From contig NZ_FOGP01000001.1 in assembly GCF_900111255.1 (NCBI RefSeq), forward strand, positions 222,894 to 286,893: 64,000 bases of DNA. The letters are read 5' to 3'. Position 1 is the stretch's first letter. Each line of letters begins with the position of its first letter. Positions 1 to 64,000 of this stretch are shown here, piece by piece. The notes beneath the pieces are model-generated. The model was not told where the DNA came from. It saw only the letters and a program-made list of their open reading frames with translations, and searched no databases. Both the position numbers and the translations under genes were made by a program. The stretch comes from Parafannyhessea umbonata (GTDB lineage Bacteria > Actinomycetota > Coriobacteriia > Coriobacteriales > Atopobiaceae).

Positions 1-37
1 TTGAGCGTTACAGTCGTTTTGGATGGAAGGGGATCTC

Positions 38-982
38 ATGGGTTGCGTGTTGGGCATCGACGTTGGCGGCACGAGCATCAAGGCTGGCGTGTTCACGACT
101 GAGGGAGAGCTGCTAGACGTCAAGAAGATTCCGACGGGCGACCTTGCGGACCCCAAGACGTTTGCCCGGGTGAACGACGGGCTTACGGAACTCATCCAGT
201 CTCGCGGCTTTGCCTGCGAGGACGTCATCGCCGTGGGCCTTGACGTGCCCGGTCCCGTGGACGACCAAGGCAAGGTCGGCATGCTGGTCAACATCTCGCT
301 CGACGCCGACGGGCTTCAGGACGCAATCAGGTCCACCTTCACCAACGCCGCGCTCGCCTTCGTGAACGACGCGAACGCCGCGGCCTTGGGCGAGCTTTGG
401 CGAGGCTCGGCGATGGGGAAGGACAGCTTCGTCATGGTCACGCTCGGCACGGGCGTGGGCGGCGGCGTCGTTGCGGGTGGAAAGCTCGTGTCTGGCTCGG
501 TCGGAGCCGGTGGCGAGATCGGCCACATCACCGTCTGCGAGGACGAGGAGCTCGTCTGCGGCTGCGGTCGCCGCGGCTGCCTGGAGCAGTATGCCTCCGC
601 GACGGGCATCGTCAGGCTGTACCAGAGGGAGTGTGCGGCCCGCGGCGTCGAGGGCGCCAAGGTCGAGCACGCGACGGACACGCTTACCGTGTTCAAGGCA
701 TGCCGCGAGGGAGACGAGGCCGCTGCGGCCGCGATCAAGACCATGAGCGACAGGCTGGGCTTTGCCCTCGCCCAGATCAGCAGCATCGTCGACCCCTCCT
801 GCTACCTGATTGGCGGTGGCGTGGCCGGAGGCTTCGACCTGTTCTGCGATGACCTTCACGAGGCATACAAGAAGTACTGCATCGCCCCGTGTGCCCAGAC
901 TCCTATTGTGGCCTGCAAGCTGGGCAACGAGGCTGGCATGTACGGCGTGGCCTACGCCGCCCTTCAGGAGGCGACCGAGTAG
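38..982 (+). CDS. ROK-family sugar kinase (glucokinase-like)
   Basis: ROK kinase of 314 aa, phosphorylating a hexose such as glucose or N-acetylglucosamine with ATP in the cytosol. The N-terminal phosphate-binding loop DVGGTSIKAG is at residues 8-17. NDANAAALGE carries the catalytic Asp, GEIGH precedes the zinc site, and the ROK zinc signature CGCGRRGCLEQ begins near residue 174. I chose the ATG at 38 because an AAGGGG ribosome site sits six bases upstream; an in-frame ATG at 23 has none. The next genes are a PTS IIA protein and NagA, so GlcNAc or glucose is a plausible substrate, but the exact sugar cannot be read from the sequence. Confident about family, not about substrate. Confidence 0.9.
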   Translation: MGCVLGIDVGGTSIKAGVFTTEGELLDVKKIPTGDLADPKTFARVNDGLTELIQSRGFACEDVIAVGLDVPGPVDDQGKVGMLVNISLDADGLQDAIRSTFTNAALAFVNDANAAALGELWRGSAMGKDSFVMVTLGTGVGGGVVAGGKLVSGSVGAGGEIGHITVCEDEELVCGCGRRGCLEQYASATGIVRLYQRECAARGVEGAKVEHATDTLTVFKACREGDEAAAAAIKTMSDRLGFALAQISSIVDPSCYLIGGGVAGGFDLFCDDLHEAYKKYCIAPCAQTPIVACKLGNEAGMYGVAYAALQEATE

Positions 983-1022
983 CGCAAGGGACCACGGCGC
1001 TGTCGCCGGCTCGCGGGGGAAT

Positions 1023-1031
1023 GCACTTCTC
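1023..1031 (-). repeat. copy of recurrent 9-mer GAGAAGTGC
   Basis: The + strand reads GCACTTCTCGC, 41 bases beyond the ROK kinase stop codon. It is one of seven intergenic copies in the window; see the finding on this motif. Function unknown. Confidence 0.6.
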
Positions 1032-1096
1032 GCATGCAAATGACCACTGATGCGTGCACATCAGTGTTTCAAGCGTTGTTGTTTTTCTATCTCGTA

Positions 1097-1124
1097 TTGC
1101 CGCAGTTGGTGACCTCGATAAAAT
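1097..1124 (+). promoter_or_regulatory. predicted promoter of the PTS IIA gene
   Basis: A -35 box TTGCCG (1097-1102) and a -10 box TAAAAT (1119-1124) are separated by 16 bases and lie 40 bases upstream of the start codon. The stretch is AT-rich in a GC-rich setting. Pattern match only. Confidence 0.5.
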
Positions 1125-1163
1125 AGAGGGCGTTTGGTAGTGCAATTCAATCAAGGAGTGCGA

Positions 1164-1619
1164 ATGAGCGAGATTCTCGAGGCATCCCACGTTTATCTGG
1201 ACAACCCCGCAAAGACCGTCGACGAGGCCCTGGAGTTCATCTCCCAGAAGGCCGTCGAGCTGGGCTTTGCCAGTGACGCGCAGGCAGTGCTCGACGCACT
1301 CAAGGCTCGTGAGAACGAGGGCACCACGGGCATGATGGAGGGCTTCGCCATTCCTCACGCCAAGCTCGACAACTTCAGCAAGGTTGCCGTCATGGTCGTC
1401 AAGTTCGCCGGCGACGTCGAGTGGGAGACCATGGACAAGAAGCCCATCAAGGTCGCCATCGCGCTCCTCGTCCCCAACGCCGAGGGCGCAGCTACGCACC
1501 TGCAGCTGCTCTCCAAGGTCGCAGTCATGCTGATGGACGAGGGCTTCCGCAGCTCCGTTCTCGATGCTTCCGACGAGGCGACCATCGCCGATGTCATCAA
1601 CGCTGGCTTCGAGAAGTAG
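1164..1619 (+). CDS. PTS IIA component, fructose/mannitol (PTS_EIIA_2) type
   Basis: Protein of 151 aa consisting of a single phosphotransferase IIA domain of the fructose-mannitol/PtsN class. It would take phosphate from HPr on the His of GFAIPHAKLDN and pass it to a IIB domain. The start at 1164 has an AAGGAG ribosome site; a GTG at 1134 (the first codon of the open frame) lacks one. It is a lone IIA: no IIB or IIC gene is nearby. It therefore either serves a permease encoded elsewhere or acts in regulation like PtsN. A strong terminator follows, so it is probably a single-gene transcript. Neighbours (ROK kinase, NagA) point to sugar or amino-sugar use. Confidence 0.85.
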   Translation: MSEILEASHVYLDNPAKTVDEALEFISQKAVELGFASDAQAVLDALKARENEGTTGMMEGFAIPHAKLDNFSKVAVMVVKFAGDVEWETMDKKPIKVAIALLVPNAEGAATHLQLLSKVAVMLMDEGFRSSVLDASDEATIADVINAGFEK

Positions 1620-1643
1620 TCGAGCGTCATATGACGTGCTCGT

Positions 1644-1680
1644 GGAGCCTGGCGCCAGTTTGGTGCCAGGCTCCTTTTTT
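1644..1680 (+). terminator. Rho-independent terminator after PTS IIA
   Basis: Arms at 1644-1657 and 1661-1674 form a 14-bp stem with one G-T pair and a three-base loop, followed by six T (1675-1680). It lies 25 bases after the PTS IIA stop codon. Confidence 0.9.
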
Positions 1681-1765
1681 GGCCGCGTGGTCGCCCGATG
1701 CGTGCCTGCACGCGGTCGCGCCCTGCCCTTGGCCTACACTGGAGAAAAAAGCGAAAGGGGCTCTC

Positions 1766-2935
1766 ATGTCAGACTTTGCCATCAAGGCGGACAGGTTCGT
1801 TCTTCCCGGCGTGCTGCGCGGCGCCGGCTACCTTAGCGTTCACGACGGGACCTTTGGTGCCTGGACGGCCGAGGCGCCGGCTGGCTACGAGATCGTCGAC
1901 CGCACGGGCTCGTGGGTCGCACCCGGCTACGTGGACACGCACATCCACGGCTTCGTTGACCGCGACGTGATGGACTGCGACCCCGACGGCATCGACGAGG
2001 CGTCGCTCGCGCTCGCGAAGAAGGGCACCACGTCCTGGGTTCCCACTACGCTCACGCAGCCGGCGGGGCAGATCGAGTCCGCTTGCGCGAGCGTGTCTGA
2101 GGCCGCCGAGCGCCGCGGGGAGGACTTTCCGGGCGCTCGCATCGAGGGCATCTACCTCGAGGGGCCGTTCTTTACCGCCGAGCATGCCGGCGCACAGAAC
2201 CCCGACAACATGTGCGACCCCTCGGTCGAACTGCTTTGCTCCTGGCAGGAGGCGGCGCACGGTCTGATCTGCAAGAGCGCCATCGCCCCCGAGCGCGCGG
2301 GCTCCGAGCGCTACTGCGCCTCGCTCAAGGCCATGGGCGTCGCGGTCGCCCTGGGCCATTCCTCCGCCACCTGTGAAGAGGGTCTCGCGGCCGTCGCCGC
2401 GGGCGCCTCTCTGTTCGTCCACGTCTACAACGGCATGAGCGGACACCACCATCGCGAGCCCGGTCTGGTGACCGCCGCGATGATCAGCAGGGGGACCTAC
2501 GCCGAGCTCATCTGCGACGGCATGCACGTGACGCCGGCCGCCATCGACGCGCTCGTTCGCGCCAAGGGCTGGGAGCACGTGTGCGTCATCTCCGACTGCC
2601 TCAGGTGCGGCGGCATGCCCGACGGCGACTACACGCTGGGCGACTTTCCCGTGCGCCTGCAGGGCGGCATTGCGCGCCTGGTGCAGAAGGACGGCTCGCT
2701 GGGCAACATCGCCGGTTCCTCGGCGACCCTCGCGCAGGAGGTTCGCAACCTGGTCGAGTGGGGCATCGTGACCCCGGAGCAGGCCATCCGCATGGCTACC
2801 GAGGTGCCCGCACGCTCCGCCGGCATCGACGACGTGTGCGGACAGATGCTGCCCGGCCGTGCCGCCGACTTTAACGTGTTGACGCAGGACCTGAGCGTCC
2901 AGGAGACCTACCTGGATGGCAGGCTCGTTCGCTAG
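1766..2935 (+). CDS. nagA: N-acetylglucosamine-6-phosphate deacetylase
   Basis: NagA of 389 aa removes acetate from GlcNAc-6-phosphate to give glucosamine-6-phosphate, a step of amino-sugar catabolism and cell-wall recycling. Visible amidohydrolase features: metal-binding HxH in GYVDTHIHGF, metal Glu in YLEGPFFTAEHAGAQNP, His in ALGHSSAT, HVYNGMSG with the second metal His, and the catalytic Asp in SDCLRCGG. The start at 1766 follows a GAAAGGGG ribosome site; the same frame is open far upstream through the terminator, so the longer reading is wrong. It is followed 26 bases later by a HAD phosphatase gene, likely cotranscribed. Confidence 0.92.
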   Translation: MSDFAIKADRFVLPGVLRGAGYLSVHDGTFGAWTAEAPAGYEIVDRTGSWVAPGYVDTHIHGFVDRDVMDCDPDGIDEASLALAKKGTTSWVPTTLTQPAGQIESACASVSEAAERRGEDFPGARIEGIYLEGPFFTAEHAGAQNPDNMCDPSVELLCSWQEAAHGLICKSAIAPERAGSERYCASLKAMGVAVALGHSSATCEEGLAAVAAGASLFVHVYNGMSGHHHREPGLVTAAMISRGTYAELICDGMHVTPAAIDALVRAKGWEHVCVISDCLRCGGMPDGDYTLGDFPVRLQGGIARLVQKDGSLGNIAGSSATLAQEVRNLVEWGIVTPEQAIRMATEVPARSAGIDDVCGQMLPGRAADFNVLTQDLSVQETYLDGRLVR

Positions 2936-2961
2936 CGCTGGACCGAAAGGGGAGTGGGGCA

Positions 2962-3819
2962 ATGGGCGTGAGGCTCATCCTGAGCGACATTGACAGGACG
3001 ATCCTACCCTGGGGCGACAAGCGCGTGTCCGAGCGCACGGTTCGCGCGTTTCACCTGGCTCAGGAGGCCGGCATCGCCTGCGGCGTGGCCTCTGGTCGCG
3101 GAGTCGAGTGGATTCCGCCTTTCTTCGCGGGTGACGAGGTCTGTATCAGGACCTGCGTCGCCACCAACGGCAACCAGGTGTTTCTTGATGGGCGCAAGCT
3201 GAGGCAAGCCGATATGTCGGCGCTTCTTGCCCCCGTTGTCGACGTCGTGCGCGGCTGTGCGCATGCTGGCCTTCTGCGCTTCGAGGGCTCGACGCCCGTG
3301 CTGGCCGAGGGGTGCATCGAGGACCTGACGGCTTCGTATCCGGCCTATGCCGCGGTCTGCGAGCGTGCGGGCGACGGAGGTGCCCTTGGCCTTTTGGACC
3401 GGCTCGTGGGCAAGGCGAACGTCTTTCTGGCCTGTGAGGGAAAGGACGGGGCGCTGGCCCCAGCGCCCTTGGAGGACACCTCCGCGCTGGCTGAGCGCCT
3501 TGGCCGCGAGGTGCCTGGCCTCGACTTCGACGTCCCGCAGCCGGGTTTCCTGAACGTGATGCCCGCCGGCTGGAACAAGGCCTCGGGCGTCGAGCTGCTC
3601 GCCCGGGAGCTGGGCATCGGCCTCGACGAGGTGGTGGTCTTCGGCGACGCGGGCAACGACCTGAGCATGTTCGAGCTCGTCGAGAACTCCGTTGCGGTGG
3701 CCAACGCGACCCCGGAGGCGGCCCGTGCGGCTCGCTGGCACATCGGGCCCTGCGAGGAGGACAGCGTCGCGGACGCGATCGAGGCGCTTGCCAGGGAAGA
3801 GTGGCCCTTCAACGAGTAG
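2962..3819 (+). CDS. HAD-superfamily (Cof-type) sugar phosphatase
   Basis: HAD hydrolase of 285 aa with the Cof-type layout. Motif I at the N-terminus reads DIDRTIL, with Arg where most relatives have Gly. An early SGR matches motif II. A C-terminal GDAGNDLSMFE is the Mg-binding motif IV. Such proteins dephosphorylate small sugar phosphates or cofactors in the cytosol; the substrate cannot be told. The start ATG has a GAAAGGGGAG ribosome site. It sits directly downstream of nagA in the same direction and probably shares its mRNA, which suggests an amino-sugar phosphate as substrate (inference). Confidence 0.85.
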   Translation: MGVRLILSDIDRTILPWGDKRVSERTVRAFHLAQEAGIACGVASGRGVEWIPPFFAGDEVCIRTCVATNGNQVFLDGRKLRQADMSALLAPVVDVVRGCAHAGLLRFEGSTPVLAEGCIEDLTASYPAYAAVCERAGDGGALGLLDRLVGKANVFLACEGKDGALAPAPLEDTSALAERLGREVPGLDFDVPQPGFLNVMPAGWNKASGVELLARELGIGLDEVVVFGDAGNDLSMFELVENSVAVANATPEAARAARWHIGPCEEDSVADAIEALAREEWPFNE

Positions 3820-3916
3820 TGCCTGGGCGAGAGGGTCTTGCGCTTCTGGTTATGGGCTCGGCGTGCGCGCGCACGTTCTTCTCGCCTGCGAAAGTGGGCT
3901 GTGCTATCCTTTGCAA

Positions 3917-4180
3917 CCAGGCAATGACGGAGAGGTCTGGACGTCGCGTCGCCTTTGAACAGAGAGGGAGCCCACCGGCTGAGAGGCTCCTGCGAAGGCT
4001 GACGGCCAGAGTTCACTCCAGCAGCCGCGACCTTAACGTCCCTCGGGGCCAGTAGGGAAGCCGTATGCCCCACGGAACGGGGATTAACGAGTGGGTGCTC
4101 GCGAGAGACAACGTGAACACCAAGCAAGGTGGTACCGCGGATAATCCGTCCTTGGGCAATGTGCTCGAGGGCGTTTTTTG
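3917..4180 (+). promoter_or_regulatory. T-box leader for pheST (tRNA-Phe sensing)
   Basis: A T-box riboswitch precedes pheS. The conserved T-box AAGCAAGGTGGTACCGCG lies at 4122-4139 and is followed by a terminator helix ending in T6. Upstream, a long structured leader contains a TTC triplet at 4012-4014 in the setting expected of the specifier loop, which would read the tRNA-Phe anticodon GAA. By established T-box logic, uncharged tRNA-Phe binds specifier and T-box, stabilises the antiterminator and switches on pheS-pheT. The 5' end is approximate; a possible -10 element TATCCT is at 3905-3910. Confidence 0.92.
4147..4179 (+). terminator. T-box regulated terminator
   Basis: Arms 4147-4154 and 4166-4173 pair over 8 bp with G-T wobbles, then six T (4174-4179). 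The helix excludes the antiterminator that uses the T-box bases just upstream, as known for this riboswitch class. Confidence 0.85.
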
Positions 4181-4200
4181 TTTTTGAAAGGGGTTTATCA

Positions 4201-5268
4201 ATGGCAATGTCCGATGACCTGAATGCCATTCAGGAACAGGTGCAGAAGGCCCTGGCCGATGCGCACTCTCTTGACGACCTGGAGAAGATCCGCGTCGCCG
4301 CGCTGGGCAAGAAGGGCTCGCTCACCGCGATCATGCACATGATGGGCAAGGTTCCCCCCGAGGAGCGCCCCGCCATGGGCCAGCTGGCCAACACGGTCCG
4401 CGCCAACGTGGACAGTGCCATCAAGAAGGCCAAGGTCGAGCTTGCGAAGAAGGCCATGGACGCGCGCATCTCCGCGGAGGCCGCGGACATCACCCTGCCG
4501 GGCCGCCGCCTGACCCCGGGCACCGAGCACCTGATCAACTCCATCCGCGAGGAGATCGAGGACATCTTCGCCGGCATGGGCTACACCGTCGAGGACGGTC
4601 CCTACGTCGAGACCACCTACTACAACTTCACGGCGCTTAACGCTCCTGAGGATCACCCCAGCCGCTCTGCCAAGGACACCTTCTACGTCGTCGACAACGC
4701 GCCCGAGGGTAAGGAGAGCCACGTCCTGGGCGAGTCCGACGTCCTGCTGCGCACGCAGACCTCCGGCGTCCAGGTTCACGTGATGGAGGAGAAGAAGCCC
4801 CCCATCTACATGATCTGCCCGGGCACCGTGTTCCGTCCCGACACGGCCGACGCCAACCACCTTCCCCAGTTCACGCAGGTCGAGGGCCTCGTCGTCGACG
4901 AGGGCATCACCTTCGGCGACCTGAAGGGCACCCTCGACTACTTCTGCCGCGAGATCTTCGGCAAGGACCGTGCGACGCGATACCGCCCGCACTTCTTCCC
5001 GTTTACCGAGCCCTCCTGCGAAGTCGACGTCTCATGCGGCGTCTGCCACGGCAAGGGCTGCCGCTTCTGCAAGAACACCGGCTGGCTCGAGATCCTGGGC
5101 TGCGGCATGGTCGACCCCAACGTCTTCAAGTACGTGGGCATCGATCCCGAGAAGTACTCCGGCTTCGCCTTTGGCATCGGCGTCGAGCGCGTCGCGGCAC
5201 TCCGCTACGACCTGCCCGACCTCCGCATGCTCATGACGGGCGACATGCGCTTCCTCAAGCAGTTCTAA
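4201..5268 (+). CDS. pheS: phenylalanine-tRNA ligase alpha subunit
   Basis: PheS of 355 aa is the catalytic alpha chain of the (alpha-beta)2 enzyme that charges tRNA-Phe. It shows an N-terminal helical arm (about residues 1-90, rich in Glu, Lys and Ala) that contacts tRNA, then the class II aminoacyl-tRNA synthetase core. Motif 2 is visible around FRPDTADANHLPQFTQVEG and motif 3 around GIGVERVAALRYDLPD. A CHGKGCRFCKNTGWLE stretch is typical of this subunit. The start at 4201 has GAAAGGGG seven bases upstream and follows the T-box terminator. pheT follows after 79 bases on the same strand. Confidence 0.97.
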   Translation: MAMSDDLNAIQEQVQKALADAHSLDDLEKIRVAALGKKGSLTAIMHMMGKVPPEERPAMGQLANTVRANVDSAIKKAKVELAKKAMDARISAEAADITLPGRRLTPGTEHLINSIREEIEDIFAGMGYTVEDGPYVETTYYNFTALNAPEDHPSRSAKDTFYVVDNAPEGKESHVLGESDVLLRTQTSGVQVHVMEEKKPPIYMICPGTVFRPDTADANHLPQFTQVEGLVVDEGITFGDLKGTLDYFCREIFGKDRATRYRPHFFPFTEPSCEVDVSCGVCHGKGCRFCKNTGWLEILGCGMVDPNVFKYVGIDPEKYSGFAFGIGVERVAALRYDLPDLRMLMTGDMRFLKQF

Positions 5269-5303
5269 GGCGCGTCCCAGGCGAATCCACCAACGAGAGC
5301 GCG

Positions 5304-5312
5304 GCACTTCTC
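5304..5312 (-). repeat. copy of recurrent 9-mer GAGAAGTGC
   Basis: The + strand reads GCGGCACTTCTCGCCC between pheS and pheT, 36 bases past the pheS stop. Intergenic copy of the motif discussed in the findings. Confidence 0.6.
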
Positions 5313-5347
5313 GCCCAGAGGGGCGTCCGCCGAGAAAGGCAAGAACA

Positions 5348-7819
5348 ATGCGAGTCTCCTATGAATGGCTCAAGTCCATGGTCGACGTGCCCGAGGATCC
5401 CCAGGACCTCGTGAGAGAGTTCGTCCGCACCGGCACCGAGGTCGAGGCTGTCGAGCGCGTGGGCGCAGACATCACCAACGTCGTTACCTCCCAGGTCGTC
5501 GAGAAGGTCCCCCATCCCGACTCCGACCACATGTTCGTCTGCAAAATGGACGTGGGCATGCGTAACGTGGACGAGAACGGCAACCCTGTCCCCGTGCAGG
5601 TCGTCTGTGGCGCCCAGAACTTCGAGAAGGGCGACAAGACGGTCACGGCCCTGGTCGGTGCCACGCTGCCCGGTGATGTCAAGATCAAGAAGGGCAAGCT
5701 CCGCGGCGTCGAGTCCTATGGCATGAACTGCTCCTCCCGCGAGCTGGGCATGGACTCCGACCACTCCGGCATCATGATTCTCCCCGCCGACACGCCCGTC
5801 GGCCTGGACTTCATCGAGTGGAAGGGCATGAGCGACACGGTCATCGACTGCGAGATCACGCCCAACCGCCCAGACTGCCTCTCGATGTGCGGCATGGCGG
5901 TCGAGGTCTCGGCTATGCTCGACGAGGACACCCACATGGACCTGCCCTCCATCCAGAACGAGAGCGCTGACTTCGGTCGCACGGCCGACCTCGTGGATGT
6001 CAAGATCGACGACCCCGAGCTCTGCGGGCGCTACACCGCACGCGTCGTCCGCAACGTCAAGATCGGTCCCAGCCCCGAGTGGCTCGCCCGTCGTGTGATC
6101 GCCGCCGGTGCACGTCCCATCAACAACGTCGTGGACGTGACCAACTACGTCATGTTCCTGACCGGCCAGCCGCTGCACGCCTTTGACCTGGGCAAGCTTG
6201 CCGAGCGCGACGGCAAGCGCCACATCGTCGTTCGCGCGGCCAAGGACGGCGAAAGGCTCACCACCCTGGACGAGCAGGAGCGCGAGCTCACGTCCGACAT
6301 GGTCGTCATCACCGACGACGGCAACGCCCCCGTGGCGCTCGCCGGCGTCATGGGCGGCCTGAACTCCGACATCGACGAGGACACCGTTGACGTTCTCCTG
6401 GAGAGCGCCGTCTTCGACAGCGGCCACGTCTCGCGCGCGAGCCGCAACCTCGACCTCATGAGCGAGGCCTCTATTCGCTTCGAGCGCCAGGTTGACGGCG
6501 AGAAGTGCGCGCTCGTCTCGGACATCGCTGCCGCCCTCTTCGAGCAGTGCTGCGGTGCCCAGGTCTGTGAGGGCATGGTCGACGAGTATCCCGCTCCCGT
6601 CGCCGCGCCCCAGATTGAGCTGCGTCCTGATCGCGTCCGCACGCTCTGCGGCGCGCCCATCGAGACCGGGTTCATGGCACGTCGCCTCGAGCGCCTCGGC
6701 TGCACGGTCATGCGCGGCGCGGATGAGCATTCTGCGATGCAGGTCGTCGCTCCCACCAACCGTCCCGACCTCACGCGCGAGATCGACCTGGTCGAGGAGG
6801 TCCTGCGCCTTTGGGGCGAGGGTGACGTTGAGCCCACGCTTCCCGCTGCCCGCAACCACGCCGGCGGCCTCACCGTCGAGCAGCAGCGCCTGCGCAAGAT
6901 CGGTCGCGTCCTTCGCTCCAGCGGCCTCTCCGAGACCTCGACGTACAACTTCGCCGACCCGCGCGACCTCGAGATGCTTGGCATGAGCGAGGAGGGGCGT
7001 GGCGTCCCCGTCAAGATCATGCGCCCGCTTGTTGCCGACCAGTCCGAGATGCGCCGCGACATGATTCCCGGCCTTCTCCGCTCGGTCGCCTACAACCTGG
7101 ACCATGGTGTGAGCAACGTTCACCTCTACGAGATCGGCCGCGTCTTCTTTGGCTCCGAGCATAAGAGCCAGCCCGAGGAGCCCAGCTTCGTCGCCGGCGT
7201 CATGTGCGGTGCGTGGAACGACGACCAGTGGAACAGGAAGTACCCCAATCTGGACTTCTTTGATGCCAAGGGCATCGTCGAGAACCTGCTCGAGGCGCTG
7301 CGCATTACTAAGGTCCGCTTCAAGGTGGCTGATCCTGGGAAGTACGGTTGGCTGCAGCCTGGCCGTGCCGCCGAGGTCATCGCCCAGGGCGAGCTGTTGG
7401 GATGGGTCGGCAACATCCACCCGATGAGCCTCAAGAACTTCGACATCGACGTTCCCGTCATCGCCTTCGAGCTCTCCGTCAAGGCGCTCCTGCGCCTGGC
7501 CAAGCGCGAGCTTCCCTACGAGGACGTTCCGACGCTGCCGGGTGTCTCGATCGACCTCGCGCTCGTCGTCGGCGAGGACATGTCGTTTGAGCAGGTCACG
7601 CAGCGCATCAAGAGCGCAGGCGGCAAGCTCCTCTCTGACGTCCAGCTCTTCGACGTCTATCGCGACCCGGTTCGTGTGGGCAAGGGCAAGAAGTCCATGG
7701 CCTTCTCGCTCACCTATCGAGCCGCCGACCACACCCTCACCTCCGAGGAGGTCGACAAGGCCCATAACAAGCTCGTGACGAAGGTCATGAAGTCCACGGG
7801 CGGAGAAGTTCGCAGCTAA
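5348..7819 (+). CDS. pheT: phenylalanine-tRNA ligase beta subunit
   Basis: PheT of 823 aa forms the phenylalanyl-tRNA synthetase with PheS. Full-length bacterial domain order is visible: N-terminal domain (MRVSYEWLKSMVDVPED), an EMAP-like tRNA-binding domain about residues 40-155, the B3/B4 editing region (RPINNVVDVTNYVM near residue 257), a B5 domain with IELRPDRVRTLCG, the catalytic-like core, and the C-terminal FDX-ACB anticodon-binding domain (LPGVSIDLALVVGEDM). Start: ATG with AGAAAGGCAAGAAC upstream. It is cotranscribed with pheS under the T-box and ends at a terminator. Confidence 0.96.
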   Translation: MRVSYEWLKSMVDVPEDPQDLVREFVRTGTEVEAVERVGADITNVVTSQVVEKVPHPDSDHMFVCKMDVGMRNVDENGNPVPVQVVCGAQNFEKGDKTVTALVGATLPGDVKIKKGKLRGVESYGMNCSSRELGMDSDHSGIMILPADTPVGLDFIEWKGMSDTVIDCEITPNRPDCLSMCGMAVEVSAMLDEDTHMDLPSIQNESADFGRTADLVDVKIDDPELCGRYTARVVRNVKIGPSPEWLARRVIAAGARPINNVVDVTNYVMFLTGQPLHAFDLGKLAERDGKRHIVVRAAKDGERLTTLDEQERELTSDMVVITDDGNAPVALAGVMGGLNSDIDEDTVDVLLESAVFDSGHVSRASRNLDLMSEASIRFERQVDGEKCALVSDIAAALFEQCCGAQVCEGMVDEYPAPVAAPQIELRPDRVRTLCGAPIETGFMARRLERLGCTVMRGADEHSAMQVVAPTNRPDLTREIDLVEEVLRLWGEGDVEPTLPAARNHAGGLTVEQQRLRKIGRVLRSSGLSETSTYNFADPRDLEMLGMSEEGRGVPVKIMRPLVADQSEMRRDMIPGLLRSVAYNLDHGVSNVHLYEIGRVFFGSEHKSQPEEPSFVAGVMCGAWNDDQWNRKYPNLDFFDAKGIVENLLEALRITKVRFKVADPGKYGWLQPGRAAEVIAQGELLGWVGNIHPMSLKNFDIDVPVIAFELSVKALLRLAKRELPYEDVPTLPGVSIDLALVVGEDMSFEQVTQRIKSAGGKLLSDVQLFDVYRDPVRVGKGKKSMAFSLTYRAADHTLTSEEVDKAHNKLVTKVMKSTGGEVRS

Positions 7820-7836
7820 TTTGCTCGATTACCCTT

Positions 7837-7865
7837 GCGGGGCGCGGTCGCGCCCCGCTTTTCTT
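7837..7865 (+). terminator. terminator after pheT
   Basis: GCGGGGCGCG (7837-7846) pairs perfectly with CGCGCCCCGC (7849-7858), followed by TTTTCTT. It lies 17 bases after the pheT stop codon. Confidence 0.85.
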
Positions 7866-7878
7866 GGATGGAAGCGCT

Positions 7879-8562
7879 ATGCCGAGTTGGAACATACACA
7901 CCGCGCACGTCGAATACGTCTTGGGACTTGGAAAGCCCTCGCACCTGGGCATTCTCGACCCCAATGCGTTCTTGTTCGGCAACCTTGCCCCTGACGTCTA
8001 CGTGGGCTATATGGTCAGCCCCATCAGCAAGGTTCTGTCCTACAACTTCACGCACCTTGCGGACGCCGACTTCATACCCCTGCCGGACTACCGACTCTTC
8101 TGGAAGCGCTACTGCCAGAGCGACTATGAGGCCGAGGGTCGCGTGAGCGACGTCTGTCTGGGTGCGTTCTGCCACCTCATCGCGGACTGCGTGTACAACG
8201 ATCACACGAACGAGTTCATCCGCCGTGCGGGCATCGAGACGGGCGAGCGCACGCGCATTCGCAAACAGGGAGACTTCGACCTGTTCGGCAAGACCCTCGA
8301 CATATCGCTCAAACCGGCCGTCACGAGCGAGCTTCTGGTGCAGTGCTCGACGTTTTCCCAGTACAGCATCGAGAAGGAGGATGTCGGACGTGCCGTCGAG
8401 GCTGCCTCTCGCATCGTAGACGCCAACATCGAGGGGCATATCGGGTGGGAGCCGGGCTACGACATGCTCACGCCCGCGTTTTTCTTACAGACCTTTGATG
8501 AAGTAAATGCTCTGGTACTTTCATACCTAATGAAATATGCCAATGGTGAAATGCTAACCTGA
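7879..8562 (+). CDS. zinc-dependent phospholipase C family protein (PF00882-like)
   Basis: Protein of 227 aa with the His/Asp spacing of the zinc-dependent phospholipase C/S1-P1-like family: HTAHVEYVLG at the N-terminus, GNLAPDVYVGYM, NFTHLADADF, and the signature GAFCHLIADCVYNDHTNEF. Bacterial relatives of this type are small cytosolic proteins of unknown substrate, so enzyme activity on phospholipids is only a family-level guess. No signal peptide is visible. The ATG at 7879 has GGAAG six bases upstream; an in-frame TTG at 7864 has no ribosome site. The codon composition becomes more AT-rich at the C-terminus, just before the GntR gene. Confidence 0.75.
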   Translation: MPSWNIHTAHVEYVLGLGKPSHLGILDPNAFLFGNLAPDVYVGYMVSPISKVLSYNFTHLADADFIPLPDYRLFWKRYCQSDYEAEGRVSDVCLGAFCHLIADCVYNDHTNEFIRRAGIETGERTRIRKQGDFDLFGKTLDISLKPAVTSELLVQCSTFSQYSIEKEDVGRAVEAASRIVDANIEGHIGWEPGYDMLTPAFFLQTFDEVNALVLSYLMKYANGEMLT

Positions 8563-8621
8563 TTAGATAGACATAAGCGATATTCGACAGACCTAAATAG
8601 GACAAGAAGAAGGATCACCAC

Positions 8622-9362
8622 ATGCCTCCTAAGTTCGACAAGTCTGATGGCGAGCTCCTATACGTGCAGGTCTCCGACTTTGTGCGCGAGAAGATCTACT
8701 CCAAGGATTGGGGCGTCGACGAGCCTATTCCCTCCGAGCACGAGCTGATGGAAATGCTCCAACTCTCGCGTGGAACCGTCCAGAAGGGCATCCGCCAGCT
8801 GGTGGACGAGGGCTTGCTGGTTCAGCAGCGTGGTCGTGGCACCTTTGTCGTTCAGCCCGTGATGGCCCGGCCTACCTCGAACAACCTACTCTCGTTTGGC
8901 GAGTCCATGAGCAAGCAGGGCGTCAAGTACACCACGAAGGTCGTCAAGTGCGAGGTCAGGCCCTCTGAGCCCCTGTGCTCCGAGAACCTCCAGATTGAGC
9001 TTGGCAGTCTCTTTCTGTATCTGTGCCGCGTGCGCTACGTGCGCCGTCGTGCCGTCATGTTCATCGAGAGCCACCTCAACCTGCTCGCATGTCCCGGGCT
9101 CGAGAAAGTCGACTTCGAGCACGAGTCGCTCTTCGCCGCCGTCGAGCGCACAAGCCGCCACAAGATCGGTCGCTCCGAGATGGTCTACACCGCCCGCACC
9201 GCGGGCAAGGTCCGCGGCGGCTACCTCGAGTGCGACGAGCATGCTCCCGTCCTTGAGCTTGACCAGTTGGTGAGACTCGACGACGGAACGCCGTTCGAGT
9301 GGGGTAGCGTCTGGCTTCCCGCCAACCGCTGCGTCATCTCCAACGAGACTCGTCGCGCATAG
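8622..9362 (+). CDS. GntR-family (HutC/UTRA) transcriptional regulator
   Basis: Regulator of 246 aa. Residues about 13-80 form the GntR winged helix-turn-helix (IPSEHELMEMLQLSRGTVQKGIRQLVDEGLL, then the wing QRGRGTFV). The rest matches a UTRA ligand-binding domain that in this subfamily binds small sugars, amino acids or their phosphates. The ATG has GAAGAAGGA upstream. It precedes the amylase gene on the same strand, separated by 455 bases; relatives of this subfamily often control a neighbouring sugar operon, so the amylase is a candidate target (inference). Confidence 0.9.
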   Translation: MPPKFDKSDGELLYVQVSDFVREKIYSKDWGVDEPIPSEHELMEMLQLSRGTVQKGIRQLVDEGLLVQQRGRGTFVVQPVMARPTSNNLLSFGESMSKQGVKYTTKVVKCEVRPSEPLCSENLQIELGSLFLYLCRVRYVRRRAVMFIESHLNLLACPGLEKVDFEHESLFAAVERTSRHKIGRSEMVYTARTAGKVRGGYLECDEHAPVLELDQLVRLDDGTPFEWGSVWLPANRCVISNETRRA

Positions 9363-9390
9363 CCACATCGGCCTTTAGCCGAACCTATTC

Positions 9391-9431
9391 CGCCCACACC
9401 GTCGTGTAATTCCCTCCGAGCGGTGTGGGCG
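9391..9431. other. perfect 11-bp hairpin after gntR
   Basis: CGCCCACACCG (9391-9401) and CGGTGTGGGCG (9421-9431) are exact reverse complements around a 19-base loop. No T-run follows on either side, so it is not a standard Rho-independent terminator. It may end the gntR transcript or be part of the neighbouring repeat element. Confidence 0.5.
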
Positions 9432-9439
9432 CTCACTAC

Positions 9440-9552
9440 AATCGGCCGCAGGAAGCTCTCGGTCACCAAAATCGCCCGGAGGAAGCTCTCTCCTCCACGT
9501 TTGCCCAGCAAAACCAAGCCCAAAGAGCTTCCGCGAGCCGATTTGGGTGACC
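9440..9552. repeat. 30-base repeat unit, direct and inverted copies
   Basis: A 30-base unit at 9461-9490 begins GGTCACCAAAATCG and ends GGAAGCTCTC. Its last 21 bases are repeated directly upstream (9440-9460, two or three differences). An inverted copy lies at 9523-9552, matching at about 24 of 30 positions. The two inverted arms can fold into a long hairpin with a 32-base loop. There are no spacers of the CRISPR kind and no transposase. Likely an intergenic repeat family. Confidence 0.6.
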
Positions 9553-9817
9553 GAAGAGGGCAACCGTTCGATGTGCCGCGCGAAGCTCTCCTTTCGCAAG
9601 GCCGCGAGATTCCTTGGTGGGCCCTGCGCAGAAGGGGCACGCGCGCCGCTACTCTTGTCAAATGCCGCTTGCAATCAACCACCCTTCAAGAATCCGTCGC
9701 CAATTCCTGTCGGCTACCGCAAAAGCGCATAACGCGCGGGTTACGGTGGTCGAAAGCGTTGCGGCCGCATATGTTGACTGAACTACAATTGCGTAAAACC
9801 CAATCAGAGGAGCGCGT

Positions 9818-11188
9818 ATGAGCTGGTACGAGGAAGCGGTCGTCTACCAAATCTACCCCCTGGGCCTGACGGGGGCTCCGTATGAGAACGATGGATCGTC
9901 CGAGCCCGTTTCTCGGCTCGGCCAGCTCGTAGACAACGGTTGGATCGAGCACATGGCCAAGCTTGGGGCGACGTGCCTGCTGCTGAACCCCGTGTTCGAG
10001 AGCCTCTCGCACGGCTACGACACAAGCGACTATAAGGTGGTCGACCGGCGCCTTGGCACCAACCAGGACTTGCGTGACGTGGTCGACGCCTGTCACGAGG
10101 CGGGCATCAAGGTGCTGCTTGACGGCGTGTTCAACCATGTCGGCCGAGGCTTCTGGGCCTTCAGGGACGTTCTTGAGCATCGTGAGGGGAGCCCCTACGC
10201 CGGTTGGTTCAACATCGACTGGGGCGGAAACAACCAGTGGAACGACGGCCTCTCCTACGAATGCTGGGAGGGCGTGCCGTACCTTGCGAAGCTCAACCAC
10301 AACAACCACGAGCTCAACGCCTACCTCGCCGACGTCATCCGCGGGTGGGAGAGCGAGTTCGACGTCGATGGCATCAGGCTGGACGTGGCGTACTGCCTAG
10401 ATGCGGGCTTCCTGGGATACTTGCGTGACATCGCCAACGAGCTGACCGAAATGCGCAGCGAGCGCCTTGGCGAGCGCGACGGCAAGTTCGTGCTCGTGGG
10501 CGAGACCATGTTCGGCGACTACAACCAGTGGATGGGAGACCGCGCCTGCGACTCGGTGACCAACTACGAGGCGTACAAGGGACTGTGGTCGTCGGCCAAC
10601 TCCGCGAACATGCACGAGATCGCCTATGCGCTCGCGCGACAGAGCGGCAGCGACCCCTGGGACCTCTACACGGGAAAGCACCTCCTGAACTTCCTCGACA
10701 ACCACGACGTGCCGCGCATCGCGACGAAGCTCGACGATGTCCGACACCTGCGCCCTCTCTATGGCCTGCTGTTCGGCATGGTTGGCGTGCCCAACGTCTA
10801 CTACGGTAGCGAGTGGGGAATCGAGGGCGAGCAGAGCTTTGGCGACCACGAGATACGTCCCGCGCTCGACGCTCCCGAATGGAACGAGCTGACCGATTGG
10901 ATCGCGGCGCTCTCGGCGAGGCGTGCGAGCGGGGCTGCAGGCTCAGAGGCTCTCTGCTGGGGCGACTATGCTCAGATCGAGGTGCAGCCGCGTCAGCTCC
11001 TGTTCCAGCGCAAGAGCCAGCACGAGCGCCTTCTGGTGGCCATCAACATGGCCAATGAACCCTACGTATTCCACTTCGACGCCGGCTGCGGCAGAGCGGT
11101 CGACGTCATTGACGGCTCCGAGCACGACTTCGGCGGCGGCTCCGAGGTCGAGCCCTTCTCCTGCCACTATTGGCTCTGCGAGCGCTAG
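9818..11188 (+). CDS. GH13 alpha-amylase family glycosidase
   Basis: Glycoside hydrolase of 456 aa with the GH13 barrel and a short C-terminal beta domain. Conserved regions in order: DGVFNHVG (region I), GIRLDVAY with the nucleophile Asp (region II), LVGETMFG with the acid/base Glu (region III), and LDNHDVPRI with the transition-state Asp (region IV). No signal peptide is seen, so it acts inside the cell, probably on maltodextrins. Short length and lack of an N-terminal N-domain argue against a classical neopullulanase. GAGGAG precedes the ATG. It lies downstream of a GntR regulator and is followed by a terminator hairpin. Confidence 0.9.
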   Translation: MSWYEEAVVYQIYPLGLTGAPYENDGSSEPVSRLGQLVDNGWIEHMAKLGATCLLLNPVFESLSHGYDTSDYKVVDRRLGTNQDLRDVVDACHEAGIKVLLDGVFNHVGRGFWAFRDVLEHREGSPYAGWFNIDWGGNNQWNDGLSYECWEGVPYLAKLNHNNHELNAYLADVIRGWESEFDVDGIRLDVAYCLDAGFLGYLRDIANELTEMRSERLGERDGKFVLVGETMFGDYNQWMGDRACDSVTNYEAYKGLWSSANSANMHEIAYALARQSGSDPWDLYTGKHLLNFLDNHDVPRIATKLDDVRHLRPLYGLLFGMVGVPNVYYGSEWGIEGEQSFGDHEIRPALDAPEWNELTDWIAALSARRASGAAGSEALCWGDYAQIEVQPRQLLFQRKSQHERLLVAINMANEPYVFHFDAGCGRAVDVIDGSEHDFGGGSEVEPFSCHYWLCER

Positions 11189-11233
11189 CGCAGAACGAAG
11201 GACATAGGGGAGAAGGACACGGCACCAAAGAAG

Positions 11234-11270
11234 GCGCCCGGCACGAGCCTGATGGTCGTGTCGGGCGCTT
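11234..11270. terminator. bidirectional terminator between amylase and ABC genes
   Basis: Arms 11234-11246 and 11256-11268 form a 13-bp stem with one G-T pair. TTGCGTT follows on + and CTTCTTT on the minus strand. It separates the convergent amylase and ABC ATPase genes. Confidence 0.7.
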
Positions 11271-11314
11271 GCGTTATCGGGTGAGGCTGCGGGCGAGTTG
11301 CTGGGCCCTGACGG

Positions 11315-12067
11315 CTACGAGTGGTAGCTGCGGAAGAAGGCCTGCGTCTCGGGGTCGGAACTGTTGTCCATGACGTCCTCGGGCGTGCCGTTCTCGGCAA
11401 TCGTGCCGTGGCGCAGCAGCACGATGCGGTCGGCCGCCTTGTGGGCGAAACTCATCTCGTGGGTCGCCATGAGAATTGTGGCACCCTGGTCCTTCAGCTC
11501 GGCAACCATGTCGAGGACCTCGCCGACGAGCAGCGGGTCGAGGGCGGAGGTGATCTCGTCTAGCAGGAGCAGCTCCGGCTCGGTCATGAGGGCGCGGCAG
11601 ATGGCGACGCGCTGCTGCTGGCCGCCAGACAGGCGGTCCGGGTACTCGTTGGCCTTGTGGTCCATGCCGATGCGTTTGAGCAGGCTCATGGCCTTCTTCT
11701 CCGCCTGGGCGCGGTCCCACTTGAATACCTTGCGTGCCGCGAGGGTGACGTTGTTCAGGACGGTCATGTGGGGGAACAGGTTGAACTGCTGGAACACGAC
11801 GCCGATGCGTGCGCGGGCCCTGTCCATGTTGATGCGAGGGTCGGTGATGTCGGTGTCGCTCAGCCAGATCTGGCCGTCGTCGACCTGCTCCAGGAGGTTG
11901 ACGCACTTCATGAGCGTGGACTTGCCGGAGCCCGAGGGACCAAGCAGCGCGACGACCTCGTGCTGCTTGATGTCGAAGGACACATGGTCCAAAACGGTGT
12001 TGCTGCCGAAGCGCTTGCAGACGCCATCCAGGCGCAGGACGGTTTCGGCGGATGCGGACTCGGACAT
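11315..12067 (-). CDS. polar amino-acid ABC transporter ATP-binding protein
   Basis: ATPase of 250 aa that powers uptake with the permease and binding protein upstream. Walker A GPSGSGKSTLMK, Q-loop region VVFQQFNLFPHMTV, signature LSGGQQQRVAICRA, Walker B LLLLDEITSALDP and switch His in ATHEMSFA are all present. The FNLFPHMTV and LDPLLV wording is typical of the glutamine/polar amino-acid (GlnQ-like) family. Its ATG overlaps the permease stop as TAATG, indicating translational coupling. The convergent terminator at 11234-11270 ends the operon. Confidence 0.93.
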   Translation of the reverse strand: MSESASAETVLRLDGVCKRFGSNTVLDHVSFDIKQHEVVALLGPSGSGKSTLMKCVNLLEQVDDGQIWLSDTDITDPRINMDRARARIGVVFQQFNLFPHMTVLNNVTLAARKVFKWDRAQAEKKAMSLLKRIGMDHKANEYPDRLSGGQQQRVAICRALMTEPELLLLDEITSALDPLLVGEVLDMVAELKDQGATILMATHEMSFAHKAADRIVLLRHGTIAENGTPEDVMDNSSDPETQAFFRSYHS

Positions 12068-12924
12068 TAGACAAGACCTCCCGTACGCTCTCGAGAGCGA
12101 AGCTTTGCGGTGTACCAGTCGTTAAGAAGGATGAAGGGGACGCTGAGCAGGATAAACAGGATGCTCGCCACGACGTAGGGCGTGAAGTTGTAGGTCTTGG
12201 CGACGGCAATCTGGGCTGCGCGAACCGCGTCCACGGCACCCAGGGTCGAAATCAGGCCAACGTCCTTCTGCATCGAGATGAAGTCGTTCATCAGGGCAGG
12301 TGCGATCTTGCGGAGCGCCTGCGGGATGATGACCAGGCGCATGGTCTGGCCTGAGGTCAGGCCGAGCGACCTTGCGGAGGCGCGCTGCGAGGGGTGCACG
12401 TCCTGGAATCCCGCGCGCAGAACCTCGGCGATGTAGGCGGAGTAGGACATCACGACGGCCACCGTGCCCAGGATTGCCGGGTCGACGCGGCCAAAGAGGC
12501 CGAGGCCGGGTATGCCGAATCCGATGAGGTAGAGCACGACCAGCATGGGGATGCCGCGCATGACCGTGGTGTAGAACCTCGCGACGACGCGCAGCGGGAA
12601 CATGACCGCCGAGGTGGTGATGCGGATGAGCGCGAGCGCGCCGCCCAGAACAGCGACGCCAATCACTGCGACCACGAGCACGCGGAGGTTGAGCATGAGG
12701 CCGTCGAGGACCTGAGGCCAGGCCTGGGCAAAGTACTCAGCCGAGAAGAACGACTCCTGGACCCTGGGCCAGCCAGGGGAGTTGGAGAGTCCGAAGGCGA
12801 CGAGCCCTACGAAGATGAGCGACGAGGCGATGCTCGTCAGGACAGAGCGTATGCTCTGCTTCTTGCGGTATGCCTGCCGCTCTAGCTCGATGTCACTCGT
12901 GGTGACGGTGGTGCAGTCATTCAT
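12067..12924 (-). CDS. polar amino-acid ABC transporter permease
   Basis: Membrane permease of 285 aa if started at MNDCTTVTT. A hydrophilic N-terminal segment is followed by about five hydrophobic segments. The EAA-type cytoplasmic loop appears as EVLRAGFQDVHPSQRASARSLGL, where the HisM/GlnP family contacts the ATPase. An in-frame ATG at 12966 lies further upstream but neither start has a strong ribosome site; the chosen one has only GAGAAAGAG at some distance. The stop overlaps the ATPase start. The binding-protein gene lies upstream across a hairpin, so this gene is probably read through at lower level. Confidence 0.88.
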   Translation of the reverse strand: MNDCTTVTTSDIELERQAYRKKQSIRSVLTSIASSLIFVGLVAFGLSNSPGWPRVQESFFSAEYFAQAWPQVLDGLMLNLRVLVVAVIGVAVLGGALALIRITTSAVMFPLRVVARFYTTVMRGIPMLVVLYLIGFGIPGLGLFGRVDPAILGTVAVVMSYSAYIAEVLRAGFQDVHPSQRASARSLGLTSGQTMRLVIIPQALRKIAPALMNDFISMQKDVGLISTLGAVDAVRAAQIAVAKTYNFTPYVVASILFILLSVPFILLNDWYTAKLRSRERTGGLV

Positions 12925-12970
12925 GTGGGAAGACTCTTTCTCGTGAGCGTGTAAAACCGTGCGCATACAC

Positions 12971-12999
12971 AATAAAAGGCCGGAGCGTATGCCCCGGCC
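12971..12999 (-). terminator. intra-operon terminator between binding protein and permease
   Basis: On the minus strand GGCCGGGGC-ATAC-GCTCCGGCC (12999 to 12978) is followed by TTTTATT. It lies directly behind the binding-protein stop codon and before the permease. Partial termination here would give excess binding protein over transporter, a common arrangement. Confidence 0.8.
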
Positions 13000-13020
13000 C
13001 CCTAAGTGAATTGGAAACAC

Positions 13021-13908
13021 TTATTTTTCAAGCATCGGGACGTTCGAGGTGTAGTCCGCCAGCCACTCGTCCTGGAGCTTCTTGACGGTGCCGTCGTCGA
13101 TCAGCGCGTTCATCGCGTCGGTGACGAATGGGGTGAGGGGAGAGTCCTTTTTCAGGGTGACGCCGGTGCCCTCAGGATCCTCGGTGCCAGGGATCTGACC
13201 AACGACGATGGCGTTATCTACCTGGCCGGACTCGACCATGTAGACGGCCTCGGGCGTGTCGGTGACGAGCGCGTCGCACTGGCCGGACGTTACGGCCTGA
13301 GCCGCGATGGAGTTGTCGTCGAAGATGCTGATGCCCTCGTCGCTCCCGTCCTTGATCGCGTCCTTGACGTAGTCGCCGGCGGTCGAGCCCACCATGACGG
13401 CGATGTTTGCAGAGGCGAGGTCCTTGCACGACTTCGCGCCTGCATACTTTCCGTCCTTGGGCACGACGACGGACTGGGTCGCGCGGAAGTACGCGGGCGA
13501 GAAGTCGACGGCCTTCTTGCGATCGTCGCTGATGGAGACCTGCTGGATGTTGAGGTCCCAGTTGTGGTCGCCGGGGGCACAGGCCTCGTCGAAGGACGTG
13601 CGGGTCCACACGACCTCGTCCTTGGAGAAGCCCATCTTGTCGGCCAGCGCATATGCGAGCGCGGCCTCGAATCCCTTGCCGGAGTTGGGGTCGTCGCCGA
13701 TGACCCAGGGCTCCCATGCGGGGTCGCCCGTCGCGATGGTGAGCTTGCCCTGCTCGAAGGTCAGCTGCTTGGGGTCTTTCGAGTCTGCTGCAGCGCTGCT
13801 GTCGCTCGACGAACCACCGCAGGCCGCAAGGCCGAGCGTGGCGAGTGTAGAGGCGCAGACGGCGATGGCCTGGCGCCTGTTGAGGTTGGGGTTGGTCGAG
13901 AAGTGCAT
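13021..13908 (-). CDS. amino-acid ABC transporter substrate-binding lipoprotein
   Basis: Binding protein of 295 aa of the bacterial extracellular solute-binding family 3. The N-terminus carries an Arg-Arg (NLNRRQA), a hydrophobic stretch and the lipobox LGLAACGG, giving a lipid-anchored protein outside the membrane after cleavage before Cys. The mature part begins with a Ser-rich linker. Typical motifs: GKGFEAALAYALADKMGF and FSPAYFRATQSVVV. It captures a polar amino acid; which one is not readable. AAGGGAGAAACC precedes the ATG. It is the first gene of the minus-strand operon. Confidence 0.92.
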   Translation of the reverse strand: MHFSTNPNLNRRQAIAVCASTLATLGLAACGGSSSDSSAAADSKDPKQLTFEQGKLTIATGDPAWEPWVIGDDPNSGKGFEAALAYALADKMGFSKDEVVWTRTSFDEACAPGDHNWDLNIQQVSISDDRKKAVDFSPAYFRATQSVVVPKDGKYAGAKSCKDLASANIAVMVGSTAGDYVKDAIKDGSDEGISIFDDNSIAAQAVTSGQCDALVTDTPEAVYMVESGQVDNAIVVGQIPGTEDPEGTGVTLKKDSPLTPFVTDAMNALIDDGTVKKLQDEWLADYTSNVPMLEK

Positions 13909-14155
13909 GGTTTCTCCCTTTCGCGCTCGCCTTGGCGGACGGGTGCTTGCTGTGGTGGGTGTATGTGTGCGACCTGCTATTTTCGCACTGTCGTGAGCAT
14001 AGCAGAGGCGCTGCCTCGCGATTGTTAGGTGATAGTTACAACTAGTTATCTCGCGCTTCGATAGCCCAGCTCAGACATGTTGCGAGGCGAGCTCTCCCGC
14101 GTCTCGCCCGGGTCTTGTCTATACTGGCAGGAGCAAAATTACGGAGGGGAGACAC

Positions 14156-14935
14156 ATGATGCATACCGTTGCGGTTCTGAGTGCCCTGCAAAAGGAGTCG
14201 CTGGCCTTCTTCGAGCTTCCGGGCGAGAAGAGCTTGCGCCATTGCGGCGTGGAGTATGCGGAGCGCGATGTTTCGGGCGTCAGGGTGGTCGCCGCGAACG
14301 GGGGCATGGGGACCATAAACAGCGCGGCGTCAGCCCAGTTCCTCATTGACCGCTTCGGTCCGGATGCCCTCCTGTTCTGCGGAATCGCCGGAAGCCTCAA
14401 TCCCCGCATCGGCCAAGGCGACGTGGTCGTGGGCGCGCGCCTGGAGTGCCTCGACTCCGACATGCAGATCATCGCGGAGTCCGAGCCCAACCTGACAAGC
14501 TTCCCCTCAGACGAGGGACTCGTGAGCCTGGCCCAGGCCGAGCTCGAGTCGCGTGGCTTCGAGCGCGTGCCGTCGGTCGAGCAGATGGGTGGGGAGGTGC
14601 TTGATGCGGCGTATGGCACGCTCGAGCAGCACGAGCCGCGCTTCGTGACGGGCGCCATAGCGACGAGCGACCTGTTTTCGACCGAGCCTGACGTGCTTCG
14701 CAAGGTCCGTAGCCGCTACGCGGCGGACTGCGAGGAGATGGAGGGCGTCGCCGCGGCGCAGGTCGCCGCCCGAGCGGGCATCCCCTTCCTGGCCGTGCGC
14801 TCCATCAGCAATGTGTGCGGAGAGGCCTATGAGGAGCTCGACGGACGTGACGATGACCTTGCCACGACGGCACGCCTCGCGGCCCAGGTGGCTCTGGGCG
14901 TTATTCGCAGGATGCCTGCCCAGAGGCAAGGGTAA
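14156..14935 (+). CDS. MTA/SAH nucleosidase-like protein, Asp-to-Asn variant
   Basis: Nucleoside phosphorylase-superfamily protein of 259 aa, closest in layout to 5'-methylthioadenosine/S-adenosylhomocysteine nucleosidase. The catalytic-water Glu (E14 in SALQKE), the GIAGSL phosphate/ribose region and E196 of CEEMEGVA, which binds ribose hydroxyls, are kept. In adenine-specific MTAN the next key residue is Asp in the RAISD motif; here it is Asn (N219 in RSISN). In the same superfamily Asn at this place goes with 6-oxopurines such as hypoxanthine. So a substrate like S-inosylhomocysteine or another inosine-type nucleoside is possible (inference). GGAGGGG precedes the ATG. Its 3' end overlaps the convergent cupin gene by 35 bases. 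Confidence 0.82.
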   Translation: MMHTVAVLSALQKESLAFFELPGEKSLRHCGVEYAERDVSGVRVVAANGGMGTINSAASAQFLIDRFGPDALLFCGIAGSLNPRIGQGDVVVGARLECLDSDMQIIAESEPNLTSFPSDEGLVSLAQAELESRGFERVPSVEQMGGEVLDAAYGTLEQHEPRFVTGAIATSDLFSTEPDVLRKVRSRYAADCEEMEGVAAAQVAARAGIPFLAVRSISNVCGEAYEELDGRDDDLATTARLAAQVALGVIRRMPAQRQG

Positions 14936-15389
14936 AGCCCGCGTACATGAAGCCGGGGCTCACCATGCACGAGACCAGCGCGTCCTCGTCTGCGGGCACG
15001 GTGCGCTGCCAGACGCCGGCAGGCACCACGAACTGAGTCCGTGCGCCCTTCTCGTCCAGGGAAAGGACAATCCGCTCAACCTGGCTCTCGTCGGGCTCGC
15101 TTCCCGAGCCGGCGATCTCGAGTGTGACGGCGCCGGGTCCGTGCCAGAGCCAGGCCTCGTCGGCGTCCACGACGTGCCAGGCGCTCGCGTCGCCTGCGGG
15201 CAGGAGGAAGTAGATGAGAGACGCCAGGGGACGCCCCTCGGTGGAGTCCTCTCCCATGTTGGTGGCATCGCCCGTCGCGGCGGCGCTTGACTGCCAGGTT
15301 CGGCGGTACCATCCTCCCTCCGGGTGCTTCGCGAGTCCCAGCGAGTCGACCAGGTGCTGGGCGTACGGGCTAATTCCAGATGCGGTCAT
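14901..15389 (-). CDS. cupin protein, DUF985 family
   Basis: Small cupin of 162 aa. The family start SLGLAKHPEGGWYRRTW, the IYFLLPAGDASAWHVVDADEAWLWHGPG core and the C-terminal PGF are typical of DUF985 (cupin_5) proteins, whose biochemical role is not known to me. The chosen ATG (15389) has GAGGGAAG upstream and lies inside the last codons of the deaminase gene, overlapping it by 20 bases, which implies translational coupling. Its stop lies within the end of the convergent nucleosidase gene. The linkage to S-adenosylhomocysteine genes may hint at a role with nucleosides or a sugar product. Confidence 0.82.
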   Translation of the reverse strand: MTASGISPYAQHLVDSLGLAKHPEGGWYRRTWQSSAAATGDATNMGEDSTEGRPLASLIYFLLPAGDASAWHVVDADEAWLWHGPGAVTLEIAGSGSEPDESQVERIVLSLDEKGARTQFVVPAGVWQRTVPADEDALVSCMVSPGFMYAGFTLASGQASCE

Positions 15390-16713
15390 ACACGACACTT
15401 CCCTCGATGATTGTTGCCTTGCAGCTGCCGGACCCATGGCGCACGAACTCCTCGAGCGTGTCCTCGAGCGCCTGCGGAGAAGAGACGTTCACCGGGATGT
15501 CGAAGAACGCCAGGTCCGCGGAGGCGCCCACGTTGATCTGGCCGATGCGCTTGGGGCCGCAGTTGAGTCCCATCGATTCGGCGCCGCCCAGGGTCATCAT
15601 GCGGATGAGCCTGTGCGAGAGGTCCGCTCCCTCGTAGCCCTGCGCGATGGCGAGGTCATACAGGACGGAGACGTCGTCCAGCACGTCGAGGCTCGGACAC
15701 GACGAGAGGGAGTCGGTGCCGACGGAGAGGGGGTTGCCCTCCTCGAGGTAGCGTGCGATGGGCGCGTTCTTCTGGGTGCAGGTGATTCTGTTCGAGCGCG
15801 GGCACAGGGCGACGGAGACGCCGCGCTGGCGCAGGATCCTGCGGTCCTCGCGTGACGCGTGGACGCCATGGGCTATGTGCACGTCGGGCCCGAGTACCGC
15901 AAGCTGGTCCAGGAACTGGATGGCGCTTGCGCCGGCGCCCGCGCGCTTGAGGTCGTTGAAGCCGCTCCACTCCGTGCGGTTCCACGCCCAGGATGTCTGG
16001 TTGGTCAGCTTGGAGGGGAGCTTTCCCGCCTCGGCAGGAGTCTCGCCAAGGTGGACGTGGAGCCTCATGCCCAGTCGACGTGCGATGTCGGGCAGGTCGA
16101 GCAGCGGACCAGATCCGAGCGAGTAGGGGGCATGGGGGCTGATGCCGATCTCGGTGACCCCCATGGACCTGATGACCTCGATCTGGGCCAGCAGGTCCTG
16201 GACGCCCTTGCGCTGCCAGTCCTCGTTGTTCCAGTCCATTACCTCCCAATACGTGATGCCATGCATGCCCTGGGAGGTCAGGGCGTCGGCTGCCTCGAGG
16301 TCAGAGGCGATGTCTGCCGCCGCCGTGGTGCCGGCCTCGACCATCATGCGCGCGCCCTCGTGTGCCCACTCGCGCCAGGGCTTGCGCTCGGGGCTGTCGT
16401 ATATCTTGTTGAAGGCCAGCTCCCAGTCGCGGAAGCTCGGGTAGGTCGATTGGCCGACCGAGGCCATGCCGGTGTACTGGAGGTGCGTGTGCGCGTTGAC
16501 GAGGCCTGGAGTGACAAGGCCGTGCCAGTTCCTGGTCTCGACGTCACCCGCGTCCTTACGGTCGTCGCGCAGCTTCTGCTCGACCCAGTCGCGCGTTCCC
16601 ACGTGGAGAACGCGACCGTCACGCACCGCCACGGCTCCGTCGCAGATGACGGGCCCGGTTACGGGAATGACGAGGGGCGCAGTGTACAGGGTTACCGTTG
16701 CTTTGTCGTTCAT
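15370..16713 (-). CDS. S-adenosylhomocysteine deaminase-type amidohydrolase
   Basis: Amidohydrolase of 447 aa of the SAH/MTA deaminase-chlorohydrolase group. Metal ligands and catalytic residues are visible: NAHTHLQYTGM (HxH), HVHLGETPAE (metal His and catalytic Glu), HGVHASREDRRILRQRGVSVALCPRSN (catalytic His and the family-typical CPxSN), and VGTDSLSS (metal Asp). Such enzymes convert the adenine of SAH, MTA or 5'-deoxyadenosine to hypoxanthine. The ATG at 16713 has TTGGAGC upstream. It sits 54 bases behind the SahH-like gene and overlaps the cupin gene, forming an operon. Confidence 0.87.
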   Translation of the reverse strand: MNDKATVTLYTAPLVIPVTGPVICDGAVAVRDGRVLHVGTRDWVEQKLRDDRKDAGDVETRNWHGLVTPGLVNAHTHLQYTGMASVGQSTYPSFRDWELAFNKIYDSPERKPWREWAHEGARMMVEAGTTAAADIASDLEAADALTSQGMHGITYWEVMDWNNEDWQRKGVQDLLAQIEVIRSMGVTEIGISPHAPYSLGSGPLLDLPDIARRLGMRLHVHLGETPAEAGKLPSKLTNQTSWAWNRTEWSGFNDLKRAGAGASAIQFLDQLAVLGPDVHIAHGVHASREDRRILRQRGVSVALCPRSNRITCTQKNAPIARYLEEGNPLSVGTDSLSSCPSLDVLDDVSVLYDLAIAQGYEGADLSHRLIRMMTLGGAESMGLNCGPKRIGQINVGASADLAFFDIPVNVSSPQALEDTLEEFVRHGSGSCKATIIEGSVVYDRIWN

Positions 16714-16767
16714 TGCTTGCTCCAAGGTGCCGCGAGGGCGGTGTTGCGTATTGGGATGCGGGAGGCG

Positions 16768-18099
16768 CTACTCCTGCGTGATGGCGTCCGAGTAGTGCGT
16801 TACGCGCCAGTCGGGGACGAGGGGCTTCTCCTGCTGCTCGACGTCGATCGAGATGCCGCGCGCGGCAAGCGCCAGGCTCGCGATGCGCCTGTCGGTATCG
16901 GGTCCCAGGCGGTGCACGCCGACCGGCAGCTTATCGCCGCTGACGATGCGGTCGACCGCGCACAGCTGGACCGCGAAGCTGAGGTCCATGATCTGGATGG
17001 GGTTGCCGGGTCCGGCTGCGTAGTTCACACCGTCGCCGGCCGCGAGCAGTCGAAGGCGGCGCCCGTTGGGAAGGGCGAGCGAGAAGATCCTCTTGTCCTT
17101 CTCCGGACGTAGGGACCCGCCCGTCTGGATGACCTCGTCGAGGGCGATCTCGTTCTGGATGCCGCCTATGACGACGACGGCCGCGCCCTCTCGAAGGGTC
17201 TGAAGCGCGTCGAGGGCGAGCGTGTGGCGCACTCCTGTCGCGGACACGACCACGTCTGCGTCGTGCAGGACGTCAGACTGGGTGGCCACCTCGAAGCCCG
17301 CGAAGCGCGCCTCGAGCGCCTTGACGGGGTCCGTCTCGACAATGGCGACGCGCGCACCCAGCGTGCGGACGCGCCGCGCGAAGCCCTCGCCCACGGGGCC
17401 GTAGCCGATGACGCACACGCTCACGTCTGGTGAGCTGAGGGCGTCGGGGCCCAGGAGCTCCATCGTCGTGCTGACGCAGGTCTCTCCCGTGCCGTGGCGG
17501 TTGTCGAAGCAGGTCTTGAGTGCAGAGTCGTTCACCGCTATGACGGGGAAGGGGAGCTCGCCCTCATCGGCCATGGCCTGAAATGCGCGCACCCCGGAGG
17601 TCGTCTCCTCGGCGATGCCCCTGACGTTGGCGACGAGCTCGGGCCGCTCCATCACCAGGAGTCGCGCGAAGTTCGCACCATCGTCGATTATCAGGTCGGG
17701 CTTGAGCCTGTCCATGAGGCGAAGCGCCCCCTCGTGCTCCTGCGCAGGGGTCCACGTGCTGTTGGCCTCGATGATGTGGCCGCGTGCGGCGAGCTCGTCG
17801 GCTACGCGCTGGTCGCACTCGTGAGCGTGGCAGTAGACTCCGACGTTTGCGCCGGCAGCCGCCAGACGCTCCACCAGGACGGCAGTCTTTGGCTCGACGA
17901 TGAGGCTGAGGGCGATGCTCATGCCCCTGAGCTTGCCTGACTTGGCAATCTGGTTGGCGAGTGCGGCCGAGACAGACATGCCCTTCTCGGCACGTGCGAG
18001 CATTTGGGCGCCCGTGAGGTTCTCGTGCGCGGGAAGCTCGGGGTACAAGAAGTCAGCGGCCTCTCTCTTGTCAGTGGGCACCAGGCCCCATTCGGCCAT
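16768..18099 (-). CDS. adenosylhomocysteinase-like protein with altered active site
   Basis: S-adenosylhomocysteine hydrolase homologue of 443 aa. Kept: DDG (139-141), EETTSGV (E164/E165), VNDSALKTCFDN with K195 and D199, the NAD-binding GYGPVGEG and late MDLSFAVQ. Changed, by eye against human AHCY: His55 is Ile67 (SLIVEPKTAVL instead of CLHMTxxTAVL), His301 is Gly313 (IGGIQNEI instead of IGHFDVEI), His353 is Asn366 (GNP instead of GHP). The C-terminal KPDHYRY tail is absent. This suggests a different substrate, for example S-inosylhomocysteine made by the neighbouring deaminase (inference). The start is uncertain: coding-like sequence extends upstream without any ATG, GTG or TTG. Confidence 0.8.
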   Translation of the reverse strand: MAEWGLVPTDKREAADFLYPELPAHENLTGAQMLARAEKGMSVSAALANQIAKSGKLRGMSIALSLIVEPKTAVLVERLAAAGANVGVYCHAHECDQRVADELAARGHIIEANSTWTPAQEHEGALRLMDRLKPDLIIDDGANFARLLVMERPELVANVRGIAEETTSGVRAFQAMADEGELPFPVIAVNDSALKTCFDNRHGTGETCVSTTMELLGPDALSSPDVSVCVIGYGPVGEGFARRVRTLGARVAIVETDPVKALEARFAGFEVATQSDVLHDADVVVSATGVRHTLALDALQTLREGAAVVVIGGIQNEIALDEVIQTGGSLRPEKDKRIFSLALPNGRRLRLLAAGDGVNYAAGPGNPIQIMDLSFAVQLCAVDRIVSGDKLPVGVHRLGPDTDRRIASLALAARGISIDVEQQEKPLVPDWRVTHYSDAITQE

Positions 18100-18432
18100 G
18101 CGCAGCGGCAGCGTCGGGTCCGCCTTCGCCAGTGAGTCGGGTGAGATGTAGACCCGTGCGCCGGCAAGTGATGCGTTCGTTTCCTGCGCCCATGCGCAGA
18201 TCCAGGTGGAGAAGGTGTTCGTAATGACCTCGCTTCGAAGTGTCTCGTATGTTTCGCAGGCCCATCATAGGCCATGGGCACAGGGCGGGACCGCGTTGCC
18301 CGCATCGTGAAATTTGTTGTTCAAATCGCGTTGGCTACAGGTACGGTGCCGTTTGGGATGATCTTGCAGCCCATGAAAAAAGCCCCGCTTCGCAAGATGC
18401 GAGGCGGGGCCCATGAGAATATGCAGCCAGGT
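18100..18432 (-). other. 333-base gap between SahH-like and pyruvate kinase genes
   Basis: From 18100 to about 18246 the SahH frame stays open on the minus strand with GC-rich third positions (reading VYISPDSLAKADPTLPLR before the chosen Met), though no standard start codon is found. The rest holds the pyruvate kinase terminator. Nothing else recognised. Confidence 0.5.
18376..18410 (-). terminator. terminator after pyruvate kinase
   Basis: On the minus strand GCCCCGC...GCGGGGC (18410-18404 with 18388-18382) with an inner CGC/GCG pairing is followed by six T (complement of 18376-18381). It lies just behind the pyk stop codon. Confidence 0.85.
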
Positions 18433-19875
18433 TTACTGGATCTGGGAGACCATCGTCATGTTCGTAGAGGTGATGTAGTCACCCTGGGAAGGCGAGGTCT
18501 GCGGGTCGCCGGCGGTGATGACGACGAGGTCGCCGGTCTTGACGACCTCCTTCTCCTTGGCGACGGTCAGCGCGTTGTAGCAGGTCGCGGAGAGAGAAGC
18601 CTGCTCAGAGGTCTTGAAAGCCTCGACGCCCCAGAAGAAGCAGGTCTTGCGCATGGCGTGGTTGGAAGGCGACATGGCGTAGATCGGCAGGTGAGGACGG
18701 AAGTTGGAGATCAGGCGAGCGGTGCGGCCGGAGTGCGTCGGGCAGATGATGCACTTGGCATCGGAGCGGTCGGCGACCTCGACGGCGGCAAGGCCGATGG
18801 CGGCGTTGACGTTGCGCAGGCCACCACGGTCGTGGAAGGCGTGACGCTCGGCGAGGTGAGCCTCGGTCTCACGGCAGATGGAAGCCATCATCTTGACGGC
18901 TTCGACGGGATAGGAGCCGGCAGCGGTCTCACCGGAGAGCATGACGCAGTCGGTGCCATCGTAGACGGCGTTGGCGACGTCGTTGACCTCTGCACGGGTC
19001 GGACGCGGGTTGCGGATCATCGAGTCGAGCATCTGGGTGGCGGTGATGACGGGCTTGTAAGCGTCGCCGCACTTCTTGATGATCTCCTTCTGGATGTGGG
19101 GAACCTCTGCGGGCGGGATCTCGACGCCGAGGTCGCCACGGGCAACCATGATGCCGTCGGAGACGGAGAGGATCTCGTCGAAGTTCTTGACGCCCTGGGC
19201 GCTCTCGATCTTCGGGAAGATGTAGACGTTGCGCATGCCGTTATCAGCGCAGATCTGACGGATCTCCTCGACGGCAGCGCCGTTGCGGATGAAGGAAGCG
19301 GCGATGGCGTCGATGCCGAGCTCGCAGCCGAACATGATGTCGGCCTTGTCCTGCTCGGTGACGGAAGGCAGGCCAACCTCGACGTTGGGGACGTTGACGC
19401 CCTTGCGCTCGCCGAGCTCGCCGCCGTTGTCGACCATGCAGAACATGTCGTTGCCCTCGACGTGGTCAACGGTGAGCTCGATCAGGCCATCGTCGATGAG
19501 GATGGTGGAGCCCTTCTCGACCTCCTTGGGGAGCTGCTTGTAGTCGAGCGAGAAGCGCTCGGAGGTGCCGATGACGCCGTCGTCGGTGGTAACGACAACC
19601 TGCTTGCCGGTCTCGAGGGTCACCTTCTGGTGGTTCTCGAGCTCGCCGGTGCGGATCTCGGGGCCCTTGGTGTCAAGAAGGATGGCGACGGGCTTGCCGA
19701 GCTCCTCGGAGATGCGGCGAACGCGGTCGATGTTGTTGCGGTGATATGCGTGGGAGCCGTGGCTGAAGTTGAAGCGGGCGACGTTCATGCCGGCCTTGAT
19801 GAGCTCTCGCAGGACCTCATCGCTCTCGGTCGCCGGACCCATGGTGCAGACGATCTTCGTCCTTTTCTCGGTCAT
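18433..19875 (-). CDS. pyk: pyruvate kinase
   Basis: Pyruvate kinase of 480 aa, converting phosphoenolpyruvate and ADP to pyruvate and ATP in the last step of glycolysis. The N-terminus RTKIVCTMGPATES, NFSHGSHAYH, the metal-binding region VARGDLGVEIPPAEVPHIQK and TATQMLDSMIRNPRPTRAEVNDVANAV are canonical. C-terminal allosteric domain about residues 360-480. It lacks the extra PEP-utiliser domain seen in some Firmicutes enzymes. AGAGGAAAAAGAG precedes the ATG. The D-lactate dehydrogenase gene lies 87 bases upstream in the same direction, so the two may be cotranscribed, coupling pyruvate formation to lactate formation. Confidence 0.97.
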   Translation of the reverse strand: MTEKRTKIVCTMGPATESDEVLRELIKAGMNVARFNFSHGSHAYHRNNIDRVRRISEELGKPVAILLDTKGPEIRTGELENHQKVTLETGKQVVVTTDDGVIGTSERFSLDYKQLPKEVEKGSTILIDDGLIELTVDHVEGNDMFCMVDNGGELGERKGVNVPNVEVGLPSVTEQDKADIMFGCELGIDAIAASFIRNGAAVEEIRQICADNGMRNVYIFPKIESAQGVKNFDEILSVSDGIMVARGDLGVEIPPAEVPHIQKEIIKKCGDAYKPVITATQMLDSMIRNPRPTRAEVNDVANAVYDGTDCVMLSGETAAGSYPVEAVKMMASICRETEAHLAERHAFHDRGGLRNVNAAIGLAAVEVADRSDAKCIICPTHSGRTARLISNFRPHLPIYAMSPSNHAMRKTCFFWGVEAFKTSEQASLSATCYNALTVAKEKEVVKTGDLVVITAGDPQTSPSQGDYITSTNMTMVSQIQ

Positions 19876-19962
19876 TTCTCTTTTTCCTCTCTTCGGGTTG
19901 CCTCGCCCCCGCTTGGGGCTTGGCGCGATAGGTATTCCAGCGCGCCGTGGCGCGCAGAATTG

Positions 19963-20964
19963 TTAGCAGACGACGCTGCGCTCGACGAAGTCGGTGCCGG
20001 TTGCGAAGGCCTGGGCGTTGTCCAGGGTGACGCGGGCGATCTGGCCGAGGGCCTCGTGGGTGAAGAAGGCCTGGTGGCTGGTCATGACGACGTTGGGGAA
20101 GGAGCAGAGGCGCGCGGTGACGGAGTCGATGACCTCGCCCTCGCGGTTCTGGTAGACGTTCGCGTTCTCCTCCTCGTAGACGTCGAGGCCGGCGGCACCG
20201 ATCTTGCCGGAGATGATACCGCGGATGAGGGCCTGGGTGTCAACGAGGCCGCCACGGCCGGTGTTGATGAAGATCATGCCGTCCTTCATCTTGGCGATGG
20301 ACTCGTCGTTGATCATGTGGTGGCTCTCCTCGTTGAGGAAGGCGTGCAGCGAGATCATGTCGGACTTGGCGTAGATGGTGTCGTAGTCCACGTACTCGTC
20401 GACGATGCCCTGGTCAACGAGGGACTGGTTGGGGTAGAGGTCAGCGCCGAGGACCTTCATGCCGAAGCCCTTGCAGATGCGGCAGAGGGCAGCGCCGATG
20501 CGGCCGGTGCCGATGATGCCGGCGGTTTTGCCGTGGAGCGTGGAGCCAACCAGGCCAGTGAGGTCGAAGTTGTTGTCGCGAACGCGGTTGTAGCCCTTGC
20601 AGATGCGACGGTTGGCGGCCAGGGCGAGTGCCATGGCGTGCTCGGCGATTGCCTCGGGGGAGTAGGCGGGAACGCGGGTGACCTTCATGCCGACCTGCTT
20701 GGCGTAGTCGACGTTGACCGCGTCGAAGCCGGCACAGCGCATGAGGACGAGCCCGACGCCGAGACCACGGAGGATCTCGAGGGTCATCGGCGAGATGTCA
20801 GCGTTGACGAACGCGCAGACGGCGTCGTAGCCCTGAGCGAGCGCTGCGGTGACCGGGGTGAGGTTGGAATCGATGAACTCAACTTGGACGTCGGGATAGT
20901 CGACAAGCTCCTTCTCGAAGGATTGACGATCGTAGCTCTTGGTGCCGTAGAAGAGAACCTTCAT
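19963..20964 (-). CDS. ldhA: D-lactate dehydrogenase-like 2-hydroxyacid dehydrogenase
   Basis: NAD-dependent D-2-hydroxyacid dehydrogenase of 333 aa. Substrate-binding Arg in LMRCAGFDAVNVDYA, Rossmann motif GIIGTGRIGAALCRICKGFG, NTGRGGLVDTQAL, catalytic Glu in AGLDVYEEE and catalytic His in MTSHQAFFT are present. The wording HQAFFT and CAGFDAVN is that of fermentative D-lactate dehydrogenase (LdhA), reducing pyruvate to D-lactate; another 2-oxoacid is possible. GAAAGGACATGG precedes the start at 20964. Earlier in-frame codons upstream have no ribosome site. A perfect inverted repeat at 21007-21037 may control it. Pyruvate kinase follows downstream. Confidence 0.9.
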   Translation of the reverse strand: MKVLFYGTKSYDRQSFEKELVDYPDVQVEFIDSNLTPVTAALAQGYDAVCAFVNADISPMTLEILRGLGVGLVLMRCAGFDAVNVDYAKQVGMKVTRVPAYSPEAIAEHAMALALAANRRICKGYNRVRDNNFDLTGLVGSTLHGKTAGIIGTGRIGAALCRICKGFGMKVLGADLYPNQSLVDQGIVDEYVDYDTIYAKSDMISLHAFLNEESHHMINDESIAKMKDGMIFINTGRGGLVDTQALIRGIISGKIGAAGLDVYEEENANVYQNREGEVIDSVTARLCSFPNVVMTSHQAFFTHEALGQIARVTLDNAQAFATGTDFVERSVVC

Positions 20965-21419
20965 TCCATGTCCTTTCGACGAGTTCTCCGCCGCGCTTGC
21001 AGCAGTGTTACTAATGGTTCCAAATAAAAATAGTAACGCAGCCAATATGGCAATGAGCTGTGTATTTGCATCTGTGGCGGCCTCGTAGAGCTTGTATATG
21101 CGAGGGGGGTCAACTTCCCGATCGCGTTCAGGCTCCCGCCCGCCGACGACTAGCGCTTTTCCGTTTTTCGGGCTTCCTCCTGTCGTGATTTCGCGTCTGG
21201 CGACCCTATAGGTTGCACACGCTTCAGGGCACAATCGCGCAACGGGCGAGAAGAACGTGCGCAACTGCTGGAAATGGTGTATGGCCCGGTGGCGTTTGGT
21301 AGTATTGAAGCTGTTATTTCCGGTTGTCCGGCATGGCAGCCTTGGTGAGCCCTTGCCCCTCCTGGGGAATTACGATCGGGCATCAATCTGCCGGACGTAT
21401 TACATTCCAGGAGGGATAT
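20965..21419 (-). other. 455-base divergent promoter region (ldhA / P-ATPase)
   Basis: No gene seen. The first 100 bases next to ldhA are AT-rich and contain an inverted repeat (21007-21037). The rest is mixed composition; the P-ATPase ribosome site CAGGAGG is at the right end. No terminator or riboswitch recognised. Confidence 0.5.
21007..21037. promoter_or_regulatory. candidate operator upstream of ldhA
   Basis: GTTACTA (21007-21013) and TAGTAAC (21031-21037) are perfect inverted repeats around 17 AT-rich bases, 43 bases upstream of the ldhA start. The spacing fits a dimeric repressor site over a promoter. No known redox-regulator consensus was matched. Confidence 0.4.
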
Positions 21420-24095
21420 ATGAGGGAATACCTGTCCAATTCCGCGCAAGTCCTCGCCGACCTTGCGTCGGATGGGACTGCGGGCATCACGAACGTCGAG
21501 GCCGCAAGTCGCCTCGAGCGCGACGGCCTCAACAAGCTGAAGGAAGCCAAAAAGACCCCGCTTTGGATCCGCTTCTTCCAGCAGATGGCCGACCCCATGA
21601 TTGTCATGCTGATCGTCGCCGCGCTCATCTCGGCGCTCACGAGCATCGCACAGGGCGAGGCCGACTTCGCGGACGTCGTCATCATCAGCTTCGTCGTCAT
21701 CGTCAACGCCGTCCTGGGCGTCGTGCAGGAGTCCAAGGCCGAGGAGGCCCTTGCGGCGCTGCAGGAGATGTCCGCGTCCCAGAGCAAGGTTGTCCGTGAC
21801 GGCAAGCTGGTCGGCGTGCCCTCGCACGAGCTCGTCAGGGGCGACGTCATACTGCTTGAGGCTGGAGACGCCGTCCCGGCCGACTGCCGCATTCTCGAGA
21901 GCGCCTCCATGAAGATAGAGGAGGCCGCCCTCACCGGCGAGTCGGTTCCCACCGACAAGGTCAGCGAGACGCTCGAGCTCGCCGAAGGCGTCGACGACGT
22001 TCCCCTGGGTGACCGCAAGAACATGTGCTACATGGGCTCGACCGTGGTCTACGGCCGTGGTCGCGCAGTCGTCGTCGCGACGGGCATGGGCACCGAGATG
22101 GGCAAGATTGCCGACGCCCTCTCCCAGTCCGCCGACGAGGAGACGCCGCTCCAGAAGAAGCTCGACGAGCTCTCCAAGGTGCTCTCCATCGTCTGCATTG
22201 CCATCTGCGTCGTGGTCTTCCTGGCGACGTGGTTCAAGCACGGCATGGGGTTCTTCGATGACATGACGCTCGTGCTCAAGACCTTCATGGTCGCCGTAGC
22301 GCTGGCGGTTGCTGCGATTCCCGAGGGCCTTGCGGCCGTCGTCACCATCGTCCTCTCCATTGGCGTGACGAAGATGGCAAGGCACAACGCCATCATCCGC
22401 AAGCTCTCCGCGGTCGAGACGCTGGGTTGCACTCAGATCATCTGCTCGGACAAGACCGGTACCCTGACGCAGAACAAGATGACGGTCGTCCGCCATTTCA
22501 GCGAGGACCAGGGTCGCCTGGTGCGCTGCATGGCTCTCTGCTCCGACGCCAAGTGGGATGCGACCAAGGGGGAGGCCGTGGGCGAGCCTACCGAGGCCGC
22601 GCTCGTCGCCGACGCCGCACGCCTGGGGTTCACCACCGCCGACCTTGACGCGGCCAACCCCCGTGCCGGCGAGGCGCCGTTCGACTCCGGCCGCAAGATG
22701 ATGTCGGTCGTCAACGTCTCGCCCGACGGCAACTACATCCAGCACACCAAGGGCGGTCCGGACGTTGTACTTGACCGCTGTACCAAGGTCAGGACAGAGC
22801 ATGGCGACGTCCCCATGACCGACGGGTGGCGCAGGCGCATCCAGGACGCCAACAAGGAGATGGCTGATGGCGCCCTCCGCGTCCTCGCGGCGGCTCGCGT
22901 CAACTATGGCAAGACGGCCCCTTCGGACTACTCCGCCGAGGCTCTCGAGAAGGACATGACCTTCCTCGGTCTCTGCGGCATGATCGATCCGGTTCGTCCC
23001 GAGGTTGCGGACGCCGTCGCCGAGGCGCACAGCGCGGGCATCGATGTCGTCATGATTACGGGCGATCATATCGACACGGCCGTTGCGATCGGCAAGGAGC
23101 TGGGCGTCGTTCAGGGCGCCGAAGAGGCCATCACCGGGGCCGAGCTCGACAAGATCTCCGACGAGGACTTTGCCAGTGCGGTCGAGAGATACCACGTCTA
23201 CGCGCGCGTCCAGCCCGAGCACAAGACGCGTATCGTCGACACCTGGAAGCGCAAGAACAAGATCGTCGCCATGACCGGCGACGGCGTGAACGATGCGCCG
23301 TCCATCAAGCGCGCCGACATCGGCGTGGGCATGGGCATCACGGGCACCGACGTCACCAAGGGCGTCGCCGACATGGTCCTGGCCGACGACAACTTCGCGA
23401 CGATCATCAACGCCTGCGAGGAGGGCCGTCGCATCTACGACAACATCAGGAAGGCCATCGCGTTCCTGCTGTCCTCGAATCTCGCCGAGGTCATCTCCGT
23501 CTTCGTCGCGTCTCTCATCGGCTTCACCATTCTCGAGCCCACGCACCTGCTGTGGCTCAACCTCATCACCGACTGCTTCCCCGCGCTGGCCATGGCCATG
23601 GAGGAGGCGGAGCCCGGTATCATGCGCCGCAGGCCCCGAGAGGCCACGGACGGCATCTTCGCCGGTGGCATGGGGGTCGACTGTCTCGTCCAGGGCGTCT
23701 TCATCGGCGTCCTGACGCTCGTCTCGTACTTCGTCGGGCTCAGCTACGAGGGCGTTGCCCTCGCCGACGTCCTCTCCGGGGCGAACAAGGGTCTCGACGG
23801 CATGACCATGGCGTTCCTCACGCTCTCTATGGTCGAGATGTTCCACTCGTTCAACATGCGCTCGCGCCGTCAGTCCGTCTTCAAGCTGCCCACCCAGAAC
23901 GTCTGGCTCTGGCTCTCGCTCGCGGCGTCGCTCATCCTGACCTTCGTTGTCATCGAGACGCCGCTTGCTCAGGCGTTTGACTTTGCCGAGATTGGGCTTC
24001 AGGAGTACGCTATCGCCATGGGCCTCGCCTTCCTGATCATCCCGATTGTCGAGGTCTACAAGGCAATCATGCGAACCATCGAGAAGAACAAGTAG
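21420..24095 (+). CDS. calcium-type P-type ATPase (P2 class)
   Basis: Cation-transporting ATPase of 891 aa. Actuator motif LTGES, phosphorylation motif SDKTGTLTQNKM, and hinge GDGVNDAPSIKRADIGV are canonical. Ion-site residues resemble SERCA/PMR1 calcium pumps: IPEGLAAVV in segment 4, LSSNLAEVI in segment 5 and NLITDCFPALAMAME in segment 6. About ten membrane segments (N-terminal pairs near residues 60-110, the M3/M4 pair near 255-310, and six after residue 680). Likely exports Ca2+ from the cytosol. CCAGGAGG precedes the chosen ATG. rsgA follows five bases later. Confidence 0.93.
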   Translation: MREYLSNSAQVLADLASDGTAGITNVEAASRLERDGLNKLKEAKKTPLWIRFFQQMADPMIVMLIVAALISALTSIAQGEADFADVVIISFVVIVNAVLGVVQESKAEEALAALQEMSASQSKVVRDGKLVGVPSHELVRGDVILLEAGDAVPADCRILESASMKIEEAALTGESVPTDKVSETLELAEGVDDVPLGDRKNMCYMGSTVVYGRGRAVVVATGMGTEMGKIADALSQSADEETPLQKKLDELSKVLSIVCIAICVVVFLATWFKHGMGFFDDMTLVLKTFMVAVALAVAAIPEGLAAVVTIVLSIGVTKMARHNAIIRKLSAVETLGCTQIICSDKTGTLTQNKMTVVRHFSEDQGRLVRCMALCSDAKWDATKGEAVGEPTEAALVADAARLGFTTADLDAANPRAGEAPFDSGRKMMSVVNVSPDGNYIQHTKGGPDVVLDRCTKVRTEHGDVPMTDGWRRRIQDANKEMADGALRVLAAARVNYGKTAPSDYSAEALEKDMTFLGLCGMIDPVRPEVADAVAEAHSAGIDVVMITGDHIDTAVAIGKELGVVQGAEEAITGAELDKISDEDFASAVERYHVYARVQPEHKTRIVDTWKRKNKIVAMTGDGVNDAPSIKRADIGVGMGITGTDVTKGVADMVLADDNFATIINACEEGRRIYDNIRKAIAFLLSSNLAEVISVFVASLIGFTILEPTHLLWLNLITDCFPALAMAMEEAEPGIMRRRPREATDGIFAGGMGVDCLVQGVFIGVLTLVSYFVGLSYEGVALADVLSGANKGLDGMTMAFLTLSMVEMFHSFNMRSRRQSVFKLPTQNVWLWLSLAASLILTFVVIETPLAQAFDFAEIGLQEYAIAMGLAFLIIPIVEVYKAIMRTIEKNK

Positions 24096-24100
24096 GCCAT

Positions 24101-25309
24101 ATGGCAAAACGCGCGAACAAGTCAGCACGTCGTCGACTGGACAAGCGCACGGGCGTCGGCGGGGCCTCTCCGGTCCTGCCGGCGCTCTCTTCTTTGGTAG
24201 ACGTGCCGAGAATGGAAGAGCTCGTGCCGAGCGAGCGGCAGCGCTCCCAGTTCTCGTCCGAGCGCGATCGCATCTCGCGCGAGATGGAGATTGACCCCCA
24301 GGAGCTTCACCTGGGGTGCGTCGTGAGACTCGACCGCGGCTTCCCCGCGGTCATGAGCGACCGCGGGCTCGAGCGCTGCGAGTTCTCCGCCGCGCTCACC
24401 AAGGGGCGTGGCAACTCGAGTGTCGCGGTGGGCGACTGGGTCGTCGCACGCCTGCCCGAGGGACACGACATGGGCCTGCTGTGCAAGATACTCGAGCGTG
24501 AGAGCGACGTCGCGCGCTGGAAGGGCAGGGCGCGTGGCGAGAAGCAGACGCTTGCAGCCAACGTCGACGTCGTCCTGGTCGTGCAGCCGCTCGGCCGTCA
24601 GACGCTCGACTGCGAGCGCATCGTGCGCTCTGCGGTCATCGCCCGTGACTGCGGGACTGACGTCGCGGTCGTGCTCACCAAGGTTGACCGCACGGATCCG
24701 GAGGTCCTCCGAAGGGACCTTTCGCTTGTGCGCGACGTCGTGGGCGACGAGGTCAAGGTCGTGGTGACCGTCGTCGGCAAGGAGGCGTCGACGTATCCCA
24801 CGCAGGTTGAGAGGCTCGAGCGAATGGCGAGGGACTGCGGTGCGCTCTGGGGCGTCGAGGGCGTTCGCTCCCTGGTTCCCGGGGGAGTCAAGGCCATCGT
24901 CCTCGGCGAGTCTGGTGCGGGCAAGTCCACGCTGCTCAACGCGCTCCTGGGACACGAGGCCCTCGAAACTGGCGCGGTTCGCGGCTCAGATGACGCCGGT
25001 CGACACACCACGGTCGCCCGGCGCATGGTCAGCCTTCCTGGCGCGGGCGTCATAGTAGACGAGCCTGGCCTAAGGAGCCTGCCCATAGTTGGGCACGAGC
25101 GCGGCCTTGCCAAGGTGTTCCCCGAGATTGCTGCCGCGGCGGCGAGCTGTCGGTTCCGCGACTGTACGCATACGCACGAGCCGGGGTGCGAGGTCCTCGC
25201 CCGGCTTGCCGCGAAGGACTTCGACTCCGTGCGCGTGAAGGCCTACGTGGACCTTGCGTCAGAGATGCGTGAGAGCGCGGGCTCGCTCGACCCGGACGTG
25301 GTTTTGTAG
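24101..25309 (+). CDS. rsgA: ribosome small subunit-dependent GTPase A
   Basis: RsgA (YjeQ) of 402 aa, a late 30S assembly GTPase. It has an Arg/Lys-rich N-terminus, an OB-fold about residues 70-140, then the circularly permuted GTPase with the G4 motif VVLTKVD before the G1 motif GESGAGKSTLLN and G3-like VDEPGLRSL (Glu in place of the usual Thr). The C-terminal zinc finger reads CRFRDCTHTHEPGC. It is longer at the N-terminus than E. coli RsgA. The start is five bases after the ATPase stop, with only a weak site (AAGTAGG), suggesting coupled translation. A hairpin follows. Confidence 0.93.
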   Translation: MAKRANKSARRRLDKRTGVGGASPVLPALSSLVDVPRMEELVPSERQRSQFSSERDRISREMEIDPQELHLGCVVRLDRGFPAVMSDRGLERCEFSAALTKGRGNSSVAVGDWVVARLPEGHDMGLLCKILERESDVARWKGRARGEKQTLAANVDVVLVVQPLGRQTLDCERIVRSAVIARDCGTDVAVVLTKVDRTDPEVLRRDLSLVRDVVGDEVKVVVTVVGKEASTYPTQVERLERMARDCGALWGVEGVRSLVPGGVKAIVLGESGAGKSTLLNALLGHEALETGAVRGSDDAGRHTTVARRMVSLPGAGVIVDEPGLRSLPIVGHERGLAKVFPEIAAAAASCRFRDCTHTHEPGCEVLARLAAKDFDSVRVKAYVDLASEMRESAGSLDPDVVL

Positions 25310-25337
25310 CGCAGGCCAAGACATTAACTATTGCTTG

Positions 25338-25388
25338 GGCGTGACCGGACGGTGCAGTTTGGCACCAGCTTGGTCACGCTCCTTCTTA
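25338..25388 (+). terminator. probable terminator after rsgA
   Basis: GCGTGACC (25339-25346) pairs with GGTCACGC (25372-25379), with an inner GGTGC/GGCACC hairpin, followed by TCCTTCTT. The T-run is interrupted, so strength is uncertain. Confidence 0.6.
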
Positions 25389-25534
25389 TCCTCGACGCTT
25401 ATGCCGGCAGCTTTCACTGTCAAGTGGGTCAGTGGGAAGCCAGCTCAGTTTTCTTTGAGCGCGCCATCCCTCTCTTGCGAATCGAGAATTATCACACGCC
25501 TCGAACGAGGCTCGTCTCGATTGCGGGAGGTCCC

Positions 25535-26254
25535 ATGTCACTCAGGTTCCGCATAGCCTTCTCGGCAGCGTGCGCCGTACTTGTCGCCCTGGTCTTTCTT
25601 GCCTATGGCAACCACGTGAGGGCAGAGGCGGAGCAGGTGCGCAGCGATGCAATAGCGCGCTATGGGGGCGAGGTTGTGAGCCTGGTGGTGGCCACGCGTT
25701 CCCTCGAGCCCGGCGACGTCGTCTCTCCGTCTGATGTCCAAACGCGCGACTGGATTGCCGACCTCGTGCCAGAGGGTTCCATAACGAGCGTCGACGGCGC
25801 CGTGGGACGCGAGGTGACCGTGCCCGTTTCGGGCAATGCCCCCATAACCGAACTTGCCTTCCGAGACTCGTCAGAGGTTGCCGAGGTGCCGTCGGGAAAG
25901 GTTGCCGTGAGCCTGGCGGTCAGCGACAAGCTTGGCCTGCCTCGCGGCGTCCGACAGGGCGCGGTCGTCTCCGCCTACCAGGTCGGCCAGGAGGGCGCCC
26001 GACTCATTGCCTCGGAGGCAACGGTGTTGTCCACGCCGTCCGCCGCGCAGGGCATCGGCTCTGCCGGGCAGGTCTCGCTTGCGGCCGCCCCCGAAGACGT
26101 TCCCGCACTGCTGTCTGCTGCGGCCTCGGGTGACCTGCGCCTCGTCTTGCCGGCTGACGACGCCCGGGAGGTCCCGAAGGGCTCCGCCGCGGCTCCCGAG
26201 GAGCTGAGGCCGATGGAAGAGGAGAAGGCCAAGGCTGCGGAGCCCGAGCCGTAG
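25535..26254 (+). CDS. SAF-domain protein of the Tad locus (CpaB/RcpC-like)
   Basis: Protein of 239 aa with an N-terminal membrane segment (residues about 5-25), then a SAF domain (VVATRSLEPGDVVSPSDVQTRDW) and a C-terminal acidic tail. In Tad systems CpaB/RcpC carries such a domain and helps organise the assembly complex at the cell surface. Here there is no secretin, so a role at the outer face of a single membrane is inferred. The ATG at 25535 has GGGAGG; the same frame is open upstream but runs through the rsgA terminator hairpin. First gene of the pilus cluster. Confidence 0.78.
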   Translation: MSLRFRIAFSAACAVLVALVFLAYGNHVRAEAEQVRSDAIARYGGEVVSLVVATRSLEPGDVVSPSDVQTRDWIADLVPEGSITSVDGAVGREVTVPVSGNAPITELAFRDSSEVAEVPSGKVAVSLAVSDKLGLPRGVRQGAVVSAYQVGQEGARLIASEATVLSTPSAAQGIGSAGQVSLAAAPEDVPALLSAAASGDLRLVLPADDAREVPKGSAAAPEELRPMEEEKAKAAEPEP

Positions 26255-26326
26255 CGGCTCTCCACGGCGTTGGGGCCAAGGCGCTTTTCACGTTTCGAAG
26301 AATTGTCTATTTGGAGGTGAGGGCTG

Positions 26327-27667
26327 ATGACGGAGATGTGGATCGGCTGCTGCGGAAGGGGCAGGGGGCGTGACCTTGCTCGGGCGCTGCGCTCGGTCGA
26401 ACCTTCCTCGACGCTGGTCGTCGTTCACGATGCGATGGGAATGAGGAACCGCTTCGCCGATGAGGTTCCGGGTGATGTCGGGGCGATAGTGGGCCTGAGC
26501 GACGAGGGCGTCTCCGACCTCAACCTGGCGGCCGCGATTGCCCATGACGGCAGGGCGGCGAGGGTTGTCCTGGTCACCTCCTCCGCATCCGGCTCGTTCC
26601 GCTCACGTGCCCGCCAGGCAGGCGTCAGCCTTGTGGTCGACCTCGACAGGCTGGACAATCAGAAAGACGAGTCGGGGCGTGCTCCCGCGCGCTTTGCCGC
26701 ACCTCAGGCAACTAGCTCTCCCTCCGCAAGCCAGGGCGCTCCAGTATCCGAGAGCGATGGGGGTCGCCCTGGGGAGGCGCCCTCGCGAGCGGAGGGGGAG
26801 CGGGAAGCTGCCGTCGCGGCGCCAAGCGACATCTCGGCAGGGGACGGGTCTGCCCCCGTCCTCGCGTTCGCATCGGGACGTGGTGGGGTCGGCAAGACGG
26901 CGCTCGTTGCCGTCTGCGCCGCATTGGCTGGGTCATGGGGGATGAGGGTGGCCCTGGTGGACCTTGACCTCTCGTGTGGAAATCTCTTTGCGTGCTTTGG
27001 AATCCGCCAGCCCGTTGATATCACGCGCATCTCGGGAGACGGCTCGCCGAGCAACGAGCTGTTGGGGAGGAGCTGCGCCCGCTGCCGCGACAACGTCTAC
27101 CTTTGGGGACCTTGCGAGCGGCCCGAGATGGCGGAGCTCGTGATGCCGCATGTCACGCGGCTGCTGGGATACCTGCGCGAGCGCTTCGACCTCGTTCTGG
27201 TCGACACCTCGACGACCTTTACCGATGCCGTGGCCCAGGCGGTGCAGGCGGCCGACCGCCTCGTGCTCGTGCACGATGGCGCGGTCGGCGCGATAGGGCC
27301 CGTCTCCCGCGCGAGCGGCCTGGCCGTGAGACTGGGCGTGGCGCGCACGCGCATCGTTCGCGTCGAGAACTTCGCCGACCCAAGGAGCAGGGGCGAGCCA
27401 AACCTCGGACGTGCCGAGGTGGGGCTAGAGGGCGCGCGGCTCTTTCGCGTTATGGATGGAGGAGGAGAGGTGAGTGAGTGCCTTTCGTCAGGCCATGCCG
27501 TAGAGCTTGCGTCCGAGCCCGGCGAGTTCGTCGACTCCGTCTCACTCCTCCTGGCGACGCTGCTCAACGATTTGGGCGCGCTTCCCGAGTCCGCACGCTT
27601 CGCACTCGAGCCCAGCGGCCACAAACCCCGGTTCTCGCTCTTCTCGTTGAGGAAGGCGGCCAACTGA
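26327..27667 (+). CDS. TadZ/CpaE-like pilus localisation ATPase
   Basis: Protein of 446 aa. The N-terminal third resembles a receiver-like domain; residues about 120-175 form a Pro/Ser/Glu-rich linker; the rest is a MinD/ParA-type ATPase with the deviant Walker A FASGRGGVGKTA and ALVDLDLSCGNL. In Tad systems TadZ/CpaE positions the pilus machine at its cell site. GGAGGTGAGGGCTG precedes the ATG. The stop overlaps the tadA start as TGATG, so the two are translationally coupled. Confidence 0.85.
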   Translation: MTEMWIGCCGRGRGRDLARALRSVEPSSTLVVVHDAMGMRNRFADEVPGDVGAIVGLSDEGVSDLNLAAAIAHDGRAARVVLVTSSASGSFRSRARQAGVSLVVDLDRLDNQKDESGRAPARFAAPQATSSPSASQGAPVSESDGGRPGEAPSRAEGEREAAVAAPSDISAGDGSAPVLAFASGRGGVGKTALVAVCAALAGSWGMRVALVDLDLSCGNLFACFGIRQPVDITRISGDGSPSNELLGRSCARCRDNVYLWGPCERPEMAELVMPHVTRLLGYLRERFDLVLVDTSTTFTDAVAQAVQAADRLVLVHDGAVGAIGPVSRASGLAVRLGVARTRIVRVENFADPRSRGEPNLGRAEVGLEGARLFRVMDGGGEVSECLSSGHAVELASEPGEFVDSVSLLLATLLNDLGALPESARFALEPSGHKPRFSLFSLRKAAN

Positions 27668-28998
27668 TGAGTGTCCTCGAACGCGTCGTCCAACGTGAGG
27701 GCTCCCAGGAGGTCTCGTCTACCAGGAGGAAGTCGAGGGAGCTCGGCAAGAAGCTGCGCGAGCAGCTCGTGGACTGCCTCGGCTTAGAGGTGATAGCCGG
27801 TATGGTCGACGGTGACGGCGGCAGGAGGGTTCGAGACGAGCTTGCGGTAACGTGTCGTTCGCTGCTGAACGACGAGGCGTATGACAACCTCTTGGAATCC
27901 GAGCGAGATCAGATCGTCCGCGAGGTCCTCGACGACGTCTGCGGGCTCGGCCCAATCCAGTCCCTTCTGGATGACGACGACGTGAGCGAAGTCATCGTGA
28001 ACGGGCCCGAACGCATCTTCTACGAGCGCGGTGGCAGGCTCTGCCAGTCGGAGGCCTCGTTCGAGTCCTCCGAGCAGGTCTTGACGATCATCGACAGGAT
28101 CTTGGCGCCACTCGGTCGAAGGCTCGACCGCGCGAGCCCCATCGTCAACGCGCGTCTTGCGAACGGTGACCGCGTCAACGCAGTTGCTGACCCCATCGCG
28201 ATAGGCGGTCCAGCCGTGACCATAAGGAAGTTCTCGAACAGGATTACGTCGCTCTCGGAGCTCGTGCGACTCGGCGCCCTGCCGCAATGGTATGCGCAGC
28301 TCCTGACGTGGGCGGTCAGGACCCGAAGGGACGTGGCGGTCGCGGGCGGCACCGGATCGGGCAAGACGACGCTGCTCAACGCGCTCTCCTGCGAGATCGG
28401 CCTGGACGAGCGCATCGTGACGATAGAGGACTCCGCCGAGCTGCGCTTCAATACCCATCCTGACGTGGTGAGACTCGAGGCCCGAGACGCGTCGATCGAG
28501 GGTACGGGCGAGATAACCATCCGCGACCTCGTCAAGAACGCGCTGCGCATGCGACCCGACCGCATCGTGGTCGGAGAGGTCCGCTCGTCCGAGGCCATCG
28601 ACATGCTGACCGCGATGAACACCGGACATGACGGCTCTCTCACGACGCTTCATGCGGGGACGCCGGACGAGGCCATCATGAGGCTGGTGCTCATGGCCCG
28701 CTTTGGCATGGACCTGCCCACCGACATCATCGAGGAGCAGATCGCGACGGCGTTGGACGTCCTGGTGATGTCGAACAGGTTCCCGGACGGTGAGAGGCGC
28801 ATCACGACGCTCAGCGAGGTCTCGCACGCGCCGGGAGGAGGCGTCGGTCTGACGGAATGTGTCGCGTTCGACAAGGGGACGCGCACCTGGCGGTTCGTGG
28901 AGGAGCCGCGCTTCGTAGAGGAGTCGCTGAAGTCTGGAGCCCTGCCGCGAAAGGAGGTCGAGCAGTGGAGACGCTTGGTGCCTGTGCAGTCGGCCTGA
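27667..28998 (+). CDS. tadA: Tad pilus assembly ATPase TadA/CpaF
   Basis: Type II/IV secretion ATPase of 443 aa that drives Flp pilus assembly from the cytosol. Walker A GGTGSGKTTLLN, Asp-box-like EDSAELRF, Walker B VVGEVRSSEAIDML and the His-box GHDGSLTTLHAGTPDEAIMRL are all seen. The N-terminal domain (about residues 1-180) contains VSEVIVNGPERIFYERGG, typical of CpaF. The start at 27667 overlaps the preceding stop (TGATG). Downstream tadB begins inside its 3' end. Confidence 0.95.
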   Translation: MSVLERVVQREGSQEVSSTRRKSRELGKKLREQLVDCLGLEVIAGMVDGDGGRRVRDELAVTCRSLLNDEAYDNLLESERDQIVREVLDDVCGLGPIQSLLDDDDVSEVIVNGPERIFYERGGRLCQSEASFESSEQVLTIIDRILAPLGRRLDRASPIVNARLANGDRVNAVADPIAIGGPAVTIRKFSNRITSLSELVRLGALPQWYAQLLTWAVRTRRDVAVAGGTGSGKTTLLNALSCEIGLDERIVTIEDSAELRFNTHPDVVRLEARDASIEGTGEITIRDLVKNALRMRPDRIVVGEVRSSEAIDMLTAMNTGHDGSLTTLHAGTPDEAIMRLVLMARFGMDLPTDIIEEQIATALDVLVMSNRFPDGERRITTLSEVSHAPGGGVGLTECVAFDKGTRTWRFVEEPRFVEESLKSGALPRKEVEQWRRLVPVQSA

Positions 28999-29888
28999 TT
29001 GCGGGTGTCTGGTGCCTGCTCGAGCTGAGGAGGAGGGCTCGCCCGGCCGTCCTCCACCGATCGGAGACCATGCGGCTGCTCCGAAGGCTGCTCGCTTTGG
29101 TTGGTAGGACAGTGCTCGTCAGATGGCTGTCGAGGCTCGCCTCTTGGTCACGTGTCGGCCTTTCCGTGTCAGAACGTGCCGGGGAGGAGGTCGCTTCAGC
29201 CGAGAAGGGCATTGCACTCGTTGTCGTGCTGTCCCTTGCGGCCGGGCTTCTCCTGTCGCTGCTTGCCCAGTCGCCCTTGGGGCTTGCGCTCGTGCCGCTG
29301 GCAGCGTTTGCCCTCGTGCCTGCGTTCGACGCGGGTTGCGAAAGGAGGCGGCGCGCGGAGCTGACCCGCGCCATGCCCCAGGCGTTTCGCACCCTTGCGG
29401 TTGCGATGGGTTCTGGGGAGACGCTGTCCCAGGCAATTGCGTACGTGGGCTCTCATCAGGGCGGTGCTGTGGGGAAGGCCTTCTGCCGGGCGTCGCTTCG
29501 CCTGAGGTGCGGCCAGTCTGCGGGTGAGGCGCTGGGAGACCTGCCCGACGACCTCGACGCGCCTGGGGTGGGGCTTCTTGCGACGGTCCTGACCATTGCC
29601 CAACGTACGGGCAGTCCCCTGAAGGAGATGCTCGGGCGGGCGGCGACTCTGGTGGAACGGCAGGGCGAACTTGAGAGGCTGCTTGCCGTCAAGACGGCTC
29701 AGGTGAGGATGTCCGTGCGTATGGTGAGCTCTCTGCCCGTGGTGATGCTGGTCACGCTCTCGCTCATATCGCCTGACTTTCGCCAGGGACTCGCGACACC
29801 CATTGGCATTGCGTGCGTGGTGGTGGCTGCCGTGATGGACGCCACGGCACTCGTGATCATCAGGCGACTCATGAAGGGGGTGCTGTGA
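28965..29888 (+). CDS. tadB: Tad pilus platform protein TadB
   Basis: Inner-membrane platform protein of 307 aa with a type II secretion F domain (MPQAFRTLAVAMGSGETLSQAI, then EALGDLPDDLDAPGVGLLATVLTIAQRTGSPL). Hydrophobic segments lie near the N-terminus, around residues 85-120 and at the C-terminus. The start is a GTG at 28965, chosen for the near-perfect AAGGAGGT eight bases upstream, overlapping tadA by 34 bases. It pairs with TadC to form the base on which TadA acts. The stop overlaps tadC as TGATG. Confidence 0.9.
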   Translation: METLGACAVGLIAGVWCLLELRRRARPAVLHRSETMRLLRRLLALVGRTVLVRWLSRLASWSRVGLSVSERAGEEVASAEKGIALVVVLSLAAGLLLSLLAQSPLGLALVPLAAFALVPAFDAGCERRRRAELTRAMPQAFRTLAVAMGSGETLSQAIAYVGSHQGGAVGKAFCRASLRLRCGQSAGEALGDLPDDLDAPGVGLLATVLTIAQRTGSPLKEMLGRAATLVERQGELERLLAVKTAQVRMSVRMVSSLPVVMLVTLSLISPDFRQGLATPIGIACVVVAAVMDATALVIIRRLMKGVL

Positions 29889-30547
29889 TGGATGCCGTCT
29901 TTGTTGTCGTCGAAGCGTCTCTGTCTCTTGTCACCTTCACCTTATTGTTCGTGACGCTAGGCGGCAGAGGGAGGTTGGGAGGAGTCATCGGGAGGCCGCA
30001 GCCCGTCGCAGGTGCGGGCCTTGGGCTCCTCGTCAGCCTGGCGCGTCGGCTCCCCCTGGTGAGCAAGCTCGAAAGGCACGAGCGCCTTTCGGAGCAGAGG
30101 GCGGCCTGCCTGAGGCAGATGCCCGCCCTTCTCGACGTGTTGGGACTGGGCCTGAGCTCGGGGCTCTCCTTCGACGCCTCCCTCGAGCTTTACTGCGATC
30201 GCTACGACAACGAGCTCTCGCATGCGTTTCGTGCGGCTCTCGTTTCTTGGCGGCTTGGTATGGCATCGAGGCAGGAAGCGTTGTGGTCGCTTGCCGACGA
30301 GACGGGGGTGTCTGCGGTCCGCTCGTTCGCTACGACCGTCACGCAGGCGCTCGAGTTCGGCTCGCCTCTTGCCGAGGCGCTGGAGAGGCAGTCGCAGGAG
30401 ATTCGCGACGAGCGGCGCTCGCAGGTGGAGGAGGCGATCGAGAAGGTCCCCGTCAAGATGCTCGTTCCCTTGGGAACCCTCATCGTGCCCGCGATGCTGC
30501 TCTCGATTTTGGGGCCTCTGGTCGGCTCGTCGCTCGCCGTCGGGTGA
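29888..30547 (+). CDS. tadC: Tad pilus platform protein TadC
   Basis: Second platform protein, 219 aa, shorter than typical TadC. A first hydrophobic segment starts at residue 2 and a last pair closes the protein (KMLVPLGTLIVPAMLLSILGP). The F-domain core reads MPALLDVLGLGLSSGLSFDASLELY, and a second F-motif is near SPLAEALERQSQEIRDERR. Start overlaps tadB stop. The Flp pilin gene begins 38 bases later. Confidence 0.9.
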   Translation: MDAVFVVVEASLSLVTFTLLFVTLGGRGRLGGVIGRPQPVAGAGLGLLVSLARRLPLVSKLERHERLSEQRAACLRQMPALLDVLGLGLSSGLSFDASLELYCDRYDNELSHAFRAALVSWRLGMASRQEALWSLADETGVSAVRSFATTVTQALEFGSPLAEALERQSQEIRDERRSQVEEAIEKVPVKMLVPLGTLIVPAMLLSILGPLVGSSLAVG

Positions 30548-30585
30548 GGAAGGAAAACTGCTGGCAGCTTTTGAGGAAGGGACTG

Positions 30586-30774
30586 ATGGACATGCAGCTA
30601 AGCGAGAAGACAAAGTTCATTGCGCTGTTGAGGGACGAATCTGGCCAGGGGACGACCGAGTACGCGATTCTCGTTGGCGTCCTCGTGGTCATCGCGATCC
30701 TCGCCATCGTGAGCTTCAGGGGAAAGGTTCAGGAGCTGTGGGAGGCAATCTCCTCCGGCATCGGGTCCCTGTGA
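30586..30774 (+). CDS. flp: Flp/Fap-type pilin
   Basis: Major pilin candidate of 62 aa, the type IVb (Flp) prepilin. The leader ends in RDESG; cleavage by a prepilin peptidase after this Gly gives a mature end QGTTEYAIL with Glu at +5 and Tyr at +6, the hallmark of the Flp family. A 20-residue hydrophobic stem follows (AILVGVLVVIAILAIVSF) and then a short polar tail. GAGGAAGGG precedes the ATG at 30586. Subunits would polymerise into adhesive fibres. No prepilin peptidase gene is in this cluster. Confidence 0.92.
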   Translation: MDMQLSEKTKFIALLRDESGQGTTEYAILVGVLVVIAILAIVSFRGKVQELWEAISSGIGSL

Positions 30775-31235
30775 GGGGGCCACGCGGCAGGCGCAGGGGG
30801 TGCTTGCTCGTCTCGATCGCTCTTCTGGCCGCCTTCCTCGGTGGATTCCTCTCGTTGGGAACGGTGCTCTCCTCTCCCGGCGGCGCTTCGAAAGGGCCGA
30901 CGGAAGAGGCCCCGCATGGCTTCGCTCCCTCACAGGGCGAGGGAGGCCGCGTGGATGCGGGAGCCAAGGGGGAAACCAGGCAGAGCGGCCGCAGCCTGCA
31001 GGAGGAGGCCGCCGACGTCCTTACCTCCTACAGGGGCCGAGGCGACTGTGCCCTGGCCGAGGCGGGATACCTCGACCTTTTGGGGAACGTGTGGTCCTGC
31101 ATCGTGCAGGGGGACGGCTGGGTCGACATCTGCGTGGTGCGCTCCGTCGGCGAGGGGTCCGAGGTCAAGGTGACGCATCTGGACCGCAACGAATGGGAGA
31201 GGGGCTCTGAAGATGTGGGAGCTGGTGCGCCATGA
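30771..31235 (+). CDS. membrane-anchored hypothetical protein in Tad operon
   Basis: Protein of 154 aa not recognised. A basic N-terminus (RGPRGRRRG) precedes one hydrophobic segment (LLVSIALLAAFLGGFLSLG), so it is probably anchored with the rest outside. The outer part is polar and low in complexity up to residue 85, then a folded-looking region with CALAEAGYLDLLGNVWSCIVQGDGWVDICVV (three Cys). No ATG exists in the frame; the GTG at 30771 overlapping the flp stop (GTGA) was chosen although no clear ribosome site is seen. Its position between two pilin-like genes suggests a pilus accessory protein. Confidence 0.6.
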   Translation: MRGPRGRRRGCLLVSIALLAAFLGGFLSLGTVLSSPGGASKGPTEEAPHGFAPSQGEGGRVDAGAKGETRQSGRSLQEEAADVLTSYRGRGDCALAEAGYLDLLGNVWSCIVQGDGWVDICVVRSVGEGSEVKVTHLDRNEWERGSEDVGAGAP

Positions 31236-31434
31236 ACAAGGACGATTCTCGAGGGGACAGTCCACAATTGAATACCTGCTGGTCTTCGTTGCCTTCATTG
31301 CGCTTGCCGTCGCACTTGCGTCGGTTTGGAGGGCGGGGAGCGAGGGGTCTCTGCTTGGCTACTCGATCCGCGCGTCGTCGCATCTTGTCGGAGAAGGGCT
31401 TGCCCCTGCGCTCCAAGACGTCTTGCTGTACTGA
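31213..31434 (+). CDS. second small pilin-like protein
   Basis: Protein of 73 aa with a class III (prepilin) signal: leader ending RFSRG, then QSTIEYLLVFVAF with Glu at +5 and Tyr at +6, and a hydrophobic stem. The C-terminal part is longer than in Flp. It may be a minor pilin. GAGAGGGG lies upstream of the ATG, and the gene overlaps its predecessor by 23 bases. Confidence 0.75.
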   Translation: MWELVRHEQGRFSRGQSTIEYLLVFVAFIALAVALASVWRAGSEGSLLGYSIRASSHLVGEGLAPALQDVLLY

Positions 31435-31900
31435 CGGACCTTGGCGGTGTCGGGGGCAGGCGACGATAGAGGCGGCAGTCCTTCTCCCCTCGGTCATGCT
31501 GCTCTTTGCGATTCTGCTCGAGCCTGCGTGCCTCTCGTACACGCGGACCATCATGCGGGCCACGGCGTGCGAGACGGCACGGGTCGCGGCAACGGACTAC
31601 GACGGTGACCTGGACGATTGCAAGGGCTTTGCCCTCCGGCGCCTGGCGGCGGTGCCCGAGGTCCCACTCTTTCACGTGGGAGGAAAGGCCGACTGGCAGG
31701 TCGACATCGAACGAGGCGAGCACGAGGTCAAGGTGGCGATCAGGGGCCATGCGAGGCCACTTCCCCTGATGGGCGTCGTCGCCTCTGCGCTTGGAGAGTC
31801 CGACGGGGAAGGCGTCGTGCTTAGGGTCGAGGTAAGCGAGAAGGTCAGACCGGATTGGCTGGGTGGTTCATATGAGTCATGGCAGCAGATATGGGGGTGA
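31400..31900 (+). CDS. TadE-like pilus protein (first copy)
   Basis: TadE-like minor pilin of about 166 aa. The prepilin-type signal reads WRCRG then QATIEAAVLLPSVMLL, followed by a long hydrophobic stem and a periplasm-facing domain rich in charged residues. No ATG is available; I chose a TTG at 31400 with GGAG six bases upstream, overlapping the preceding gene by 35 bases. The start is uncertain but the frame is clear from the conserved signal and GC3 bias. Confidence 0.72.
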   Translation: MPLRSKTSCCTDGPWRCRGQATIEAAVLLPSVMLLFAILLEPACLSYTRTIMRATACETARVAATDYDGDLDDCKGFALRRLAAVPEVPLFHVGGKADWQVDIERGEHEVKVAIRGHARPLPLMGVVASALGESDGEGVVLRVEVSEKVRPDWLGGSYESWQQIWG

Positions 31901-33941
31901 GGGCCCATGCGAGGAGGCGTGCGCTCCAATAGGAATCGGGACGTTCGTTCGAGAGGACGGAGGCTACACGACCGTCGCCGTCGCGGTCGCTCTACTCATG
32001 AGCCTCGTGCTGGTCTTCGCGACAGCGACGATAGGGTGGAGCGTCGCCAGGGCCGCGGACGTCCAGACGGTCGCTGATGCTGCAGCCTTGTCGGGGTCGA
32101 ACGTTGTCGCCGCCTACTCGACCATCGCGCAGGTGCTGGACGCCTGCGTGCTCAGCATGGGCCTGCTGGGCGTCGTCGTGTTTGCGGTCGGGCTCATCAT
32201 GGCGGCTGTCCCCCTGCTTGCGGGCGCCTCTCCGCCCGTGATCGATGCGGGAAAGAAGATTCTGGCCGCCCGTCGCGACTTCGCCAAGAGCGCGGCCGAG
32301 GGACTTCGGCGCCTTGAGGCCGCCCTCCCGGCGATCGTGTCGGCGAACTCCGCCTCGACGGTCGCGGCCAACGCGCGGCTTGGGGTCTCGTACTCCGGCC
32401 TCGCGGTGGCGTTTCCCACGGAGAGCCAGTCGGACTTCTCGAGCCTGGCCGATGACCTCGATCCTGCCGAGATGGAGCAGGCCGCCGAGGAGCTGAGGCA
32501 GGCAAGCGAGGAGAAGCGCGAGGCAGCCGAGCGGGCGCGTGCAGCGCGAGATCGCGCCTGGCGCGCGGACAACATCGATGACCCGCTCTGCATGAGGAGC
32601 CGCGCCCAGACGCTGGCGGGGCTCACCGCGGGCCTCAACCCCTATTACGCCACGCCGGAGTCCTGGCGCTTCGACTACGCGCGCATCAGGGCGTGCAACT
32701 ACTACCTGACGCGCATGAGGGAGGAGGCTCCTGTCACCGGTTCGGCGGCGGAGCTCACGCGCTCCTGCGCGAGGGCGAGATTCTATTCGTATGCGTACCA
32801 GAAAATCTGTGCGGCGACGTGCATCGAGGCCGACGTCGTATCCATTGACCTTCCCGAGCTTCCCCATAGCAGGGATACGGTTCGTGCGACCGAGCTCTAT
32901 ACCGAGCGAATCTGGCCTTGCACTATCGAGGGGAGCAGGAGGGTCCTCCACTGCTCCTCGTCGTGTCCGGGCGCGACGGGTGCGTCATCTGCCTACGCCT
33001 CGCTTTCCGACGTAGACCACGGCGGGGCCGAGCGCTGCGACGTCTGCCAGATGGACGCGCTTGCCATGGGCAACGTTGCGAACGCATCCACGAACATCGA
33101 CAACGGCTTCGAGCACTACTGGCGCATCGTCGTCGAGGCGTCTCGCGACTACCAGCAGGCGAAGGCCGAGGAGGCACAGGCCGAGGAGCGAATGAGGGAG
33201 GCGGCCGAGAAGAGCGGAAGTGCCTTCGAACGGGTCATGGCCTACCTTTCGGCGCCCAGGCCCAAACTGTGCCCCCCGGGCGCGCATGGATGTATAGCAT
33301 TCGTCATGCGCGCGAACCCGAGTGCCCCACCCTCGTCGCTTGTGGGCTCGTTCCTGGAGTCGGGGGAGATACCTGCCGGCGCGGCCGTCTCGGCCGCGAC
33401 CCTCGCACCCGACGACGCGACAGACAGCCACAACGTCCTCTCGAGCGTCTTCGACGGAATCTCAAGCGAGACGGGGGAGCTTCTGCCGGGTGCCCTCGAC
33501 GGCATCTGCGGACTGTGGGGCGATCTCCTCGTTGGCTATGGGTCGGCTTACGGGAACGTCAAGGAATCCATGGGCAACTTCATCGACGGGGCGGAAAACG
33601 TGCTCGGCGAGAAGACGGGCCAGTGGCTGCGCGACAAGATTCTGGGAACCATCTCGGCGGCCGGTATCGAGCCCGCTGACATGCGCCTTAGGAAGCCAGT
33701 TCTCACAAACAGCCAGTATATCCTCGACAAAAACGGAGGCTCGAAGATTGCCGAGGTCAGGGCATTCATTTCGACACTTCCCGATGATCCGGGAGAGGTG
33801 GTCGACGCGTGCCTCTCGAAGCTGGGGGAGGAGCTGGGCGAGGTCGACGTCACGGTTGCGGAGATTCCCGTCCCCGGCCTGGAAGGCACGAGCATTCCCT
33901 TGACGATCAACTTGGGGGACCTGATGGGGGCGGTGGCATGA
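31872..33941 (+). CDS. large TadG-like pilus protein
   Basis: Protein of 689 aa. The N-terminus matches the TadE/TadG-like Flp assembly domain: EDGGYTTVAVAVALLMSLVLVF, then ARAADVQTVADAAALSGSNVVAA. A second hydrophobic stretch lies near residues 90-120. Coiled-coil-prone segments rich in Ala, Glu and Arg occur near 190-230 and 430-470. A Cys-rich middle part (about 240-400) has CSSSCPG and a CDVCQ pair, suggesting disulfides or metal binding outside the cell. In known Tad systems TadG-like proteins sit in the membrane and support pilus assembly. ATG at 31872 lies inside the end of the previous gene. Confidence 0.75.
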   Translation: MSHGSRYGGEGPCEEACAPIGIGTFVREDGGYTTVAVAVALLMSLVLVFATATIGWSVARAADVQTVADAAALSGSNVVAAYSTIAQVLDACVLSMGLLGVVVFAVGLIMAAVPLLAGASPPVIDAGKKILAARRDFAKSAAEGLRRLEAALPAIVSANSASTVAANARLGVSYSGLAVAFPTESQSDFSSLADDLDPAEMEQAAEELRQASEEKREAAERARAARDRAWRADNIDDPLCMRSRAQTLAGLTAGLNPYYATPESWRFDYARIRACNYYLTRMREEAPVTGSAAELTRSCARARFYSYAYQKICAATCIEADVVSIDLPELPHSRDTVRATELYTERIWPCTIEGSRRVLHCSSSCPGATGASSAYASLSDVDHGGAERCDVCQMDALAMGNVANASTNIDNGFEHYWRIVVEASRDYQQAKAEEAQAEERMREAAEKSGSAFERVMAYLSAPRPKLCPPGAHGCIAFVMRANPSAPPSSLVGSFLESGEIPAGAAVSAATLAPDDATDSHNVLSSVFDGISSETGELLPGALDGICGLWGDLLVGYGSAYGNVKESMGNFIDGAENVLGEKTGQWLRDKILGTISAAGIEPADMRLRKPVLTNSQYILDKNGGSKIAEVRAFISTLPDDPGEVVDACLSKLGEELGEVDVTVAEIPVPGLEGTSIPLTINLGDLMGAVA

Positions 33942-34399
33942 GTCGGGAGAACCGTGGCCAGATGACCGTCGAGTTCGCCGTTCTCATGCCCGTCGTGATT
34001 GTCGTGGCGCTCGTCGTGTTCAATCTCACGAAATTCTGCGAGATGTGCGCCGTCTTCGACCGCGTCTCGAAGGATGCCGTCCTGTCGCAGGGGGTGGCGC
34101 CGTCGGGGGACCAGGCCACGTCGACTTCCGTCGATGCCGTGCGCTCCGCCATCGAGGCGGCGGTTGACTCCAGACAGTGCGAGATAGAGGTCACGGCCGA
34201 GCGCTCCTCGGAAGGCGCGCGAGGGGAGGGTGTCACGTTTCCCGTCTCTCCTCTTTTGACGACCTACCACTGCAAGCTGCGCTTTCGGCCGTGGCCCTCG
34301 TCCTTCTCCCTTGCGGGCGTCTTGTTCTCTCCGCCGCCTTTTTTGGTCCACGAGCGAACGATCGTCGTCGACAGGTTCAGACCGGGGGTGGTCGCCTGA
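33938..34399 (+). CDS. TadE-like pilus protein (second copy)
   Basis: TadE-like protein of 153 aa. Short leader ENRG, then QMTVEFAVLMPVVIVVALVVF with Glu at +5, a single stem segment and an extracellular domain with two Cys close after the stem (FCEMC). ATG overlaps the preceding stop by four bases (ATGA). Together with the first TadE-like protein it probably forms minor subunits of the pilus. Confidence 0.8.
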   Translation: MSRENRGQMTVEFAVLMPVVIVVALVVFNLTKFCEMCAVFDRVSKDAVLSQGVAPSGDQATSTSVDAVRSAIEAAVDSRQCEIEVTAERSSEGARGEGVTFPVSPLLTTYHCKLRFRPWPSSFSLAGVLFSPPPFLVHERTIVVDRFRPGVVA

Positions 34400-34761
34400 T
34401 GGGTGAGGTGCGCGTCTGTTCCGAGCGAGAAGGACTGGTGTATGGGTCGTTCCAGGTGCTGGAAGGCTGGTGGCCAAGGCTTCGGGGGCTCCTGGGGCCA
34501 TTCGAGGGTGCACGGCCGGTCCTACTGGCCAGGTGCCGTTCCATTCATACGTTTGGCATGGCGTTTCCCATTGACGTGGCGCTGGTGCGCGCCGATGGAC
34601 TCGTCGTCAGGGTCGCCCGTGCGCTTCCGGCATGGCGCGTCCTGGGGCGTCGCGGGACGGCGTATGTGCTCGAGCGTCCGGCGAGCGTGCTTCCGTGGCC
34701 ATCGCCGGACGAGCGGATAGTAACGGAGCGAGTGAAGGTGGGTGGTCCAGAATGCAAGTGA
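34399..34761 (+). CDS. DUF192 family protein
   Basis: Protein of 120 aa of the DUF192 family. The core RSIHTFGMAFPIDVALVRADGLVV and the later P(S)AVLERPASV-like region match the family, which is of unknown function. It starts in a TGATG overlap with the TadE-like gene, so it belongs to the pilus operon. DUF192 genes are found next to Tad genes in other actinobacteria to my knowledge, but no role is established. It has no signal peptide, unlike many DUF192 proteins. Confidence 0.82.
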   Translation: MGEVRVCSEREGLVYGSFQVLEGWWPRLRGLLGPFEGARPVLLARCRSIHTFGMAFPIDVALVRADGLVVRVARALPAWRVLGRRGTAYVLERPASVLPWPSPDERIVTERVKVGGPECK

Positions 34762-35309
34762 TGAGCGAGGAGGCAATGGGCGAGGTGTGGGATGCGACCT
34801 CGGGCAGGCCGGGAACGAAAACGTGCCCGCGCTGCGGGGAGGTGCTGTTCGACGACATGGACGTCTGCTACGGGTGTCTCTATGACTTCGGGCGTGATCC
34901 GCGGGCGTCATTGCTGGGCGACACCTTTGCGGACCTCGAGGAGCCTGACGGCCTTACCTGTGAGACAGAGCTGGAGTCGACGAGGTCCCTTGCCGGGGCG
35001 AAACTCCCCAGTTCGCGTTGGGACACTCTGGGTATCTGGGTGCGGGGTTCCGAGATGGACGTCATCCTTTCCGTTGGAGAGACCCCGCTCTTTGTCGGGA
35101 GAGATGAGAGCTGCGACCTGGTGCTCCACTCCAACGCCGTCTCTCGCAGGCACCTTGTTCTGGCAAAGGTTTCGTCGGGCCTTCGCGTAGACGACCTCGG
35201 GAGCACCAACCCAGCATTGTTCGAGGGAAGGCCAATTCGGGACTCGATCATCATGAAAAGGGGCGATACCGTGAGCGTCTGCGGCGTCTTGCTGACCTTT
35301 CTGGGCTGA
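34752..35309 (+). CDS. zinc-ribbon and FHA-domain protein
   Basis: Protein of 185 aa closing the pilus operon. Residues about 25-50 form a zinc ribbon (CPRCG, then CYGC). The C-terminal FHA domain has VGRDESCDLVL, the SRRH motif in NAVSRRHLVLAK and DLGSTNPALFEG, so it should bind phosphothreonine peptides. This suggests input from a Ser/Thr kinase. ATG at 34752 (GGTGGT upstream) overlaps DUF192; ATG at 34761 in a TGATG overlap is an equal alternative. Partner proteins are not known. Confidence 0.85.
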   Translation: MQVMSEEAMGEVWDATSGRPGTKTCPRCGEVLFDDMDVCYGCLYDFGRDPRASLLGDTFADLEEPDGLTCETELESTRSLAGAKLPSSRWDTLGIWVRGSEMDVILSVGETPLFVGRDESCDLVLHSNAVSRRHLVLAKVSSGLRVDDLGSTNPALFEGRPIRDSIIMKRGDTVSVCGVLLTFLG

Positions 35310-35351
35310 TGCCCGCACTTAGCTGAGTGCGAAAACCGACTTCTCCAGCTC

Positions 35352-35360
35352 TGCTATATT
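35352..35360 (+). promoter_or_regulatory. extended -10 promoter of the DUF2207 gene
   Basis: TGCTATATT has the TGn extension followed by TATATT, 41 bases upstream of the DUF2207 start. No good -35 box is seen, as is common for extended -10 promoters. Confidence 0.5.
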
Positions 35361-35401
35361 GCTGTGTAACCTGCAAATATAGGCCATTGCTGAGAAGAGG
35401 A

Positions 35402-37384
35402 ATGATGACCACAGGAAAAGCGATGCCAACCAGACGACTCCTTGCCTGGCTGCTTGCGGCGACCACCCTTCTTGCGACGCTCGTCCTTGCAGCGGCCCCT
35501 CGGGCGGCTCGCGCTAGTGACGACTACTCCATTGATCGCGTTGACATTGACGCGACCGTCGACAATACCGGAACGGTTTCCGTCAAGGAGATGCGCGAGT
35601 ACGACTTCGACGGAGACTTCCATGGCGTGTATTGGAAGATTCCGACGGGGGAGCTCAACGGAAACGAGGTCTCTGCGCTTGTCGATGAGGTGGGGGCTTT
35701 CGACCGCAACGGCAACTTCCAGAGCTTCTCCGAGAGTGACTCGGGGCAGGACGGCACCTACACGATCACCGAGTATCCCAACTACGTGAAGGTCAAGATC
35801 TACTCCGCGCACTCCGACGAGTCGGTTCGCTTCGCCATCAACTACTCCTACAGCTACCTCGCGACCAGGTATGCGGACACCTCCGAGCTCTACTGGAAGT
35901 TCGTCTCTGACGGTTGGGACCGTCCCTCCGAAAACGTGACGTGTACGGTCCACCTGCCGGTTCCCGCGGGGGAGACGGTGAATCCGGGTGACAACGTGCG
36001 TGCTTGGGGCCACGGTCCCCTTGACGCGACGGTCAACTTTGACGGCAACGACATCGTCTATAACGTTCCTGGCGTTGGGACGGATGAGTTTGCTGAGTGC
36101 AGGATCGTGTTTCCGTCCGAGTGGCTCTCGCTGACGCCCGAGTACAGCTCAAACAGGCTCGACACTATCCTTAGCGAAGAGCAGAAGTGGGCCGACGAGG
36201 CCAACGCGCGCCGCGAGAGGGCAAGACTCATCCAGAACGTCTTTGCGGGCATCGGTGCGGCTGTCTGCGTCCTCACCATTATCCTGTGCGTCGTGAAGCG
36301 CCGCGCCTACAAGGCGAGTCACAGGCCGCTCTTTGATGACAAGTACTTCCGCGACGTCCCGACGAACGACCACCCTGCCGTTCTGGGCGTCCTCTACAAC
36401 GACGGCTCTGCCAAGGAGTCGGACCTGACGGCATCGCTCATGCGCTTGACGGACCTTGGCGTGATTAGGCTCGACCTCATCAAGAGCCGCCGAAAGGGCT
36501 TCCTGGGCACCGACAAGGTCGACGAGGACTATCGCGTCGTAAAGCAGAAGGACCTGTCGAACGACAGAGAGCATGACGGCTCGTATGAGATTGACGACCG
36601 GACGCTCCACTTCATCTTTGGGAGTCTCGCTCCGCTGGGCAAACGAAAGTCCGACGATGGGGTGAAGAGCGCGCTGTACTTCTCCGAGCTTGAAAGCATC
36701 GCCAAGAAGCATCCCAGCACGTATTCGAATGGCTATGACAGCTGGAAGGGGACGGTCGAGGGCGTCGCGGAGGGGCGTGGCTTCTTCGTGGACGAGACGC
36801 CCACGGGCAAGGGTGCCCTTGGCGCCATGCTCACCCTCAACATTCTCGGCGCGATCGCATGCGTCTTTGGGCTCGTCTTCGAGCTCGTCAACTGGTCCGT
36901 CGCCGTGCCTGTCCTTGCCGGGAACATCGTCAGCTTCGTTATTGGATGCTGGACCATCGGGTCGATGGATGACCTCTCCCGTGAGGCCATTGAGGTCAAG
37001 GCGAAGCTTGAGGCTCTTAAGAGGTGGCTCGAGGACTTCACACGCCTCGAGGAGGCTGTTCCCAACGACGTCGTCCTCTGGAACAAACTTCTGGTCATGG
37101 CCGTGGTTCTGGGCGTATCCGAGGAGGTCATCGAGCAGCTGAGGATGGCGGCTCCGCAGGTCCTTGAGGATCCCGACATCATGCCCGTCTACGGCTGGTA
37201 CTACGCGCACAGCGTGCTTGGCTCTCCCATGCACTCCTTTGACAGTCTGGCCGCGTCTGCCCATCACGTCTCGAGTGCGGCCTTGGCGTCGTCCTCGTCG
37301 AGTTCCGGCGGAGGGTTCGGCGGCGGCTTCTCCGGTGGTGGCGGAGGAGGATTCGGCGGCGGTGGAGGCGGTGGCGCCTTCTAA
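35402..37384 (+). CDS. DUF2207 membrane protein with Gly-rich tail
   Basis: Protein of 660 aa. A Sec signal peptide (about residues 10-37, ending in ARA) leads to an extracellular DUF2207 domain (DDYSIDRVDIDATVDNTGTV, then EMREYDFDG) to residue about 265. Membrane segments lie near 280-298 and at about 480-525, with cytoplasmic parts between. It ends in a Gly/Phe-rich tail, a hallmark of this family (YciQ-like), whose function is unknown. ATG at 35402 or 35405 has AGAGGA. Between the Tad operon and tRNA-Phe; own promoter. Confidence 0.88.
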   Translation: MMTTGKAMPTRRLLAWLLAATTLLATLVLAAAPRAARASDDYSIDRVDIDATVDNTGTVSVKEMREYDFDGDFHGVYWKIPTGELNGNEVSALVDEVGAFDRNGNFQSFSESDSGQDGTYTITEYPNYVKVKIYSAHSDESVRFAINYSYSYLATRYADTSELYWKFVSDGWDRPSENVTCTVHLPVPAGETVNPGDNVRAWGHGPLDATVNFDGNDIVYNVPGVGTDEFAECRIVFPSEWLSLTPEYSSNRLDTILSEEQKWADEANARRERARLIQNVFAGIGAAVCVLTIILCVVKRRAYKASHRPLFDDKYFRDVPTNDHPAVLGVLYNDGSAKESDLTASLMRLTDLGVIRLDLIKSRRKGFLGTDKVDEDYRVVKQKDLSNDREHDGSYEIDDRTLHFIFGSLAPLGKRKSDDGVKSALYFSELESIAKKHPSTYSNGYDSWKGTVEGVAEGRGFFVDETPTGKGALGAMLTLNILGAIACVFGLVFELVNWSVAVPVLAGNIVSFVIGCWTIGSMDDLSREAIEVKAKLEALKRWLEDFTRLEEAVPNDVVLWNKLLVMAVVLGVSEEVIEQLRMAAPQVLEDPDIMPVYGWYYAHSVLGSPMHSFDSLAASAHHVSSAALASSSSSSGGGFGGGFSGGGGGGFGGGGGGGAF

Positions 37385-37471
37385 GACAATGGCGCGTCTC
37401 TCTTGTCGTGTCTTGTACCTGCGATTTTACAATCCTCTCCAAACTATTTTCATTAATGTCGAAGAAGTTCG

Positions 37472-37499
37472 TTGACCTGGCTCCAATCTTTGCTATATT
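37472..37499 (+). promoter_or_regulatory. promoter of tRNA-Phe
   Basis: TTGACC (37472-37477), 16 bases, then TATATT (37494-37499) with a TGC extension. It lies 25 bases upstream of the tRNA. Confidence 0.8.
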
Positions 37500-37523
37500 A
37501 AACGAGCTCGAAGAGAGCATTTC

Positions 37524-37599
37524 GGCTGGGTAGCTCAGTTGGTAGAGCAGGGGACTGAAAATCCCCGTGTCAGGGGTTCGATTCCCTTCCCCGCCACCA
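37524..37599 (+). tRNA. tRNA-Phe (GAA)
   Basis: Seventy-six bases with encoded CCA. D-arm TAGCTCAGTTGGTAGAGC, anticodon loop CTGAAAA with anticodon GAA, T-loop GGTTCGATTCC. The acceptor stem pairs GGCTGGG with CCCCGCC, leaving a T4/C69 mismatch; the other six pairs are perfect. Strong promoter upstream and terminator downstream. Its uncharged form is the predicted ligand of the T-box at 3.9-4.2 kb. Confidence 0.95.
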
Positions 37600-37607
37600 T
37601 AAAAAAC

Positions 37608-37643
37608 AGCAGGTCAGAGGCTACGTCTCTGGCCTGCTTTCTT
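37608..37643 (+). terminator. terminator after tRNA-Phe
   Basis: AGCAGGTCAGAG (37608-37619) pairs with CTCTGGCCTGCT (37627-37638), one G-T pair, then TTTCTT. Confidence 0.8.
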
Positions 37644-37678
37644 ATGCGGGTTCATGGTTGTCTTAAGCTTAGGGAAAT

Positions 37679-37726
37679 GGCCACTCCGTAACGTGGCGAA
37701 GCGACCACTTTCGTTAACTTGGAGCG
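37679..37726. repeat. two imperfect 24-base repeats
   Basis: Two neighbouring units begin GGCCACTCCGTAACGTGG and GACCACTTTCGTTAACTTGG. Tandem CCACTnnCGTTAACnTGG-like units are reminiscent of multiple terminal repeats of some insertion sequences. No transposase remains. Tentative. Confidence 0.35.
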
Positions 37727-37848
37727 GCCAACCCGTCTGCTGCACGGTGGGCCGATTGCTTTTCAGTGCGCTACCGCGCCCGACAAAAGACGGGCAGACA
37801 AGACGGGGCGCGTAAGGAACGAGGGCACGTGTCCTCGCGCGCCTTGCT

Positions 37849-38166
37849 CTAGAACTTGACCGAGAAGGACGTGTCGTCTGGGTTGGGCTCGATTTCGTCC
37901 TTCTGGTCCATCACGTAGTCGATGGGGTAGCCCGCATAGGCGCGCCCAAAGGCGCCAAAGTAGTTCGCGATCTGCTCGTCGGTTCCCTGAAGCTCGAGGG
38001 TCACGCTGCCGTCTGACTCGTTTCTGACCCAGCCCGTGCAGCCAGCCTCGAGGGCGACCCTGCGGGAGGTCCATCGGAACCCGACGCCTTGCACTTCTCC
38101 TCTAAAGATGATTCGGAGCCTGCGCATCTCTTGCTCGTCTGCGCATTTCCTGCCAAATGGACTCAT
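37849..38166 (-). CDS. acyP: acylphosphatase
   Basis: Acylphosphatase of 105 aa, hydrolysing acyl phosphates in the cytosol. The fold signature RGEVQGVGFRWTSRRVALEAGCTGWVRNESDGSVTLELQG contains the catalytic Arg (in GFR) and Asn (in VRNESDG). Start at 38166 has AGGAGG four bases upstream, giving about 14 extra N-terminal residues before the usual family start. It is divergent from the DegV gene. Confidence 0.92.
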   Translation of the reverse strand: MSPFGRKCADEQEMRRLRIIFRGEVQGVGFRWTSRRVALEAGCTGWVRNESDGSVTLELQGTDEQIANYFGAFGRAYAGYPIDYVMDQKDEIEPNPDDTSFSVKF

Positions 38167-38192
38167 GGCGCCTCCTGGCTGCTGCAATGCAC

Positions 38193-38222
38193 TTGCCTGA
38201 GCCGTACAATAGCACCTATATA
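38193..38222 (+). promoter_or_regulatory. predicted promoter of the DegV gene
   Basis: TTGCCT (38193-38198) and TATATA (38217-38222), spacing 18 bases, 39 bases upstream of the start codon. Confidence 0.55.
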
Positions 38223-38260
38223 TGAGTAGACCCAGAGCGAAAGCTTGAGCGGAGCCTTGC

Positions 38261-39205
38261 ATGTCAGCGAAATTCAACTTGATGACCGACTCGTGTTGCG
38301 ACTTTTCGGCCCAGGATATCGAGAGCGCAAACATCAGCTACCTGCCCTTCACCTATACCGAGGCTGACAAGCCCGACGGTGGCCTTTCGGGCGTGGACGA
38401 CCTGTTCCAGAGCCGCAGTGCGCATGACTTCTACGACCAGATTCGCTGGGGCGCCGCGCCGCTTACCTCGCAGCCGTCTCAGATGGTCTACGAAGAGGCG
38501 TTCCGCAAGGCGGCGGAGCTCGACAAGCCCACGGTGCTGGTCACCCTCTCGAGCGGCATCTCGGGTGCCTACAACGGCGCCGTGACGGCGCTCCACCGCG
38601 TCCAGGAAGAGCTTGGCCGCGAGCTTCCGATTTACATCGTCGATTCGCTGCTGGGATCGACCGCCCAGTACCTGCTGATTGAGGAGGCCGCCCGCCAGAG
38701 GGACAAGGGCATCTCGGCCGAGGACTTCGTCAAGTGGGTCGAGGGCGCGCGCTTTCACGTTCACGTCATCTTTATGGTCGACAGCCTGGACACGCTTCGC
38801 CATGGCGGACGCGTGCCGAAGTCGGTCGCGCTGGTTTCCGGCGCGCTTGACGCCAAGCCGCTGCTTACCTTCAACGTCGACGGGTCCCTGGCCTTCCTGG
38901 GCGTGACCCGTGGCCGCAAGAAGGCCATGCGCAAGATGGTCGACTACTACGCCAAGAAGCACTCCAACAGCGAGTATCCGGCCGTCGCCGCCGTCGGCAA
39001 CGCGGACTGCGAGCATGACGGCCTCCGCCTTGGCTCGATGCTGTGCGACGTCGACGACACGATTCGCCTTCTGCCCTCCACCATCGGTCCTACCATCGGC
39101 TCGCACGTGGGTCCCGGCATGCTCTCGTGCTGCTTCTGGGGAGACGATCGGCGCGACAAGAAGAACGCCCTTGCGAGCAAGGTCAGGGGAGTACGCCAGG
39201 CCTAG
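38261..39205 (+). CDS. DegV family fatty-acid-binding protein
   Basis: DegV protein of 314 aa. MTDSCCDF at the N-terminus, TSQPS, TLSSGISGAYNGA, DSLLGS and RHGGRVPKSVALVSGALDAKPLL are family marks. Members bind fatty acids; in Firmicutes FakB proteins present them to the kinase FakA for phospholipid synthesis. No kinase gene is adjacent. CGGAG precedes the ATG. A gene for a tannase-like lipoprotein follows 87 bases later. Confidence 0.92.
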   Translation: MSAKFNLMTDSCCDFSAQDIESANISYLPFTYTEADKPDGGLSGVDDLFQSRSAHDFYDQIRWGAAPLTSQPSQMVYEEAFRKAAELDKPTVLVTLSSGISGAYNGAVTALHRVQEELGRELPIYIVDSLLGSTAQYLLIEEAARQRDKGISAEDFVKWVEGARFHVHVIFMVDSLDTLRHGGRVPKSVALVSGALDAKPLLTFNVDGSLAFLGVTRGRKKAMRKMVDYYAKKHSNSEYPAVAAVGNADCEHDGLRLGSMLCDVDDTIRLLPSTIGPTIGSHVGPGMLSCCFWGDDRRDKKNALASKVRGVRQA

Positions 39206-39292
39206 GATGGCGCGGCGAACGAGCCGTGGGATCATGTGGCCCATGCATGTGAATGAGTGACGAGGCGGCCGTCGGTCGCCCAAGGAGGAATG

Positions 39293-41176
39293 ATGAACGT
39301 AACCAGAAGGAACTTCCTGAAGTTTGCGGGTCTGGGCTCGGCCCTTGGCCTTGCCGCCTGCGGCAAGCAGAAGACCGACGGCAGCGGCGATGACGACGGC
39401 AACAGGCCTCAGGTCGACCTCAAGGAGTTCGCGGACCTGGACCTCGACATGTCCGCATGGAACTACGACTCGAAGAACGACTGCTACTACCAGCTGGGCC
39501 TCGCGTACTGCCTCAAGCCCGCGAGCAAGGCCTACGAGTCGCTGGCGATCTTCGTCCCCGGCAAATACTTCAACGCCGAGAAGAGCGGGGACAAGTACAA
39601 GTGCACGATCAACGAGAGCGCGACCGTCGGAAGCTTCACGCCCAAGACCGCGCCTGTCGTCATGCCCATCAACTCGGCGCGCCTCTCGGCCCAAGGCTGC
39701 CCCACGGCATATGACTATGGGGGACTCGGTACCTACCTGTCGCAGGGGCTCGTGTACGTCTACGCGGGATTCCGCGGACGCTCCGCCGGCTATGACAGCG
39801 GCACGACCAAGATGTTCCCCGGCGGTGCGCCCTGGCCCGTGGTCGACCTCAAGGCCGCCATCAGGTACCTTCGCTACAACGCGGAGGCCTTGCCCTTCTC
39901 GGCTGACCGCATCTTTGCGTTCGGCTATGGTGACGGCGGCGGCGCGTCGGCGATCCTGGGCGCCTCGGGAGACAGCGCGCTCTTCACCAAGTACCTCGAG
40001 TCCATCGGTGCGGCAACGCACGATGCCAAGGGCAACAGCCTCTCGGATGCGATCTGCGGATCGGCCTCGTGGTGCCCGATGATGTCCTACGACAGCGCCG
40101 ATGCGGCCTACGAGTGGATGATGGGGCAGTTCTCGTCCGACGGCACGCGTGCCGACGGCACCTGGACCAAGATGCTCTCGAACGACCTCGCGCTGTCGTA
40201 CGGCGACTACGTGAACCAGATGGACCTGCGCGACGCTAAGGACAAGCAGCTGACCCTTGACGCCGTCGAGGACGGCGCATATCTGGACGGCAGCTACTAC
40301 GAGTACATCCTCGGGCTCGTTCAGAGCGCGGCGGCGGACTTCTTCGGCAGGACGCAGTTCCCGTACACCGAGGCCAAGTCCCGCATGGTCGACCCGGCGT
40401 TCCCCGGCGACCCGAACCTCTCCGCCTCGGGTGCCGACGCCCTGGACGAGGTGACGGGCAGTTCGACGACGACGGAGACCGTCCAGCCCGACTCCACGAG
40501 TGGCGTGGCACAGGTCCAGGCGACCGTGTACGACTCGCTGGGCAGCTATCTTGCGGCGCTCAACGGCGACTACCGCTGGGTCACCTACAGCTCGGGCCGC
40601 AAGGCCGCGCGCGTGAGCAGCCTTTGGGACTTCGTGGTCCACTGCAGGCCTGCCAACAGGGCGGTGAGCGCGTATGACGCGGTCGACCGCTCGTCCACGT
40701 CAAACCAGCTGTTCGGCATCGGCGACGAGTCGACGCTTCACTTCGACGCGACGGTCTCGAGTCTGGTCTCGGCAAACCAGGACAGATATGCGACGGCTGC
40801 CGGCTGGGATGCCAAGTACGTGACCGAGTGGGCGGAGGACATCACCAAGAAGGACGACCTTGATCAGGACATGTCCACGCGCGTCAATGCGATGAATCCC
40901 CTGTATCACCTGAGCGGACACTACGCGGGCTTTGGTACGGCGACGGTCGCTCCGCACTGGCGCATAAACTCGGGCCTGTTCCAGGCGACGACGCCCCTAA
41001 CGGCCGAGGCGAACCTGGCCCTGGCGCTCCGGCACTACGACGGCGTCCAGGACGTCGACTTCAACGAGGTCTGGGGCAAGGGCTACGAGCTTGCCGAGCG
41101 CGAGGGCGACGCCCAATCGAATTTCGTGTCGTGGGTCGTCTCGTGCTGCCCCGCTCCGGAGGAGTCTGGCGAGTAG
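39293..41176 (+). CDS. tannase-like alpha/beta-hydrolase-fold lipoprotein, nucleophile missing
   Basis: Exported protein of 627 aa. The N-terminus TRRNFLKFAGLGSALGLAACGK combines a twin-arginine-like motif with a lipobox, so it is likely a surface lipoprotein. The body resembles the tannase/feruloyl-esterase-like hydrolases (YAGFRGRSAGYDSG, PWPVVDLKAAIRYLRYNAEALP). At the nucleophile elbow it reads FGYGDGGGASA: the position of the catalytic Ser (GxSxGG) is Gly213. A late HLSGHYAGFGTATVAPHW holds candidate catalytic His residues. So it may be a non-catalytic binder or use another residue. AAGGAGG precedes two ATGs; the second (39293) has better spacing. Confidence 0.75.
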   Translation: MNVTRRNFLKFAGLGSALGLAACGKQKTDGSGDDDGNRPQVDLKEFADLDLDMSAWNYDSKNDCYYQLGLAYCLKPASKAYESLAIFVPGKYFNAEKSGDKYKCTINESATVGSFTPKTAPVVMPINSARLSAQGCPTAYDYGGLGTYLSQGLVYVYAGFRGRSAGYDSGTTKMFPGGAPWPVVDLKAAIRYLRYNAEALPFSADRIFAFGYGDGGGASAILGASGDSALFTKYLESIGAATHDAKGNSLSDAICGSASWCPMMSYDSADAAYEWMMGQFSSDGTRADGTWTKMLSNDLALSYGDYVNQMDLRDAKDKQLTLDAVEDGAYLDGSYYEYILGLVQSAAADFFGRTQFPYTEAKSRMVDPAFPGDPNLSASGADALDEVTGSSTTTETVQPDSTSGVAQVQATVYDSLGSYLAALNGDYRWVTYSSGRKAARVSSLWDFVVHCRPANRAVSAYDAVDRSSTSNQLFGIGDESTLHFDATVSSLVSANQDRYATAAGWDAKYVTEWAEDITKKDDLDQDMSTRVNAMNPLYHLSGHYAGFGTATVAPHWRINSGLFQATTPLTAEANLALALRHYDGVQDVDFNEVWGKGYELAEREGDAQSNFVSWVVSCCPAPEESGE

Positions 41177-41339
41177 GGAGGCGGCTCGCTTCCTGTCGAG
41201 GCGATTCTCTGGTCACGCGCTGGCGCGTCTACCTGCCCGTATGTCGCACTATGAGCTCTGGTACTATTTGTTTGGAACAAGTCAAATTTTTAAACGATAC
41301 ACAAGCGACTGTCGCTATGCAATAGAGAATCAGTAAAAA

Positions 41340-41370
41340 TTGAAAAGCTTTTCTCCCTTCGTGCTAAGAT
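41340..41370 (+). promoter_or_regulatory. predicted promoter of carD
   Basis: TTGAAA (41340-41345) and TAAGAT (41365-41370) with a TGC extension; the 19-base spacing is long. It is 31 bases upstream of carD. Confidence 0.5.
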
Positions 41371-41401
41371 GCAATGCAAACGGTACGAAGGGAGCTTTTG
41401 T

Positions 41402-41899
41402 ATGTACGAAGTTGGCGAGTATATTGTTCACCCCGGCCAGGGCGTCTGCAGGGTAGAAGAGATTGTCGACGCGCCGGCCGCGACGTACATGCTGCTCCCC
41501 ATTGGCGGCCGTCATCCCATGAAGATCAGCTTCCCCGTCGCAAGCGAGGACAGGCTGCGTCCCGTCCTTACGGAGCAGCAGGCCAAGGACCTGATTCAAG
41601 ACTACCCCAACCTGGACGTCGAGGAGGTCTCGGCCAAGAGCAACGCCCTCGAGGAGGAGCGCTTCAGGAACGAGATTCGCCGCGGCACCTGCCGCGACTC
41701 GGTTCGCATCGTGAAGACCTTCCGCAAGCGTATCGCCGAGGTCCGCGCGACCAACAAGAAGCCACCCGTGGTGTACGACCGCATCCTCAAGCTCGCCCGC
41801 GAGCGCTCCCTCCAGGAGCTCGCAGTGGCGCTCAACTCCACGACCGACGACGTCCAGGCACTGTTCGAGCAAAAGTACGGAGAGTCGTTCGAGGACTAG
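41402..41899 (+). CDS. carD: CarD-family transcription factor
   Basis: CarD/CdnL-like protein of 165 aa that binds RNA polymerase beta and stabilises open promoter complexes. The N-terminal Tudor-like domain reads MYEVGEYIVHPGQGVCRVEEI, with TYMLLPIGGRHPMKISFPV; the C-terminal helical DNA-binding part includes RILKLARERSLQELA. GGGAG precedes the ATG at 41402. Single gene with its own promoter, convergent with the alcohol dehydrogenase gene. Confidence 0.94.
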   Translation: MYEVGEYIVHPGQGVCRVEEIVDAPAATYMLLPIGGRHPMKISFPVASEDRLRPVLTEQQAKDLIQDYPNLDVEEVSAKSNALEEERFRNEIRRGTCRDSVRIVKTFRKRIAEVRATNKKPPVVYDRILKLARERSLQELAVALNSTTDDVQALFEQKYGESFED

Positions 41900-42022
41900 C
41901 CGGCACGTGTTGGGCGCCGGTGCCGCCCTGTCGACGCACCTGGACCGCAACAGTGCTACCCCCATCACCAATTCGAGCGGCGATGGGGGCAGTTGCCTTA
42001 CATTCAGGGCGCAAGGGCAGAG

Positions 42023-42031
42023 GAGAAGTGC
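42023..42031 (+). repeat. copy of recurrent 9-mer GAGAAGTGC
   Basis: Lies between the convergent carD and alcohol dehydrogenase genes, 26 bases past the dehydrogenase stop in that gene's direction. A separate 8-bp hairpin (41959-41966 with 41982-41989) is nearby. Confidence 0.6.
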
Positions 42032-42057
42032 GTTGCGGTAGGGCTCGCGGCACCGCC

Positions 42058-43248
42058 CTAGTCTTGGGGCGCGAAGGCCGAAAGGTAGATGGCGCGGGCG
42101 TCTTCGGGCGTGATCTTCTGGAAGTCGCCGAAGCGCCGGCCCTTGGTCTTGGCGACGGACTCCACCAGACCGTCGACATCCTCCCTCGTGAAGCCGAACT
42201 CGTCGAGGTAGCGAGGCATGCCCAGCGAGGTGAAGAAGAGCTGGACCTGGTCGATGGCGGCCAGGGCGTCGGAGTCAGCGTCGCCAGTGGGCGCGAGGCC
42301 GAAGACCTCCCGGCCCAGGAGCGCGAAGCGCGCTGGGTTCTGCTTGCGGACGTAGCGCATCCACGCGGGGAAGATCACGGCCAGACCGGCGCCGTGGGTG
42401 ACCGTCGGCTTGGCGGCGGAGAGCTCGTGCTCGAGGCCGTGGGAGGCCCAGTCCTCGCTGCGTCCGATTGCGCAGATGCCGTTGTGTGCGAGCGTGGAGG
42501 CCCACATGATGGATGCGCGGGCATCGTAGTCGGCAGGGTTGGCAAGAAGCTTGTTTGCCTCGGAGCGGATGGAACGCAGGAGGCTCAGGGCAATGCCGTC
42601 GCTTACCGGTACGTCCTTCGTTGCCGAGAAGAAGCGCTCGAAAATGTGCGCGCACATGTCGGTGATGCCCGAGAACGTCTGCCATGCGGGAAGGCTCAGC
42701 GTGAGCTCGGGGTTCATAAAGGCCACGCGCGGGCGTACGAAGTCGCCGTGGAAGGACGACTTCGTACGCGTCTGGTCGTTCTGGATGACGACGGAGTCGG
42801 AAGACTCGGAGCCTGCCGCGGGCAGCGTGGGGACGGCCGCGATGGGGAGTGCTGCCGTGGGCGTCACGGGGTCGGGCCTGCGGAAGAAGTCCCAGGCGTC
42901 GCCGTCGTAGAGGGAGCCGGCCGCGATGGCCTTGCCGGTGTCGATGGTCGAGCCTCCGCCCACGGGCACGACCAGGTCCACGCCTTCGGCTTTTGCGAGC
43001 TCGATGCCCTCGCGGACCTTCTCGATCTCGGGGTTGGGGCGCACGCCGCCGAGCTCGACGCGTGCGATGCCCGCCGCGTCGAGGCTGGAGCAGATGCGCT
43101 CGAGCAGGCCGCTGCGTATCACGTGGCCCTGTCCGTAGATGACGATGGCCTTGCGAAGTCCCTGCTTGGAGGCCCAGGGGCCGACCTTCTCCTCTGCCGA
43201 GTGCCCGAAGACGAACTGCGTTGGCGAGGTCCATTCGAAATCGTTCAT
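42058..43248 (-). CDS. iron-containing alcohol dehydrogenase (butanol dehydrogenase type)
   Basis: Group III alcohol dehydrogenase of 396 aa. NAD(P)-binding PVGGGSTIDTGKAIA, the proline-rich PTAALPIAAVPTLPAAGSESSDS, and the iron ligands in ITDMCAHIFE (Asp and His), HGLEHELS and VTHGAGLAVIFPAWM are visible. The family reduces aldehydes to alcohols during fermentation. GGGAGCC precedes the ATG at 43248. Single gene on the minus strand, between carD and the ACT-domain gene. Confidence 0.93.
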   Translation of the reverse strand: MNDFEWTSPTQFVFGHSAEEKVGPWASKQGLRKAIVIYGQGHVIRSGLLERICSSLDAAGIARVELGGVRPNPEIEKVREGIELAKAEGVDLVVPVGGGSTIDTGKAIAAGSLYDGDAWDFFRRPDPVTPTAALPIAAVPTLPAAGSESSDSVVIQNDQTRTKSSFHGDFVRPRVAFMNPELTLSLPAWQTFSGITDMCAHIFERFFSATKDVPVSDGIALSLLRSIRSEANKLLANPADYDARASIMWASTLAHNGICAIGRSEDWASHGLEHELSAAKPTVTHGAGLAVIFPAWMRYVRKQNPARFALLGREVFGLAPTGDADSDALAAIDQVQLFFTSLGMPRYLDEFGFTREDVDGLVESVAKTKGRRFGDFQKITPEDARAIYLSAFAPQD

Positions 43249-43389
43249 GATGGCTCCCTCTGTGTCTGTCGCGCCTGCGCGCGCCATACGTTTCAATACG
43301 GGCTCAATGGTAACAGGGTGGCTATATATGAGCCGCGCGTTGGCTACAATGATTCGAAATGGTTCGCTATTGAAACAGACAGGAGACAC

Positions 43390-43686
43390 ATGGCTACCGC
43401 AAACGACGAATCCAAGGCACGCGCAATCATCTCTGTCCTAGGTGGCGACCGTCCGGGTATCGTCGCCGCGGTCACGGGCGCGCTTGCGGACCACGATGCC
43501 AACATCCTCGACATCTCGCAGACGATTCTGCAAGGCACGTTCACGATGACCATGCTCGTCGACCTGGCCGACAGCGACGTGGACTTTGCGCAGATTCAGG
43601 ACCAGCTCCAGGAGATCTCCGACAAGCTGGGCGTTCAGATCACCATGCAGCGCGAAGAGGTCTTCAACTTCATGTATCGCCTCTAA
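43390..43686 (+). CDS. ACT-domain protein (UPF0237 type)
   Basis: Single ACT-domain protein of 98 aa. AIISVLGGDRPGIVAAVTGALADHDANILDISQTILQGTFTMTMLVDL is typical of the small UPF0237 proteins, which likely bind an amino acid as a dimer; the ligand is unknown. AGGAG precedes the ATG at 43390. Citrate synthase follows 51 bases later on the same strand, so the two may be cotranscribed. Confidence 0.9.
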   Translation: MATANDESKARAIISVLGGDRPGIVAAVTGALADHDANILDISQTILQGTFTMTMLVDLADSDVDFAQIQDQLQEISDKLGVQITMQREEVFNFMYRL

Positions 43687-43737
43687 GGCGCTCGTCGCTT
43701 CGCCGTCCGACCCGGGCGGCAGATTTGGGAGTTACAT

Positions 43738-45204
43738 ATGGCTGACGCGAGAAGGACGCGCATCGCGCGCCCCAAGAGTTTTATCACCCGAGCCAACTCA
43801 TCGGCTCTGGTACATGCCTCGGACGAGTACCCCATGCCCTCGGTGGGCCTGGGGCTTACCGAAACCTCGGCACTTCTCTACGAGGGCGGCCGCAACGTTG
43901 ACGTCGTCCCGCCCGAGCTGTACAAGAAGTACGACGTCAAGCGCGGTCTGCGCAACGCAGACGGCTCCGGCGTCCTGGTGGGCCTCACGACCATCTCGAA
44001 CGTGCACGGCTACAAGAAGGAGGACGGTGCCATCGTTCCCGACGAGGGGGACCTGACCTACCGTGGCTACCACGTCGCGGACCTGGTTCGTGCTGCTCAG
44101 GCGGAGGATCGCTTTGGCTACGAGGAGGTCTCCTACCTGCTCCTGACCGGTACCCTTCCCACCTCAGAGCAGCTCTCGGACTTCCAGGCGCGCATCGGCA
44201 GCCGCAGGCAGCTGCCCGAGGGTTACCTGAGCATCTTCCCGCGCGCCACGTACAGCCCCTCCATCATGAACGTCCTGCAGCGCGCGACGCTCCTCCTGTA
44301 CGCGTTCGACGAGAAGCCCGACGATACCGCGCCGGTGCACGAGGTCGACGTGGCCCTCTCGATGCTGGGCCGCTGGCCGCGCGTGGCCAGCGTCGCGCAC
44401 CAGGCCTTCATGGCGGCCCAGACGGGCGAGCGCCTGCTGGTCCCCCCTGCGCAGGAGGACTTCACCATGGCCGAGACCGTGCTGGACGTGCTCCGCGGCG
44501 ACCAGGGCTTCAGCCACGACGAGGCCATGCTGCTCGACGTCATGCTCATGCTCCACGCCGAGCACGGCGGCGGCAACAACTCGACCTTCACCTGCAGGAC
44601 CATCTCGTCCTCGGGGACGGACGCCTATTCCGCCTACGCGGCGGCGCTGGGTTCCCTTAAGGGGCCGAAGCACGGCGGCGCGAACGCCAAGGCTGGTCAG
44701 ATGGTGGACGACGCCTGCGAGCACATCGATGACTGGACCTCCGACGACCAGATTGCCGACTACCTTGCCAGGGTGCTGTCTGGCGACGCCTTCGACCACA
44801 AGGGGCTCATCTACGGCATGGGCCACGCCGTCTACACCAAGAGCGACCCGCGCGCCCAGGTCGTGAAGGGCTACGCGCGGAAGCTTGCCCAGAGTCGCGG
44901 GGAGCGCGTCGCGCAGAAGTTCGAACTCATCAGTCGCATCGAGCGCCTGGCCCCCGAGGTCATGCGCCGAGAGCGTGGCATCACCAAGCCTATCTCCGCG
45001 AACATCGACCTCTACACCGGCTTTGTCTATGGCATGCTGGGCATTCCCAAGGACCTCTTCACCCCGATCTTCGCCATCGCGCGCATGTCGGGCTGGGCGG
45101 CCCACCGCATGGAGGAGCTCTACGGTCCCGCTCGCATCATCCGCCCCGCGTACAACTCCTACATGGAGCATAGGGAGTACGTTCCCATAGACCAGAGGAG
45201 CTAG
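43738..45204 (+). CDS. gltA: citrate synthase
   Basis: Citrate synthase of 488 aa, condensing acetyl-CoA and oxaloacetate. It has an N-terminal extension of about 60 residues. Catalytic His in AEHGGGNNSTF and in GMGHAVYTKSDPRA and the catalytic Asp region after EVMRRERGITKPISANIDLYTGFVYGMLGIP are visible; KGPKHGGANAKA is the family-typical loop. GGGAG precedes the ATG. In a fermenter it likely serves glutamate synthesis through a partial citric acid cycle. A HAD gene follows two bases later. Confidence 0.95.
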   Translation: MADARRTRIARPKSFITRANSSALVHASDEYPMPSVGLGLTETSALLYEGGRNVDVVPPELYKKYDVKRGLRNADGSGVLVGLTTISNVHGYKKEDGAIVPDEGDLTYRGYHVADLVRAAQAEDRFGYEEVSYLLLTGTLPTSEQLSDFQARIGSRRQLPEGYLSIFPRATYSPSIMNVLQRATLLLYAFDEKPDDTAPVHEVDVALSMLGRWPRVASVAHQAFMAAQTGERLLVPPAQEDFTMAETVLDVLRGDQGFSHDEAMLLDVMLMLHAEHGGGNNSTFTCRTISSSGTDAYSAYAAALGSLKGPKHGGANAKAGQMVDDACEHIDDWTSDDQIADYLARVLSGDAFDHKGLIYGMGHAVYTKSDPRAQVVKGYARKLAQSRGERVAQKFELISRIERLAPEVMRRERGITKPISANIDLYTGFVYGMLGIPKDLFTPIFAIARMSGWAAHRMEELYGPARIIRPAYNSYMEHREYVPIDQRS

Positions 45205-45206
45205 CC

Positions 45207-46121
45207 ATGGCCGCGCCCCGCATCGTCTTCGCAGACATGGACGACACGTTCCTCTCGACAGACAAGACGGTGTGCCGGGAGAACCTCGAGCTCTTGGATA
45301 GGCTTGCCGAGAAGGGCGTGCCGTTTGTGCCCTGCACGGGGCGCACCTGGCGTGCCCTTCCGGCCGAGGTGCTGCTGCATCCCGCGACGCGCTATGCCGT
45401 CACGTCCGATGGCGCCGTGGTGATGGAGCTGCTTAGAGACGTGGCCGTGCAGGCCGCGTCTCCCGACGCGGCGGGCGAGGTTGACGTCGAGCTCGAGTGC
45501 GTGGGGCAAGACCGAAGCGCCGTACTGGCGCGACGCCTCTGCTTGCGCGCGATGGGGAAGGAGCGCACGCTCGCGCTCTATGACCGCCTGGAGGGCGTGC
45601 CCTGCACCTTCGACGTCTTCTGGGGCGGTCGCGTCTTCGTCGAGCGATGGCGCTACGACCTGATATCCACCTTTGACATCCGTCCCGACGAGAAGCGCGC
45701 CATTCTGCGCCACCGCACACCCGTTGACGCCTTCGTTCCCGAGCTCGTGGAGCATCTGGGAGGCGTCGAGCGCGTGAGCCTGTACTGGGGCAACGATGCG
45801 CTCACCCCGGACATCCTGTCTGCCGTCGATGCGGACGAGACCCTCCACCACACGCACTCGAGCGCCCGGAACCTCGAGGTGATGGACGTGCGCACGTCAA
45901 AGGGCGCGGGGCTCGAGTGGCTCTGCGCGCACCTGGGAATCGACCCTGCACAGGCAATAGCGTTTGGCGACTCTCCCAACGACCTCTCGATGCTCAGGGC
46001 CGCAGGCAGCGGCATAGCCATGCTGAACGCCTACGACGAGGCCAAGGCAGTCGCCGATCGCGTCACGGCGTACGACAACGACCACGCAGGCGTCGCTCGC
46101 CACCTGAGGGGACTTCTCTAG
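45207..46121 (+). CDS. HAD-superfamily (Cof-type) hydrolase
   Basis: HAD hydrolase of 304 aa. Motif I FADMDDTFLST has the Asp nucleophile, motif II CTGR, and motif IV AFGDSPNDLSML; a large Cof-type cap lies between residues about 85 and 190. Substrate unknown, probably a sugar phosphate or nucleotide. GAGGAG of the ribosome site lies in the last codons of the citrate synthase gene, giving coupled translation. Confidence 0.88.
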   Translation: MAAPRIVFADMDDTFLSTDKTVCRENLELLDRLAEKGVPFVPCTGRTWRALPAEVLLHPATRYAVTSDGAVVMELLRDVAVQAASPDAAGEVDVELECVGQDRSAVLARRLCLRAMGKERTLALYDRLEGVPCTFDVFWGGRVFVERWRYDLISTFDIRPDEKRAILRHRTPVDAFVPELVEHLGGVERVSLYWGNDALTPDILSAVDADETLHHTHSSARNLEVMDVRTSKGAGLEWLCAHLGIDPAQAIAFGDSPNDLSMLRAAGSGIAMLNAYDEAKAVADRVTAYDNDHAGVARHLRGLL

Positions 46122-46199
46122 CTGCTCTGGCCGCTTTGGCCTCGCGCGAGGCGCGCGGGCGCCCTGTCCTGACGCACCCCCCTCCAGTCGCGACACATG

Positions 46200-46241
46200 A
46201 AAAAGCGAACCCCGGCCGCGCTCGGTGCGACCGGGGTTCGC
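46200..46241 (-). terminator. terminator after kup
   Basis: GCGAACCCCGG (46205-46215) and CCGGGGTTCGC (46231-46241) pair perfectly; on the minus strand they are followed by TTTTT. It lies 42 bases behind the kup stop. Confidence 0.85.
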
Positions 46242-46282
46242 TGTGTATGCTCGTGCGATTGGCTGGGGCATCGGCCTTGGCG

Positions 46283-48676
46283 CTACTCCTTCGGACCCTT
46301 GCTCGCGGAGTCGTGAGCCGCGTCGGCCGCGATGGACTCTTCCTGGTCGGCGTCCTCCTCCTCGGCCTCGATCGTGATGGCCGCGAAGCTCGCGGTGTCC
46401 CCGCCGATGACGGACTTCTCGACCTTCTCCACCGTGGCCTCGCGCTTGTCTGCCAGACGTGCGGAGAAGACGTCGACCTCTTCCTCGCGCACGACGTCCT
46501 GGGGCAGACGGACGGGCGTGCTGGCCTGCTCGGACTCGGTGACCTGAAGCGTCGAGGTTACGGCCGCCTCGTGGCGCATGGGCTTGCGGCCGGCCACTGC
46601 GTTGTGCGCGTGGGAGCTGATGGCGGGACGATGGAACGAGCCGGTGTCGCCTGGGGTCTCGATGTAGTCAAGCTTGTGCTCGCGCTTGGTGTTGGCGAAC
46701 AGGGGGACGCTCTCGTAGATGATCTTCGAGTTCTCGAGGCCGTACCAGCGCGCCGCCGAGCCGCAGAAGCGGCGGATGACGTACTTGATGCCCAAGATGT
46801 TGGAGTCTGCGACCGAGATCTCGGTCTCGGGCGTGACGACCTTGCGGATCAGGCAGAAGCGGAAGGTGCCGACGGGGCTCTTCTTGCGATAGATGGAGTA
46901 GTCGCGCGGCTGTGCGGCAAGGCGCCTCTGCTCGACCAGGTTGCTGACGATCTGGTAGAGGTACTGGTTGACACGCTGGTTCACCCTGAAGCCCAGGCGC
47001 AGCTGCACCTTGAAGATGAAGTCGGTGCCGAAGTCGTTGACCATGAACGAGTGCGTGTTGGGCTCGTCGGTCACCTGGACGTTCAGGAAGTAGTACGCAT
47101 GGGCGCGCTTGGGGCCCTTGTCCAGAATCGAGTACAGGATGTCGCGGTCGAGCTTGTCCAGCGACGAGTCATTGGTGAGGAACACCAGGTTGTCGGCCAT
47201 AATGGGGTAGCGCTCGTCGTCGCGGAGCTTAGAGAGCTGATCGATGTAGCTCTTGACGTCAAGGTAGACCGACTGGGTGTGCTCGATTGCCGTGCCGCGG
47301 CGCCAGACGTACATGACGAAGAAGATCGCAGCCGCGAGGCAGACGGTGAAGTAGCCGCCGTGCAGGAACTTCGTGAGGCTCGAGAAGAAGAACGTCGACT
47401 CGAGCGCGAGGAAGAACAGCGCGAAGGGCACTGCGAGCGCCTTGCCCTTGAGGACGCGCGAGATGTAGGTGGTCAGAAGCACCGTCGTCATGAGCATGGT
47501 GACGGTGATGGCCAGACCGTAGGCGGCCTCCATGTGGCTGGAGGTCTGGAACAGCAGGACGACCACGACGCAGCCGATCCACATGATGGTGTTGACGATG
47601 GGGATGTAGAGCTGCCCCTTGGTCTCGGAGGGGTAGCGCACCTGCAGGTGGGGCATGAGGTTCAGGCGCGTCGCCTCGGAAACGAGCGAGAAGGACCCGG
47701 TGATCAGGGCCTGGGAGGCGATGATGGCCGCGAGGGTGGAGAGGATGACTGCCATGGCCCTCAGGTTCTCGGGGACCATCTGGAAGAACGGGTTGACGTC
47801 CGGCGTCTGGATGAACTCGGGGTTATGGGCGTTCGCAAGGATCCAGGAGCCCTGGCCCAGGTAGTTCAGGATCAGCATGGTCTTCACGAACGGCCAGGAC
47901 GCGTAGATGTTCGCCTTGCCGACGTGGCCCATGTCGGAGTACAGGGCCTCGGCGCCGGTGGTGCACAGGAAGACGTTGCCCAGGACCATGAGTCCCGCGA
48001 CGTTGATGTCGCTGAAGAGGAAGGTGATGCCGCGCACGGGGTTGAACGCGCGGAAGACCTCGAGGCCCACTCCGTCGGCGATGTTGACGGCGCCCGCGAT
48101 TCCCAGGAAGAGGAACCAGGTGGTCATGACGGGGCCGAAGGCCTTGCCGATGGTGGAGGTGCCGGCCCTCTGCACCAGGAACAGGATGCTGATAATCATG
48201 ACCGTGATGACGATGACGATGGCCTGGTTGTCGCCCATGAGCGCGTAGATGGGCTCGATGGTGCGAAGTCCCTCGATGGCCGTCGTGACGGTGACGGCCG
48301 GCGTCAGGATGCCGTCTGCCAGCAGCGCGGCTCCGCCGATCATCGCGGGGAACAGCAGCCAGGCTCCGCAGCGCTTGACCAGCGAGTAGAGCGCGAAGAT
48401 GCCGCCCTCGTTGTGGTTGTCCGCCTGCATGGCCACGAGTACGTACTTGACGGTGGTGATGAGGGTGATGGTCCAGATGATGAGGGAGAGTGCGCCAAGA
48501 ACGACGTCCTCGCTCATGGTCTGAAGGCCACCGTTGCCCGTCATGATGGCACGCAACGTGTACATGGGGCTGGTGCCGATGTCGCCGTAGACGACGCCAA
48601 GCGTGACGAGGACCATTCCCATCGAGAACGGGATGGCGCCCTTTCTCGCGCGTCCGGCAACCTTAGTCGAACTCAT
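46283..48676 (-). CDS. kup: Kup-family potassium transporter
   Basis: Kup/HAK potassium uptake protein of 797 aa. The signature GVVYGDIGTSPMYTLRAI is at the N-terminus and about twelve hydrophobic segments extend to residue about 450 (AILMGDNQAIVIVITVMIIS, GSWILANAHNPEF and so on). The C-terminal cytoplasmic part is longer than in E. coli Kup (622 aa), ending in an acidic tail of about 130 residues. K+ enters with protons. AGGAGGTTCGAA precedes the ATG at 48676. The gene is divergent from the S10 peptidase gene. Confidence 0.92.
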   Translation of the reverse strand: MSSTKVAGRARKGAIPFSMGMVLVTLGVVYGDIGTSPMYTLRAIMTGNGGLQTMSEDVVLGALSLIIWTITLITTVKYVLVAMQADNHNEGGIFALYSLVKRCGAWLLFPAMIGGAALLADGILTPAVTVTTAIEGLRTIEPIYALMGDNQAIVIVITVMIISILFLVQRAGTSTIGKAFGPVMTTWFLFLGIAGAVNIADGVGLEVFRAFNPVRGITFLFSDINVAGLMVLGNVFLCTTGAEALYSDMGHVGKANIYASWPFVKTMLILNYLGQGSWILANAHNPEFIQTPDVNPFFQMVPENLRAMAVILSTLAAIIASQALITGSFSLVSEATRLNLMPHLQVRYPSETKGQLYIPIVNTIMWIGCVVVVLLFQTSSHMEAAYGLAITVTMLMTTVLLTTYISRVLKGKALAVPFALFFLALESTFFFSSLTKFLHGGYFTVCLAAAIFFVMYVWRRGTAIEHTQSVYLDVKSYIDQLSKLRDDERYPIMADNLVFLTNDSSLDKLDRDILYSILDKGPKRAHAYYFLNVQVTDEPNTHSFMVNDFGTDFIFKVQLRLGFRVNQRVNQYLYQIVSNLVEQRRLAAQPRDYSIYRKKSPVGTFRFCLIRKVVTPETEISVADSNILGIKYVIRRFCGSAARWYGLENSKIIYESVPLFANTKREHKLDYIETPGDTGSFHRPAISSHAHNAVAGRKPMRHEAAVTSTLQVTESEQASTPVRLPQDVVREEEVDVFSARLADKREATVEKVEKSVIGGDTASFAAITIEAEEEDADQEESIAADAAHDSASKGPKE

Positions 48677-48869
48677 TTCGAACCTCCTGGTCTGAAGACC
48701 TAACGGCGTTTCTGTAAACAAGCCAAGAAATCAAACTGCGTTACTCTAACACTTGATGCGCAAAATGCCAGAATCGACCCCGAAAATAGGTCATATATAT
48801 GGTACTGGTGTGAATGAGGGATTTATTTATCATTATCCCCATTTCACAAGGTGGAAAGGACGGTTTGTG

Positions 48870-50390
48870 ATGTCTGAAGAGATGAGCGAGGCTACGGCCT
48901 CCTCCGCCAAAGGCACGGGCATGTCCGAGTTCTTCATGGCGGTTCCCGCCGAGAAGGGCATCGACACTCCCGAGCCCAAGACCGCACGACTCAGCTGGAA
49001 GGGCTCGGGCGCAAGCGAGGGGCAGAGCATCGCCTATGACTGCACCGCCGGCCACCTGGACGTCCGCGCCGACACCGGCAAGCTCCTGGGCAAGATGTTC
49101 AGCCTGACCTACGTGGCGGCGGACACCCCGGACGCGGGCCCTTCTCGCCCCGTCACGTTCTGCTACAACGGCGGCCCCGGCTGTGCGAGCGTGCCCATCA
49201 ACTTCGGTGGCATCGGACCCCGTCGTGTCAAGACCGACGGCGTGAGCCACCTTGCGTTCCCCATCGAGGTCGAGGACAACCCCTATACGCTCCTGCGCCA
49301 GTCCGACCTCGTCTTCCTCGATGCGCTGGGAACCGGCTGGTCCAGCGTCGCCGAGGACGCCGACACCTCCAAGATCTTCGGCGTCGACGGCGACGCCGAT
49401 GCGTTCTGCCGCGCAATCACGACCTGGCTCGAGGAGAACGGCCGCTGGACGAGCCCGGTCTACCTCTTCGGCGAGTCGTACGGCACGGTGCGCAACTCTG
49501 TTCTGATGCGCTTCCTGGGCGAGCGCGGCGTCAAGGTCGCGGGCGTCACCATGCTCTCGGCGATCTTCGACTGGGTCCAGACCCTCGAGGGAGAGGACCT
49601 CTACCACCTGGGCATGATGCCGACCATGGCCGCGGCTGCGCAGTTCTTCGGCAAGGCCGGCCAGGGCGTCGACGAGGACGAGTGGTTCGACCGCGCCATG
49701 GACTGGTGCGAGGACGTGATGGCTCCGGCCCTGCTGCGCGGAGACCGTCTTGACCCCGAGCGCGAGGCAGAGGTCGCCGCTCAGATGAGCGAGTTCCTGG
49801 GCCTTTCGGCCGAACACATCCAGAGGTGCCACCTGCGCATCACCCTCGACGACTTCCGCCAGAGCATCCTTGCGGACGAGGGCAAGGTCTGCGGCAGGCT
49901 CGACATGCGCTTCTCGTCCGACGCGCCCGTGGCCGTGCAAGGCTCCTCGGCCTGGTTCGCTGCCGAGGATGCCGCCGACGACGCCGTCGAGTCCAGCTGG
50001 ACCAGCGCCTTCAGGGCCTTCGTCCACGACGAGCTGGGCTATCGCGGCCCGGCGCGCTATCTCACCAGCAACTACGAGCAGGTGGGCACCAAGTGGAAGT
50101 GGGAGCACCAGGAGCCGGGCAAGGACTGGCCCTCGTCCGCTCCCAACGTGGCCTACGACATCGCCGTCGCGATGCGCCGCAACCCCACGATGAAGCTGTG
50201 CATCATGGGCGGTCGCTACGACGCGGCCACCACCTTCTGGAACGTGGCCCACGACATGAGCTGCCAGTTCCTCTCGGCCGAGCTGAAGGGCCAGGTCGAG
50301 TGGCACCGCTACGGCTGCGGCCACATGGCCTACGTCGACGTCCCTACGCTCGAGCGCATGGGCAGGGACATGGAGGAGTTCTACAAGTAG
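48870..50390 (+). CDS. serine carboxypeptidase (S10 family), intracellular
   Basis: Peptidase of 506 aa of the S10 family. The oxyanion region CYNGGPGCASVPINFGGIGP, nucleophile Ser in LFGESYGTVR, catalytic Asp in IMGGRYDAATTF and His in GCGHMAYVD are all present. No signal peptide is seen, so it appears cytosolic, unlike most eukaryotic relatives. It would trim peptides from their C-terminus. GGAAAGGA lies upstream of the ATG at 48870; the frame is open further upstream but that part is AT-rich and not coding-like. Confidence 0.88.
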   Translation: MSEEMSEATASSAKGTGMSEFFMAVPAEKGIDTPEPKTARLSWKGSGASEGQSIAYDCTAGHLDVRADTGKLLGKMFSLTYVAADTPDAGPSRPVTFCYNGGPGCASVPINFGGIGPRRVKTDGVSHLAFPIEVEDNPYTLLRQSDLVFLDALGTGWSSVAEDADTSKIFGVDGDADAFCRAITTWLEENGRWTSPVYLFGESYGTVRNSVLMRFLGERGVKVAGVTMLSAIFDWVQTLEGEDLYHLGMMPTMAAAAQFFGKAGQGVDEDEWFDRAMDWCEDVMAPALLRGDRLDPEREAEVAAQMSEFLGLSAEHIQRCHLRITLDDFRQSILADEGKVCGRLDMRFSSDAPVAVQGSSAWFAAEDAADDAVESSWTSAFRAFVHDELGYRGPARYLTSNYEQVGTKWKWEHQEPGKDWPSSAPNVAYDIAVAMRRNPTMKLCIMGGRYDAATTFWNVAHDMSCQFLSAELKGQVEWHRYGCGHMAYVDVPTLERMGRDMEEFYK

Positions 50391-50423
50391 GGGTCTCCCT
50401 CTTGCAAGGACGGCAGTAGGAGC

Positions 50424-50455
50424 CGGCCGGCGTGCCCTTTGCACGTCGGCCGATT
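50424..50455 (+). terminator. probable terminator after S10 peptidase
   Basis: CGGCCGGCGTG (50424-50434) pairs with CACGTCGGCCG (50442-50452) with one G-T pair, followed by ATTTG. Weak T-run. Confidence 0.6.
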
Positions 50456-50503
50456 TGCGTCTATGGGGCATGGGCCTTTGGGCCCTGCGTGGGTCGCGCT
50501 CGC

Positions 50504-50512
50504 GAGAAGTGC
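50504..50512 (+). repeat. copy of recurrent 9-mer GAGAAGTGC
   Basis: Read on the minus strand it follows the glycosyltransferase stop codon directly: TAG then GCACTTCTCGCG. Confidence 0.6.
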
Positions 50513-52180
50513 CTAGCGCCTGAAGAGGTCGCGCGCCTTGCGGGGAAGCGACGTGATGGCGCGGCCGATCCGGAAGGACGACGACTCGCGGATCATCTCT
50601 ATCTCGCTCTTGCGAGGCACCATCAGCTCGTCGGGTCGGACGTCGAGCGCGTCCTCGACCCGGATGGGGAGGTCGACCGCGATGGGTCTGGCCTCGGGCG
50701 CCTCGTGTACGGCGTCGCCGGTCGGCCCCGGCTCGGGCCGCCTCGAGCCCATTCCTCGCTCGCAGTGCGCGAAGAGCTGCTCGCGCCCGTTCACGACGCC
50801 GTAGGCGTGGATCTGGTACCTGCCCAGCTGGGCGCCGTAGTAGCCCTCGAGGTCGAGCACGCCCTGGATGAGCCTCTCTCCCGTGTGGTGCAGCGGGAAG
50901 TCACGCATGTCCGACTGGTCGGCGGCGTGCCACACCAGCGCGTGCGGGCTCTCGACGCCCGACAGGTCGTCGGGGAGCTCGATCGAGAGCCTGACCAGGG
51001 GACCCTCGACGACGGGCGCCTTGTACTGCGCCTCGATGGATGCGGCACACAGGTCGTGGAAGACGGCCCGGGCCTCGTCGGATGCGGTGACGGCGGCTCT
51101 GTTGTAGAGGCGGGCGGGCGTCGCCTTGTGCGCATCGCCTCCCAAGACGATGTCCTCGAGCGCCTCTGCGAAGGCCGCGGTCTCGAGCTCGATGGGAAGC
51201 TTTGCCATGGCCTCGCTCGCGCGCGCCGACATGGAGCTCGCGGCCTTCGCGTCGTCGAGCAGGCTCAGGGCGGCGGTGGCGAGGGCCTCCGGCGTGGGCT
51301 CGGCGAGCAGCATGCACGAGTCGGGATAGTCGTAGAGGTTGTTCTGCTCGTAGACGTCGATCACGGGCAGGCCTGCCGCCATCATCTCGAAGGGCACGCG
51401 CGAGGGGTTCGAACCGCTGATGCTGATTCCGACGGAGCACCTGTTGTAGAGCTCGTTGCACTGCTCCTTCGTGAGCAGGCCCAGGTTGGTCGCCGTGACG
51501 TCCTGGGGCGCCAGCGACTGCGAGCCGTACAGGTAGACGCGGACGCTTGGGTCCATGCGGTTGATGATGCGCACGGTGTCCAGGATGATGCCCGCGCAGC
51601 GGCGCGGCTTTCCCGGCTGGTAGATCATGCAGACGGCCCTCTCGCGCCTCGCCGCGCCCCTGGCAGCGTCCGTGCCAAGCCGGTGGTAGATGGACGCGTC
51701 CGCGCAGAAGGGGGTCACGCGGGCATCGGAGGAGAACTCTTCGTGGAGCCTGCTTGCCAGCCAGTTGCCAATGGTGATGGGCTCGAGTCCCAGCTTGTAG
51801 CTGGCAATCGCGTTGATCCGCTCTTCTCCCGCGGGGTAGAACCAGGGCTCGAAGTCCTGCACGAAGTAGCACTTGTGGGCGCAGTCGGACTGCTCGACGT
51901 ATCGAGCCGTGGGGCTCATGGTGGCGATGGCGACGTCGAAGCCTCCCTCGATTTGGGGGAAGGGGTGAAAGGTAACGTTCTCGCAGCCGTAGCCCTCCGC
52001 GATGGTGGCGAGCTCGCCTGCCGTCTTCTCGTAGGGAGGCTGCATCACGAACACCTCGCTTCGGGCGCCGAGCTCCTGCAAGTGCATGATGTGGCGGAAG
52101 ATCGTCTGGAGTCCCCCGGAACCGGGCACGATGGCCGGCAACACCCATGCGATCGAGCTGTTGGCAAGTGAGGTCTTCAT
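50513..52180 (-). CDS. WsaF-like glycosyltransferase with C-terminal GBS Bsp-like domain
   Basis: Glycosyltransferase of 555 aa. The first 370 residues resemble WsaF-type GT4 rhamnosyltransferases (GSGGLQTIFRHIMHLQELG, CYFVQDFEPWFYPAGEE, and the nucleotide-sugar region NPSRVPFEMMAAGLPVIDV). Residues about 420-500 look like a GBS Bsp-like domain (HALVWHAADQSDM, then GRYQIHAYGVVNGREQLF), usually found on cell-surface proteins. Likely builds a cell-wall glycopolymer. GGGAGACGC precedes the ATG. The pyruvyltransferase-like gene lies 66 bases upstream on the same strand. Confidence 0.85.
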   Translation of the reverse strand: MKTSLANSSIAWVLPAIVPGSGGLQTIFRHIMHLQELGARSEVFVMQPPYEKTAGELATIAEGYGCENVTFHPFPQIEGGFDVAIATMSPTARYVEQSDCAHKCYFVQDFEPWFYPAGEERINAIASYKLGLEPITIGNWLASRLHEEFSSDARVTPFCADASIYHRLGTDAARGAARRERAVCMIYQPGKPRRCAGIILDTVRIINRMDPSVRVYLYGSQSLAPQDVTATNLGLLTKEQCNELYNRCSVGISISGSNPSRVPFEMMAAGLPVIDVYEQNNLYDYPDSCMLLAEPTPEALATAALSLLDDAKAASSMSARASEAMAKLPIELETAAFAEALEDIVLGGDAHKATPARLYNRAAVTASDEARAVFHDLCAASIEAQYKAPVVEGPLVRLSIELPDDLSGVESPHALVWHAADQSDMRDFPLHHTGERLIQGVLDLEGYYGAQLGRYQIHAYGVVNGREQLFAHCERGMGSRRPEPGPTGDAVHEAPEARPIAVDLPIRVEDALDVRPDELMVPRKSEIEMIRESSSFRIGRAITSLPRKARDLFRR

Positions 52181-52236
52181 AGCGCGTCTCCCGTCAGGTC
52201 GGCCGTCGCGCCCGTCGTGCCTCTGGCTGGGTGGGC

Positions 52237-52245
52237 GAGAAGTGC
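52237..52245 (+). repeat. copy of recurrent 9-mer GAGAAGTGC
   Basis: Read on the minus strand it lies one base behind the TAA stop of the pyruvyltransferase-like gene: GGCACTTCTCGCCC. Confidence 0.6.
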
Positions 52246-52246
52246 C

Positions 52247-53281
52247 TTACCTTCGACTCCATTGCGACTTCCACAGGTTAATCTCCTCCCAGGGCAGGGA
52301 GAGCTCCGTGGCATCGCTACCGTTGATCCAGCGTACCAGTTTATCGCCTGCGAGCTCGCTTCGCTCGATGACGGGCAAACCGGTGTCCCGGGCAATCGAG
52401 CGTGCGCGGTTGTCCACGTTCACGATGAGCGAGCGGTGGCCAAGGTTGAGGCTGCGGATGCCAGCGTGGAGGCGCGTGCCCACGTAGTCGACGTCGGGAT
52501 CTGCCAAGAAGGCGTTGAGCTCGTCGATGCTGGGCCCGATGAGCTGGTAGTCGCCCTTGTTGATGATGGGATCAAGGCAGAAGTCGATGTCATGGCTGCC
52601 CTGGACCCAGATGACGACGTGCTCGTACTCCTGCTTGAGCGTCTCGATCATGAGGAGGTCGCTCGTCGCGTCGGCACAGTAGTCCGTGACGGAGGTCAGC
52701 ACCGTCGAGGCCTTCTTGCGAGGAATGGTCGCGAGGTGCTCGGGCGTGAGCGTCCACATCGTGGGACAGGCCGTGTTGAGGACGTTGCGGACGCCGGCCT
52801 CCTCCAGCTTCTGCTTGGTGGTGGAATTGCGCACCGAGTGGTAGAGGCTCGGGTGGAGGACCGCCTTGTAGAAGAGCCTGCTGTACGCGTCGACTGGGTC
52901 GTCCAGGTCCTGGTTGTTCATGCCGACGCCCAGCAGGCACACGTTGCGGAGGCTCCTGAGCCTGTGGGGCAGCGCCCACTGGCGTTGGTCTCCCATGTGG
53001 GTGTAGAGGATGTTGGTGCCGCACAGGATGGGGATGCTGCCGCCCAGCGACTCGAGTTCGGGAGAGTAGTAGTGTGTGGCGACGTGTGCCGGCGTGGCGT
53101 CGGGGCTCAGTACCTCGGCCATGACCTGGCCACACGCCTCCATGATAATCTGGTCGCCGGAGTTCTCGCTTCCCATCTGCGTGTCGAGAAGGGCCACCTT
53201 GGGGATGTAGGGAGGCTTGGCCGCCGTCTTGACGGTTGCGGCCGCGGTCTTGAGCCAGTCGCGCCTGCTTGGCATGTTCAT
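52247..53281 (-). CDS. polysaccharide pyruvyltransferase family protein
   Basis: Protein of 344 aa with marks of the CsaB/WcaK-type pyruvyltransferase family: LLDTQMGSENSGDQIIMEACGQVM near the N-terminus, LLGVGMNN, VLTSVTDYCAD, and the C-terminal VDYVGTRLHAGIRSLNLGHRSLIVNVDNRA with the conserved RLHA. Such enzymes add ketal-pyruvate to wall polysaccharides. The start has weak ribosome sites; ATG 53275 with GGATG upstream is an alternative. It probably acts with the glycosyltransferase downstream. Confidence 0.85.
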   Translation of the reverse strand: MNMPSRRDWLKTAAATVKTAAKPPYIPKVALLDTQMGSENSGDQIIMEACGQVMAEVLSPDATPAHVATHYYSPELESLGGSIPILCGTNILYTHMGDQRQWALPHRLRSLRNVCLLGVGMNNQDLDDPVDAYSRLFYKAVLHPSLYHSVRNSTTKQKLEEAGVRNVLNTACPTMWTLTPEHLATIPRKKASTVLTSVTDYCADATSDLLMIETLKQEYEHVVIWVQGSHDIDFCLDPIINKGDYQLIGPSIDELNAFLADPDVDYVGTRLHAGIRSLNLGHRSLIVNVDNRARSIARDTGLPVIERSELAGDKLVRWINGSDATELSLPWEEINLWKSQWSRR

Positions 53282-53286
53282 CCAAT

Positions 53287-53328
53287 CAAAAGGCCAGCCG
53301 CGTCGCTTTTCGAGCTCCCGACGCGGCT
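53287..53328 (-). terminator. probable terminator after rlmKL
   Basis: AGCCGCGTCG (53296-53305) and CGACGCGGCT (53319-53328) pair perfectly. On the minus strand the stem is followed by GGCCTTTTG, so the T-run is offset by four bases. Confidence 0.55.
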
Positions 53329-53417
53329 TTCAGTTTGTTTTAGCAGGCAAATACGATACTAGTTTGAAGTTAGATGCGGCATGGCTTTGACGCCATTACA
53401 CAACTGTGACAGAGTCA

Positions 53418-55775
53418 CTATGCCGTGGCCTGGGCATCGCGGCCTGGCAGGAGAGTGCGACGGACGATGTAGGCGTGGTGCACCTTCGTATTGCGCGAGA
53501 AGTCCTCGGGAATGGTCTGCTGCGTGATGTCCTCCAGGCTGACGCCAACCTTCTGGAGCTTCTGCACGTCGGGCCTGAATCTCCTCAGGTTGCACGAGAA
53601 GATAGCGCAGCCGTTCCTGGTGAGCAGTCGCGAGATGCCGATGATGAGCTCGGCGTGGTCCCTCTGGACGTCCCAGGAGCCCTTGCGCATGCGGCTCGAG
53701 TTCGAGAAGGTCGGGACGTCGCAGAAGATGAGGTCCCAGCGGTTCTTGGTGCGGCGCTGCTCGCTCACCCAGCGGATGACGTCGGCCTGGACGTACTCGT
53801 GCGCGACGTCGCGGCCCTCGTTGACGAAGCCGTTGCGCTCCATGTTGCGCTTGGCCCACTCGAGGGAGGGACGGCTCATGTCGACGGTGGTGGTGTGCTT
53901 GGCGCCGCCGTCGGCCGCGTAGCAGGTGGCCGTGCCCGTGTAGGAGAACAGGTTGAGGAAGCGCTTCGAGCCCTGCGTCTGCTTCATCATCTCGCGCACG
54001 AGGCTGCGAGCCTCGCGATGGTCCAGGAATATGCCGCAGTCGTGGCGAAGCGAGAAGTTCACCTCGAAGGTGAGGCCGCCCTCGTCCACGAGGTGCGCGC
54101 CCGGCGCGAGCGGAACGAAGCCGGGCTTGCTTGCACGCCTGGCACGTCCCGGGCGCGCGTCGCGGGGGCACTTCTCTCCCGTGTTCGCCTTGGCCTCGCT
54201 GGCGTACTGGGAGCCGCCCTTGCCGTGCGTCCTGACGCGGACGAACACGTTCTGGGGCTCGACGCCGATGACGACGGGGGCGATTGCCAGGACGTCGAGC
54301 AGGCGCTCGCGGGCGAGGTTGGGGTCGACGTCCTTGGGGGCGGCGTACTCCGAGACGAGCAGCCAGCGGCCGCGCCCGTTGCGCGCCGGGATGAGCTCGG
54401 ATTCCTCGAAGAGGTCGATCGTCACGGCGTAGTCGGGCAGGTCGGTGTCGTAGATTCGATAGCAGCTGACGTCCTCGCGCTGCGCCCACTTGCGACGCTG
54501 GCGCCAGACCTTGGCGAGGCGGCGTGCGAACTGCTCGCTCGCGCCCACGAAGACGGGGATGTGCCGCTGGCGACCGTCCCTGTCGGCGACGTTGACCTGT
54601 TCGCGCGCGGGAGAGAGGCCCCTGCCGTCGTAGGTGCGGATGGTCGCGGGGTCCTGGCCGACGAAGACTGCCTCGGTGGCCTCGGGCACGCCGCCCAGCG
54701 CCGCGTCGATGGTCTGGTCTCGCGTGATGGCCACGATTGTGTCCGCGCCGCGAACGGCCGTCGAAGCGACGGCGAGGGCCGAGGCCTGCTGGGCGACCTC
54801 GTCCTGTGCCACCCACGAGAGGTCGCAGACCGCGAGGGTGCCCTTGCGGTGCTCGAGGCCGCGCGCGACGTCGGAGGGCGCGACGAGGCTCACATCCAGC
54901 CGCATGCCTGCGGCGCGAAGCTCCTGCCTGAGCGACGCCTCGGCTCCGGGCCTCGTCTCGCAGGCCAGGATTGTCAGCTTGCGGTCCTTCGACCTCTCCG
55001 CGCGCTCGCGCGCCTCGTCAAGAAGCGACTCCCACGCCTTCTGGTCGTGGCCGGCCCAGCCGTCGAATCCCCAGCGGGCGCGCAGCAGTCCGGGTGCGCG
55101 GTCGAGCGCTTGGGCAGCCGCCTCCACGAGGACGGTTCCCGCACCGGAGTAGGCGGCGGCGATGGTCGGGCTGTCGTGGCGGACGCTGCGGAACCAGCCA
55201 CCCGATGCCAGGAGGGCGGCCGCGTAGTCGGGGCGCAGCGGGGCGATGGGCGCCCTGCCCGAGCGCGCGGACTCGTATCCGCGGCGGAAGAGAGGCGCGC
55301 CGGAAAGGTCGATGCCCACGGTCGCGCGGTCGCGCGAGAGGCGTACGACGACGGAGACGTCTGGGCGCTCGGTGTTGACCATGGGGCGCGAGCCGCGTCT
55401 GGACATGAGGCGGTCTACGATCGCGTCCTTCGACTTGAGGGCGACGAACTGTGTGTTGCGCAGCTGGTCGTTGGTGCCGTGGGCGTCGATCGCGATGGTC
55501 GCGCCAAGAGAGACGTGGTCCTCCCACGCCATCTGGGAGAGGCCCTCGTAGAGCGCGTCGGCGTCCGACGCGTCGATACGGCCTATAACGAGGATGACGC
55601 GAGACGCCATGCGGGACCAGAGACAGGCGCGGTATGCGTCGGCAAGCTCTTCTCCGAAGCTCACCTGTCCGCGCAGGGGGCGGACGTGCGGGATGCCCAG
55701 GGCGGAGAGCTCGTCGGAAAGGATCTGCTCGAAGCCCTTGGGGCAGGTTGCAAAGAATTCCATCTTGTCAGTCAT
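53418..55775 (-). CDS. rlmKL: bifunctional 23S rRNA methyltransferase RlmKL-like
   Basis: Protein of 785 aa with the RlmKL layout: THUMP domain (about 40-160, following MEFFATCPKGFEQILSDELSALG), an RlmL-type methyltransferase, and a C-terminal RlmK half. In E. coli the first makes m2G2445, the second m7G2069. The RlmK half is well kept (RFLNLFSYTGTATCYAA, DLIFCDVPTFSNSSRM). The RlmL half keeps YSGAGTVLVEAA but at the place of the catalytic NPPYG motif reads CDLSWVA (about 317-323). So the N-terminal activity may be lost. AAAGGTG precedes the start at 55775. Confidence 0.87.
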   Translation of the reverse strand: MTDKMEFFATCPKGFEQILSDELSALGIPHVRPLRGQVSFGEELADAYRACLWSRMASRVILVIGRIDASDADALYEGLSQMAWEDHVSLGATIAIDAHGTNDQLRNTQFVALKSKDAIVDRLMSRRGSRPMVNTERPDVSVVVRLSRDRATVGIDLSGAPLFRRGYESARSGRAPIAPLRPDYAAALLASGGWFRSVRHDSPTIAAAYSGAGTVLVEAAAQALDRAPGLLRARWGFDGWAGHDQKAWESLLDEARERAERSKDRKLTILACETRPGAEASLRQELRAAGMRLDVSLVAPSDVARGLEHRKGTLAVCDLSWVAQDEVAQQASALAVASTAVRGADTIVAITRDQTIDAALGGVPEATEAVFVGQDPATIRTYDGRGLSPAREQVNVADRDGRQRHIPVFVGASEQFARRLAKVWRQRRKWAQREDVSCYRIYDTDLPDYAVTIDLFEESELIPARNGRGRWLLVSEYAAPKDVDPNLARERLLDVLAIAPVVIGVEPQNVFVRVRTHGKGGSQYASEAKANTGEKCPRDARPGRARRASKPGFVPLAPGAHLVDEGGLTFEVNFSLRHDCGIFLDHREARSLVREMMKQTQGSKRFLNLFSYTGTATCYAADGGAKHTTTVDMSRPSLEWAKRNMERNGFVNEGRDVAHEYVQADVIRWVSEQRRTKNRWDLIFCDVPTFSNSSRMRKGSWDVQRDHAELIIGISRLLTRNGCAIFSCNLRRFRPDVQKLQKVGVSLEDITQQTIPEDFSRNTKVHHAYIVRRTLLPGRDAQATA

Positions 55776-56053
55776 CGGGACACCTTTCGCCCGTCGAGGC
55801 CGCAGCGCGGCAATCCAATGTTTAACCATCATATCGCCCGGCATGGCTCGTACCGTCATGCGTGCCCAGGCTGCCGTTTCTTCCCATAACTCTCTGGTGC
55901 GAAATTGCAAGCGTTTTTCCGCGAGATGTCACATGTTCAATTGTGTCAAGCAATTGGGCGAGCGAGGTCGCCTGTCGCCTGGGCGCGGGGGTATTATCTA
56001 TAAACACGCGAACGGGCGGTCCGGCCGCCTTAGTCAATGTAGGGAGTAGATTC

Positions 56054-57778
56054 ATGAACGAGGAAACTGAGGCCAGAGTCCAGCTGTGGAAGGAAAACGT
56101 AAGCGAGACGGACCTCAAGGCAGAGCTCGACGCTCTTATTGAATCTGGCGACGAGGAGAAGCTCAACGACGCCTTCTATCGCGACCTCGCCTTCGGCACC
56201 GCCGGCCTTCGCGGCGTCCTGGGCGTCGGCACCAACCGCATGAACGTCTACGTCGTGGCCCAGGCCACCCAGGGCGTGGCCGACTACCTGAACGCCCACT
56301 ACGAGAACCCCTCGCTTGCACTCGCACGCGACTCGCGCCTGAAGGGCGAGGACTTCCAGAAGGTCGCCGCCGGCGTGCTCGCCGCCAACGGCATCCACGT
56401 CTACGTGTACCCGCGCATCGAGCCGGTCCCCACGCTCTCGTTCGCCGTCCGTCACCTGGGCACCTCCGCCGGCATCGTCCTGACGGCCTCCCACAACCCC
56501 GCCCAGTACAACGGCTACAAGGTCTACAACGACAACGGCGGCCAGATCACCGACGAGGCCGCTGCCGAGATTTCGAAGAACATCGCCGGCGTCGCCACCT
56601 TCGGCGGCGTGAAGATGATGGACTTCGACGAGGGCCTGCAGAAGGGCCTGATCGAGTGGACGCCCGAGGAGGTCCTGGACTCGTTCATCGAGAACGTCAA
56701 GAAGGTCTCCGTCCCCGGCTTCAAGGCCGACCCGTCCTACTCCGTCGTGTACACCCCGCTCAACGGCACGGGCATGGAGTGCGTCACGCGCATCCTGAAG
56801 GAGGTCGGCGTCGAGAACGTCTCGGTCGTCGAGGAGCAGAGGGACCCGGACGGCAACTTCCCCACGTGCAAGTACCCCAACCCCGAGTTCCGCGAGGCGC
56901 TCCAGCTTGCGCTTGACCTTGCGGAGAAGGTCAAGCCCAGCCTGGTCGTGGCCACTGACCCCGACGCGGACCGCATGGGCACGGCGATTCCCCACGACGG
57001 CGAGTACAAGCTGCTCTCCGGCAACGAGATGGGCGTGCTCCTGATGAACTGGCTCGCCGAGATGGCCGCGGCCAACGGCGAGGACGTCGCCCGCAAGGTC
57101 GCCGTCACCACCATCGTCTCGTCTGCCATGCCCGACGCGCTTGCGAGCGACAAGGGCTTCGAGCTCCGTCGCGTCCTGACGGGCTTCAAGTACATCGGCG
57201 ACCAGATTGACCAGCTCAAGGCCGAGGGCGAGGAGGACCGCTACCTGATGGGCTTCGAGGAGTCCTACGGCTACCTCATCGGTACCCACGCGCGCGACAA
57301 GGACGCCATCGTCGCGGTCGAGATGTGCGTCGAGATGGCAGCGCACTACGCCGCCCAGGGCAAGGACCTCTACGAGGCCATGGAGGACCTGTACCAGAAG
57401 TACGGCTATTACCTCAACGGCACGGTCAACGCCCAGTTCCCGGGTGCCGCCGGCGCCGCCCACATGGCCGAGATCATGGACGGCCTCCGCAGCAACCCGC
57501 CCCAGGAGATCGCGGGCTACAAGGTCGTCGGCATGACCGACTACGCAACCGCCCCCGAGATGCCGCGCCTCTCCGGCCTGCAGAAGGAGCCCGCTCAGGC
57601 GCTTCCTCCCGCGAACGTCATCGAGTTCCGCCTCGAGGGCGACAACAAGGTCATCTTCCGCCCCTCCGGAACCGAGCCCAAGGTAAAGGCCTATCTCTTC
57701 TCCAAGGGTGCCACGCGCGCCGAGTCAGAGGCCGTCTGCGACAAGCTTCGCTCTGCCTCCGAGGCGCTCCTCAAGTAA
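56054..57778 (+). CDS. phosphoglucomutase/phosphomannomutase
   Basis: Alpha-D-phosphohexomutase of 574 aa, interconverting glucose-1- and glucose-6-phosphate (or mannose phosphates). FGTAGLRGVLGVGTNRMN at the N-terminus, phosphoserine loop TASHNPAQYNGYKVY, metal loop TDPDADRMG, sugar-binding GFEESYGYLIG and phosphate-binding RPSGTEPKVKAY are canonical for the longer PgcA-like group. AGGGAG precedes the ATG at 56054. It likely feeds UDP-glucose or GDP-sugar synthesis for wall polymers. A strong hairpin follows. Confidence 0.95.
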   Translation: MNEETEARVQLWKENVSETDLKAELDALIESGDEEKLNDAFYRDLAFGTAGLRGVLGVGTNRMNVYVVAQATQGVADYLNAHYENPSLALARDSRLKGEDFQKVAAGVLAANGIHVYVYPRIEPVPTLSFAVRHLGTSAGIVLTASHNPAQYNGYKVYNDNGGQITDEAAAEISKNIAGVATFGGVKMMDFDEGLQKGLIEWTPEEVLDSFIENVKKVSVPGFKADPSYSVVYTPLNGTGMECVTRILKEVGVENVSVVEEQRDPDGNFPTCKYPNPEFREALQLALDLAEKVKPSLVVATDPDADRMGTAIPHDGEYKLLSGNEMGVLLMNWLAEMAAANGEDVARKVAVTTIVSSAMPDALASDKGFELRRVLTGFKYIGDQIDQLKAEGEEDRYLMGFEESYGYLIGTHARDKDAIVAVEMCVEMAAHYAAQGKDLYEAMEDLYQKYGYYLNGTVNAQFPGAAGAAHMAEIMDGLRSNPPQEIAGYKVVGMTDYATAPEMPRLSGLQKEPAQALPPANVIEFRLEGDNKVIFRPSGTEPKVKAYLFSKGATRAESEAVCDKLRSASEALLK

Positions 57779-57811
57779 GGCAACGCAGGCATATGGCCGT
57801 TCAGGCAAGAA

Positions 57812-57852
57812 GAACCGCCGGTGCGAGAGAGTCGCACCGGCGGTTCATTTTT
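57812..57852. terminator. bidirectional terminator between pgm and C39-like genes
   Basis: A perfect 15-bp stem (57812-57826 with 57832-57846), loop GAGAG, is followed by ATTTTTG on + and TTCTT on the minus strand. Confidence 0.88.
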
Positions 57853-57884
57853 GCCGGTCTGGCCGCGTTGGGTAGGGAGAGGAG

Positions 57885-57893
57885 GAGAAGTGC
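57885..57893 (+). repeat. copy of recurrent 9-mer GAGAAGTGC
   Basis: Twelve bases downstream of the C39-like gene's stop when read on the minus strand (GAGCACTTCTCC). Confidence 0.6.
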
Positions 57894-57904
57894 TCTCCCT
57901 GCCG

Positions 57905-59110
57905 CTAGTCCGAGGTGCTCTCGGACGCGTCTCCCGAAGTGCTCGCGCCCTGAGAGTCGTCTGCAGAGTCCTGGGTTTCGCTCTGCGCCTGTCCGATGGC
58001 ATACATGATCGAGGAGTTTCCGCCCACGGTCCCCGCAGCCCAGGTGTGGGTCGAGGCGGAGCTGCTGTCCGGATCATAGAGCGTTATCGAGCCGTCGCCA
58101 TTGACGCCCACGATGACCGCCCAGTGGGCGTAGGGCGTGGTGAAGCCCGCATTGAGCTTGATGATGATCGGCGTGCCGTCCGCGAGGACGGTCGTGATGT
58201 TCTCTCCCGAGGACTTGTACTCACGGCAGGTGAGGCCCAGCTTGCCGGCCGCCGCCGCGAAGAACTCGTTTGCGCTGCCAGAGTCGTCCGAGGCGTAGTT
58301 GCCGTCGTTGGAGATCTCGATCAGCTTGGTTACCGTGAGGTCGCTCTTTCCGGTGAGGCCCATGTAGGCCATCAGCATCGAGGTGAGGCCTGATCCGTTC
58401 ACGCCCACGTTGCTGTTGCCGTAATCGAGGTGGCCCCAGCGCGCGTCCCAGTCGTAGAACTGCGGGTAGGCGCCCTTCTCGACGCTCTCTCCGAGCTCCT
58501 CTTCCTTCTTCTCGTGGTCGGGGACGCTCAGGACGAAGTCGAGGGCGTCAGGCTCGCGGAGGGCGAGCTCGGGAAGGCGCTCGTCCTTGTACTCGCCGGC
58601 CTGCTTGGCGAGCTTCTGGTACTTGTCTCCCTGGTCGAGCTTGGGCGTGAACTCGTTTGTCAGGCTCTCCGAGACGCCGGCGCTCACGCGAGAGTCGTAG
58701 GAGTTCACCTCCTCCTGGCTTTGCCCCTGGTTGTCGTCCTTGCGCGCGCAGCCGCGGGCACAGTTGGAGACGATCACGATCAGGAGGACGAGAAGGGCGA
58801 TGGCCCCTATGAGGAAGATCGCGCGTCTCTGGTCTATCCCATACTGGCCCAGGATGCCGCCATGCCTCCTGGCGCCGCGCCTGAGGTTGTAGCCGGTGTC
58901 ATGCCCGCTCAGGCTTCGGTAGTTGTGGTTGCTCTTGTAGCGGCTGGCGCGAAGGGGGTCCGCCCCCTGAGGATGTCCCGGTCGCTGGCCGTGATGGACT
59001 CCCCCCGAATGGATCTTGCCGCCCCCCGGGCCTCTTCGACCCCGACCATCGGGTCGCGCACCTCTGTGCTGCCTGGGGTCTCGACGTCTGTCGTCTGTGG
59101 GGTAGGGCAT
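57905..59110 (-). CDS. C39-like peptidase family membrane protein, Cys replaced by Ser
   Basis: Protein of 401 aa. A basic, Gly/Arg-rich cytoplasmic tail (1-100) leads to one membrane segment (RAIFLIGAIALLVLLIVIVSNCA) and an outer part. Residues about 215-385 match the C39-like peptidase fold: FYDWDARWGHLDYG, VGVNGSGLTSMLMAYMGLTG, AHWAVIVGVN (H329) and LYDPDS. The catalytic Cys of the family (GCGxTS) is Ser240 here. It ends in a Ser/Asp-rich tail. GAGGAG precedes the ATG at 59110. It may be a cell-wall associated binding protein or serine-type enzyme. Confidence 0.82.
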   Translation of the reverse strand: MPYPTDDRRRDPRQHRGARPDGRGRRGPGGGKIHSGGVHHGQRPGHPQGADPLRASRYKSNHNYRSLSGHDTGYNLRRGARRHGGILGQYGIDQRRAIFLIGAIALLVLLIVIVSNCARGCARKDDNQGQSQEEVNSYDSRVSAGVSESLTNEFTPKLDQGDKYQKLAKQAGEYKDERLPELALREPDALDFVLSVPDHEKKEEELGESVEKGAYPQFYDWDARWGHLDYGNSNVGVNGSGLTSMLMAYMGLTGKSDLTVTKLIEISNDGNYASDDSGSANEFFAAAAGKLGLTCREYKSSGENITTVLADGTPIIIKLNAGFTTPYAHWAVIVGVNGDGSITLYDPDSSSASTHTWAAGTVGGNSSIMYAIGQAQSETQDSADDSQGASTSGDASESTSD

Positions 59111-59286
59111 GTGATGCTCCTCAGTCTGGTGCATATATGCTTTGTGTGCTGAACGATCGTCCACTGCTGCCCATAGTAAGCCACTTCTGCCCTCGCTAGC
59201 TGGTGAAGTAGGGGAGCGGCCCCTCGGCCGTCCGGGCGCGATTTCGCCTTCTGGAAAACAGTTAATGTACCTTTAACCAATACTTG

Positions 59287-59315
59287 TTGACATATATCAA
59301 TAACTAACGTACTTT
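59287..59315 (+). promoter_or_regulatory. argR promoter with overlapping palindrome
   Basis: TTGACA (59287-59292), 17 bases, TACTTT (59310-59315), in an AT-rich stretch 70 bases upstream of argR. The -35 box lies in the palindrome TTGACATATATCAA (59287-59300), a possible operator. Confidence 0.6.
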
Positions 59316-59385
59316 TATACAGACCCACGGGATTTTGAAGAGTGCTCTTTCAGTTTTTCTAATTTGCAAGCTCTGGAGGCTGTAT

Positions 59386-59823
59386 ATGGTCAAGAGGCGC
59401 AACAATAGGCAGGATGCCATCAGGGACATCGTCCGCGGCAAGTCCATTCGCACGCAGCGTGCCCTTGTTGACGAGCTCCAGTCTATTGGTTTCAACTGCA
59501 CGCAGGCAACCGTCTCGCGAGACATCGCGGACATGGGGTTGCGCAAGCTGTCTGAGGGCATCTACGTTCTGGCGGAGGACCTCCACCTTCAGCGTATGGT
59601 ATCCGAGTTCGTCAGCAGCGTCGAGCGTGCCGACAATCTCGTTGTCATCAAGAGCCAGCCGGGCACCGCTCCCGGCGTCGCCGCAGCCGTCGACGCCGCG
59701 GCACTCCCCGAGGTTAAGGGTTCCGTCGCGGGTAACGACACCGTCTTGGTAGTATCTGGCAGCAACGATGCCGCTCAGGATCTGGTCAACCTCGTCAGCA
59801 AGCTTCGCGACACGCGCAAGTAG
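59386..59823 (+). CDS. argR: arginine repressor ArgR
   Basis: ArgR of 145 aa. N-terminal winged helix (IRDIVRGKSIRTQRALVDELQ, then CTQATVSRDIADMGLRKL) binds ARG boxes; the C-terminal oligomerisation domain binds arginine (VVIKSQPGTAPGVAAAVDAA, GSVAGNDTVLVV). TGGAGG precedes the ATG at 59386. It is divergent from the C39-like gene and closed by a terminator. No arginine biosynthesis genes are in the window, so its targets lie elsewhere. Confidence 0.94.
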   Translation: MVKRRNNRQDAIRDIVRGKSIRTQRALVDELQSIGFNCTQATVSRDIADMGLRKLSEGIYVLAEDLHLQRMVSEFVSSVERADNLVVIKSQPGTAPGVAAAVDAAALPEVKGSVAGNDTVLVVSGSNDAAQDLVNLVSKLRDTRK

Positions 59824-59865
59824 CCAGATTCTCGCCGAGCCTCGGCAGGCATCATCGATTGTGTG

Positions 59866-59890
59866 GGCGCCCCTCGCGGGCGCCTTTTTT
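59866..59890 (+). terminator. terminator after argR
   Basis: GGCGCCC (59866-59872) pairs with GGGCGCC (59878-59884), loop CTCGC, then six T. Confidence 0.9.
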
Positions 59891-59996
59891 CGTTGCCTTT
59901 GCCACGCAGGGAAGAAGCCCTTCAGTCCTTCTTGCCGCGGTGCGTCTCTTCGCCCATCAGTCGGCACATTCCCCCTCGCCCTGTATGGCGGGCATG

Positions 59997-60032
59997 AAAA
60001 CGCTCCCCCGTCCGAAGGGACAGAGGAGCGTT
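59997..60032 (-). terminator. terminator after PBP gene
   Basis: AACGCTCC (59999-60006) pairs with GGAGCGTT (60025-60032), with inner pairing; on the minus strand the stem runs into TTTT. Confidence 0.75.
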
Positions 60033-60056
60033 GGTCTTGCTATGCAAGGTGTGCGT

Positions 60057-62189
60057 CTACTCGCCTGCGGCAGGAGCCTCTCCGCCGCCTCCGCCGGTCT
60101 CACCGCCACCCGTGGCAACCTCGTCTCCGTCGTTCGTTGTCGGAGCCGTGTTCGTGTTAGCTGTGTTCGTGTTGGTTTCGGTCGGCGCAGTCTGCGTCTC
60201 TGCCGTCTCCTCGGTCTTGGTCTCCGTCTTGGTCGAGGACGAGTCTGTGGCAGACGAGTTGGTGTTCGAGAAGGTCCATGAGCTGTTGGGCTTGTAGCTG
60301 ATCTTGCCCGTCGCCTTTGGCCAGGACCCGGTATCGACGCCGGCCAGCGCGCTGTTTACGAAGCTCACGAATATGGGGACGGTCGTGTTGTACGGGTGGG
60401 CGTAGCTTCCGTAGGCCTTGACGGTGCCCTCCTCGCGGTAGCCGCACCAGACGGCGACGGACAGCTGAGGCGTGATGCCGCAGAACCAGAGGTCTCGGTA
60501 GTTCTCGGACGTACCCGTCTTGCCGGCAACGGGCTGCTTCACCTTGAGCGTCGACGCAATGACGCTTGCGGTGCCGTTGCCGCGGCAGACGCCCTCCATC
60601 ACGTTGATGGCGGCTGCGGCCACCTCTGTCGAGAATACCGTCGTCGGGTTGTCCTGGTGCTCGTACACGACGTTTCCGTTGCGGTCCTCGATCTTGGTAA
60701 TCGCGATGGCGTCACGGTGCGTGCCTCCCGAGGCCACCGTCGCATAGGCCTCCGCCATCTGGACGACCGGGATGCCAACGGTGCCCAGCGTGATGGAGTC
60801 GTAGGCCGGCAGGTCGACGTCTACGCCCATTGCCTTGGTCATGCTGACGACCTTGTCGGCACCAAGGGCACCAATGACCTGGGCGAATCCGGTGTTCGAG
60901 GAGTACGCGAACGCCTGGGAGAGCGAGATGTAGCCATAGCTCGCGTTAGCGAAGTTCTGCACCTTCCACGTGGGCGATATTCGCATGGGCGAGTTGCAGT
61001 TGATGGTGATGTTGGGGTTCATGCCCTCGCTGAGGGCGGTCACCAACGTGAAGGTCTTGAAGCTCGATCCAGGCTGCCTCTCGGCCTGCGTTGCCAGGTT
61101 GTACTGGTTCTGGTTGTAGTCGCGGCCGCCGACCATGGCCTTGATGTAGCCGGTGCTGGGATCGACTGCGACGAGCGCGGCCTCGAGTCGGTCGTTGCCG
61201 ATCCTGTCGAGGTTCGAGCTGACGGAGTCCTGCGCCGCGTTCTGCATGTTGGGGTCGAGGGTCGTGTAGACCTTGAGGCCGCCCTGCATGACTGTGTCGG
61301 AGTCGAAGTCCTCCAGGAGGAGCTGCTTGACGTAGTCCGAGAAGTATGGATAGGAGCCGACCGGGTCGGAGAAGCTGCCCGGGTTGGTCACGAGCGGCTC
61401 GGCGACGGCGGCGTCGTGCTCCTCCTGCGTGATGTCGCCCGCGGAGAGCATGCGGTCTAGAACGGTGTTCCTGCGCTTCGTCGCGGCCTCGGGGTTCTTG
61501 AGGGGGTCGTAGACGGAGGGGGACTGGGGCAGGCCCGCAAGGGTGGCGGCTTCGGCCAGAGTGAGGTCCGATGCGTTCTTGTTGAAGTAGGTGACGGAGG
61601 CCGCCTGGATGCCGTAGGCGCTGTGGCCGAAGTAGATGGTGTTGAGGTACATGTTCAGAATCTGGTCCTTGGTGTACATCTTCTCCATCTGGATGGCGAT
61701 GTAGGCCTCGCGCACCTTGCGCTTGAGGGTGCGGTCATACTGCTCGTCCGAAAGGACGGTGTTTCTCACCAGCTGCTGTGTGATGGTAGAGGCGCCCTCC
61801 GAGCCGCCGCCCAGCGAGACGAAGGCCGCACGCAGGATGCCCTGCGGGTCGACGCCGTTGTGCTGGTAGAAGCGGACGTCCTCGGTGTCGACGATGGCGA
61901 CCTTCACGTAGTCGGAGATTTGGTCCATGTCGACCGACCTGCGGTTCTGCAGGTAGTACTCGGCAATAACCGACCCGTCCGATGCGTATACCGTCGTCGG
62001 CTCAGCCACGAGGTACGCATCTGCCGAGGTGTAGTCGGGCAGGTCCTGCAGCCACCCGTTGATCATGACTCCCAGAGACGCGCAAAGTGCCGCTACAAGC
62101 AGGGCGATGAAGCCGAAGGCCCCAGCAACGCCGAACCCAAAGGCGTGGGTGCGGGAATGCAGGTGCGCCCTGCGCTTGCGGATGCTCAT
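60057..62189 (-). CDS. class A penicillin-binding protein (PBP1A type)
   Basis: Bifunctional peptidoglycan synthase of 710 aa. One N-terminal membrane segment (AFGFGVAGAFGFIALLVAALCASLGVM); GT51 glycosyltransferase with EDVRFYQHNGVDPQGI (catalytic Glu), GASTITQQLVRN and KDQILNMYLNTIYFG; transpeptidase with SSFK nucleophile motif (QPGSSFKTF), SSN (AYSSNTGFAQ) and KTGT (VAGKTGTSENY). The C-terminus is a long Thr/Ala/Glu/Gly-rich tail. GAGGAGG precedes the ATG at 62189. It builds and crosslinks cell wall at the outer membrane face. Confidence 0.95.
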   Translation of the reverse strand: MSIRKRRAHLHSRTHAFGFGVAGAFGFIALLVAALCASLGVMINGWLQDLPDYTSADAYLVAEPTTVYASDGSVIAEYYLQNRRSVDMDQISDYVKVAIVDTEDVRFYQHNGVDPQGILRAAFVSLGGGSEGASTITQQLVRNTVLSDEQYDRTLKRKVREAYIAIQMEKMYTKDQILNMYLNTIYFGHSAYGIQAASVTYFNKNASDLTLAEAATLAGLPQSPSVYDPLKNPEAATKRRNTVLDRMLSAGDITQEEHDAAVAEPLVTNPGSFSDPVGSYPYFSDYVKQLLLEDFDSDTVMQGGLKVYTTLDPNMQNAAQDSVSSNLDRIGNDRLEAALVAVDPSTGYIKAMVGGRDYNQNQYNLATQAERQPGSSFKTFTLVTALSEGMNPNITINCNSPMRISPTWKVQNFANASYGYISLSQAFAYSSNTGFAQVIGALGADKVVSMTKAMGVDVDLPAYDSITLGTVGIPVVQMAEAYATVASGGTHRDAIAITKIEDRNGNVVYEHQDNPTTVFSTEVAAAAINVMEGVCRGNGTASVIASTLKVKQPVAGKTGTSENYRDLWFCGITPQLSVAVWCGYREEGTVKAYGSYAHPYNTTVPIFVSFVNSALAGVDTGSWPKATGKISYKPNSSWTFSNTNSSATDSSSTKTETKTEETAETQTAPTETNTNTANTNTAPTTNDGDEVATGGGETGGGGGEAPAAGE

Positions 62190-62223
62190 ATAAATCCTCC
62201 TCGAATAGCCACATACGTTCCCA

Positions 62224-62229
62224 ATTATA
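62224..62229 (-). promoter_or_regulatory. -10 element of the PBP promoter
   Basis: A consensus TATAAT on the minus strand, 35 bases before the start codon. A TTGCGT box lies only 14 bases upstream, too near for a standard -35. The 9-mer GCACTTCTC directly abuts the -10 box. Confidence 0.55.
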
Positions 62230-62238
62230 GAGAAGTGC
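62230..62238 (+). repeat. copy of recurrent 9-mer GAGAAGTGC
   Basis: Adjacent to and upstream of the PBP -10 box. Only intergenic copy found in a promoter rather than at a gene end. Confidence 0.55.
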
Positions 62239-62300
62239 GCGCGACGCAACCCTATGGCGAGCACTCACCATCGCGTCTTCTTAGCTTGCGCGTACCTGAA

Positions 62301-62342
62301 GCTAGTGAAAGTTATCGGTCGGCTAGTGAAAGTTATCAGTCG
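62301..62342. repeat. tandem pair of 21-base repeats
   Basis: Two head-to-tail copies (62301-62321, 62322-62342) of a unit starting GCTAGTGAAAGTTATC differ at one base (CGGTCG or CAGTCG at the end). They lie between the divergent PBP and DUF4012 genes. They could be operator repeats or the remnant end of an insertion sequence. Confidence 0.65.
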
Positions 62343-62473
62343 AACAGACGAGTGGCGTCGAGGTGAGGTGGGGCTGTGCGAGACTTAAAAGGATGCGCGC
62401 CGCTTCGGATGGGGTGCGCTTCGCCGATTCCTTGGGGGAATCACGCACGTTGGGCCGGAAGATTGGTTTTGAT

Positions 62474-64000
62474 ATGGGTAAGCACTTCTCTCAGAGCGAT
62501 GGCAACAAGAACGTTCGTGGCCGGGGGACCTATGTCAGGAAGTCTTCGGGCAAGGCCAGGCCGGTCGGTTTCAACTCCTACGCGGACGGAGGCAGCATGA
62601 GTTCGAACGGATGGCAGCCCATCGAGCCGGAGCGCGAGAACCGCCACGTGGTCGCTAAGGTGATCGCCGTGATCCTGCTGCTTCTGGTGGCCATTGGTGG
62701 CGTCACGGGCTTCCGCCTGTATCGCTCCGTCAAGAGCGTCAAGGCTGACGCGCAGGTGGTCATGGACTCGGTCGACCAGCTCAAGGAGTCCGTCAAGAGC
62801 GGTGACGCGGAGACCACCCGTTCCGTCGCCTCCAACATGAACATCTCGGTCCACAACATCCAGAACGAGCTCGACGACCCCGCCTGGACCATTGCCTCCT
62901 TCGTCCCCGTGCTGGGCGACGACGTGAGGAGCGTCCGCAAGCTCGGCGACGTGCTCGTCGACCTGTCCGACAACGCCATCGCGCCACTGGCCATCAACGC
63001 CGACGAGGTCAACCTGAAGAACCTCGTGAAGAACGGCTCCATCAACGTCGAGGCGCTCGAGTCGCTCTCGGACGTGTTCGCGACCGCGGCCCCGGTCGTC
63101 ACACGCGACGCCGAAGCCGTCCAGTCGCTCCCCGACGCCCATCTGCCGCAGGTCGCCGGCGTGCTCGACAAGGCGAAGGAGAAGATGGGCAAGGCTGCCT
63201 CCGCGATCGACAAGGCCAACAGCCTGCTCCCGATTCTTCCCGACATGCTCGGCAAGGACGGGCAGACCCGCAACTACCTGCTGATCGCCCAGAACAACGT
63301 CGAGATCCGCTCGACGGGTGGCTTCTATGGCTCCTGGTGCCTGGTCACCGTGACCGATGGCCACATCTCCCTGACCGACTCCAAGACCCTCCAGAACATC
63401 GAACCTCCCGCCGGCGCCAACCCCTCTGTCTCCGGAGGCGAGCTTGCGGCATTCGGCCCCAGCATCGCGACCAATCCCGGGTCCACCGGCTTCATGTACG
63501 ACTTCAGCCGCGCCGGCAACGTGGCCGCCCAGTTCTGGCAGGCCCTCGTGGGTGGGCACATCGACGGCACCATTGCGGTAGACCCCGTCTTCCTGCAGAG
63601 GCTCCTCGCCCTTACGGGCGGCGTGACCACCTCTAACGGCGTCACCGTCGACGGCAGCAATGCCGCCGCGGTCCTCATGCACGACTCCTACTGGACCATG
63701 CCCTCCGACCAGACCGACCTGTTCTTTGCCGAGGTCGCCGCGCTCTCGTTCAACAAGCTGACCAGCGACCTGGGTGGTGTGAACGTGAAGGACCTCTACG
63801 AGACCCTCAACTCGTCCATGGACGACGGCAGGCTGCAGGTCTGGATGGCCAACGAGAACGAGGAGGCCGCCATGAAGGCCATCGGCGCGTCCGGCCAGTT
63901 CACCGAGGACAAGACCCCGACGGTCGGCTTCTACATGAACAACGTCTCGTTCTCCAAGATCGAGTGGTACCTCAAGTCCGGGAGCGAGGTCTCGGCTCCC
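62474..64000 (+). CDS. DUF4012 membrane protein (3' end outside window)
   Basis: Open to the window end, at least 509 aa. A basic, Lys/Gly-rich cytoplasmic start (MGKHFSQSDGNKN) is followed by one membrane segment (KVIAVILLLLVAIGGVTGF, about residues 62-80) and an extracellular helical region. DUF4012 marks: LLPILPDMLGKDGQTRNYLLIAQNNVEIRSTGGFYGSW and FWQALVGGHIDGTIAVDPVFLQRLLALTGG. The function is unknown; genes of this family sit in exopolysaccharide and wall loci. The start is not certain: ATG 62474 has a distant GGAAG, while ATG 62597 has a good GGAGGCAGC, but the first 41 codons look coding. Confidence 0.8.
   Translation, partial: MGKHFSQSDGNKNVRGRGTYVRKSSGKARPVGFNSYADGGSMSSNGWQPIEPERENRHVVAKVIAVILLLLVAIGGVTGFRLYRSVKSVKADAQVVMDSVDQLKESVKSGDAETTRSVASNMNISVHNIQNELDDPAWTIASFVPVLGDDVRSVRKLGDVLVDLSDNAIAPLAINADEVNLKNLVKNGSINVEALESLSDVFATAAPVVTRDAEAVQSLPDAHLPQVAGVLDKAKEKMGKAASAIDKANSLLPILPDMLGKDGQTRNYLLIAQNNVEIRSTGGFYGSWCLVTVTDGHISLTDSKTLQNIEPPAGANPSVSGGELAAFGPSIATNPGSTGFMYDFSRAGNVAAQFWQALVGGHIDGTIAVDPVFLQRLLALTGGVTTSNGVTVDGSNAAAVLMHDSYWTMPSDQTDLFFAEVAALSFNKLTSDLGGVNVKDLYETLNSSMDDGRLQVWMANENEEAAMKAIGASGQFTEDKTPTVGFYMNNVSFSKIEWYLKSGSEVSAP

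Follow-up and report, generated by a model that had tools for sequence, protein, structure and literature searches.

A deamination-first pathway, in which a DadD-type deaminase is paired with an S-inosylhomocysteine hydrolase (SIHH), is known from methanogens and Thermotoga. Another homologue of the SAH hydrolase SahH, AHCYL1/IRBIT, is regarded as not being a SAH hydrolase. In the mouse SahH, Lys186 and Thr157 hold the 3'-OH of the nucleoside, Glu156 and Asp190 hold the 2'-OH and Asp131 acts at C4'; His55 functions as the base towards the water at C5', the intermediate is stabilised by His301, which is also the gate of the channel, and His353 contacts the nucleobase by its main chain only (PMC4647836). 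It is reported that the HxExK motif marks S-inosylhomocysteine-preferring enzymes (PMC10978960), and that an Asn to Asp change in PNP (N243D) adds adenosine activity (PMC6274182).

In the locus of this study, a deaminase-type gene likewise adjoins a SahH homologue, here called SahX, and in relatives an orthodox-looking amiC-sahC pair adjoins the same importer. The locus differs from the DadD and SIHH pathway in that its deaminase has about 26% identity to amiC, an importer is attached, and SahX, a hypoxanthine-type nucleosidase and a cupin stand in place of the hydrolase. Compared with SIHH and the HxExK SahH enzymes (MJ1388, PfuSAHH, TmSAHH), SahX shares the fold, the NAD domain, the ExK pair that binds the base, and the residues D131, E156, K186 and D190, but it shows about 30–37% identity to them, has an N-terminal extension, and differs at the three histidines and at the channel gate. 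Like AHCYL1/IRBIT, SahX is a SahH homologue that may not act as a SAH hydrolase, but it is bacterial and operonic with a deaminase. The nucleosidase shares the PNP fold and the catalytic Glu residues with MTAN and MqnB and has the MqnB-like Asn, but it scores below the cut-offs of both families, is encoded next to the importer or the module wherever its locus was examined, and occurs where the menaquinone pathway was not found. We hold with about even confidence that the genes serve to salvage imported SAM/SAH-type S-nucleosyl amino acids, which would be deaminated first.

Gene layout and the housekeeping SAH route

The window, the whole stretch of 64,000 nucleotides that was analysed, is part of contig 3 of a 2.06-Mb genome of the Atopobiaceae (Coriobacteriia). 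The genes concerned are the following.

11315–12067, minus strand: ABC transporter ATPase, amino-acid type (PF00005)
12067–13020, minus strand: ABC transporter permease (PF00528)
13021–13908, minus strand: substrate-binding lipoprotein, SBP_bac_3, polar amino-acid/opine type (PF00497)
14156–14935, plus strand: nucleosidase (nuc), PNP family (PF01048)
14901–15389, minus strand: cupin (cup), DUF985/Cupin_5, 162 aa (PF06172)
15370–16725, minus strand: amidohydrolase (ami), cog0402-type, predicted deaminase (PF01979; alternative ATG start 16713)
16768–18222, minus strand: SahX, SahH/SIHH paralogue (PF00670 and PF05221; first ATG 18099)

The initial annotation had placed a nucleosidase, an amidohydrolase, a DUF985 cupin and a SahH-like protein within 14156–18099, and Pfam matches confirmed these families; the cupin, for example, scored 135 bits on PF06172 against a gathering score of 25. 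The proposal that the last three genes form one operon was also borne out, as cup, ami and sahX all lie on the minus strand and overlap or are less than 60 bp apart. The nuc gene is convergent with cup, with a 35-bp overlap, and the ABC transporter (11315–13908) lies directly left of nuc and divergent from it. The module reaches leftward to this transporter, and the importer had been absent from the initial annotation.

Two gene starts were revised. The cupin probably starts at the ATG at 15389 rather than at 15437, as its orthologues begin at this Met although the frame is open to 15437. The frame of SahX is conserved for about 41 residues upstream of the first ATG (18099–18228, minus strand), with no in-frame ATG, GTG or TTG there. 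An ACG in the window and in the g9 genomes sits near the ATG of the g7 and g19 orthologues, behind a GAGG/GGAGG-like site. The conserved extension makes it probable that the N terminus is about 41 residues longer than a start at 18099, as assumed earlier, would give, with a non-standard start at ACG 18222 or ATT 18225.

The metal ligands of the amidohydrolase (H79, H81, H225, H286, D338) were invariant in an alignment of 10 sequences that took in orthologues from G585, a genome of another Actinomycetota class (40% identity), and from a plasmid described below (38%). It thus belongs to the cog0402 family (PF01979) and carries the metal ligands, as a DadD-type deaminase requires. It scored 106 and 51 bits on NF005557 and NF012037, far below the cut-offs of 522 and 779, so it is not assignable as a SAH deaminase over other cog0402 members. 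Its AlphaFold model (pLDDT 39) was too poor to be used. Of 140 family genomes, 12, the window counted, carry an amidohydrolase orthologue with 65% identity or more, and SahX adjoins it in 11 of these 12; in G350, both contigs with this orthologue are cut.

The genome of the window encodes a canonical MTAN followed by LuxS, and no SahH besides SahX was found in it. The module is therefore unneeded for housekeeping SAH disposal, and its role is probably salvage. The suggestion that it serves as the SAH disposal route of the cell, against which the initial annotation had itself named a second canonical SahH/MTAN pathway, is not supported. Each nuc-bearing module genome that was tested (g1, g9, g7, g132) encodes LuxS, and LuxS is missing from g19, the SahX genomes in which a canonical SahH is retained. 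This pattern fits nuc replacing the hydrolase, because LuxS would finish the nuc product. In g9, luxS-mtn lies directly next to sahX and diverges from it. No SAM/SAH riboswitch was detected by Rfam upstream of the genes in the window region or at 16 related loci, and a literature search returned nothing uniting adenosylhomocysteinase, amidohydrolase, operon and nucleoside hydrolase.

Residues, phylogeny and distribution of SahX

An alignment was made of the SahX orthologues, 16 canonical SahH from Coriobacteriia and two enzymes of solved structure. SahX of the window carries Ile67, Gly313 and Asn366 at the positions of human His55, His301 and His353, and the loss of three active-site histidines, noticed in the initial annotation, turned out to be fixed in 13/13 members of the SahX clade (His55 to Ile or Val, His301 to Gly, with one Met, and His353 to Asn). 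All three are retained in the 16 canonical sequences. The loss of His353 is less telling than that of His55 and His301, because it acts via its main chain only. The two histidines that an SIHH uses for catalysis are accordingly replaced (I67, G313), the full HxExK fingerprint is broken by the Ile or Val at the motif His in all members, and the gate Phe302 is also lost, leaving a Gly-Ile gate. SahX retains D140, E165, T166, K195 and D199 (D131, E156, T157, K186 and D190 of the mouse enzyme) as well as E69 and K71, the ExK of HxExK, and all of these are invariant across the clade; the C3' redox and C4' residues and the NAD Rossmann domain (PF00670) of an SIHH are thus in place. A new histidine, H202, is invariant in Atopobiaceae SahX and is Tyr in the plasmid member. 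This conservation suggests that SahX has lost the 5' chemistry and kept the residues that bind hypoxanthine, support redox at C3' and transfer the proton at C4'. It is unlikely that SahX is an ordinary S-inosylhomocysteine hydrolase, as had been supposed for the SahH-like protein, since the side chains for the 5' leaving group and water (His55, His301) are missing. The predicted structure of SahX (pLDDT 77) has the SahH fold with best matches to TmSAHH and PfuSAHH at an rmsd of about 10 Å, and its domains are packed too uncertainly for the geometry of the active site to be read from it.

A search of 297 other Coriobacteriia genomes recovered SahX from 7, each of them in the family of the window. 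On the question raised earlier of whether the cluster is conserved across Coriobacteriia, SahX was confined to this one family among the genomes searched. Canonical SahH is encoded in about 120 other Coriobacteriia genomes; among the 16 aligned, 12 have HxTxE and four HxExK (G222, G238, G292, G251), and all four HxExK genes lie near the amidohydrolase gene amiC. Outside Coriobacteriia, two records carry SahX in a paired form, one from a further class of Actinomycetota and one a plasmid from a proteobacterium. In the former, G585, the order is an SBP3 ABC transporter, SahH-A (canonical), SahH-B (SahX type) and ami. The latter, from 'Roseateles sp. XES5' (734 kb; a record marked unverified), encodes SahH-A and SahH-B together with an amidohydrolase, a CUT1 transporter and an inosine-uridine nucleoside hydrolase. 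The tandem genes overlap by 4 bp in both, and SahH-A is a canonical HxExK SahH in each, the SahX type coming second. The SahX paralogue clade and its tandem arrangement with canonical SahH were absent from the initial annotation. A LacI-family regulator gene lies upstream of the plasmid operon (L166 7552–17608) and divergent from it. The arrangement resembles that of an inducible operon for the catabolism of nucleoside thioethers.

In a tree made with the diagnostic columns removed, 13 of 13 SahX sequences fell on one side of a branch with support 100/99, to be read with caution in view of long branches. On this phylogeny, SahX is an old, monophyletic SahH paralogue. The dN/dS values (NG86) were 0.14–0.35 for SahX, 0.07–0.19 for ami and 0.02 for canonical SahH (one shared pair), and within the same genomes 0.175 for SahX versus 0.022 for canonical SahH. 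By these ratios SahX is under constraint, weaker than that of its neighbours.

Degenerate SahH paralogues of a separate family were also seen in Rubrobacteraceae-like genomes (L172–L190) and at L168 7899–9164, with His55 replaced by Pro (once Ala), His301 by Gly or Ala, and His353 retained. In some cases (e.g., G397), the genome also encodes a second SahH whose histidines are intact. The Pro/Gly/His proteins of Rubrobacter were considered as SahX and not counted in the system, because they form a separate clade and no orthologue of the deaminase or importer was found alongside.

The NCBIfam model NF004009, whose name 'adenosylhomocysteinase' implies a SAH hydrolase, scored 577 bits on the SahX of G238 (cut-off 485) and 471 bits on that of the window, although the members found here are without the catalytic histidines. 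NF004009 appears to describe the SahX clade.

Predicted specificity of the nucleosidase and genomic company of the importer

Asn219 of the nucleosidase (codon 14810–14812) aligns with Asp197 of the E. coli MTAN. The initial annotation had pointed to Asn in place of the Asp of adenine-specific nucleosidases, and this Asn is in fact invariant in all orthologues found (8/8), with Asp in all canonical MTANs compared. The same Asn is present in three futalosine hydrolases above the curated cut-off (L103–L105). The catalytic Glu residues of MTAN are retained, and the score on TIGR03664 was 79.3 bits against a cut-off of 124.7. The nucleosidase thus lacks the adenine-site Asp of MTAN and has the Asn of MqnB, and because of this match to futalosine hydrolases it is predicted to be hypoxanthine (6-oxopurine) specific.

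An orthologue of the binding protein was found in 33 of 140 family genomes. We examined 30 importer loci, 29 from the family of the window (the window counted) and one from G585, and in all 30 at least one of the genes nuc, ami, sahX, amiC, sahC and SAM_HAT (SAM hydroxide adenosyltransferase) is no more than 6 kb away; this is a raw count over loci from few genera that are phylogenetically clustered and not independent. Because of this linkage, the importer may be taken to handle SAM/SAH-type compounds. ATPase orthologues of about 79–85% identity adjoin SAM/SAH enzymes in relatives. The binding protein keeps an Arg (..ISDDRKK..) in 9/9 aligned orthologues and an Asp (..VTDTPE..) in 8/9; in the SBP_bac_3 family, these two residues bind the alpha-carboxylate and the alpha-amino group of the ligand. 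SAM hydroxide adenosyltransferase genes adjoin the importer in several Atopobiaceae (L115, L245, L237, L249–L251, L253, L254), which suggests a SAM-type importer.

The two genomes G181 and G326 of one genus are sister species and syntenic in both flanks (luxS, an AI-2E-type gene and the ABC operon; SAM_HAT genes), and next to their common ABC operon G326 carries amiC-sahC and G181 carries nuc in its place, with no deaminase linked to it. As nuc occupies the place of this pair, we infer that it can stand in for the deaminase plus the hydrolase. In relatives, a DadD-like deaminase and an HxExK SahH, the pair of the methanogen-type deamination-first pathway, adjoin the same importer. Since the importer is accompanied by amiC-sahC in some genomes and by SAM hydroxide adenosyltransferase in others, differing enzyme sets appear to serve one imported substrate class across relatives. 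The importer orthologue was not found in the g7 genomes that carry nuc-cup-ami-sahX, and on the plasmid its place is taken by a CUT1 importer of the sugar type, so the transporter type varies.

Proposed salvage route and other readings

The interpretation in the initial annotation is partly supported, and its deamination-first, inosine-type idea gains from three independent lines: the MqnB-like Asn, the ExK of SahX and the importer linkage. The co-transcribed deaminase-type gene also agrees with it. What was observed is gene content, residue conservation, synteny and phylogeny, and from these we infer every substrate and reaction. In the salvage route that we propose, the amino-acid-type ABC importer would take up SAH, SIH or a close analogue, as its linkage suggests. 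The amidohydrolase would then deaminate the adenine to hypoxanthine, in view of its family and co-transcription, and the nucleosidase, with its futalosine hydrolase-like Asn219, would remove hypoxanthine to leave an S-ribosyl product such as S-ribosylhomocysteine. LuxS of the cell would convert S-ribosylhomocysteine to homocysteine, and nucleosidase plus LuxS would take the place of the hydrolase. SahX may bind the same inosine-type nucleoside with NAD+; from its conserved residues it would oxidise C3' and move the C4' proton, with no standard acid-base-assisted release or hydration at C5'. As the C3' and C4' residues are kept and the C5' side chains are lost, SahX would be either an enzyme that performs altered chemistry with the deaminated compound or a binding or partner protein, and we lean to the former. 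Tentatively, it could be a new class, a NAD-dependent nucleoside C3'-oxidoreductase/C5'-lyase whose substrate would be a deaminated compound of the SAM/SAH type and which would do without acid-base assistance at C5'. Such an enzyme might, for example, eliminate methionine, a good leaving group, from a deaminated sulfonium, and its product would feed the hypoxanthine-specific nucleosidase.

It is possible, and we regard it as no stronger than that, that SahX is a pseudoenzyme, an IRBIT-like regulatory or structural partner that was once hetero-oligomeric with canonical SahH. The tandem genes with 4-bp overlaps in G585 and on the plasmid, the lost histidines and the relaxed but purifying dN/dS agree with this. 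However, SahX persists with the deaminase in g1, g9 and g7, where canonical SahH was not found, and the equivalents of K186, D190, E156 and D131 and the ExK pair, needless for a pure scaffold, are invariant over a long divergence.

Somewhat more doubtful is a module that degrades another imported nucleoside, such as a nucleoside antibiotic or a 5'-modified adenosine, instead of a SAM/SAH compound. The differences in transporter type among lineages, the inosine-uridine nucleoside hydrolase of the plasmid operon and the opened gate of SahX, which could admit larger 5' groups, would suit it, but the genes linked to the importer are of the SAM/SAH type, SAM hydroxide adenosyltransferase included.

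We consider it unlikely that SahX is a true S-inosylhomocysteine hydrolase working through other residues, with the cluster amounting to the methanogen pathway. The retained ExK pair, NAD domain and 2', 3' and C4' residues would be expected of such an enzyme, and the predicted fold nearest to TmSAHH and PfuSAHH is consistent with it; H202 could be a substitute, but it is Tyr in the plasmid member. Moreover, His55, His301 and Phe302 are gone throughout the clade, the canonical SahH next to SahX elsewhere could do the job, the nucleosidase would be redundant, and SahX evolves faster than canonical SahH.

A futalosine-type (menaquinone) pathway, with the amidohydrolase as aminofutalosine deaminase and the nucleosidase as futalosine hydrolase, was rejected as very improbable: the nucleosidase has the MqnB Asn and its 79 bits on TIGR03664, and the amidohydrolase aligns in a single stretch to DR_0824, which we take to be an aminofutalosine deaminase, but both fall under the curated cut-offs, the synteny is with SAM/SAH genes, and no MqnA/MqnD was found in the genome, where the sole PF02621 match (25.5 bits, below the cut-off) resembles an ABC-transporter binding protein (L036).

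Taken together, the data point to a route in Coriobacteriia by which SAM/SAH-type compounds are imported and salvaged and provide a candidate for the importer, and they define a SahH paralogue family that is annotated as adenosylhomocysteinase yet is without the residues for that reaction.
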